This document shows, piece by piece, positions 1 through 36,095 of a stretch of DNA of 36,095 nucleotides. The notes beneath the pieces were generated by a model. That model did no database searches and was not told where the DNA came from. It was given only the letters and a program-made list of their open reading frames with translations. The stretch is from Candidatus Lloydbacteria bacterium RIFCSPLOWO2_01_FULL_50_20. GTDB lineage: Bacteria; Patescibacteriota; Minisyncoccia; Phycocordibacterales; UBA6899. Every line of letters begins with the position of its first letter. Positions within the stretch are counted from its first letter, which is position 1. The stretch lies in NCBI GenBank assembly GCA_001821435.1, contig MHLP01000004.1:1-36095 (forward strand), read 5' to 3'. Made by a program: the position numbers and the translations under genes.

Positions 1-68
1 TGGGACTGCGCTGGTTCGCCTATAACATGCTGGTGATTTAGGCGTACCTTGGTGACACGGGGTGTTTT

Positions 69-257
69 CTACAGAGCAAGATCGTCCCAGATGACTCGCG
101 CGTCACTTGAAAGTTCAGCATACTCCCCAGGATTTCTTTCGCCCTTACCGGCCTCATAACTCTTGAAGATACCACTGTGTGCCACAAACGGTAAGGTGAT
201 CTCTCTCGCGTGCGGATTGCGGACGGTTCTCAATTCGACCCACGGCTTCACTTGCAT
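69..257 (-). CDS. hypothetical small protein (62 aa)
   Basis: ORF track; good Shine-Dalgarno on the minus strand (AGAGGAGAATCCAAATG); no recognised domain. Confidence 0.55.
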   Translation of the reverse strand: MQVKPWVELRTVRNPHAREITLPFVAHSGIFKSYEAGKGERNPGEYAELSSDARVIWDDLAL

Positions 258-349
258 TTGGATTCTCCTCTGAATTTAGGTGAATACGCCTGTGAAAACA
301 TTATCATTTTATTTTATCTTTGTCAACCAATCCGCGCACTAAAGTTTGC

Positions 350-355
350 TATAAT
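350..355 (+). promoter_or_regulatory. -10 element (TATAAT) 6 nt before the scpA ATG; candidate leaderless promoter
   Basis: TATAATAGAGCCATGG read directly; no clear -35. Confidence 0.55.
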
Positions 356-361
356 AGAGCC

Positions 362-1159
362 ATGGAACAGCAAATTGGCGCCCCAACCATCGGGGAACAT
401 AAGGTGAATTATCACCTCAAAACCGAGCAATTCGAGGGGCCGCTTGACCTCTTGCTCACACTCATCGAAAAACGCAAGCTGTTCATCGGCGATTTTGCGC
501 TCGCGAAAGTTGCCGATGAATACATCGCCGAGATCCGCCGGTTTGAGGCATTTCCCATGAACGATGTGGCGAATTTTCTTCTTGTCGCCTCAACGTTGGT
601 GCTTATCAAATCAAAATCCATACTTCCGGAACTCCATCTCGATGCCGATGAAGAAAGCGATATCGATGATCTCAAGCGCCGGCTTGCGATGTACGAACTC
701 TTTCGCGGACTTGCACAGCATATTCGTACGAACTTCGGCAGGGAGATCATATTTGAGCGTAGCGGTCGGCCGGAGGTCATTCCCGTGTTCGCTCCAGAAA
801 AACACTGCTCATCGGCGAACATGGCGTCTGCGATGCGTGATGTCTTGGCTCAGCTTCCCAAGAAGATCGAGCTCCCCAAGGCAACGGTAAAAAAGATCGT
901 TTCGATCGAGGAAATGATGAGTCGGCTGACAACGAGGGTAAGTCAGGCGCTCAAAACCAGCTTCAGCCAATTTTCGCGGTATGAAAAAGGAAGGAGCGTT
1001 CGCAAGGAAGAACGCGTCGAGATCATCGTGTCGTTCCTTGCCATGCTTGAACTGGTGAAGCAGGGAGTCGTCCATGTCACTCAGCACGAAGATTTCGGCG
1101 ACATCGCGATCGAAACACATACGCTCGATACGCCGAAATACACCGAAAAACTCCTTTAA
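362..1159 (+). CDS. scpA: segregation and condensation protein A
   Basis: Protein from Met at 362 has the ScpA signature FEGPLDLLLTLIEKRKLFIGDF...ASTLVLIKSKSILPEL; followed by scpB. Confidence 0.92.
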   Translation: MEQQIGAPTIGEHKVNYHLKTEQFEGPLDLLLTLIEKRKLFIGDFALAKVADEYIAEIRRFEAFPMNDVANFLLVASTLVLIKSKSILPELHLDADEESDIDDLKRRLAMYELFRGLAQHIRTNFGREIIFERSGRPEVIPVFAPEKHCSSANMASAMRDVLAQLPKKIELPKATVKKIVSIEEMMSRLTTRVSQALKTSFSQFSRYEKGRSVRKEERVEIIVSFLAMLELVKQGVVHVTQHEDFGDIAIETHTLDTPKYTEKLL

Positions 1160-1190
1160 GAAAATCACTATTTACGTTACACTGCACACC

Positions 1191-1889
1191 ATGTCCATGG
1201 AACTCCCCAAATCACTTTCGGCGATACTCTTCTATCAGGCGGAACCGATGACCATCAAACGGCTTGCCGGCTTTCTGAAGCGTTCGGAAGGGGAGATCCG
1301 CGACGGGCTTCTGCTGCTTGAAGACGCTCTCCATGGAACGGGTATTCGCCTGATACGAAACGGCGATCAAGTCACGCTCGGCACCATGCCGGAGGCAAGC
1401 GCGCTTATCGAGACAATGACCAAAGAAGAGCTCTCGCGCGATCTTTCTAAGGCGTCTCTCGAAACGCTCGCCATCATACTCTATAAGGGTCCCGTGACGC
1501 GAAGCGAGATCGATTATGTGCGCGGCGTAAATTCCACATTCATCCTTCGCAATCTGCTCATCAGAGGCCTTATCGAAAGAGTTGATAATCCGGCCGACCA
1601 GCGGAGTTTTCTCTACAAGCCGACATTTCAGCTACTCGAGTATATGGGAGTGTCCCGCGTGGAAGACCTGCCGAAACACAGTGAGACCATAGCGGCACTG
1701 ACGCAATTTATCTCCACGAAGGAAGAAGAGGAGTATCGCCTTGAGCATGCCGAAGGCGTACCTGATGATACGGCGTCCGGCACAACGCCGGAAGAAGAAG
1801 CGGACGTGGAAGAAACCGATGAGGCGGGAGAAAATTTTGACGACGAAGAGCTTGAGGAACATCGCAAAAAAGATCAACTTGAAGTATGA
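1191..1889 (+). CDS. scpB: segregation and condensation protein B
   Basis: ScpB-like winged helix sequence (LSKASLETLAIILYKGPVTRSEIDYVRGVNS...LLIRGLIERV); acidic C-terminal tail; adjacent to scpA. Confidence 0.92.
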   Translation: MSMELPKSLSAILFYQAEPMTIKRLAGFLKRSEGEIRDGLLLLEDALHGTGIRLIRNGDQVTLGTMPEASALIETMTKEELSRDLSKASLETLAIILYKGPVTRSEIDYVRGVNSTFILRNLLIRGLIERVDNPADQRSFLYKPTFQLLEYMGVSRVEDLPKHSETIAALTQFISTKEEEEYRLEHAEGVPDDTASGTTPEEEADVEETDEAGENFDDEELEEHRKKDQLEV

Positions 1890-2881
1890 ACATGCTCACG
1901 GCAAAACAGACCCAGCTTTTTCTTCTTGTGCTCATTCTCGGCTTTCTCGCCGGGCCGCGAGTGATCGAGGCGCTTCAGCGCTTCGGGTCTGACGCTCATA
2001 CGCTTGCGACCGTTGGAACCAGTGGCGAAAAGAGCGATCTCGCTTCCGGCGTAGAGTCCGTCGAAAAAGAAAACCCGTACAAAAAAATTTCACTCAGCGC
2101 AAAAAGCGCTTATGTATGGGATGTAAGCGAACATGAAAAACTTTTTGAACTGAACGGCGGACTGCGTCTTCCACTTGCCTCGGTGACCAAGATCATGACG
2201 GCGCATGTTGCGACCGAATCTCTTCCGATAGGAACGGAGATCATCATCACGCCCATGGATATTCTTGCCGACGGGGACACGGGCCTCGCTGTCGGTGAAC
2301 AGTGGACACTGGAAAAGCTCCTCCAATTCACGCTGGTCGCGTCATCGAACGACGGCGCGAGCGCGCTTGCAAGAACCGCCGGCGCCCGTCTTCCGGGCGG
2401 TACTACAACGGACCCGATACTCAATAAAAAACTTTTTGTCGAGCAAATGAACGATCGCGTGCGTCTCATCGGCCTCACGGGGACTTTTTTCCGGAATGAA
2501 AGCGGGCTGGATGTCAGCCCGTCGGAAAGCGGCGCGCACGGAACTGCCCGCGACATGGCCATGCTCTTTGATTATGTCTTCCGCAAACACCCGGGAATCT
2601 TCACCGGAACGCCGTATGCCAAACTCGATATACGCTCGGAAAGCGGCATCCTCCACCATGTCAATAATACCAATCAAGATGTCAGCGGTATTGCCGGGAT
2701 CATCGGTTCGAAAACCGGATATACCGATCTTGCCGGAGGAAATCTCGTGATCGTGGTCGATATTGGTGTTGACCACCCCATTGTTATCGCCGTCCTCGGC
2801 TCGACGCAAGAAAAGCGTTTCAGCGACGTGAAACAATTGATCGCCGCCACGACCGAGTTTATCATCAACGACGTTCCATGA
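1886..2881 (+). CDS. D-alanyl-D-alanine carboxypeptidase (peptidase S11)
   Basis: N-terminal hydrophobic segment, SVTK (SxxK), SSNDG (SxN) and KTG (GSKTGYTDLAGGNL) motifs; ATGA overlap with scpB. Confidence 0.9.
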   Translation: MNMLTAKQTQLFLLVLILGFLAGPRVIEALQRFGSDAHTLATVGTSGEKSDLASGVESVEKENPYKKISLSAKSAYVWDVSEHEKLFELNGGLRLPLASVTKIMTAHVATESLPIGTEIIITPMDILADGDTGLAVGEQWTLEKLLQFTLVASSNDGASALARTAGARLPGGTTTDPILNKKLFVEQMNDRVRLIGLTGTFFRNESGLDVSPSESGAHGTARDMAMLFDYVFRKHPGIFTGTPYAKLDIRSESGILHHVNNTNQDVSGIAGIIGSKTGYTDLAGGNLVIVVDIGVDHPIVIAVLGSTQEKRFSDVKQLIAATTEFIINDVP

Positions 2882-3933
2882 TCACTGATGTCATAAAGAT
2901 CCTTGCGCCTTCCGCCATCGCCTTTGTCGTCGGTATCGCGATCGCTCCTTTCGTTGCATCATTCCTTTATAAACATAAATTATGGAAAAAAACGAGTGTC
3001 GTCCATGCGATCGACGGGAGAACGGCCGCCATTTCGAGCAAGCTCCACAATGACGAAGAACGCCGTACGCCGCGCATGGGCGGTGTCATCGTGTGGGGAA
3101 GCGTACTTATCACTATCGGCATACTCTGGACACTTTCGCTTTTCTTCCCGAGTCAGATAACGGGAAAACTGAATTTCCTTTCGCGCAATCAGACATGGCT
3201 TCCGGTCTTCGTGCTCATCGCCGGTGCGCTCTGCGGACTGCTTGATGACTATATGGTATGCAGGGATACGGGAAAATACCGGGGCGGCGGGCTTTCGCTC
3301 GCGACGCGCCTGACTTTTGTTTTTTTACTCGGCGCGCTCGGTGCATGGTGGTTCTATTGGAAACTAGGCATGGATTCCGTTCATATCCCGTTCTTGGGCG
3401 ACCTCTCTCTCGGCCTCTTTTTTATTCCATTCTTTATCCTGTTCACGATAGGAATGTATTCCGGCGGGATCATTGACGGTATCGACGGACTGTCGGGCGG
3501 GGTATTCGCCGCGATCTATGTTGCCTACACGGTCATCGCTTTTGCGGGCGGACAGATCGATCTTGCCGCGTATACATCGGTCGTTGTGGGAGGACTGCTC
3601 GCGTTCCTTTGGTTCAATATCCCCCCCGCACGGTTCTTCAATTCGGAAACAGGGACAATGGCGCTTACGACGTCGCTTGTCGTTGTCATTTTTTTGACCA
3701 AAGCGGTCATACCGTCGCTCATCATCGCGCTCCTCCTCATCATTACGAGTGCTTCAAGCCTGATCCAGGTCCTTTCGAAAAAATATCGCGGCGGGAAAAA
3801 GGTCTTTCTGGTCGCTCCGCTCCATAATCATCTGCAGGCGAAAGGATGGCCGCCGTATAAGGTGACGATGCGTTATTGGGTGGTTTCCATGATCCTTGCG
3901 GTCATCGGGGTTATTGTGGCCTTGGTCGGATAA
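2878..3933 (+). CDS. mraY: phospho-N-acetylmuramoyl-pentapeptide-transferase
   Basis: RTPRMGGVIVWG, GLLDDYMVCRDTGKYRGGGL, GGIIDGIDGLSGG and HNHLQAKGWPPYKVTMRYW; many TM segments; ATGA overlap with the previous gene. Confidence 0.92.
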   Translation: MITDVIKILAPSAIAFVVGIAIAPFVASFLYKHKLWKKTSVVHAIDGRTAAISSKLHNDEERRTPRMGGVIVWGSVLITIGILWTLSLFFPSQITGKLNFLSRNQTWLPVFVLIAGALCGLLDDYMVCRDTGKYRGGGLSLATRLTFVFLLGALGAWWFYWKLGMDSVHIPFLGDLSLGLFFIPFFILFTIGMYSGGIIDGIDGLSGGVFAAIYVAYTVIAFAGGQIDLAAYTSVVVGGLLAFLWFNIPPARFFNSETGTMALTTSLVVVIFLTKAVIPSLIIALLLIITSASSLIQVLSKKYRGGKKVFLVAPLHNHLQAKGWPPYKVTMRYWVVSMILAVIGVIVALVG

Positions 3934-4007
3934 GCGAGAAAGAAATATCTATAATATTTCCCTCAACGAAGCCGTTTATCAACACCCACACGAACAATGA
4001 AAGGGGA

Positions 4008-4013
4008 TATAAT
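4008..4013 (+). promoter_or_regulatory. -10 element (TATAAT) 7 nt before the ftsW ATG; candidate leaderless promoter
   Basis: GGGATATAATGAAATGAATGG read directly. Confidence 0.5.
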
Positions 4014-4020
4014 GAAATGA

Positions 4021-5118
4021 ATGGACCGTAGCAACAATGTCGACCGGCTCTTTCTTGGTATTGTGATCGCGCTCCTCGTCGCCGGTTTTTTCATTTTTAT
4101 TTCCGCCGCATTGGGATCACTGACGCGCGGCAGCGCTATATTCAATGGTCTCGTTTTGGGACAGCTGGGTTACGGTTTTCTCGGCGGAGGGATCATGATG
4201 TACATCACTTCGCGCATTAAATATACATTCTGGCGCAAATACGCATTCTGGATACTGCTTGTAACGATCGGACTTGCGTTGCTTGTTTTTGTCCCGGGGA
4301 TCGGTGTCGAATACGGGGGAGCGAAACGCTGGGTCTATGTCGGATTCTCCACTTTCCAGCCCGGTGAATTGCTGAAATTCGGATTGGTGGTCTATCTCGC
4401 CGCATGGCTTTCGCTTTTTCACCGCCGAATACATAAAGCGTATTTCGGCGTATTACCGCTCACGGTTTTTTTTGTTCTTGCCGCCGGTCTCTTGTTGGCA
4501 CAGCCGGATTTCGGAACGTTCGCTATCGCGGTGGCCGCGGGAATCGCTATGTTCATTACGGCGGGTGCCAGCATGCGCGATCTGTTGATACTCTTCATCG
4601 TCGTGCTTCTTGCATTCGGCGTGATGGCCGCGACCAAACCCTACTTTCTCGACCGGATCACGACATTTCTCAAACATGACGATTTTCAGGGCTCAGGTTA
4701 TCAGCTGAAGCAAGCCCTGATCGCGGTCGGATCCGGCGGACTTCTGGGAAACGGCTTCGGACAAAGTGTCCAAAAGTTCAACTATCTCCCCGAAGCATAC
4801 GGCGATTCGATCTTTGCGATTGCCGCGGAAGAATTCGGTTTTATCGGCACAACGCTTTTGATCGTGCTCTACCTTTTGTTTGCGCTCCGGGGCTTATGGA
4901 TCGGTGCTCACGCGCCCGATATGTTCAGTGGACTCTTGGCGGTGGGACTTGTTATACTCATCACAGCACAATCTTTCATCAATATCAGTTCAATGCTCAA
5001 TCTCGCGCCCCTTACCGGTGTTCCACTGGTCTTTGTGAGCCACGGAGGGACAGCGTTACTGGTTGCTATGGCTGAAGTCGGGATCGTGCTGAATATTTCA
5101 CGTCATCGGCGCCTATGA
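4021..5118 (+). CDS. ftsW: FtsW/RodA/SpoVE family SEDS glycosyltransferase
   Basis: Polytopic membrane protein with GGAKRWVYVGFSTFQPGELLKFGLVVYLA and NISSMLNLAPLTGVPLVFVSHGGTALL (SEDS motifs); between mraY and murG. FtsW versus RodA not resolved. Confidence 0.88.
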   Translation: MDRSNNVDRLFLGIVIALLVAGFFIFISAALGSLTRGSAIFNGLVLGQLGYGFLGGGIMMYITSRIKYTFWRKYAFWILLVTIGLALLVFVPGIGVEYGGAKRWVYVGFSTFQPGELLKFGLVVYLAAWLSLFHRRIHKAYFGVLPLTVFFVLAAGLLLAQPDFGTFAIAVAAGIAMFITAGASMRDLLILFIVVLLAFGVMAATKPYFLDRITTFLKHDDFQGSGYQLKQALIAVGSGGLLGNGFGQSVQKFNYLPEAYGDSIFAIAAEEFGFIGTTLLIVLYLLFALRGLWIGAHAPDMFSGLLAVGLVILITAQSFINISSMLNLAPLTGVPLVFVSHGGTALLVAMAEVGIVLNISRHRRL

Positions 5119-6257
5119 ACACAAGAACAATGAAAATAGTTTTCGCGGGGGGCGGGACAGGCGGACATTTTTATCCGATCATCGCCATTGCGGAAAAAGT
5201 CGTGGAGGTCGCCGAGCAAGAACATCTTGCCGGACTGAAACTGTATTATGCCTCCAATGATCCCTACAATAAGGATCTTCTTGCGCTCTTGCGGATCGCT
5301 TTTATGCCGGTTCCCGCAGGAAAATGGCGTCCGTATTTTTCTCTCCGGAATTTTATTGATGTGCTGAAAACATTCTACGGCTGTCTGGTCGCGCTTGTAG
5401 AGCTGGCGATCATTTATCCCGATGTCGTTTTTGGAAAAGGGGGTTACGCCAGCTTTCCCTCATTGTTTGCGGCGCGCATTCTGCGTATTCCGGTGGTCAT
5501 TCATGAATCGGACATCGTACCTGGCAAAGTGAACAAATGGATAGGAAATTATGCAATGCGCATAGCGCTTTCGTATCCGGAGGCGGAAAAATATTTTTTG
5601 CACAAGGACCGCATCGCACAGACCGGTCAGCCGATACGAAAAAAACTTCTGGAGATCCCCGCCGATGATCCATACGGGACGCTTACCCTCGAGCGGGGTA
5701 TTCCGGTCATTCTTGTCGTCGGAGGGTCGCAGGGGGCCGGGAAGATCAATGAGCATCTGATCGATATCATGCCGCGTCTTGTGCAGCATTATCAGGTAGT
5801 CCACCAGACTGGTGAAACCAATTTTGCGTGGATGAAGAAACGAGCGGAAGGCGCTCTTGCCGGCAACGCACATACGGGCCGATATCATCCTTTTGCCTAC
5901 CTTGATTCTCAGAATCTTGCTCTTGCTGCCAAAGCATCTACGCTCGTAATATCACGAGCCGGATCCGGGATCTTTGAGATCGCGATCTGGGGCAAACCGT
6001 CGATCCTTATCCCGCTCCCGCTCGCGCACGATGATCATCAGCGTGAAAATGCCTATAGTTACGCGCGCACGGGCGCCGCTATCGTCATCGAAGAGCAGAA
6101 CCTGAAATCCGAACTCTTTTTTTCTGTTATCACCGCGATCATGAACGATCAGGCCAAGCGAGAGGCAATGGAAGCGGGTGCGAGGTCTTTCGCCAAAAGC
6201 GATGCTGCGGAAAAAATAGCCCGCGTACTGCTTTCGATTATCACGAGACACATCTAA
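5115..6257 (+). CDS. murG: UDP-N-acetylglucosamine--N-acetylmuramyl-(pentapeptide) pyrophosphoryl-undecaprenol N-acetylglucosamine transferase
   Basis: VFAGGGTGGHFYPIIAIAEKV, GKGGYASFP, VVGGSQGAGKIN, SRAGSGIFEIAIWGKPSILIPLPLAHDDHQRENA; ATGA overlap with ftsW; Met at 5130 is an alternative start. Confidence 0.93.
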   Translation: MNTRTMKIVFAGGGTGGHFYPIIAIAEKVVEVAEQEHLAGLKLYYASNDPYNKDLLALLRIAFMPVPAGKWRPYFSLRNFIDVLKTFYGCLVALVELAIIYPDVVFGKGGYASFPSLFAARILRIPVVIHESDIVPGKVNKWIGNYAMRIALSYPEAEKYFLHKDRIAQTGQPIRKKLLEIPADDPYGTLTLERGIPVILVVGGSQGAGKINEHLIDIMPRLVQHYQVVHQTGETNFAWMKKRAEGALAGNAHTGRYHPFAYLDSQNLALAAKASTLVISRAGSGIFEIAIWGKPSILIPLPLAHDDHQRENAYSYARTGAAIVIEEQNLKSELFFSVITAIMNDQAKREAMEAGARSFAKSDAAEKIARVLLSIITRHI

Positions 6258-6265
6258 ACGCCTTT

Positions 6266-7639
6266 ATGCCCGATCGACGCGCACAGACAGCCGGTGCAGT
6301 GATAACCCGTTTCGCGCCTTCGCCAACAGGACCTTTTCAGGTGGGTGGCGTGCGTTCCGCGCTTTTTAATTATCTCTACGCTCGCCAGCATAAGGGGAAA
6401 TATATTCTCCGTTGCGAGGATACCGATCCAGTCAGGTCAAAAAAGGAATATGAAGACTATTTCCTTGAAGTATTCGCATGGCTCGGCCTTGAACATGATG
6501 AATATTGTCGCCAGTCGGAACGCGGCCTACTCTACGGAACATATCTGAACGATCTGCTTTCTGCAGGAAAAGCGTACATTTCGAAAGAAGAACCGAAAAA
6601 AGAAGGGGAGCGCGCCGAAGTCGTTCGTTTTAAAAATCCCAACAAGGTCGTGAGTTTCCATGACGAGATACTCGGCGATATTTCCGTCGATACGACAGAC
6701 CTTGGGGATTTCGTCATCGCGCGTGATATGCAAAGCCCGCTCTATCACTTTACGGTCGTCGTTGATGATTTTGAGATGGGTATTACCCATGTGATCCGCG
6801 GCAAAGAGCACGTGGCAAATACCCCGAGACAGATACTTATTCAGGAGGCGATCGGAGCAACAAGGCCGATCTACGCGCATCTACCGCTTATTCTTTCTCA
6901 AGACAGGAAGAAACTTTCCAAACGAGACCCCAATGTCACGCCGGCTTTAACGTACCGCGATAACGGCTATCTCCCCGAAGCGCTGCTCAACTTCATGGCG
7001 CTCACTGGATGGAACCCCGGAGGAGAACAGGAAGTGTTTACAAAAGAAGAACTGATAAAACTCTTTTCACTGGAACGCGTTCAGCGCTCGGACGGTATTT
7101 TCAATTCCGAAAAACTCGAGTGGCTGAACAAAGAGCATATCAGACGGCTTTCCAAAGAGAAGCTTACCGCGCACATCGAGACTCATCTTCCTTCCGGCAC
7201 GAAAGATCTTCCCGGATATTCCCGGGAAATGCTCTCGCGCATCGTTCCCGTCATCGCGGAGCGCATCACGCATTTCGGTGAGGTCACGCTCATGGCAAAT
7301 GACGGCGAGCTCGACTTTTATTTTAAAGCACCAGTCTACCCTAAAGAAAAACTCTTCTGGAAAGAAGACCGGGATGCCGTAAAACTCCTCAATCGCCTCA
7401 ATGTGGTAGCGGATCTCATCGGGAGAATTCATGATGCTGAATTTACCCAGGAACAAATTAAAAGCGCTGTCTGGGATTACGCGGAGACTGAGGGCAGGGG
7501 ACAGGTGCTCTGGCCGATGCGCTATGCCCTTTCCGGAAAAGACAGGTCACCGGACCCTTTCCAGCTTGCGGCGATCTTGGAAAAAAAAGAAACACTTGAA
7601 CGACTGAAAAACGCGGCCGCTATTATCGGAAAGGGTTAA
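6266..7639 (+). CDS. gltX: glutamyl-tRNA synthetase
   Basis: RFAPSPTGPFQVGGVRSALFNYLYAR, LRCEDTDPVRS, LSKRDPNV (KMSKS-type motif). Confidence 0.93.
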   Translation: MPDRRAQTAGAVITRFAPSPTGPFQVGGVRSALFNYLYARQHKGKYILRCEDTDPVRSKKEYEDYFLEVFAWLGLEHDEYCRQSERGLLYGTYLNDLLSAGKAYISKEEPKKEGERAEVVRFKNPNKVVSFHDEILGDISVDTTDLGDFVIARDMQSPLYHFTVVVDDFEMGITHVIRGKEHVANTPRQILIQEAIGATRPIYAHLPLILSQDRKKLSKRDPNVTPALTYRDNGYLPEALLNFMALTGWNPGGEQEVFTKEELIKLFSLERVQRSDGIFNSEKLEWLNKEHIRRLSKEKLTAHIETHLPSGTKDLPGYSREMLSRIVPVIAERITHFGEVTLMANDGELDFYFKAPVYPKEKLFWKEDRDAVKLLNRLNVVADLIGRIHDAEFTQEQIKSAVWDYAETEGRGQVLWPMRYALSGKDRSPDPFQLAAILEKKETLERLKNAAAIIGKG

Positions 7640-7649
7640 CTATCAAAAA

Positions 7650-8960
7650 ATGTCCCACCCAGTTCCGAGATCCGTATCATTCTCAACCATCATAGCGGCA
7701 GGGGCCATGCTTGCGGTTCTTTCCGTGCTTCTTTTTTGGAACGGACCGACCGTGACCGCGCAAACGTCACGCGTGGATGAGCTCAAGCAAAGTATTTCAG
7801 ACAATCAGAGCGAGATAGAGCGGCTTGAGGCTGAGATCGCCGACTATAAGATGCGGCTGAATAATCTCGGCACGCAGAAAAAAACGCTTCAGAACGCCAT
7901 CCAGACGCTGGACCTCACGCGTGCCAAACTTTCCAAAGACATTGAACTGACACAGGCGAAGATCGTGCGGACGAATAGCAACATCGCGCAAGTGAGCGGA
8001 AATATTTCGCAGAAGAATTTTCAGATAGAAAAAAATAAAACGGCGGTAGGGAACACGCTGAAGCAGATCAATGAAATGGATTCCGTCGGACTCCTCGAGA
8101 TCACGCTGGGAAGCGAAAGCTTATCCGATTTTCTCATGGAGATCGATGATCTCGCGCGCCTGCAGGCATCGCTCAGTGAAAACATCAAAAGTCTTGTCCG
8201 GCTCACCTCCGAGCTCAATGAGCAAAAGACCGCATATCAAAAAAATCAGCAGGAACTCCTCGCGCTGAAATCGCAATTAGCCGACCAAAAAGCGGTAGCC
8301 GACAGCCAGCGTCGACAGCAGTCAACGCTGCTGACGCAGACGAAAAGCAAAGAATCAAACTTCGCGAAACTGCTTACCGAGAAAGAAGCAAGGAAAAAAC
8401 TCGCAGAGAGTGAGATCGCGAATTTTGAGGCGCAGTTAAAGGCGGAGATCGATCGCAGAAGTTTTCCGCCACCCGGTACCAAAGTGCTCGCATATCCGCT
8501 TGATGACGTTTTCGTCACGCAAAAATTCGGCAGGACGGTAGACTCGGTGCGGCTTTATGTTTCAGGAACGCACAATGGAATGGATTTTCGCGCCACACCA
8601 GGCACACCGATCAAAGCTTCCGCAGCCGGCACAGTCGTGGGTACCGGAGATACCGACCTGGCCTGCCGGGGCGCGTCATATGGAAAATGGGTCCTTATAA
8701 GGCACCAGAACGGTCTTTCGACGTTATACGCCCATTTAGACCTCATAAAGGCTTCCAAGGGCCAGCAAGTGAGCGCTGGTGAGATCATCGGCTATAGCGG
8801 AAGCACCGGATATGCTACCGGACCGCATCTCCATTTCACCGTATACGTGGCGAGCGCCGTAGAGATAGTGAACTTGCCTAGCAAATCGTGCCCGGGGGCA
8901 GTATTCAACATGCCCGTTGCGCCGTCGCAAGGATATCTCGACCCGTTGGATTATCTATAG
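7650..8960 (+). CDS. murein hydrolase activator / M23 family peptidase with N-terminal coiled coil (EnvC-like)
   Basis: Signal/TM segment, long coiled coil, C-terminal HNGMDFRATPGTPIKASAAGTVVG...HQNGLSTLYAHLD...GYSGSTGYATGPHLHF (M23/LytM). Confidence 0.9.
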   Translation: MSHPVPRSVSFSTIIAAGAMLAVLSVLLFWNGPTVTAQTSRVDELKQSISDNQSEIERLEAEIADYKMRLNNLGTQKKTLQNAIQTLDLTRAKLSKDIELTQAKIVRTNSNIAQVSGNISQKNFQIEKNKTAVGNTLKQINEMDSVGLLEITLGSESLSDFLMEIDDLARLQASLSENIKSLVRLTSELNEQKTAYQKNQQELLALKSQLADQKAVADSQRRQQSTLLTQTKSKESNFAKLLTEKEARKKLAESEIANFEAQLKAEIDRRSFPPPGTKVLAYPLDDVFVTQKFGRTVDSVRLYVSGTHNGMDFRATPGTPIKASAAGTVVGTGDTDLACRGASYGKWVLIRHQNGLSTLYAHLDLIKASKGQQVSAGEIIGYSGSTGYATGPHLHFTVYVASAVEIVNLPSKSCPGAVFNMPVAPSQGYLDPLDYL

Positions 8961-9179
8961 GGGAAATTGCCATCAAAAGGCGCGGACACGAGCTCCGGCC
9001 CATATCCTTATTTGTTGATTTATTAATACGTCGTAAAAGATATATTGTGCGACATGATTCTATTTATAGAATCATGAGCGCGCGTGTGGTGCGGCGTTAT
9101 TGCAAAAAGAAAATATGGGCCTTTATGGGTCATTCCCTGCTTGGGTGGTTGAGCCCCTTAACCCCCTTCATGAACAAGC

Positions 9180-9605
9180 TTATATCGTATCGACGAGAAG
9201 CTGTGCGAGCGATGGGTTGATAAAATTTTCAGGTAGTTCGGCAAGCGGAAACCATTTCCAGTCGGAAAACTTCTCGGGTTCCATAAGTGTCGGTTCTTCG
9301 GTCGTCTCACAAAGAAACACCCACAGCGTGTCCAGTTCGGCCATTCCGGAAACTTCACCAAGAAACCGCCTGACCGTAAGACTTGTGATCCCTGTCTCTT
9401 CGCTTGTCTCACGCCGCAAACCATCTCCAACCGATTCCCCTGCTTCACAGCGACCGCCCGGGGTAGTCCAGACAGAAATTGTCTTCCATTTATCAGGCGT
9501 GTAGTGGCGGAGACCAAGCAGTATCTTTCCTTCACGGATGATCACCGCCGAAGAACACGTGTGCAGGTCGCCATGGTGTTCAAGTTCAGGAATAGAAACT
9601 TCCAT
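9180..9605 (-). CDS. NUDIX hydrolase
   Basis: Nudix box GGRCEAGESVGDGLRRETSEETGI; start taken at Met 9605 because the longer ORF runs through a tRNA gene. Confidence 0.85.
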   Translation of the reverse strand: MEVSIPELEHHGDLHTCSSAVIIREGKILLGLRHYTPDKWKTISVWTTPGGRCEAGESVGDGLRRETSEETGITSLTVRRFLGEVSGMAELDTLWVFLCETTEEPTLMEPEKFSDWKWFPLAELPENFINPSLAQLLVDTI

Positions 9606-9614
9606 GTTTTTTAG

Positions 9615-9685
9615 TCGGGCTAGACAGAATCGAACTGTCGCCGCATGCACCCCATGCATGTAGACTACCACTATCCGATAGCCCG
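9615..9685 (-). tRNA. tRNA-Pro(GGG)
   Basis: Minus strand folds as CGGGCTA-TC-GGAT-AGTGGTA-GTCT-A-CATGC-ATGGGGT-GCATG-CGGC-GACAG-TTCGATT-CTGTC-TAGCCCG-A; U33, anticodon GGG, G37; C1-G72 as typical for tRNA-Pro; CCA not encoded. Confidence 0.88.
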
Positions 9686-9726
9686 AGAAACTTATTTTTT
9701 ATAGCAGAACGCTTTGATACTTCGGT

Positions 9727-9776
9727 GCATGCACGCCACCATGACGGCATGCAGACTACCACTATCCGATAGCCCG
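9727..9776 (-). pseudogene. partial duplicate of the tRNA-Pro 5' half
   Basis: Minus strand CGGGCTATCGGATAGTGGTAGTCTGCATGC is nearly identical to the tRNA-Pro 5' half (one base differs: TGCATGC versus TACATGC), but no T-arm or 3' acceptor strand follows. Confidence 0.7.
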
Positions 9777-9786
9777 AATGTGGCAA

Positions 9787-9792
9787 AGTATA
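9787..9792 (-). promoter_or_regulatory. -10 element (TATACT) upstream of the tRNA/NUDIX transcript
   Basis: GTTATACTTTGCCACATTCGGGC on the minus strand. Confidence 0.4.
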
Positions 9793-9834
9793 ACAAAAAA
9801 TGAAAAAATTGCGAGGTATTCTGGACGCTTCCGA

Positions 9835-9865
9835 TAAAAGAAAAACCGCCACCTCATGGTACCGG
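9835..9865 (-). terminator. intrinsic terminator of the small ORF at 9854-10057
   Basis: Minus strand CCGGTACC-ATGA-GGTGGCGG (one mismatch, one G-T pair) then TTTTTCTTTT. Confidence 0.6.
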
Positions 9866-10057
9866 CTGACTTTTACGGCAAAGCTTCCAACCCTTCATCC
9901 AGTGTTCGTGATATTGGTTTGCCGAGGCGAGATTTTCACTGTGTTTATGATCCATAACGCAGGGCGCTCTCTTCGGAGGCCTTCCCTTTTTTGCGGCTGC
10001 AAAGCCGGCGATCCGTGCTGCTTTCAGCCACTCGCGAAGAGATTCGAACTTTGTCAC
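9854..10057 (-). CDS. hypothetical basic small protein (67 aa, GTG start)
   Basis: MTKFESLREWLKAARIAGFAAAKKGRPPKRAPCVMDHKHSENLASANQYHEHWMKGWKLCRKSQPVP; AAAGG 8 nt upstream of GTG; own terminator. Confidence 0.5.
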   Translation of the reverse strand: MTKFESLREWLKAARIAGFAAAKKGRPPKRAPCVMDHKHSENLASANQYHEHWMKGWKLCRKSQPVP

Positions 10058-10132
10058 TGCGAAAACCTTTCAAAAAAAATGAACAACTCGTGCTAATTTT
10101 AATCCCGGCGTATTCGTATGTCAATTTATTGG

Positions 10133-10210
10133 GAGCGTCCAGAATACCTCGTGGCTTTGCCACGAGGATGAGTGGGCGCAAGGTATGCTAGAGCGGGCGG
10201 ACAAGTTTAT
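10133..10210 (+). repeat. dispersed structured repeat family A, copy 1
   Basis: GAGCGTCCAGAATA-CCTCGTGGC-TTT-GCCACGAGG-ATGAGTGGGCGC...GCGGGCGGACAAGTTTAT; matches copies at 10969, 17678 and 29323. Confidence 0.8.
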
Positions 10211-10602
10211 ATTCCCTTGCAATTACCGGCGGGTTTATATCCTTTCGTCTCGGCATCTTCTTTGCTTGCGAACCAGATCTTATTCTCCTCGTTGATCAGT
10301 TTTACTCCTCCGCACCAAGGAAGATAGTACGCTGTGCCGTTCTTCGAACCGACATACATTTTCGCCGCACTCTCCCCTGCCCCGCCTGCGGTAAACTGCG
10401 TGACGCGCAATTCGGTCTTTCGGACGCTTTCCATGCTCAATATCCTTTCAGCAAGAAAAGCCCCGGCACCAAAAAGACAGACGGCAATGATCGCAAAAAC
10501 AGCCTTGGGAATGTCGGGAGAATGCCATAGTCTTGCCCTCGCTCTGTGGTAAGCTTGCTTTACTGTGGGGTTGATTTTCTGGACAAGGTCTGGTAATCTC
10601 AT
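10207..10602 (-). CDS. hypothetical membrane-anchored protein with C-terminal YYLPWCGG...GYKPAGNC domain
   Basis: One TM segment (AVFAIIAVCLFGAGAFLAERIL) and C-terminal SKNGTAYYLPWCGGVKLINEENKIWFASKEDAETKGYKPAGNCKG with two conserved-looking cysteines (Ada-type metal-binding-like). Confidence 0.75.
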   Translation of the reverse strand: MRLPDLVQKINPTVKQAYHRARARLWHSPDIPKAVFAIIAVCLFGAGAFLAERILSMESVRKTELRVTQFTAGGAGESAAKMYVGSKNGTAYYLPWCGGVKLINEENKIWFASKEDAETKGYKPAGNCKGI

Positions 10603-10610
10603 GGAATTGT

Positions 10611-10616
10611 ATTATA
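10611..10616 (-). promoter_or_regulatory. -10 element (TATAAT) 8 nt before the ATG at 10602
   Basis: CCTATAATACAATTCCATG on the minus strand; the ATTATA complement may also serve rpmA on the + strand. Confidence 0.5.
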
Positions 10617-10650
10617 GGAAGATATCAAGCATAAGCAACCATAAACCACT

Positions 10651-10923
10651 ATGTCAACAAAGAAATCGGGAGGTTCCTCAAAAAATTTACGCGATTCCCA
10701 GCCAAAATTCCTCGGAACAAAGATCCACGATGGTGAGAAAGCAGGGGCTGGCATGATCATCGTCCGACAGCGAGGCACACGCATTGTTCCCGGAAAGAAC
10801 GTCAGAGTCGGCAAGGACCACACGCTCTACGCCGCAAAGGGGGGCATGGTCCGATTCACCACGGTCCGAAAGACCCGATTCAACGGACAAACGGCAACCA
10901 AAAAGATGGCATCGGTGATCTAA
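10651..10923 (+). CDS. rpmA: 50S ribosomal protein L27
   Basis: [63 protein letters not shown]. Confidence 0.95.
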
Positions 10924-10930
10924 TTCCAAC

Positions 10931-10962
10931 AAAAAAAACCGCATCCCTGACGCGGTTTTTTT
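10931..10962 (+). terminator. rho-independent terminator after rpmA
   Basis: AAAAAACCGC-ATCCCTGAC-GCGGTTTTTTT. Confidence 0.8.
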
Positions 10963-10968
10963 ATTGAG

Positions 10969-11045
10969 AGCGTCCAGAATACCTCGCGGCTCTGACGCGA
11001 GGATGAGTGGACGCAAGATACGTTGGGGCGGGCGGACAAGTTTAT
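10969..11045 (+). repeat. dispersed structured repeat family A, copy 2
   Basis: GAGCGTCCAGAATA-CCTCGCG-GCTCTGA-CGCGAGG-ATGAGTGGACGC...GCGGGCGGACAAGTTTAT. Confidence 0.8.
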
Positions 11046-11148
11046 TTTCTTGGACTAATATAAAACATGCCGCCCGTCTATCCCCACCCTTACCTGCCTG
11101 CAGGCGTCCCGGGGCATTCTGGCTCACACCGTAAAAAGTGAATGGTCT

Positions 11149-11595
11149 TTATTTCTCAGCTTCAACAACGACTTTGAACTCGGCTTCCTTTCCATTCAAA
11201 AGCACGGGCACAATGAATTCTCCCGTCGTCTTGATCGGCTTCGGAAGCGCGATGTGGTCAGCTGAAAAAGAAGCCCCAACGGCTTTCCCGAGTTCTTCCG
11301 CCAGCTCTTCCCTTCCCACACCGGCATAGAGATGTCCTTCCTCATTTGCGCTCCTTGTGAGCGTAATGACGGCGTTTTTGAGCCCGGCAAACGCCTTGTG
11401 CAATAGTTCCTCCTGGCGTGTTCGTTCGACTTCACGCTTCTTGGAGAGCTCAGCGACACGCTTTGCGGTGCCTTTCGTTATCGCCTCGCCGAGGCCTCGG
11501 GCAAAGAGAAAATTGCGTGCAAAACCCGGTTTGACGTCTTTGATCTCATATTTCTTTCCGACATCCTTCACATCTGATAATAAAATGACTTTCAT
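11149..11595 (-). CDS. rplI: 50S ribosomal protein L9
   Basis: MKVILLSDVKDVGKKYEIKDVKPGFARNFLFARGLGEAIT... with C-terminal L9 domain. Confidence 0.95.
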   Translation of the reverse strand: MKVILLSDVKDVGKKYEIKDVKPGFARNFLFARGLGEAITKGTAKRVAELSKKREVERTRQEELLHKAFAGLKNAVITLTRSANEEGHLYAGVGREELAEELGKAVGASFSADHIALPKPIKTTGEFIVPVLLNGKEAEFKVVVEAEK

Positions 11596-11845
11596 GGCTG
11601 GTTTTGAAATATTTATAGGTGTTCCATATTATACGCAGAACTCCTCAAAAGACAAGGAGAAAGGGGGCATGGTGGCGCCCCCCTTTGTTTGCCCCCGGCA
11701 TCCTTTTGGGATTGAGGGCACGTCTTAGCTGTATAGCCAACGAGCTGTGTGCGTCTCCTGTGGGAGCCACTCCTTGGATGCTAACACAAGGTGTTTGTAT
11801 GCTAGCGAGCCGCACATGCCTTGTCAATCCCACCTTGAGTCTCAA

Positions 11846-11874
11846 TAAAAAGGGGCTTCCTGTCGGTAAGCCCC
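11846..11874 (-). terminator. rho-independent terminator downstream of the S41 peptidase
   Basis: Minus strand GGGGCTT-ACCGACAGG-AAGCCCC-TTTTTATTG. Confidence 0.75.
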
Positions 11875-11958
11875 GCGTGATCATATAATGGGTTTGTTCA
11901 TTTTTACCCGATCACGATCGTTCATGTAATAGTAACAGCAGTAAAGGAAGATAGTCAA

Positions 11959-13287
11959 TCATTGTTTCCCCTTCCGCACGATCTCGATCGCCTTATCGAG
12001 CTGCGGGTCTTTTCCTTCATCAGCGTCTTTCTTTGTAAAATCCACAATAACATCGGGTTCGAGCCCCCCTGCGGAAAGATTGGTTCCGTTCGGCGTGATC
12101 CAGCGTGCGATGGTGACCTTGAGCGATGTCTCCGGGGTTATTGAAACAAGTTCCTGCACCGAACCCTTGCCGAAGGTCTTCGTACCGACCAATGTCGCAA
12201 CACCATGCTGCGAAAGTGCTCCGGCAAGAATTTCCGCCGCAGAAGCCGAACCTCCGTCGACCAGAATAACGAAATGGAAATCCCCGGTAAAAATATCATA
12301 ACCCTTGCTACGATATACTTTTCCGACGCCGTCTTTTTCTTCTTCACTCACGATGACTTTTCCTTGCGGAAGGAACCAGCTTGCGATATCGACGGCAACC
12401 TCAAGATAGCCACCCGGGTTACCGCGCAGATCAAGCACGAGCTTGGATGTGCCGGATTCGACGAACTTGCGCAGCGCTCCGCGGAAGAGGTCGGCGCCCG
12501 TTGCCGGAAAACCATAAAGACGAATGATGAACACATCTCCCTGGAGTTCGGTGTCGATCGTCGGCACTTGGATGGTTTCGCGAACGACTGAAATATCAAA
12601 CGGTTCATCTTTTCCTTTTCTTAAAAGCGTAAGCGTAACCGGCTTTCCGATCTCTCCGCGAATAAGGTAGAGCGCCTTATCGACGGTCATCGCTGATGTT
12701 GTCGCGCCGTCAATGCGAAGTACACGGTCGCCCTTGAAAACTCCTGCGCGTTCAGCGGGAGAACCCTTGAGCGGCGCAATGACCGTGAGCACGCCGTCCT
12801 GCATACCGATCTGCATTCCGACGCCTCCGAACGAACCGGAAACATCCTGTTCAAAAAGCGATTTTTCCTGCGGCGGCATGAAATAGGTGTACGGATCCCC
12901 GAGCGAATTCGCCAGTCCCTCGATCGCACCCCAGACCTTCTCTTGGTTGGAAACGCTCTCCGATTTCGTCGGAACATACCGTTCATTGAGCACATTCCAC
13001 ACCTTCCAAAACTGGGAAAAATCCGCGGGGCCGTCATCTTTTGCGGCGATACCGGAGCGGTCAAGCAAACACGGCACCTCTGTGCCTTTTTCATCGACGC
13101 ATGTTGAGAGTGCCGGCGATTGCGGCGTAGCGGTCGCGGCGCCCAGCATGGTGATATTAAAAACACCGGTGACTTTATCGACTTCCGGACGTCGTTCATA
13201 GCCGACAAATACCCCGCCGCCAAAAAATAGTGCAGCAAATAAAAACAGCAAAAAAAGACGGGCTAAAGACGATTGGGGGCTTTGCAT
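11959..13287 (-). CDS. S41 family C-terminal processing peptidase (PDZ domain)
   Basis: N-terminal TM segment, PDZ-like GGVGMQIGMQDGVLTVIAPLKGSPAERAGVFKGDRVLRIDG, catalytic GGSASAAEI and KTFGKGSVQ. Confidence 0.93.
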   Translation of the reverse strand: MQSPQSSLARLFLLFLFAALFFGGGVFVGYERRPEVDKVTGVFNITMLGAATATPQSPALSTCVDEKGTEVPCLLDRSGIAAKDDGPADFSQFWKVWNVLNERYVPTKSESVSNQEKVWGAIEGLANSLGDPYTYFMPPQEKSLFEQDVSGSFGGVGMQIGMQDGVLTVIAPLKGSPAERAGVFKGDRVLRIDGATTSAMTVDKALYLIRGEIGKPVTLTLLRKGKDEPFDISVVRETIQVPTIDTELQGDVFIIRLYGFPATGADLFRGALRKFVESGTSKLVLDLRGNPGGYLEVAVDIASWFLPQGKVIVSEEEKDGVGKVYRSKGYDIFTGDFHFVILVDGGSASAAEILAGALSQHGVATLVGTKTFGKGSVQELVSITPETSLKVTIARWITPNGTNLSAGGLEPDVIVDFTKKDADEGKDPQLDKAIEIVRKGKQ

Positions 13288-13295
13288 TGTTCACC

Positions 13296-13301
13296 ATTAT
13301 C
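13296..13301 (-). promoter_or_regulatory. -10-like element (GATAAT) 8 nt before the S41 peptidase ATG
   Basis: GGGATAATGGTGAACAATG on the minus strand. Confidence 0.4.
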
Positions 13302-13463
13302 CCAAAGAGATGAAGATGGGTCAAACCCTGTGGTAATGTCCGCAGACGAACTTACTACAGGGCAGGCCCCGTAGTAGCCCTTTCATGTACAAATCTATGA
13401 AAAGTATTACCGAAGCGCGTTTTCTGAGTTATACTAGATATACTATTAGAGAGCATTATTATT

Positions 13464-14375
13464 ATGATCTCCCGATACACATATCACGACCTGACATGGA
13501 TCGACATGGAATCGCCGACCAACGAAGAGGTGCGCCAGATCATGGAGGAATTCGATATTCATCCGATCGTCGCGGATGAACTGCTGTCGCCGTCGCTCCG
13601 GCCAAAGGTCGACAGTTACGAGAACTTTATCTATCTTATTCTCCATTTTCCGGCTATCCGCCACAGCCATCGGAGCAAAGAACAGGAGGTCGATTTCATC
13701 ATCGGAAAGAAGTTTCTTATTACCGTACGCTACGAACTGCTCGATCCGCTCCACAAATTCTCGAAGGTCTTTGAGGTCAACTCGATCCTCGACAAAAACA
13801 ATTTTGGGAATCATGCGGGCTTCCTTTTCTTCTACATGATCCGCAAGATCTACGGCTCTCTTGGGCATGAACTTTCGATGATCGGTGAGCTCTTGAAAAA
13901 TATCGAGGAAAAGATCTTCACCGGAAAAGAACGCGAGATGGTTGAGGAGCTTTCCGTCATTCATCGTGACATCCTCGAATTCCACCGCGCGCTCCGTATG
14001 CACCGAAGTGTGCTGCAGTCGTTCTCGCTAGCCTGTGAGAATTTTTTCGGCAAGGGATTCCGTCACTATAGCGAAAATATCACCGGCGAATACTTGAAGA
14101 TAGAGGAACTTCTTCACGACCAGAAAGAAATATTAAACGAACTTCGCATTACGAACGATTCCCTTCTTTCGACGAAGACGAACGAGACAATGAAAGTGCT
14201 GACGGCAACAGCTTTTCTTGTGCTTCCTGCAACGCTCATTAGTCAGCTGTTCAGCATGAACACAACTACCGTACCGCTTGTCGGAATGAGTAATGATTTC
14301 TGGGTGATCCTTGGAATCATGGGCATCATTGCTATTGCGACGTTCGCTTTTTTCAAGAGTAAGAAATGGCTCTAA
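13464..14375 (+). CDS. corA: CorA-like Mg2+/divalent cation transporter
   Basis: N-terminal CorA-type domain; C-terminal two-TM region TATAFLVLPATLISQLFSMNTTTVPLVGMSNDFWVILGIMGIIAIATFAFFKSKKW. Confidence 0.88.
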   Translation: MISRYTYHDLTWIDMESPTNEEVRQIMEEFDIHPIVADELLSPSLRPKVDSYENFIYLILHFPAIRHSHRSKEQEVDFIIGKKFLITVRYELLDPLHKFSKVFEVNSILDKNNFGNHAGFLFFYMIRKIYGSLGHELSMIGELLKNIEEKIFTGKEREMVEELSVIHRDILEFHRALRMHRSVLQSFSLACENFFGKGFRHYSENITGEYLKIEELLHDQKEILNELRITNDSLLSTKTNETMKVLTATAFLVLPATLISQLFSMNTTTVPLVGMSNDFWVILGIMGIIAIATFAFFKSKKWL

Positions 14376-14387
14376 CGGTCTAAGGCA

Positions 14388-15818
14388 ATGGGACTCCGAC
14401 TCTATAACACCCAAACAAGGCAAACGGAAGAATTCACACCTCCCCCCCGCCTTCGTGCTTCGGACGGGCTGGCGCCCTACGAGGTGAAGATGTATAACTG
14501 CGGGCCGACCGTCTATAATTACGCGCACATCGGAAATCTCCGCGCGTATGTCTTTGCTGATATTCTGCGGCGGACACTCGAAATGGAGGGTTACAGCGTA
14601 AAACAGATAGTGAACATTACCGACGTTGGCCACCTCGTTTCCGATAACGATGAGGGGGAAGACAAAATAGAAGAGGGCGCAAGGCGCGAGGGAAAAAGCA
14701 CGGAAGAGATCATCGGTCTCTATTCGCAGGCATTTTATGACGATCTCAAGGCGCTCAATGTGCTTCCTGCGACAAAATATCCCCGTGCGACACAATATAT
14801 CGATGAACAAAAGGCGCTCATCGAGACATTGGACAAGAAAGGCTTTCTCTATACGACCGAAGACGGCGTCTATTTTGATACGACAAAATTTCCCCGCTAT
14901 GCCGACTTCGCAAAGCTCGACATCGCCGGAATGCAGGCGGGTGCACGAGTCAGCATGGGAGAGAAAAAACATCCGACCGACTTTGCGGTCTGGAAATTTT
15001 CCCCAGAAGATGGAAACAAGCGCGAGCAAGAATGGGACTCTCCCCTCAGAGCGGACCGCAAAGGTTTTCCCGGCTGGCACATTGAATGCTCCGCTATCGC
15101 GATGAAAGAACTCGGCGAGACCATCGACATTCACACGGGTGGTGTCGATCATATTCCCGTGCACCACACGAACGAAATAGCGCAGAGCGAATGCGCGACC
15201 GGTAAACAATTTGCCCGCTACTGGATGCATTCGGCGCATATGCTGGTCGATGGGCAGAAAATGTCGAAGTCGCTGGGAAATACCTATCGACTATCGGACT
15301 TAGCGGAAAAAGGAATTGCTCCCCTCACCTTCCGCTATTGGCTTTTGACCGCACATTATCGCACCCAAGTGAATTTCACTTGGGATGCGTTAAAAGGAGC
15401 TCAAAACGCATACGAAAGACTTCGAAGACGTATATTTGAAATTAAGAAAAAAGGTGTGACTACCAACACACACCCGTTTTCTTTTGTTGGGAGCGTATTT
15501 GATGACCTTGACACCGCATCTGATATCGCGAGTATGTGGCAAGATATTCAAAACAATGAATACGATTCAAAAACAATTATTCAAGAAGTGGAAATTCTGG
15601 ATAAATTTCTCGGACTGAAATTACTCGAATACGCTCCTGAAGAAGTAGTCGTCACTTCGGAACTGCAAAAACTCCTCGATGAACGCAAGACGGCTCGTGA
15701 TGCGAAGAATTTTGCCGCATCCGACCGCCTGCGCGATGAGATCCGCAAGCTTGGATATGAGGTGAAAGACACGCCGGAAGGCCAGCGACTTGAGAAGACA
15801 GAAAAAAAATCCGCCTGA
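14388..15818 (+). CDS. cysS: cysteinyl-tRNA synthetase
   Basis: MYNCGPTVYNYAHIGNLRAYVFADIL, GWHIECSAIAMKELGETIDIHTGGVDHIPVHHTNEIAQSE, KMSKSLGN. Confidence 0.95.
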   Translation: MGLRLYNTQTRQTEEFTPPPRLRASDGLAPYEVKMYNCGPTVYNYAHIGNLRAYVFADILRRTLEMEGYSVKQIVNITDVGHLVSDNDEGEDKIEEGARREGKSTEEIIGLYSQAFYDDLKALNVLPATKYPRATQYIDEQKALIETLDKKGFLYTTEDGVYFDTTKFPRYADFAKLDIAGMQAGARVSMGEKKHPTDFAVWKFSPEDGNKREQEWDSPLRADRKGFPGWHIECSAIAMKELGETIDIHTGGVDHIPVHHTNEIAQSECATGKQFARYWMHSAHMLVDGQKMSKSLGNTYRLSDLAEKGIAPLTFRYWLLTAHYRTQVNFTWDALKGAQNAYERLRRRIFEIKKKGVTTNTHPFSFVGSVFDDLDTASDIASMWQDIQNNEYDSKTIIQEVEILDKFLGLKLLEYAPEEVVVTSELQKLLDERKTARDAKNFAASDRLRDEIRKLGYEVKDTPEGQRLEKTEKKSA

Positions 15819-15825
15819 GGCGGAT
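15802..15825 (-). terminator. intrinsic terminator for GDPD, embedded in the 3' end of cysS
   Basis: Minus strand ATCCGCC-TCA-GGCGGAT-TTTTTTTC; overlaps the cysS stop codon at 15816-15818. Confidence 0.75.
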
Positions 15826-16574
15826 CAGCGCAGTAATTGCGGCTTATCCGTAAATACTGCTTCGGCGCCGTATTTGATCACCGCGTCATAGATACTTGCG
15901 GTATTTACGGTCCAGACCCAAATGTGCATGTTGTTTTGTAATAGAGCGGAGCGCATTTTATGACCGCCCTCCGTGTCCATGACGACGTTCGTGTGCTCCA
16001 TGTGAATATTGTCGATGCCCTGTTCGCCTAGCATATCAATATAGGCAGGGAGGAGTACACCATCGTTCACTACGCCAACACAAAGCTTTGGAAACAACCG
16101 CTTCATCAGGAGTGCGGTCTGGTGATGAAAAGACGAAAGGACGATCTGCTTCTTTCTCCAACGCCCCTTCGCAAAGACATTGTCGAGCAACCTCGCAAGT
16201 CCGGGTACTGCCCGCGGGGATTTGATCTCGATGTTCACAGCACATCGCGCACAGATCACACCCATGGCTTCTTCAAGGGTCGGCGCAGCGAGACCGGGAT
16301 CCGGATCGTGAGCGATCTTGAGTTCTGCGCCAACGTCGAACTCCACCATTCGCGCACCGTCCTTGATCGCCCGCTCAAACGCTTGGATCGTATTTTCTTC
16401 GATCCCGATATCCTCGCCGTGGCGTCCGCGATGGTAAATGATCAGCGGTGTTTTGTTGCGCACCTGTGCCCTCTTATGAAGAACTTGCCTACCGCCATTA
16501 AACCATTCCTGTGGCCTTTTTACCACAGAAGCCTCCCCGCTGTTGATTCTATGCCCGCACAAAATCCCGGACAC
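15825..16574 (-). CDS. glycerophosphodiester phosphodiesterase family protein
   Basis: IIYHRGRHGEDIGIEENTIQAFERAIKDGARMVEFDVG...NIEIKSP...WVWTVNT...GAEAVFTDKPQLL (GDPD motifs); exact start uncertain. Confidence 0.85.
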   Translation of the reverse strand: MSGILCGHRINSGEASVVKRPQEWFNGGRQVLHKRAQVRNKTPLIIYHRGRHGEDIGIEENTIQAFERAIKDGARMVEFDVGAELKIAHDPDPGLAAPTLEEAMGVICARCAVNIEIKSPRAVPGLARLLDNVFAKGRWRKKQIVLSSFHHQTALLMKRLFPKLCVGVVNDGVLLPAYIDMLGEQGIDNIHMEHTNVVMDTEGGHKMRSALLQNNMHIWVWTVNTASIYDAVIKYGAEAVFTDKPQLLR

Positions 16575-17250
16575 GCTTGAGATCTTCCGGTGTTGTCACC
16601 TGAAGCCATTTTGTCGCCCGCACCATCATGACCGGCATTTTCTTTGCCAGCACGGCGAACGTATGCGGGAGACCGAATTCGAGAGAAGAGCCGCCGACCG
16701 GAACAAGATCATAGTCGAAGAGCTCATGTGAAAGCATGTAGAGGCCGGTATTCATGAAACCATGTCCAATAAAATGTTTCTGTTCGTGTATTCCCGCAAA
16801 TGTTCCGTCGGGGTTAGCGATCATTTCTCCGCCAGCTTCTTTGTTCCATATTTCCTGCGCTCCGATCGCGAAACGATATCCGGTCATGCGAAGGATGTCT
16901 TCCGGCGCGTACAGATCGTCTCCCATCAGGACAAGGAATCTTCCGCGCAAAAGATCGCGAGCCGCCCACAAAGCCCCCGCTGTTCCGTTCAATTCATGCT
17001 GGACCACATACCGGACCGGTCTTCCTTTCCATGTATCGCCAAAAAAATCGCGTATCTGTTCTCCCTGATACCCGATCACGAGAATGATCTCCGTGACCGT
17101 GCCCGGAAGCGCTTCGAGTTTCCATTCGATCAGATTTTTTCCGCACACTTCCTGCATGGGTTTGGGGCGCGTCTCCGTAAGAGGAAGCATCCGTGCCCCC
17201 TTTCCCGCAGCGAGTATGACCGCCTGGATGTTTTGCTCCGCTTGCATCAT
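16549..17250 (-). CDS. sugar-phosphate nucleotidyltransferase (NTP_transferase family)
   Basis: AVILAAGKGARMLPLTETRPKPMQEVCGKNLIEW signature; start taken at Met 17250. Confidence 0.88.
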   Translation of the reverse strand: MMQAEQNIQAVILAAGKGARMLPLTETRPKPMQEVCGKNLIEWKLEALPGTVTEIILVIGYQGEQIRDFFGDTWKGRPVRYVVQHELNGTAGALWAARDLLRGRFLVLMGDDLYAPEDILRMTGYRFAIGAQEIWNKEAGGEMIANPDGTFAGIHEQKHFIGHGFMNTGLYMLSHELFDYDLVPVGGSSLEFGLPHTFAVLAKKMPVMMVRATKWLQVTTPEDLKRVRDFVRA

Positions 17251-17329
17251 GTGGATTGATTCATTGTAGTATAATGCCGTTCCGATGAAAATGTTATGAT
17301 AACAATAGAGGTTTTTTTCGGAGAAGACC

Positions 17330-17734
17330 GTGAAAAAAATCGTTGTCGAAACGCTGGTGCTTGAGTACGTCAAGCGGTATCGGATCCCCGCCCGCTATGA
17401 AGGTAGGAACGTCGGACATGTCTACGTCTATATTATCGGCGACCCCGCACGCACTGGAGGCAAAGCATGTTACGCGTATGTTGATGACCTGCTTGTCGAC
17501 GAATCGGTGCGCGAAAAAGGCGGCGGACGAAAACTGATGGAGGCGCTCCTGCGTGTCGCAAAAAGTGAGCATTGTTACAAGGTCATCGCCAATTGCCACC
17601 GAAGGCGCAGAGCGGCGCGGGCTCTTTACTCCTCTATGGGGTTCGCCCCCCACGGTCGGGAATTCCGCCTCGATTTATTGGAACAGCCCAGAATTCCCCA
17701 AGGCAGAGCCCCGGGGATGAATGGGTGCGAATAG
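17330..17734 (+). CDS. GNAT family N-acetyltransferase (GTG start)
   Basis: YVDDLLVDESVREKGGGRKLMEALLRVAKSEHCYKVIANCHRRRRAARALYSSMGF; SD GGAGAAGACC-GTG; last ~18 codons come from repeat family A. Confidence 0.8.
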   Translation: MKKIVVETLVLEYVKRYRIPARYEGRNVGHVYVYIIGDPARTGGKACYAYVDDLLVDESVREKGGGRKLMEALLRVAKSEHCYKVIANCHRRRRAARALYSSMGFAPHGREFRLDLLEQPRIPQGRAPGMNGCE

Positions 17735-17868
17735 CACAGATGGGGCGGTGGCCCCATCCCTAACCAAAAAACTTGCCCGTGGTGCCGCCCGACAAATACC
17801 TCTTTAGCTGACTTCGGCTGAGCTCAGTCGAAGCCCTGCTACGGGATTGGACGGGCGGACAAGTTTAT
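17678..17868 (+). repeat. dispersed structured repeat family A, copy 3 (expanded)
   Basis: TTGGAACAGCCCAGAATTCCCCAAGGCAGAGCCCCGGGGATGAATGGG...GGACGGGCGGACAAGTTTAT. Confidence 0.65.
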
Positions 17869-17873
17869 AGGCG

Positions 17874-17900
17874 AAAACACGGGAAAAACCGTGTTTTTTT
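17874..17900 (+). terminator. rho-independent terminator
   Basis: AAAACACGG-GAAAAA-CCGTGTTTTTTT. Confidence 0.8.
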
Positions 17901-17987
17901 GTATAAAAGCTCATAGACGTATTCTCCACATGTTCCCCACAGGGTTCCGCACCGAGAGCGCTTGTGCACCGAACTCTCGGGACATGC

Positions 17988-17993
17988 TAAAAT
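17988..17993 (+). promoter_or_regulatory. extended -10 (TGCTAAAAT) 9 nt before the dnaB ATG
   Basis: ACATGCTAAAATGGACGCCATATG. Confidence 0.5.
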
Positions 17994-18002
17994 GGACGCC
18001 AT

Positions 18003-19373
18003 ATGATCCGTACGCAGATTCCCGGCCTTCGTCTTCCTCCCCAGCATCTCGAATCAGAGCAGGCGCTCTTGGGGTCAATCATGCTTCGCACCGAATCACT
18101 CTATGATATTTCGGATATCCTTCAGCCAAAATCTTTCTACGCGGAAAAACACCGGGTGATCTTCGAGGCGATGCTCGACCTCCATCGCAAGCACGATCCG
18201 ATCGATCTCTTGACGCTTGCAACACGGCTGGAAGAAAAAGGTCAGCTCGATAATATCGGCGGACGCGCATATCTTGCCGAACTCGCGTCAAGCGTTCCCT
18301 CTTCCGCGAATGCAAAATATTATGCGGAGACGATACGCAAGAAACATATTCTCCGTGAACTCATCATGACCGCGGAACACGTTTCCGAGCTCGGATATCA
18401 GGAAGATCTTGCGCTTGAGGAAATACTCGACGAGGCCGAAAGCAGGATCTACGCGGTAACGAATATCTCCTCCGGCGCTGGCATCCAGAATATCAAAGAT
18501 GCGCTCACCGAAGCATGGACACGCATCGAAAAGATCCACGAACAGCAAGACGGACTGCGAGGCGTGACGACCGGTTTCCCGAGTCTCGATAAAACACTTT
18601 CCGGACTGCAGAAGTCCGACCTCATCATTCTCGCCGCCCGTCCGTCGATGGGAAAAACTTCGCTCGCGCTCGACATCGCGCGCCGTGCTGCGGTCGGAAG
18701 CAATATTCCTGTCGGCATCTTCTCGCTTGAAATGAGTTCACAGCAACTGATCGACCGCATGCTTTCTGCGGAAAGTTCCGTCGATGCGTGGAAACTCCGT
18801 ACCGGGCAACTTTCAAAAGATCATGAATTTGCGCACCTACGCGAAGGACTTGATCGTTTGTCGAAAGCGCCTATCTTCATCAATGACCAGGCCGGTATCA
18901 ATATCATGAACATGCGCTCGGCGGTACGCCGCATGAAAAGCGAGCATAATTTGCAGCTCGTTATCGTCGACTATCTCCAGCTCATGACCCCGATGCGTTC
19001 ATCCGACTCGATGGTGCAGCAAGTGACCGAAATTTCACGCTCCCTGAAAGGCCTCGCCAAAGACCTCAATATTCCCGTTTTGGCCCTTTCTCAGCTCTCT
19101 CGCGCTGTTGAGCAGCGCGGCGGCAAACCGCGGCTTTCCGATCTTCGCGACTCGGGCTCGATCGAGCAGGATGCCGACGTGGTCATGTTCATCCACCGTG
19201 ATGACAAACAGAACGAGAACTCTGAAAAGCCCAATATTGCCGAAATCATGATCGAAAAACACCGCAACGGCCCCACGGGGCGCGTAGAACTCTACTTCGA
19301 CGACAAACATACCTCCTTCCGCGAGATCGATAAATCCCGCGGCGCTGATCAGGCTTTTGAGGATATATTCTAA
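18003..19373 (+). CDS. dnaB: replicative DNA helicase
   Basis: LRLPPQHLESEQALLGSIM..., Walker A AARPSMGKTSLALDIA, IVDYLQLM, LSQLSRAVEQRGGKPRLSDLRDSGSIEQDADVVMFIHRDD; no intein. Confidence 0.97.
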   Translation: MIRTQIPGLRLPPQHLESEQALLGSIMLRTESLYDISDILQPKSFYAEKHRVIFEAMLDLHRKHDPIDLLTLATRLEEKGQLDNIGGRAYLAELASSVPSSANAKYYAETIRKKHILRELIMTAEHVSELGYQEDLALEEILDEAESRIYAVTNISSGAGIQNIKDALTEAWTRIEKIHEQQDGLRGVTTGFPSLDKTLSGLQKSDLIILAARPSMGKTSLALDIARRAAVGSNIPVGIFSLEMSSQQLIDRMLSAESSVDAWKLRTGQLSKDHEFAHLREGLDRLSKAPIFINDQAGINIMNMRSAVRRMKSEHNLQLVIVDYLQLMTPMRSSDSMVQQVTEISRSLKGLAKDLNIPVLALSQLSRAVEQRGGKPRLSDLRDSGSIEQDADVVMFIHRDDKQNENSEKPNIAEIMIEKHRNGPTGRVELYFDDKHTSFREIDKSRGADQAFEDIF

Positions 19374-19402
19374 CGAGGGAGTAGGTAGTAGTAAGTAGAA
19401 AA

Positions 19403-19756
19403 ATGCAATCCAACGGCTATCGCGATCTTATTGTTTGGCAAAAAGCCATTGAGTTGGTGATGCTCGTTTATGGTCTTGTAAGAGATTTTCCGCGAGAAGA
19501 AGTCTACGGTCTAACATCACAAATGAAACGGGCAGTTATATCTATTGCCTCAAATATTGCCGAAGGAAACAGAAGGTCATCACCAAAAGACAGGGGGCAT
19601 TTTCTTATTATTGCCTTTGGCTCAACGGCGGAACTTGAAACACAAATTGAAGTGAGTAAGCGTCTTCAATTTGGTAAAAAAGAAAAATATGACAAAATAG
19701 ACCCACTGCTTGATGAGGTTGCACGAATACTTAATAAAATGTCGAGCGGAGACTAA
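19403..19756 (+). CDS. four helix bundle protein (S23/23S rRNA intervening-sequence protein family)
   Basis: YRDLIVWQKAIELVMLVYGLVRDFPREEVYGLTSQMKRAVISIASNIAEGNRRSSPKDRGHFLIIAFGSTAELETQIEVSKRL. Confidence 0.92.
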   Translation: MQSNGYRDLIVWQKAIELVMLVYGLVRDFPREEVYGLTSQMKRAVISIASNIAEGNRRSSPKDRGHFLIIAFGSTAELETQIEVSKRLQFGKKEKYDKIDPLLDEVARILNKMSSGD

Positions 19757-19797
19757 TATCTCCTCCCTACTGCCTACTCGCTACTCGCTATTATTTC

Positions 19798-20415
19798 ATG
19801 GATCCTCTCAACAAACTCGCTTCACTGTTCGCGGAATTTCCAGGTATCGGCTCGCGCCAGTCGAGGCGGTTCGTACATTACTTGCTGAAACGAGACAAGG
19901 CATATATTACCGAACTCTTGCGCCTGATCGAGGAACTCAAAGAGTCTGTTTCCGAATGTTCACGCTGTCATCGTTACTTCACAAAAAAACACAGAGAAGC
20001 TGGCGGTGAATGCGCCATATGCAGTGATAAGGGGCGCGACCGGACAATGCTCATGGTCGTCGAAAAGGATTCCGACCTTGATGCGATAGAGCGCAGCGGC
20101 ACTTATCATGGACTCTATTTTGTTCTTGGTGGCATCCTTCCTATTCTTGAAAAACACCCCGAATCGAAGATCCGCATCGGTGCGCTCCTTACATTGCTGG
20201 AAAAAGAGTCCATCAATATTCAAGAAGTTATTCTTGCGTGTGCGGTCACCCCCGAAAGCGAACACACGGCGGAATATGTGCGTAACGAAATTGTGCCAAT
20301 CGCGGAAGCCCACCTGATGACGGTCACGACGCTTGGCCGAGGCCTCTCCACCGGAACCGAGCTTGAATATTCGGATGCCGATACCTTGCGCTACGCGCTT
20401 GAAGGGAGGAAATAA
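19798..20415 (+). CDS. recR: recombination mediator protein RecR
   Basis: PGIGSRQSRRFVHYLL, CSRCHRYFTKKHREAGGECAIC zinc finger, VVEKDSDLDAIERSGTYHGLYFVLGG Toprim region. Confidence 0.95.
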   Translation: MDPLNKLASLFAEFPGIGSRQSRRFVHYLLKRDKAYITELLRLIEELKESVSECSRCHRYFTKKHREAGGECAICSDKGRDRTMLMVVEKDSDLDAIERSGTYHGLYFVLGGILPILEKHPESKIRIGALLTLLEKESINIQEVILACAVTPESEHTAEYVRNEIVPIAEAHLMTVTTLGRGLSTGTELEYSDADTLRYALEGRK

Positions 20416-20438
20416 AAAACGGCACTGACGCATGCCGT
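20410..20438 (-). terminator. intrinsic terminator for the minus-strand ORF 20440-20679
   Basis: Minus strand ACGGCA-TGCGTCAG-TGCCGT-TTTTTATTT. Confidence 0.6.
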
Positions 20439-20439
20439 G

Positions 20440-20679
20440 TTAATGTACGAAGTCCTTGTGCGGACGAAATGAGCCGTCACAGATGGTTTTCTCAACCGCA
20501 CCGCTTTCGGCATGAATTACCGCCGTTGTCTTGCATCCTTCCTTTGCCGGGTGCTCGGTACAAAGAAAGGTCGGGTTCTTTTGCCCTTTCACACTTACTG
20601 TTATGTTGCCCGCCTGGGCAAACGAAAGCCGTCCCAGTGAAACCGCCTCATGATAGACAGGGCAGATCCCCTTAGTCAT
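20440..20679 (-). CDS. hypothetical protein with Cys/His residues (79 aa)
   Basis: Strong SD GAAGGAGGTCACAATG; own terminator; no recognised family. Confidence 0.65.
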   Translation of the reverse strand: MTKGICPVYHEAVSLGRLSFAQAGNITVSVKGQKNPTFLCTEHPAKEGCKTTAVIHAESGAVEKTICDGSFRPHKDFVH

Positions 20680-20786
20680 TGTGACCTCCTTCTCTCTACT
20701 TATGCGGAAATGTCTCCAGTCAATCTAGCATGCAGAGAAAGAATGACAAGTTCAAACAAAAAGACCGCCTCACGGTGGTTCTTTTG

Positions 20787-21158
20787 CTATCCGACGGACT
20801 CGATCTTCACTTCCGTGAACGGCTGACGGTGACCGTTCTTTTTATAGTATCTGCTTTTTGCCAGATAGCGCACGACCAACACCTTCTTGTGGCGGCCGGT
20901 ACCGACAACCGATGCCGTGACTTTTGCACCCGAAACGTGGGGGGTCCCGACGGTCGTTGTTTTGCCGTCATCAACCAAAAGTACCTCTTCAAAGGTGATC
21001 TTTGCATCGCCATCCTTCGCTCCCGCTTCGGCGGGCAAAGAAAGCTTCTCGATCTTGAGAATGTCTCCCTTCCCGACCTGATATTGTTTTCCGCCTGTCT
21101 CAATTACTGCAAATGCGTGCCCCGTAGACGCTGAGTTTGATTTTGTAGCCATAGTCAA
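20787..21158 (-). CDS. rplU: 50S ribosomal protein L21
   Basis: HAFAVIETGGKQYQVGKGDILKIEKL...VLLVDDG...TVGTPHVSGAKVTASVVGTGRHKKVLVVRYLAKSRYYKKNGHRQPFTEVKIESV; start could be internal. Confidence 0.93.
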   Translation of the reverse strand: MTMATKSNSASTGHAFAVIETGGKQYQVGKGDILKIEKLSLPAEAGAKDGDAKITFEEVLLVDDGKTTTVGTPHVSGAKVTASVVGTGRHKKVLVVRYLAKSRYYKKNGHRQPFTEVKIESVG

Positions 21159-21232
21159 AATAAATTATACGTTCTGCCTTTCCCACGAAACACCAGTTAC
21201 GTGGCGTCCTGCTGGGGTCATAATGCTTAGGA

Positions 21233-21347
21233 GTATACCCCGTAGTAGACCCCTGTTGTCAAGGCAGTATGACTTGTTGACCTCACGCCACTGCTTTTTT
21301 CTCAAGTAGCCCTAACGCAACTTCAATGGGCTCACTACGGGGTATAC
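21233..21347. repeat. ~115 bp interval bounded by a 14 bp perfect inverted repeat
   Basis: GTATACCCCGTAGT (21233-21246) and ACTACGGGGTATAC (21334-21347). Confidence 0.7.
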
Positions 21348-21381
21348 GGGTTTTTAAGGAAAATACAAACAAAGAGAGGTA

Positions 21382-21410
21382 TTGACACAATGAGTATTCT
21401 CTGATAAAGT
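21382..21410 (+). promoter_or_regulatory. sigma70-like promoter for the small-ORF operon
   Basis: TTGACA-N17-TAAAGT, perfect -35 and 17 bp spacer. Confidence 0.65.
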
Positions 21411-21465
21411 TTTATTAGCTTTTTTCTTCTTCACTTCATCTTAAACACACTTGTGAGGCACCAAC

Positions 21466-21729
21466 ATGTACGCACAGGCGGTCTTAGGGACGTCGATTTT
21501 CACGCTGGTGGCCATCTCTGCGGTTGCCATAAATGCCGTCAAAATAAAAAGGGGCAATATGTTCCTGTGCATTGCACAGATCGTATTGTTCTCGGCAGGA
21601 TGGATCATTGCGTTCCTCCTTTTTTCTTTCTTAGTATCAGTTTTTGTGGTACTGATGCTGCATTTCACACAAGAAGCAATTGAGTGGTTTGCTGGAACGC
21701 TTCTCTACCCCGTGCAATGGCTACTCTGA
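21466..21729 (+). CDS. hypothetical small membrane protein (87 aa)
   Basis: Highly hydrophobic, two or more TM segments; downstream of the promoter at 21382. Confidence 0.65.
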   Translation: MYAQAVLGTSIFTLVAISAVAINAVKIKRGNMFLCIAQIVLFSAGWIIAFLLFSFLVSVFVVLMLHFTQEAIEWFAGTLLYPVQWLL

Positions 21730-21740
21730 AAGGAGAAAGA

Positions 21741-22022
21741 ATGATCTCCCCCGTGGTGCGAACGCAAGAAAGCGAGGAGGAGCTCGATCTCCTTCTTGAA
21801 ATCCTCAAGCTGAAAGGAATGGTCAAGGAGTGGCCTGCACTCTCTTTCCATGCTTCCGTGTATGTCTACACCGGGGGACCAGAGGGAGACTATGCACGCA
21901 TTGCCCTCTACAAAAACTCCGAGGGCGTCACCGAGTTCCAGGCAAGTCGTCCGATCGAAGGCGTGTCGATGAATGAACGCGATGCGTCCGAGGGCGGATT
22001 ATCCTATATGGTCAATATCTAG
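21741..22022 (+). CDS. hypothetical protein (93 aa)
   Basis: SD GAAAGGAGAAAGA-ATG; second gene of the operon. Confidence 0.65.
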   Translation: MISPVVRTQESEEELDLLLEILKLKGMVKEWPALSFHASVYVYTGGPEGDYARIALYKNSEGVTEFQASRPIEGVSMNERDASEGGLSYMVNI

Positions 22023-22035
22023 CAAGGAGGCAACG

Positions 22036-22290
22036 ATGAAAGTCCCGCAGATCGCTCCGGGTTCAACCTACGAGAACAAAAAAGGCGACGAGGTGCGCGA
22101 GGTCGTTTCTTGCAGAGAAGGGGTGGTACGTTATCTCGTCGTTTTTCCTCGCCCCCAATTCAGGCCGCGTCGCCCACATTCGATTCCCTTTCGCGAATTT
22201 TCCGAATGGGCCGCCCGGCCGGCCGGAAAGAAGGAAGATGTCGTCGTGCGCTCCATCCGCCTTGCACGAGCGCGAGGCAGAAAAACGTAA
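22036..22290 (+). CDS. hypothetical basic protein (84 aa)
   Basis: SD GCAAGGAGGCAACG-ATG; third gene of the operon. Confidence 0.65.
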   Translation: MKVPQIAPGSTYENKKGDEVREVVSCREGVVRYLVVFPRPQFRPRRPHSIPFREFSEWAARPAGKKEDVVVRSIRLARARGRKT

Positions 22291-22348
22291 AGGGACCCCG
22301 TGGCAAGCCACGGGGCATTGAATACGCTCGCTCCCCGCTCGAATGATG

Positions 22349-22371
22349 CCGCTCTCCGGAGCGGTTTTTTT
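22349..22371 (+). terminator. rho-independent terminator
   Basis: CCGCTC-TCCG-GAGCGG-TTTTTTT; a further hairpin CCCCGTGGC-AA-GCCACGGGG lies just upstream. Confidence 0.85.
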
Positions 22372-22394
22372 CTTTCAACGACTGTGCGCGCCGA

Positions 22395-23417
22395 TCATTC
22401 TTCCGGTTGCGGTTTCTCTAAAAGAGCGGTGTCGAGTCCCGGAGTGCTCCCCGTAATACGCATAACATCTTTGTCCATCTTTTTAAACTCTTTTGACGAA
22501 GCACTGTAATGGTTGAACACGGTCCCCAGCGCGATACCCAGCTTGTTGTGGTATTCCTCATAGCTCTTTAAGTGTTTGCCCAGATCGTTCACGTACCTTA
22601 TGGTTTCTTTGATATTTTCCTCTATCTCCATCGCGCGCAAACCCTGGAGCACCGTCTGGAGATAAGCAAGAAATGACGTGGGAGAAACGATGATGACCCG
22701 ATACTTGCCCGCTGCGCGTTGGATAAGATTTTCCGTATCCTCGGTGACCGCACCGACCTTGTTGACCAAAAGATCGTAATAGATCGCCTCATGAGGAATG
22801 AACATAAAGGCAAAATCCATTGTTCCCTCTGCGGGGCGGATATATTTCGCCGTTTCAACAATGCGGTTTTTTAGGTCATTGACGAAGATCTTTTCCAGTC
22901 TGTTTTTCTCCGAGGGGTCACGCGCTTCGACCAGACGATTGTAATTTTCAAGCGAAAATTTTGAGTCGACGGGAATGACCTTCTCTTTGACGAAAACTGC
23001 CGCGTCAACTATTTCGCCGTCTTTGAACATATACTGCATTTTATATGAACCCGACGGCAGGACGTTTTTGAGCAGCGTCTCAAGATAGTATTCCCCAAGA
23101 ATGCCTCGCTGTTTGGGATTCTTGAGAATATCCTGCAGCGACTGCAGTTCTTCCGCGATGGTGACCATTTGCCTAGTTGCTTCGTTCGCCTTGGTCTGCT
23201 CTACGCGGACATCAACCATGCTTCTGCGCATTTGTTCGTTGATCTTGTGCAATTGTTCATTAAGCTCTCTCCGCAAATTGTCCATGTTTTGCCCGAGAAG
23301 CATCGTTGCCTGCGAATCACGCGATGCATCTCCCGCGCTTTTTTGGCGAACAAGAAAAAACCATATGGCGATCCCGACGAGAAGGATGAGGAGGATACTA
23401 TACGGTAGGATTTCCAT
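22395..23417 (-). CDS. rmuC: DNA recombination protein RmuC
   Basis: N-terminal TM, coiled coil, then KQRGILGEYYLETLLKNVLPSGSYKMQYMFKDGEIVDAAVFVKEKVIPVDSKFSLENYNRLVEA. Confidence 0.92.
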   Translation of the reverse strand: MEILPYSILLILLVGIAIWFFLVRQKSAGDASRDSQATMLLGQNMDNLRRELNEQLHKINEQMRRSMVDVRVEQTKANEATRQMVTIAEELQSLQDILKNPKQRGILGEYYLETLLKNVLPSGSYKMQYMFKDGEIVDAAVFVKEKVIPVDSKFSLENYNRLVEARDPSEKNRLEKIFVNDLKNRIVETAKYIRPAEGTMDFAFMFIPHEAIYYDLLVNKVGAVTEDTENLIQRAAGKYRVIIVSPTSFLAYLQTVLQGLRAMEIEENIKETIRYVNDLGKHLKSYEEYHNKLGIALGTVFNHYSASSKEFKKMDKDVMRITGSTPGLDTALLEKPQPEE

Positions 23418-23421
23418 ATCG

Positions 23422-26166
23422 TTATCGTATCACATCGTCTGTGCGCCGCTCAAATAAGAAATATTTTGCCGTTTCCACAACCGTAAAGTTGAGCACGATC
23501 GCTATGCCGACGAGGAACCATTGATACGGATGGTCTATCGGGACCAGGTGCAGGAGGTCGCGAACAGGTGCGACAAATAATGCGGCCAGGAGCCCCGTAA
23601 GCGCAAAAAGGGTTCCGCCAATGAGATAAATATTCGAAAAAAGTTTCGTAGAAAAAAGAGACGAACGAAGGTCTTTGAACGAAAAGGCCATAAGCACCGT
23701 TCCGAGCGTCAGTGCGACAAAGGTCAACGTACGGGCTTCAGGGAGTGAAAAAGCCAATACATTCAAGGAAAACCAATAAAGGAGAAGGAGGAGAAGCCCC
23801 GTGAAAATGCCGACCACACCGATCAATATCTGGAGCGACCGGGAAAACATATTTCGCGCTCCGGCATGCCGCGGATCGCGCGTCATGAGATCGTTCTCCT
23901 TCGGCTCGAACGCAAACGCAAAGTTCATAAATCCTTCGGAGAGGATATTCGTCCAAAGGATCTGCGTCGGAAGAAGCGGGAGCGGGAGGCCGATAAGGAG
24001 CGCCCCGCCGACCACGATGATCTCGCTTCCCGAAGTCGAGAGCAGGTAGGCAACGATCTTGCGTAAATTATCAACGATACACCTCCCTTCTTCGATTGCG
24101 GCGACAATGATCGAAAAGCTGTTATTGAGGAGAACAAGGTCCGACGCTTCTTTCGCAACTTCCGTCCCGGAACCGAGCGCAACGCCGATATTGGCGGCGC
24201 GGAGTGCCGGTGCATCATTTACTCCGTCGCCCGTCATCGCAACGACTTCGCCATCCCCTGAAAGCAGGCGTACAAGGCGTAATTTGTCGAGCGGGAGCAT
24301 GCGCGCAAAAACTGTCGTCTGTTTGATCCGTTCGGCGAGCTCCCCATCACTCAGTTTTTCAAGATCCGCCCCCTCAAGCGCATTTTCGCCTTCATGCCAT
24401 ATGCCGCACACTTTTGCATTCGCGCGCGCGGTTTCGATGTTATCGCCCGTCACCATAATGACGCGCGTCCCCGCTTTTTGTGCCGTCAGGATGGATGCAT
24501 TCACATCTTCGCGCAAGGGATCATGAAGTATGATCATGCCCGCAAAAATCAGTTCGTTGAGAAAGCGCGCGCGATCACGCGTATCTTCTTCTGAAAATTT
24601 TGCTCTATTCGTATCGCGAAATGCGACACCGATGACCCGCATTCCTTCCCCTGTATATTTTTTCAATACGCGCTCGAATTGGTCGCGTATTTTTTGCGAT
24701 AGAGGACGTGTCTTTCCTTCGGAATAGACGCTTCCGGTATGGGACAAGATCGCCTCCGGCGCACCGGTAATATACAAGCGATTATCGCTTAATCCGCGAA
24801 TATGATTGAGTGAGACGGCCATGCGATATTGTGAAGCAAAAGGGAGATGGTCGATACGCGGATAATTCGCAAGTAATTCGCGCTGATCAAGCCCCGAATC
24901 GAGCGCCGCCAGGACCACCGCACGCTCTACCGGACGTCCGCGAACGATCTGCTCCCGAAGCGGATCACTTTCTTTTCCTTCTGTTCCCGCTGTTTCTATG
25001 AAAGCGTCTGACGCAAGTGCGGCAAATTCAAGAACATCACGCTCATCTCCGTGCGCTTCGTGCTCTTTGTGCAGAGAGGGGCTCGTCCGCTCATACTCGA
25101 GAGAACCGAGTGTGACCACCCGCGCAACCCCCATCTCTCCCTTGGTCAGTGTCCCTGTCTTATCAGTCAATATCACTGTCGTCCCTCCAAGTGTTTCCGC
25201 TGCGAGCATATTGCGGACGAGTCCGCCACGCCGAAGTACCGCTTCCATGCCAATCGCCAAAACCACGGAAACAGCCGCAGGAAGCCCTTCCGGTATCGCC
25301 GCAACCGCAATAGCTATCGAGATCATCAGTAGTTCGGTGGTTTCTTCGCCGCGGAAGAGACCGACGGCAAAGATACAGACAAGCGCAGCAATGACAATAA
25401 TAGACAAAAAACGGGAGATCCTCGCGACATTTTCTTCAAGCGGAGTTTTCGGTGCCGTGGCGCCCTGAAGTGCCCTCGCAATGGCACCGATGGCAGTGTG
25501 GTCTCCGGTCGCAACAACGAGAGCCAGTCCTCCTCCGCCGACGACCAGTGTGCCCATAAAAACCATATTCTTCTGTTCGGTCTGAGGAAGTGTTCCATCG
25601 AGCGTTTTCGCATGCTTGCCGACCTCGATCCATTCTCCCGTGAGCGGAGACTCATTCACCTCAAGATTGCTCGCAGAAATAATGCGCGCATCGGCAGGAA
25701 CATGCATTCCTGTCTCAAGCACGAGTAAGTCTCCGGGAACAAGTTTTTCTGCGAGAATGCGCTCCTTTTGACCATTACGGACGACGACGGCAAACTTTTC
25801 CTGCGCGGCATGAAGCTTCAAAAAGGCCTGATCCGCCCTGCCTTCTTGATATATACTGATCGCGATATTAATGACCAATGCGAGAAAAATAACGGTCGAG
25901 TCAACATATTCCCGAAGAACTATCGTAAAGATCCCCGCGGAAAGAAGGATGTAGACAAGAGGACTTTTTAATGAAGAAATGACCCGCTCCGCCAGTGTCC
26001 GATGTTCAAGCGTGGAAAATGTGTTTGATCCGTGGCGTTCGAGGCGCACAGACGCTTCATTGCCGGTGAGACCCTGTGTAATATCACTTCCAAATTGCTG
26101 GAGGATCTCATCGATCGAATACTGATGCCACTCTTTCTTCCCAGTCTCGCGTGCCGCGTTGTGCAT
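23422..26166 (-). CDS. cation-translocating P-type ATPase (P2-type, Ca2+-ATPase-like)
   Basis: DKTGTLTKGE phosphorylation motif, GDNIETARANAKVCGI, MTGDGVNDAPALRAANIGVALGSGTEVAKEASDLVLLNNSF; start at 26166. Confidence 0.93.
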   Translation of the reverse strand: MHNAARETGKKEWHQYSIDEILQQFGSDITQGLTGNEASVRLERHGSNTFSTLEHRTLAERVISSLKSPLVYILLSAGIFTIVLREYVDSTVIFLALVINIAISIYQEGRADQAFLKLHAAQEKFAVVVRNGQKERILAEKLVPGDLLVLETGMHVPADARIISASNLEVNESPLTGEWIEVGKHAKTLDGTLPQTEQKNMVFMGTLVVGGGGLALVVATGDHTAIGAIARALQGATAPKTPLEENVARISRFLSIIVIAALVCIFAVGLFRGEETTELLMISIAIAVAAIPEGLPAAVSVVLAIGMEAVLRRGGLVRNMLAAETLGGTTVILTDKTGTLTKGEMGVARVVTLGSLEYERTSPSLHKEHEAHGDERDVLEFAALASDAFIETAGTEGKESDPLREQIVRGRPVERAVVLAALDSGLDQRELLANYPRIDHLPFASQYRMAVSLNHIRGLSDNRLYITGAPEAILSHTGSVYSEGKTRPLSQKIRDQFERVLKKYTGEGMRVIGVAFRDTNRAKFSEEDTRDRARFLNELIFAGMIILHDPLREDVNASILTAQKAGTRVIMVTGDNIETARANAKVCGIWHEGENALEGADLEKLSDGELAERIKQTTVFARMLPLDKLRLVRLLSGDGEVVAMTGDGVNDAPALRAANIGVALGSGTEVAKEASDLVLLNNSFSIIVAAIEEGRCIVDNLRKIVAYLLSTSGSEIIVVGGALLIGLPLPLLPTQILWTNILSEGFMNFAFAFEPKENDLMTRDPRHAGARNMFSRSLQILIGVVGIFTGLLLLLLYWFSLNVLAFSLPEARTLTFVALTLGTVLMAFSFKDLRSSLFSTKLFSNIYLIGGTLFALTGLLAALFVAPVRDLLHLVPIDHPYQWFLVGIAIVLNFTVVETAKYFLFERRTDDVIR

Positions 26167-26173
26167 GGTGTCA

Positions 26174-26179
26174 ATTATA
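26174..26179 (-). promoter_or_regulatory. -10 element (TATAAT) 7 nt before the P-type ATPase ATG
   Basis: TTTTGCTATAATTGACACCATG on the minus strand. Confidence 0.55.
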
Positions 26180-26318
26180 GCAAAAAACAGGATCCTGCCC
26201 CTTAACACATGTGCACAATAACCACTGCCTTATGCGAGCGCCGGATATGAAAACTTTTATTTCTTGACCAAATGTCATATACTGACCATATTCATTTATT
26301 GCATAATATTTCTTCATT

Positions 26319-26774
26319 ATGACCATACAACAAACCATCCGTGAGCAAATGAAAAACGCCATGCGCGCAAAAGAGACGCTTCGCCTCGAGGTTTTACGCA
26401 GCATATTGGCCGCATTCACCAATGAACTCGTCGCACAGCGGCGCACGCCGCAGGAGGAACTGGAGGATCCGGGATGTATTCTCGTCCTCAAGCGTCTCGT
26501 GAAACAGCGCAAAGATTCCGCCGAGCAATTCGAAAAAGGCGGCCGTCCCGAGCTTGCGGATAAAGAAAAGAAAGAGCTACTTATCATTGAAGAATTCCTT
26601 CCAAAGGCAATGTCCCGTGAGGACATTAGAAAGATCGCCGTGGCAAAAAAGGCGGAGCTTGGGATCACCGACAGGTCCGGTATAGGAAAATTCATCGGTG
26701 CGGTCATGAAAGAATGTAAGGGTGAAGCGGACGGCAATGACGTCAAAGCGGTGGTTGAGGAATTACTGGTATGA
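26319..26774 (+). CDS. GatB/YqeY domain-containing protein
   Basis: REQMKNAMRAKETLRLEVLRSILAAFTNE...LVKQRKDSAEQFEKGGRPELADKEKKELLIIEEFLPKAMSREDI. Confidence 0.93.
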   Translation: MTIQQTIREQMKNAMRAKETLRLEVLRSILAAFTNELVAQRRTPQEELEDPGCILVLKRLVKQRKDSAEQFEKGGRPELADKEKKELLIIEEFLPKAMSREDIRKIAVAKKAELGITDRSGIGKFIGAVMKECKGEADGNDVKAVVEELLV

Positions 26775-26798
26775 GCCAGAACACTCCGCTAGTACTGA

Positions 26799-26832
26799 AA
26801 CAGGCCGACCGATAAGGTGGCCTGTTTTTTTA
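26799..26832 (+). terminator. rho-independent terminator
   Basis: AACAGGCC-GACCGATAAGGT-GGCCTGTT-TTTTTA. Confidence 0.85.
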
Positions 26833-26840
26833 TCTCCGGA

Positions 26841-27605
26841 TCAAAAATTCGGTTTCAATAAATATCTTTTGTAGAATTTATTGATGATCGCAACCGCTTC
26901 ATCGGGGGTGTCGACGACGTGAAACAATTTAAAATCACTCTTGTCGATATTTCCCTCGGCGAGCATCGTTCCTTTCCACCATTCAAGCAGCCCCGCCCAA
27001 TAAGAACGGTCCATGAGCACGATGGGAAACTGTGCGATCTTCTCTGTTTGAATAAGCGTCAGCGCTTCCGTGAGCTCATCAAGTGTTCCGAAACCACCCG
27101 GGAGCACGACGAATCCCTGCGCATAGCGGATGAACATCACTTTTCTGACAAAGAAATACTTGAAGTTCAACAATTTATCATGATCAACATAAGAATTCGG
27201 TTTTTGCTCGAACGGAAGCATGATGTTCAAGCCGACCGACTTCCCTTCCGCGCGCTGTGCGCCTTTATTTGCCGCCTCCATGATACCCACGCCGCCCCCG
27301 GAAATGATGCCATAGCCGCTTTTGGTAAGCTGAAACGCGATATCTTCCGCAAGCTTATAGTGGCGTGTCCCCGGCTGTGTGCGTGCAGAGCCGAAAATAG
27401 ACACACACGGACCGATCTTGTTCAAACGTTCGAAACCCTCAACGAACTCTGCCATTACCTTAAACACATGCCACGCATCGGTGCCCTTGAGATCGTCGCT
27501 CCACGTGTGCATTGCCACGCGCGCAAAAGCTTTTTTTATCTGCTTTTCGTTCCGCTTCTTATCTTTTGACGCCGTGGATGACATAAGTAGAATGATTTTT
27601 ACCAC
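26841..27605 (-). CDS. LOG family / TIGR00730-type Rossmann fold protein
   Basis: SIFGSARTQPGTRHYKLAEDIAFQLTKSGYGIISGGGVGIMEAANKGA...VVLPGGFGTLDELTEALTLIQTEKI; Met at 27584 is a more likely start. Confidence 0.92.
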   Translation of the reverse strand: MVKIILLMSSTASKDKKRNEKQIKKAFARVAMHTWSDDLKGTDAWHVFKVMAEFVEGFERLNKIGPCVSIFGSARTQPGTRHYKLAEDIAFQLTKSGYGIISGGGVGIMEAANKGAQRAEGKSVGLNIMLPFEQKPNSYVDHDKLLNFKYFFVRKVMFIRYAQGFVVLPGGFGTLDELTEALTLIQTEKIAQFPIVLMDRSYWAGLLEWWKGTMLAEGNIDKSDFKLFHVVDTPDEAVAIINKFYKRYLLKPNF

Positions 27606-28159
27606 TCTCCGGATGGTTCGACATGAAGCAGAGCGAGTAATTCGGGTAATGTCGTGACAACATCATCCGGCGGAAGAAGTTCATCAGAGAGAACTTCGCG
27701 GTCCCGCCGCGAACGAACAATGCGTATGCACCGTACTTGCGGATTTAATCCCTTGGCCTCCGAAATAAACTCCTGGATATCATCAACAAAAACATGTCCG
27801 ACCGGAGCAATATCGGGCTTGTGAAGATACTTTTTTATTGCCGAGCCCTTATTCGAATAATTTCCAATAGATCCTTCCACCATGATAATGTCATTGAAAT
27901 ATGGGGTGATCCCGATACCGTGGACTTTTTTCTTTTGTACAGACAAATTCATCGTTGATGTCAAGAGAACAAGACGGTAGACATGTTGTGCCTTTTTGAG
28001 AAACGGAAGTACGTCCGGGTAAAGCATCGACGCAAGATCCGGATCGCCCGCTTTCCCCTCCAAGAGGGCTGATTCGGGACCCCCACCCAGCCATTCATAG
28101 AGCCGCTCTGTGTCAAAAAGCGTTCGATCGAAATCAAGAAAGAGGATGGGTTTTGGCAT
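27599..28159 (-). CDS. HAD family hydrolase
   Basis: PILFLDFDRTLFDTERLYEWLG (DxD motif I), LLTSTM, HVFVDDIQEFI. Confidence 0.85.
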   Translation of the reverse strand: MPKPILFLDFDRTLFDTERLYEWLGGGPESALLEGKAGDPDLASMLYPDVLPFLKKAQHVYRLVLLTSTMNLSVQKKKVHGIGITPYFNDIIMVEGSIGNYSNKGSAIKKYLHKPDIAPVGHVFVDDIQEFISEAKGLNPQVRCIRIVRSRRDREVLSDELLPPDDVVTTLPELLALLHVEPSGEW

Positions 28160-28165
28160 CTCTTT

Positions 28166-28171
28166 ACTATA
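28166..28171 (-). promoter_or_regulatory. -10 element (TATAGT) 6 nt before the HAD ATG
   Basis: GGGGTATAGTAAAGAGATG on the minus strand. Confidence 0.5.
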
Positions 28172-28313
28172 CCCCGCGGGAGCCCATCAATGCCATGCCG
28201 CAAAAGAACCTGTGAATATTGGGCGGGACTCCATATCCGAAAAGAAAAACTACGCATTATTCGGACGCGTAGTCTACTATGTCGAGCAAGGACCTTTACT
28301 GGTCTGAGCCAGA

Positions 28314-28345
28314 ATGCCCCGCCTGCCTGCCGGCAGGCGGGGCAT
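28314..28345. repeat. 14 bp stem / 4 nt loop GC-rich hairpin
   Basis: ATGCCCCGCCTGCC-TGCC-GGCAGGCGGGGCAT, preceded by TGAGCCAGA also found at 11111-11126 (inverted). Confidence 0.75.
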
Positions 28346-28362
28346 TTCGCGAGCAGCATGTG

Positions 28363-29256
28363 TTATTTTCCAAAAACGAACTTGCGCCCAAATGCGATGC
28401 GGCGCCTTACGTATCCTTTCCACTCGTTCGGAGCGGAAGGATCGACGAACGTGACATAGCATCCGACGCGACATCCGCTGTCTACGCATACACGTGCAAG
28501 CGAATGACCGATCGGTCCGTCAAGAAATTGGATGGTAAAACGATCAAAAGAAACACGCTCGCGGACGGCGATCGCGACCAGTGAATCGATCAGCTCCCGA
28601 TCGCGCATCGTGGCGATATTCGGATGTTTCTTCTTGGCGATCTGTTCCTGAAATGTCTCCGCATAGCGTGCGAGGACTTCCTTGTCGTTCAGTTCCGGTG
28701 CGCCGATATCATAGAGCCCCGACCCCTTCACGATGCGTACGGGCATATCAAGGATACGATATTGTGTAATGAGCTCTTTGCGTACGTTCTCGGGCAGATG
28801 CATCTGAAATGCCGGACGAAATCTGATCCCTTTGGGCAGTCTGAACACGAGAGAATTCAGCACGCGTTGCACCGCAAAAAGCGTCCCGCGATCTTCAGCG
28901 TCGATCTCGATCTCAAGGGACTTGTCCGAAACCGCCTCAATAAAACGCCGGAGAGTTCGCGCAAACACATAAGATCCCAACCCTATTCCAAACGCCGACG
29001 GTTTAATGGCAACATGACCCTTGTTTGTCGCATCCATCGCTCGCACCAACTCGATGTATGAACAGAGAATGCGCTCAACATGCTCTTTATTTTTTACGTG
29101 TTCGTCAATACGATTATAGGTCGGTGTGATTCCTTCCATAACAAGCCCTTCCCCGTGCGCCAATGCTGCAGAAACTCCGCCAAATACGACGAATCTTCGC
29201 GCAATGATCCGCCCGAAAAGAAAAAAAATAAGCCGATCGAACGTTTTCATCAACAT
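28363..29256 (-). CDS. proline dehydrogenase-like (PRODH/PutA barrel) protein
   Basis: HVAIKPSAFGIGLG, LEIEIDAEDRGTL, FRPAFQMHL, VRIVKGSGLYD, IATMRDRELIDSLVAIA, GCRVGCYVTFVDPSAPNEWKGYVRRRI follow the order of PRODH barrel motifs; SD GGGAGAGGGTC-ATG. Confidence 0.75.
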   Translation of the reverse strand: MLMKTFDRLIFFLFGRIIARRFVVFGGVSAALAHGEGLVMEGITPTYNRIDEHVKNKEHVERILCSYIELVRAMDATNKGHVAIKPSAFGIGLGSYVFARTLRRFIEAVSDKSLEIEIDAEDRGTLFAVQRVLNSLVFRLPKGIRFRPAFQMHLPENVRKELITQYRILDMPVRIVKGSGLYDIGAPELNDKEVLARYAETFQEQIAKKKHPNIATMRDRELIDSLVAIAVRERVSFDRFTIQFLDGPIGHSLARVCVDSGCRVGCYVTFVDPSAPNEWKGYVRRRIAFGRKFVFGK

Positions 29257-29322
29257 GACCCTCTCCCCTTTTCAAAGTCTTCTTTTTTAAGAGTGCCACA
29301 GTAGTTTCGCTGATGCAAATAA

Positions 29323-29437
29323 ACTTGTCCGCCCGTCCAATCCCCGCGGCGAGGACCTCGACTGAACCCCTCGATACTGTACTTGTGGTTGAAGCACTCA
29401 GCCGAAATCAGCCGCGAGGATGAATGGACGCCCCAAT
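29323..29437 (-). repeat. dispersed structured repeat family A, copy 4 (inverted and rearranged)
   Basis: Minus strand TCTATTGGGGCGTCCATTCATCCTCGCGGC...GGACGGGCGGACAAGTTTAT. Confidence 0.65.
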
Positions 29438-29552
29438 AGAACAGCAAAACAAACCCTTGAAACTACGAAACTATTGACAGTTTGTGGAATTGGTTTAGTT
29501 TTATTTGAGTTCGAACCTGCGTTTCTTTTTGTCGACAGGAAATGTCACGCAC

Positions 29553-31676
29553 CTATTCTTCCCTCTCCTCCAGCTTTTCGATATCCCAAACCTCTTTCCC
29601 GATGCGCTGCTCCGCATCCTTCAGGTCGCGGTAGAGTTCTTCTTCGCGTGCGACTTCTTCCGGAGTGGGCTTTCGGGATTGTTTTCCACTCTTGAGCACA
29701 ACGAGTTCCCTCTCGATATCCCGGCGAATAACCGCGAACCCGCGCTTGATCGACTCTTCCGCCTCACGCACCTCTTGAAGCAAGAGCTGATGTTTCCGCC
29801 GATGATGGTACGCATGATAGAAGGTGTATATGGCCAAGAGCATGATAACGACCAGCAAGAAGAGGGCGGCGATAAGATAGAGCGCCTCGAAGGTGATCCG
29901 CGAGACACCAAAGACGATAGCGGCGCGCGCAACGATCATTTCCATCTGCGCCGACGGAGGACTCGTCAGATTGCCTACTTTCGCCTGAGTCCAAAGAACA
30001 TATTTGCCCGGAGTAAGAAAACTGTTGTGGCGGTAGAACCATTCGCCGTTTTTATCGGAGGTCACACTGTAGCTCGCCGTTTCCCCTGAAGTGAGATCTT
30101 GCGTAAAGATGGTCACCGTTGTTCCGCGGATTTCCGTCTCTCCGCCGACATAAAAGATCTCGTTGTTCGTAATATTCTTCGAGAGCGTCGTGACATAAGG
30201 AGGCGCCAATTCGACAACGCCATCGACTGTGTTTTCAACCTGTGCATGAGCTTTCTGTGTTCCGGAAAGAGTGAACAAAGAGCCGGCAAGGAATAGAAGG
30301 AGAACGAGTACCCCTCCGTATTTACTCTTGTAGCGGCGGAGTTCTTCGAGCTGCTGGCTGACATTTTCGGGTAATGTTCCGGCTTCACGAGCATCGTGCA
30401 CCGCATCATGCTTCTTTTTGAACCAGTAGGCGATGTACCCAAGAACAAGAACGAGAAAAAGGAGAGCGCCCAAAAGCCACCGCCATCCGACCACCAGCGG
30501 ACCGAGAATAAGCCCTTCGGCACTGCTAAAACCGAAGAACCGCGGCGTAACGACGATCCGTTTGACCACTTCTAAATAATTTCCCGCCTTGTCGTAGGCG
30601 CGGACAAAAACATCGTATGAACCGACAGCCAATGTCGGCAGAATATACGGACTTTCCGCCTCAATAAAGAAAAACTGAGTTCCGGGATCTCCGTCTCCAT
30701 TATTCTGCGGCTGAAGCGACACGAGCTTGAGTTCATAATGTGTCAATCCGGAAAGCGTATCCGTGGTGCCGAATTTGACGATCGGATTGCGAACATTCGT
30801 ACGCCTGCCCGGCAAAATTTCGAGCGGAAACTGAGCCGGCGGTTCGGTATCAGTCTTGACCGCAAAATGAGTGATGCCGCCCCACGATCCCTCGCGAAAG
30901 GCCTTGATATGAAAATAATGTTTTCCGTCCGGAACACTTTTGTAAACGATCGAAGCGCGGCTCCCTTCTGAAGTGTCGTCGGGAATGGAGATCGGTTCTT
31001 CATCGAAAATATAACTATAACCTTGTATAGGATCATGGTTCGCCCAGCTGAGGAGTATGTTCGGATTCGCGTACCATTCGGATTGATTCGGGTGTGTTTC
31101 CGATACGACGATCGGCCCGGCCGGCGGCGGAAGGACGAGCGTATACACCGCATTTTCCTGCCGGCGAAGATCGTCCGTACCGAGTCCGTCATTCAAGAGC
31201 ACTTTCGAGACATCGGAAAAAGTGAGGATGGCCGTACCGACCGATTTGACCCGAAAGGTGAGTTTCGCAATAAGCGCATTATTCACGTTTACCCCCCGCG
31301 GAATTCCCCCCTGCAGATGAACACGCCCGCTCTCATTGTTGAACTGCGGCTGACTGGTCCACAGCGAGATGATCGAGACGCTCGTATTCGGAGACACGAG
31401 TTGTAATTGCCCCGGAGGAAATCGAAGGTCGACATCGAGCGCGTTGATCGACTTTCCTTCCGTATCGAGGAGGATCTGCACGTCGAACGTACTCCCGACC
31501 GTAAATGTGCCGGAACTTGGTGAAAGTAAAAAAGCGGCTGCCTCGACTTTTGACGGAACAAAAACAAAAAAGAGTGCAAAAAAACACAGCATGGCGCGGA
31601 TGGTGTTCACCCGCAGTAAATTGTTTCCGTCTATAGCTCGGAGAGCAAATGTCAAAAGACCCTGTTTATTGTGCAT
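29553..31676 (-). CDS. membrane-anchored cohesin-like domain protein with Ig-like repeats, internal TM segments and cytoplasmic coiled-coil tail
   Basis: N-terminal signal then FLLSPSSGTFTVGSTFDVQILLDTEGKSINALDVDLRFPPGQLQLVS...VHLQGGIPRGVNVNNALIAKLTFRVKSVGTAILTF (cohesin-like); two Ig-like regions; TM segments near residues 400-418, 454-472 and in the C-terminal third. Confidence 0.8.
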   Translation of the reverse strand: MHNKQGLLTFALRAIDGNNLLRVNTIRAMLCFFALFFVFVPSKVEAAAFLLSPSSGTFTVGSTFDVQILLDTEGKSINALDVDLRFPPGQLQLVSPNTSVSIISLWTSQPQFNNESGRVHLQGGIPRGVNVNNALIAKLTFRVKSVGTAILTFSDVSKVLLNDGLGTDDLRRQENAVYTLVLPPPAGPIVVSETHPNQSEWYANPNILLSWANHDPIQGYSYIFDEEPISIPDDTSEGSRASIVYKSVPDGKHYFHIKAFREGSWGGITHFAVKTDTEPPAQFPLEILPGRRTNVRNPIVKFGTTDTLSGLTHYELKLVSLQPQNNGDGDPGTQFFFIEAESPYILPTLAVGSYDVFVRAYDKAGNYLEVVKRIVVTPRFFGFSSAEGLILGPLVVGWRWLLGALLFLVLVLGYIAYWFKKKHDAVHDAREAGTLPENVSQQLEELRRYKSKYGGVLVLLLFLAGSLFTLSGTQKAHAQVENTVDGVVELAPPYVTTLSKNITNNEIFYVGGETEIRGTTVTIFTQDLTSGETASYSVTSDKNGEWFYRHNSFLTPGKYVLWTQAKVGNLTSPPSAQMEMIVARAAIVFGVSRITFEALYLIAALFLLVVIMLLAIYTFYHAYHHRRKHQLLLQEVREAEESIKRGFAVIRRDIERELVVLKSGKQSRKPTPEEVAREEELYRDLKDAEQRIGKEVWDIEKLEEREE

Positions 31677-32625
31677 GGCGTTTTCGCTTTCGGCCCCAGA
31701 GCAACAGGAATAAGCCTGCGGCTACTATCAGTATAAAGGAAATAAGCCATTTATTGAACAAGCTTTGGCCATTTTCTGGTGATAACTGCACAGGGCGGTT
31801 TACCTCCACGACAGACGCATTTCCCTCGCGATCCGTCACGCGAACGTAGATATAACCTGAATTTGCCGAGGATACGAGGGGGGCAAGATTATCAATAAGG
31901 CGCCAGGTTAAGCCCCGATCGTTCTTGAGCGTCTCGTCCGGATACCGCTCTCCTGTTTCCAGCAGTTCATACGTCGCAATGCCGCTTTCGGCGTCTTTCG
32001 CATGAATGATAATGAACGGCTGACCGTCGAACATTCCTTCGCTTTGGTAAATGACCGCTCTGATATCCTGCGGCGGCGTTATATCCTCCGGCGCCAAAGC
32101 GGGCGTTTCGGCTCCGGTAAACACGCCTACGGGAAAAGCGATCTCATTCGAGGAAAGCTGCTCTGCTTCCCCGAGGAGCGTGTGCTCGAACGTCGTGCCT
32201 GTCATCGTCAGTCGAAGTACCCCGGAGTAGCGCGGCACCACATAAAGAGTCATGATCTTTCCGTGCGCCGTCGTCACACCGCCCGGAATGATACCGGAAA
32301 AATTCACTCGGCGGGTATCGTCCGACTTCGCCTTCACAAGCCATGCACCAACGATGGAATCACCGTCGTGAATTCGGCTTATCGTCACATCGTCGGATGA
32401 CGCCTGTAACTCTATATCGCCGGAAAAAGAAATTTTCACTTCGCCGGAGAGTGCGTTCACAGCCTTGCCGGCAGTGTCCAAAAAAAGTTCTATGGCAACC
32501 TCTTGCCCGAGAATCACTGGACCTGTCGATGTAGCGGTCAACTGCGCAGAAGCGGCGAATGCCAACCCCGCCGGAAATATCAGCAGGCCGACAACCGCAA
32601 CCGCAAGAAAAGAAAATTTTTCCAT
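31666..32625 (-). CDS. cohesin-like domain protein with C-terminal TM anchor
   Basis: Signal peptide; GPVILGQEVAIELFLDTAGKAVNALSGEVKISFSGDIELQA...VNFSGIIPGGVTTAHGKIMTLYVVPRYSGVLRLTM; C-terminal WLISFILIVAAGLFLLLWGRKRKRHAQ. Confidence 0.78.
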   Translation of the reverse strand: MEKFSFLAVAVVGLLIFPAGLAFAASAQLTATSTGPVILGQEVAIELFLDTAGKAVNALSGEVKISFSGDIELQASSDDVTISRIHDGDSIVGAWLVKAKSDDTRRVNFSGIIPGGVTTAHGKIMTLYVVPRYSGVLRLTMTGTTFEHTLLGEAEQLSSNEIAFPVGVFTGAETPALAPEDITPPQDIRAVIYQSEGMFDGQPFIIIHAKDAESGIATYELLETGERYPDETLKNDRGLTWRLIDNLAPLVSSANSGYIYVRVTDREGNASVVEVNRPVQLSPENGQSLFNKWLISFILIVAAGLFLLLWGRKRKRHAQ

Positions 32626-32643
32626 AAGTTGAATATTTGACCG

Positions 32644-33522
32644 TTACACTGGGCGCTCATACCAGTAATATGCCATCACGCTAAAATCGGCGAGATCGAC
32701 CTTCCCGTCCTTGGCGAGATCGATGCGAGCGGGCGGATCCTTTTTATCAAACCAATAGTACATGATGGAAAAATCGATAATGTCGACATAGCCGTCGCAG
32801 TTGAGATCGGCGACACTACTGCAATCACCAATGGGCGGTTCAGTGAAGGGCGGAAGGATGATGGGGGGGAATCTTGGAGGAAAAGTCGGCGGTGTTGTAA
32901 AGGGAGGTGTGACACCCGGGGGATAAACAATTCCTCCTCCGCCGCCCGGTGCCGGTGTTGGTGAGGGAGTTGAAGCGACGGGCGTTGCCGAAACCTCGGT
33001 CGATGTCGCAATGATATTCCCGAAGAAATCTTTCGGCACGACGACAAAATAATATGCCGTTCCGTTGGTGAGGCTTGAGACAGTCGCACTCGTTACGTTT
33101 CCGACCGCAGTATACGTATATGGTCCGCCCGAGACGGTACTATGGCCGATGCTATAGCCTGAAACCGTCCAACCCAAGAAACCAGTTGAAGGACTCCACG
33201 AAAGGCTTGCCGAAGCGTCACCGGAGAGGGCCGTGGGCGTCGGCTTGCTGACATAGGGGAAATACTCAAAACCGGAACGCAATTCACGGACGTTTCCGGC
33301 AGCTGCAGTCGACGTCCCGATGGAAGGCTGACCGATCGTGACGGTCATGGAATAGCCTGAAGAGGTGGCATATCCTGAGGGAGCGATAACGGGATCCTTC
33401 ACCATAAACGAAGGGGAGGTATAGTCGGTTGCCTCTGCGATTCCTGCCGCAAAAAAAACACTAAAGAAAATAAGGGAAGACGCTAAAAAGAATGAGCGAG
33501 ACTTGAATCCCTCGGATCGCAT
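32644..33522 (-). CDS. secreted FN3-like and dockerin type I domain protein
   Basis: Signal peptide; FN3-like region (GWTVSGYSIGHSTVSGGPYTYTAVGNVTSATVSSLTNGTAYYFVVVPKD); Pro/Gly linker; C-terminal DLNCDGYVDIIDFSIMYYWF and DLAKDGKVDLADFSVMAYYW duplicated Ca-binding repeats. Confidence 0.88.
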   Translation of the reverse strand: MRSEGFKSRSFFLASSLIFFSVFFAAGIAEATDYTSPSFMVKDPVIAPSGYATSSGYSMTVTIGQPSIGTSTAAAGNVRELRSGFEYFPYVSKPTPTALSGDASASLSWSPSTGFLGWTVSGYSIGHSTVSGGPYTYTAVGNVTSATVSSLTNGTAYYFVVVPKDFFGNIIATSTEVSATPVASTPSPTPAPGGGGGIVYPPGVTPPFTTPPTFPPRFPPIILPPFTEPPIGDCSSVADLNCDGYVDIIDFSIMYYWFDKKDPPARIDLAKDGKVDLADFSVMAYYWYERPV

Positions 33523-33530
33523 ATCATTTC

Positions 33531-33536
33531 ATTATA
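33531..33536 (-). promoter_or_regulatory. -10 element (TATAAT) 8 nt before the dockerin gene ATG
   Basis: GGGTTATAATGAAATGATATG on the minus strand. Confidence 0.5.
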
Positions 33537-33580
33537 ACCCATCCTCTCTTGTTTTCCGCCCGGATAAGCCTAATCAAAAA

Positions 33581-34389
33581 CCTACCAAGGCCCGCCCTAT
33601 GTACACAGGGCGGGCCTTGGTAGGTCTGGTATTAGTCAGAATTTTTTCTCTCTGGTTCATCTTTGAAGATCCGCTCTTCCACGGAGAACTTGAGCCAATC
33701 AGTGATATACTCTTTAAAATCATCAGTTTTCTCAAAATATACGGGGAAATCTTCCCCCGAAAGAATGAGGCTCTCTTCACGATCAACCCCAAGATAGTCT
33801 TGGTAGCTCGAATAGCAATAATTACTTAGATATTGCTGCACTTTCTTGCTCTCCTTGATCCCCCCCTCTTCCTTCCAGTGTGGTTCGATCAGTTTCACGG
33901 GATTGAGGTGAATGTAGGCAAAGAGATATTTCAAATACTCATCACGATCAACATGTTCCGCTTTAAACCTACTTTGAAAAAGCGGGCCGATGCGTTCATG
34001 TACTTTGTTAAAATACATTGAATATGCCGTCGCAAGCTTCCCCATAAAACTGGTCAATCCACCTTGAGTAATTTCTTTTACAAGAATATGAAAGTGATTT
34101 GGCATAAGACAGTATGCACCGACCGCAACAAGTGACTCCCCTCTTTCTATGTTTCCGAACGACATCTTTTCGATGTCACGAAAAATAATAGGATTTTTGC
34201 TGTTTGAGACGAACAATAGTTTATGGAAGCGCTCATAATCTCTAATTCCGCGAAATATTTCGCGCTTCTCAACACCACGATTGTAGAGGTGATAATATTC
34301 GCCAATAGAAAATTCGATCTTTCGCTCCATACTATGGTACTAGTCTACCACCAAGGCCCGCCCTATGTACATAGGGCGGGCCTTGGTGG
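33581..34389 (-). mobile_element. compact transposase element bounded by two long palindromes
   Basis: 33581-33624 CCTACCAAGGCCCGCCCTATGTACACAGGGCGGGCCTTGGTAGG and 34348-34389 CCACCAAGGCCCGCCCTATGTACATAGGGCGGGCCTTGGTGG flank a Y1 transposase ORF. Confidence 0.8.
33632..34330 (-). CDS. REP-associated-type tyrosine (Y1, IS200-like) transposase
   Basis: EYYHLYNRGVEKREIF, VAVGAYCLMPNHFHILVKEI (HUH motif HFH), GPLFQSRFKAEHVDRDEYLKYLFAYIHLNPV. Confidence 0.92.
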   Translation of the reverse strand: MERKIEFSIGEYYHLYNRGVEKREIFRGIRDYERFHKLLFVSNSKNPIIFRDIEKMSFGNIERGESLVAVGAYCLMPNHFHILVKEITQGGLTSFMGKLATAYSMYFNKVHERIGPLFQSRFKAEHVDRDEYLKYLFAYIHLNPVKLIEPHWKEEGGIKESKKVQQYLSNYCYSSYQDYLGVDREESLILSGEDFPVYFEKTDDFKEYITDWLKFSVEERIFKDEPERKNSD

Positions 34390-34408
34390 ATGGGTTATTT
34401 CAAAAGAA

Positions 34409-36095
34409 TCAGAAAAGAGAGAGTGCGGCGCTCAATTTTTCTGCGATAAACGCAACGAACGTATCGCTCGCAAGAATGAGGTTTTGTCCCGCTTTATAGA
34501 CACCCGCAAGATTCCTGAAGTATGGGGCCAAAACTTCCCCTCCTCCGCCCGGCCCGCCGCCTCCTGCGACATGGTGCACCTTCACCTGAATGGCGTCCAC
34601 ATTCACCGTGTTCAATGAGGGCTCTGCGATAAGACGCACCTTGAAATTCGCATCTGAAAATTCAGCCGGCGTCCAAGTGCGACCCCATGTACTGGATGGT
34701 CCGCCAAGCGTTACCACCGTATCTGATTCCGTAAGCGTCGTTGAAGTTTCAATGGTTGTTGTCGTTCCCGTGCCGCCATTCCACGAGAGGGCGACGGAAA
34801 TGGTTCCGCCCGCAGGATTTGTACTGGAAAGTTCGAGCTTCACTTGAATGCCGTTCACGGTATTCGACCCCGGAACGGAGAAGCCGAAACCTCCATAATC
34901 TTCTCGGAACCATGACGATGCTGCGGTCGCATCTGCGCCATCAGACGCAAAAGCGTAGTCGGGAGTGGTCCACTCATCAAATGTGCCGCCGCTGGTGGTC
35001 GGAGGAAAGAAGCCGGGACTGCTGCCGATCTCCTGATCCTCCGCGCCGGCGCCTGGTCCGCCTCCGATCGCAATGCTCTGCCCTGCTGGTGCGGCAAATC
35101 CGATCACACCGCCACCTCGTGGGAATTTCACATGCTGTACCGCGCTCAGAGCGGTAAGGGAAGCGGGCGTCGTAGCAAGCAATGAAGTCACCCCGCTCGA
35201 AGTGACGTTGTTCGGGGTGAGCGCAATGGTCACTTGGTCTCCGAATCCGATGCTTGCAAGATCGGCAACCAACAAATAGTCGCGCGTCGTCGTTGCGGTA
35301 AAGTCGGAGGAGAAGGTTATCGTGCCGGTCTGTCCCGATACTGCTGCTGTCCCCGCGTCTCCCATCTGCGTGTCCCCTCCGTCGACTGTCTTATTGCCAT
35401 TATAGTCAACATAGAGTTTCGCGTTGGTGATGTCTCCTGCGGCGATACCGTTCACTCCGCTCAAGTTGAAAACAAGATTCGTCACGCTCATATTTTCTCC
35501 GCCCGCAAGCGTAAGATTGAAGCCATAGAGGACGGCTCCTGAAACGGATGTTTCCGACGTATCAATATCATTCGTCACCTGTCCGCCCGCATGTTCGACG
35601 CCCGCGACCGTTCCCTTGATAGTTATTGTTTTGCTGTCCGTGGAATCTCCCGTCTGGTCCGCCGCACCGCCGAGAAAGAGTTTGAGACCACTGAGCGGCG
35701 CCGTTGCGGTCGCAAAACTCGTGAATGAAAGTGCGCTCACGACTAGTGTCTCGCCAGGATCAAAATCGTCAGAAACCGTAATACGGAGCACGCTTCCTCC
35801 GCCTTCATATGCAACCGGATTCGCGACTTTTCCGGTATCAAAGGCGCTTCCGGTCATTTCCGCACCGAGATCAGTTGTGTCCCAAAGCATAAAGGTCGTT
35901 GACGTAGCAATAGCGATGCGCAAATCACTTGCATCAGTAATGGTCGGAGAAAGCAGGTCAGTGATCGTTATTGTCGAGATCGCAGTGATGCCATCCCCGA
36001 CCGTGAACGTCTGATTTGCCGCCGAAGCGATCGTTGCGCCTGTGGCGAAATCCCAACACGAGTTTCCGCCGATGTTGTAGCTATTCGTCACATTG
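34409..36095 (-). CDS. C-terminal part of a very large Thr/Ser/Gly-rich surface protein (5' end outside the window)
   Basis: Repetitive beta-rich sequence with NGNKTVDGGD and many Ig/adhesin-like segments; Met at 36091 is probably internal; ends with a GGGGPGGGG linker and a short C-terminal helix. Confidence 0.7.
   Translation of the reverse strand, partial: NVTNSYNIGGNSCWDFATGATIASAANQTFTVGDGITAISTITITDLLSPTITDASDLRIAIATSTTFMLWDTTDLGAEMTGSAFDTGKVANPVAYEGGGSVLRITVSDDFDPGETLVVSALSFTSFATATAPLSGLKLFLGGAADQTGDSTDSKTITIKGTVAGVEHAGGQVTNDIDTSETSVSGAVLYGFNLTLAGGENMSVTNLVFNLSGVNGIAAGDITNAKLYVDYNGNKTVDGGDTQMGDAGTAAVSGQTGTITFSSDFTATTTRDYLLVADLASIGFGDQVTIALTPNNVTSSGVTSLLATTPASLTALSAVQHVKFPRGGGVIGFAAPAGQSIAIGGGPGAGAEDQEIGSSPGFFPPTTSGGTFDEWTTPDYAFASDGADATAASSWFREDYGGFGFSVPGSNTVNGIQVKLELSSTNPAGGTISVALSWNGGTGTTTTIETSTTLTESDTVVTLGGPSSTWGRTWTPAEFSDANFKVRLIAEPSLNTVNVDAIQVKVHHVAGGGGPGGGGEVLAPYFRNLAGVYKAGQNLILASDTFVAFIAEKLSAALSLF

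What the first reader, a model, noticed from the sequence alone, without database searches (positions are those of the whole stretch)
29553..33522. Linked cohesin-dockerin surface locus outside a cellulosome context
Three consecutive minus-strand genes encode a secreted protein ending in a textbook two-repeat dockerin (DLNCDGYVDIIDFS / DLAKDGKVDLADFS) and two proteins that each start with a cohesin-like domain and carry TM anchors. No glycoside hydrolase is visible nearby. Having both halves of a Ca-dependent plug-and-socket in one operon-like cluster of a small-genome bacterium suggests a minimal surface-docking system, for example for host attachment or for displaying secreted proteins. Family assignments come from known cohesin and dockerin motifs; the pairing and function are inference.
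Basis: partly seen in the sequence, partly recalled or inferred. Interest (0 to 1): 0.75.

Follow-up and report, generated by a model that had tools for sequence, protein, structure and literature searches.

The report
Self-contained cohesin–dockerin surface cassette
Three neighbouring genes of a tiny, probably host-dependent bacterium encode a secreted protein with a calcium-dependent plug and two membrane-anchored proteins with the matching socket fold; the same three-gene set recurs across its phylum with no link to cellulose digestion, which suggests a general way for these cells to fix proteins to their surface.

Summary
On the minus strand, in order, lie a secreted fn3 protein with a C-terminal dockerin (32644-33522), a cohesin protein with one TM anchor (31666-32625) and a longer multi-TM cohesin protein (29553-31676). 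Pfam alone is weak: dockerin is at the cut-off, cohesin is below cut-off in the long protein and absent in the short one. A lineage profile built without the window finds both cohesins. AlphaFold/Foldseek puts solved cohesins first for the short protein and a cohesin-fn3 construct first for the long one. The genome has one dockerin and two cohesins, all here.

The arrangement is not a local oddity. Of 148 genomes of the order, 46 have both modules, 43 of them physically linked; 32 show dockerin plus at least two cohesins on one side. The same triad occurs elsewhere in Patescibacteria. None of 27 dockerin proteins scanned carries an enzyme domain.

Best reading: a non-cellulosomal, calcium-dependent surface-docking cassette, a dedicated dockerin ligand with two anchored receptors. 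Binding itself is inferred. Non-cellulosomal cohesin/dockerin modules are known; I found no paper describing this cassette in Patescibacteria, although a dockerin protein is essential in the cultivated epibiont Southlakia (PMC10633639).

The parts
32644..33522 (-). Secreted dockerin protein (292 aa): N-terminal hydrophobic signal, conserved 'S-F...GQ...SGF' region, fn3 domain (res ~101-179), Pro/Gly-rich linker, C-terminal dockerin
   Evidence: N-terminal 43-51% identical to dockerin proteins of the same cassette in L085, L089, L090, L092, L093, L097
32647..32826 (-). Dockerin module with two F-hand repeats; second loop lacks the position-3 calcium ligand (Ala)
   Evidence: PF00404 24.8 bits, 21.9 bits; repeat alignment
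31666..32625 (-). Short cohesin-TM protein (319 aa): signal peptide, cohesin (res ~25-165), Ig-like region, TM (~293-311), basic cytosolic tail
   Evidence: no Pfam hit; held-out lineage profile E 2.6e-9; A7 profile 3.4e-13; top four Foldseek PDB hits are cohesins 2vo8, 2jh2, 2w1n, 6kgc; TM
29553..31676 (-). Long cohesin protein (707 aa): hydrophobic N-terminal signal, cohesin (res ~47-180), two Ig/fn3-like domains (~185-378), TM (~397), cytosolic loop, TM (~454), Big_13 (501-565), TM (~598), charged coiled-coil tail
   Evidence: PF00963 21.5 bits and Big_13 27.3 bits; held-out profile E 1.2e-31; Foldseek top hit 2w1n cohesin-fn3; same 4-hydrophobic-segment form in L089 and L090
34409..36094 (-). 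Upstream large secreted-type surface protein, cut off by the contig end; possible partner or cargo, not shown
   Evidence: 41% identical over ~520 aa to L085:8490-11927, which also precedes a triad
33632..34330 (-). REP-associated tyrosine transposase-like gene lying between the large gene and the triad (neighbour, not part of the system)
   Evidence: Y1_Tnp 34.1 bits, NF047646 E 6e-11; flanked by matching palindromes 33581-33624 and 34347-34390

Best explanation
A non-cellulosomal cohesin-dockerin cassette. The two cohesin proteins are exported and held in the cytoplasmic membrane by C-terminal TM segments, so their cohesins face outward on stalks of Ig-like domains. The fn3-bearing protein is secreted, its dockerin folds with Ca2+, and it docks onto one or both cohesins. 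This fixes a non-enzymatic Ig/fn3 module on the surface without a sortase or outer membrane. Shown here: genes, order, folds, TM anchors, recurrence, absence of enzyme domains. Inferred: Ca2+-dependent binding, that the dockerin's partners are these two cohesins, surface topology, and the purpose (most likely adhesion or building of a surface layer).
For: Folds: Pfam, held-out profiles and Foldseek. Closed set: one dockerin and two cohesins in the whole 97%-complete genome, all here. Linkage: 31 of 39 Pfam cohesin hits in the order lie within 3 kb of a dockerin, about 1% expected. With the lineage profile, 95 of 128 hits are linked; 46 of 56 cohesin-bearing genomes also have a dockerin against 63 of 148 overall (Fisher p 1e-14), and 43 of those 46 are linked. 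Same order, dockerin then short cohesin-TM then long cohesin-TM, in at least 15 other loci of the order and in other orders of the phylum (L143, L147, L148). Dockerin repeats are on average 56% identical to each other with a shared 'D-F-S-I' helix, as in symmetric type I dockerins. None of 27 dockerin proteins scanned has an enzyme domain; 19 have Big_6.
Against: No binding data. The AlphaFold read-through construct gave no interface confidence, so docking was not tested. Loop 2 of this dockerin has lost one Ca2+ ligand, and the short cohesin lacks the conserved C-terminal '(L/A)NDGxGT' motif, so this pair may be weakened. Ten of 56 cohesin-bearing genomes lack a detectable Pfam dockerin, although Pfam misses diverged ones.
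Confidence: 0.7

Rival explanations
1. The cohesin fold is used only as a stalk or adhesive domain; dockerin and cohesins travel together because they are surface genes of one operon, but do not bind each other.
For: Sequence similarity to known cohesins is weak; all three proteins are Ig-rich surface proteins; binding not tested.
Against: Two modules known as binding partners co-occur and are linked far above chance across very distant genomes, and fused cohesin-dockerin proteins exist beside the clusters.
Confidence: 0.15
2. The pair builds an extended surface polymer or layer: cohesin-dockerin units link head to tail or tie a large repeat protein (such as 34409-36094) to the membrane receptors.
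For: Relatives encode signal-anchor + cohesin + dockerin fusions next to the triad (L062, L066, L067, L071, L072); large surface genes lie upstream of the triad in the window and L085.
Against: The window genome has no cohesin-dockerin fusion, and no dockerin was seen on the large upstream protein, so at best a short chain is possible here. This refines the best explanation rather than opposing it.
Confidence: 0.2
3. Trans-binding: the dockerin protein or the cohesins bridge to partner modules on other cells (sisters or host), so the locus is a cell-cell adhesin pair.
For: Patescibacteria are typically episymbionts, and a dockerin-domain protein (SEML1_0315) is essential for epibiotic growth of Southlakia (PMC10633639).
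Against: Both halves are encoded side by side in the same genome, so cis-binding would saturate them; no host is known.
Confidence: 0.1
4. A degenerate or minimal cellulosome that gathers polymer-degrading enzymes.
For: Same module types as cellulosomes.
Against: No enzyme domain on any of 27 dockerin proteins, no scaffoldin with tandem cohesins, no glycoside hydrolase found in the window proteins scanned, one dockerin in the genome.
Confidence: 0.02

Closest known systems
Non-cellulosomal cohesin/dockerin modules across the three domains of life (Peer et al. 2009, cited in PMC8542988, PMC9012536 and PMC10066038; not itself readable here)
   Same: Cohesin and dockerin modules in organisms that do not degrade cellulose
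   Different: Here a fixed three-gene cassette with one dockerin protein and two differently sized TM-anchored cohesin proteins recurs across a phylum
Clostridium perfringens non-cellulosomal cohesins (2vo8, 2jh2, 2w1n)
   Same: Closest solved folds to the window cohesins, including a cohesin followed by an fn3 domain
   Different: Those cohesins sit on glycoside hydrolases; here they sit on Ig-domain TM proteins with no enzyme
ANME archaeal cohesin/dockerin proteins (PMC9012536)
   Same: Proposed surface attachment of functional proteins and contact with partner cells
   Different: ANME use S-layer domains and up to five cohesins on one protein; here one cohesin per TM protein
Essential dockerin-domain protein SEML1_0315 of Southlakia epibionticum (PMC10633639)
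   Same: Dockerin protein in an epibiotic member of the same phylum, essential by Tn-seq
   Different: Authors suggest glycan targeting and mention no cohesin; whether a TM-cohesin gene lies beside it was not tested here
Clostridial cellulosome
   Same: Dockerin-cohesin docking modules
   Different: No scaffoldin, no cellulose-binding module, no dockerin-bearing enzymes

Membership tests
Type I dockerin (PF00404) | Profile match above curated cut-off | tested here: inconclusive
   24.8 bits in the six-frame search (over 22.9), 21.9 bits in hmmscan (under); 26 of 27 proteins, window's included, match at E<=1e-3
Type I dockerin (PF00404) | Two near-identical calcium-loop-helix repeats | tested here: met
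   Two repeats, 50% identical over 22 residues; relatives mean 56%
Type I dockerin (PF00404) | Complete Ca2+ ligands (1,3,5,12) in both loops | tested here: not met
   Loop 1 complete; loop 2 has Ala at position 3. Two relatives in the same cassette (L093, L097) also have a degenerate second loop; described as a dockerin-like module with a degenerate second loop
Cohesin (PF00963) | Profile match above curated cut-off | tested here: not met
   Long protein 21.5 bits against 24.1; short protein none. Relatives of the long protein pass: L063 29.6, L067 24.3; 21 of 148 genomes over cut-off
Cohesin (PF00963) | Cohesin fold | tested here: met
   Foldseek top hits of the AlphaFold models are solved cohesins; held-out lineage profile
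Cohesin (PF00963) | Binds a dockerin | not testable with these tools
   No complex prediction with interface confidence and no bench data
Cellulosome | Scaffoldin with several cohesins | tested here: not met
   One cohesin per protein; two cohesins in the genome
Cellulosome | Dockerin-bearing polysaccharide-degrading enzymes | tested here: not met
   Single dockerin protein in the genome, no enzyme domain; none in 26 relatives
Non-cellulosomal cohesin-dockerin system | Both modules encoded, in a non-enzymatic context, with surface anchoring | tested here: met

The most novel reading that the evidence does not exclude
A phylum-wide, previously undescribed Patescibacterial surface machine: paired membrane cohesin receptors (short and long) that capture a dedicated dockerin-tagged Ig protein, sometimes with cohesin-dockerin fusion proteins as polymerisable links, forming the outer adhesive layer by which these cells hold on to hosts. 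The essential dockerin protein of Southlakia would be an example.
Probability: 0.3. Interest if true: 0.85.

Novelty: new variant of a known kind. Interest (0 to 1): 0.62.

Why it matters
How Patescibacteria, most of which are uncultivated, build their surface and hold hosts is largely unknown. A conserved receptor-ligand cassette in roughly a third of sampled Patescibacteria genomes (lineage cohesin profile in 136 of 381, dockerin in 175 of 381) gives a concrete, testable set of proteins. It also offers another reading of an essential dockerin protein in a genetically tractable epibiont, and provides small natural cohesin-dockerin pairs unrelated to cellulose.

Tried and rejected
Cellulosome reading: rejected. 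Pfam and phmmer-to-PDB on single sequences were too weak to settle the short cohesin; solved by the held-out profile and fold search.

The alignment A1 was too diverged for a scan of genome contigs; A3 returned four named relatives.

I joined dockerin and short cohesin by reading the intervening TAA as a residue (the two genes are in frame) to give AlphaFold a single chain. The model supports the folds, but the tool returns no interface confidence, so I draw no binding claim from it.

The promoter scan is below chance and not informative. Papers combining cohesin/dockerin with Patescibacteria, Parcubacteria, CPR or Saccharibacteria gave no description of the cassette.

Considered and set aside: a mirror-tree test of dockerin against cohesin, because shared ancestry would confound it.

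Full report
WHAT IS THERE. The window is one whole contig (C4, 36,095 b) of a 0.99-Mb genome, 97% complete. So this is a Patescibacterium, probably Ca. Lloydbacteria. The dockerin gene ends 18 bp before the first cohesin gene, and the two cohesin genes overlap by 11 bp.

MODULE IDENTITY. Dockerin: PF00404 24.8 bits in the six-frame search, 21.9 in hmmscan, cut-off 22.9. Loop 1 is complete; loop 2 carries Ala at ligand position 3, where 25 of 26 relatives have N or D. Cohesins: Pfam sees only the long protein, below cut-off. A profile from 20 relatives' domains, without either window protein, finds the long protein at E 1.2e-31 and the short one at 2.6e-9 among 182 ORFs. AlphaFold models built from small alignments (7 and 4 rows; pLDDT 74 and 62.5) give, for the short protein, Foldseek top four hits that are all cohesins (2vo8, 2jh2, 2w1n, 6kgc; E 1e-8 to 4e-6). 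For the long protein the top hit is the C. perfringens cohesin-fn3 construct 2w1n, with 6kgf and 2vn5 further down.

ARCHITECTURE. Short protein: signal peptide, cohesin, Ig-like region, one TM, basic tail. Long protein: hydrophobic N-terminal signal, cohesin, two Ig/fn3 domains, TM, cytosolic loop, a second hydrophobic segment that looks like an internal signal peptide, Big_13, TM, coiled-coil tail. Dockerin protein: signal, conserved SGF-motif region, fn3, Pro-rich linker, dockerin. Its N-terminal 180 residues are 43-51% identical to dockerin proteins of the same cassette in L085, L089, L090, L092, L093 and L097. At least two of these (L085, L089) carry extra Ig-like sequence before the dockerin, which the window and L090 lack. 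Topology is inferred from hydrophobicity and charge.

CONSERVATION. In the genus-family group 6 of 8 genomes have relatives of the long cohesin protein. Fetched loci show dockerin, then short cohesin-TM, then long cohesin-TM in the same order in L062, L066, L067, L072, L085-L091, L093, L097, L101 and L102, with L092 carrying an additional cohesin gene. Several have a TM protein with weak WxL-interacting-protein similarity upstream. A second cassette form places an HSP20 gene between dockerin and cohesin (L063, L069, L099). Outside the order the triad reappears in L143, L147 and L148, and looser linked pairs occur in complete genomes.

STATISTICS. With Pfam alone, 39 cohesin hits were found in 148 genomes of the order; 31 lie within 3 kb of a dockerin hit, against roughly 1% expected from dockerin density, and 25 of 30 cohesin genomes also have a dockerin (Fisher p 4e-7). 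With the lineage profile A7: 56 genomes with cohesin, 63 with dockerin, 46 with both (p 1e-14); 43 genomes have at least one linked pair and 32 have dockerin plus two or more cohesins on one side. Caveats: hits inside one cassette are not independent, some linked pairs are fusions in a single ORF, and A7 was built partly from linked loci, so the Pfam-only figures are the cleaner test. Related genomes are also not independent.

FUNCTION. No enzyme domain occurs on any of 27 dockerin proteins; they are Ig-type proteins. The window genome encodes a closed set of one dockerin and two cohesins. The economical reading is that the dockerin protein is captured on the surface by membrane-anchored cohesins. 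Ca2+ dependence and symmetric binding by the repeats are inferred from family knowledge. The purpose, adhesion or layer assembly, is inference. Relatives with signal-anchor + cohesin + dockerin fusions next to the triad hint at chains in some species, not in this one.

LITERATURE. Non-cellulosomal cohesin/dockerin use is established (Peer et al. 2009 as cited in PMC8542988, PMC9012536 and PMC10066038). A dockerin-domain protein is essential in the Patescibacterium Southlakia epibionticum, interpreted there as glycan-targeting, with no mention of cohesin in the text (PMC10633639). I found no description of the cassette; the library is open-access only, so absence is not proof.

VERDICT. Observation confirmed; interpretation partly supported and broadened from a local curiosity to a phylum-level cassette. 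New variant of a known kind.

Noticed in passing
33581-34390: The RAYT-like Y1 transposase gene is flanked on both sides by near-identical ~44-bp palindromes (33581-33624 and 34347-34390), as expected of REP elements with their transposase; a related gene sits at the equivalent place upstream of the triad in L090 and L085. The genome has six Y1_Tnp matches.
   Followed up: partly
L062:5728-6411, L066:10971-11651, L067:4290-5060, L071:6598-7314, L072:1861-2541: Small proteins with an N-terminal hydrophobic anchor, one cohesin and a C-terminal dockerin, mostly beside the triads: potential head-to-tail polymer units.
   Followed up: partly
29553-31676, residues ~452-481 of the 707-aa protein: Internal signal-peptide-like stretch (LVLLLFLAGSLFTLSGTQKAHA) between the first TM and the Big_13 domain, also in the L089 and L090 versions; looks like a fusion of two surface genes or a TM hairpin.
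   Followed up: no
L063:7696-8202, L069:7710-8225, L099:5543-6019: HSP20 small heat-shock gene between the dockerin and cohesin genes in a second cassette form, followed by a giant surface gene in L063; the function of a cytosolic chaperone in this position is unclear.
   Followed up: partly
L062:11354-12445, L064:8988-9938, L063:10887-11930, L101:3531-4565: TM-anchored proteins upstream of the dockerin gene, with weak similarity to the WxL-interacting-protein peptidoglycan-binding domain in L063, L064 and L101.
   Followed up: partly
34409-36094: Large surface protein cut by the contig end, no Pfam match, 41% identical to a protein upstream of the triad in L085.
   Followed up: partly
28363-29256: Proline dehydrogenase-like protein, far below the equivalog cut-off, directly downstream of the triad.
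   Followed up: no
23422-26208: P-type cation ATPase of the calcium-pump type (Cation_ATPase_N and _C) on the same strand, a few kb downstream.
   Followed up: no
19403-19756: 23S rRNA-intervening-sequence/bAvd-like four-helix protein as a stand-alone gene.
   Followed up: no
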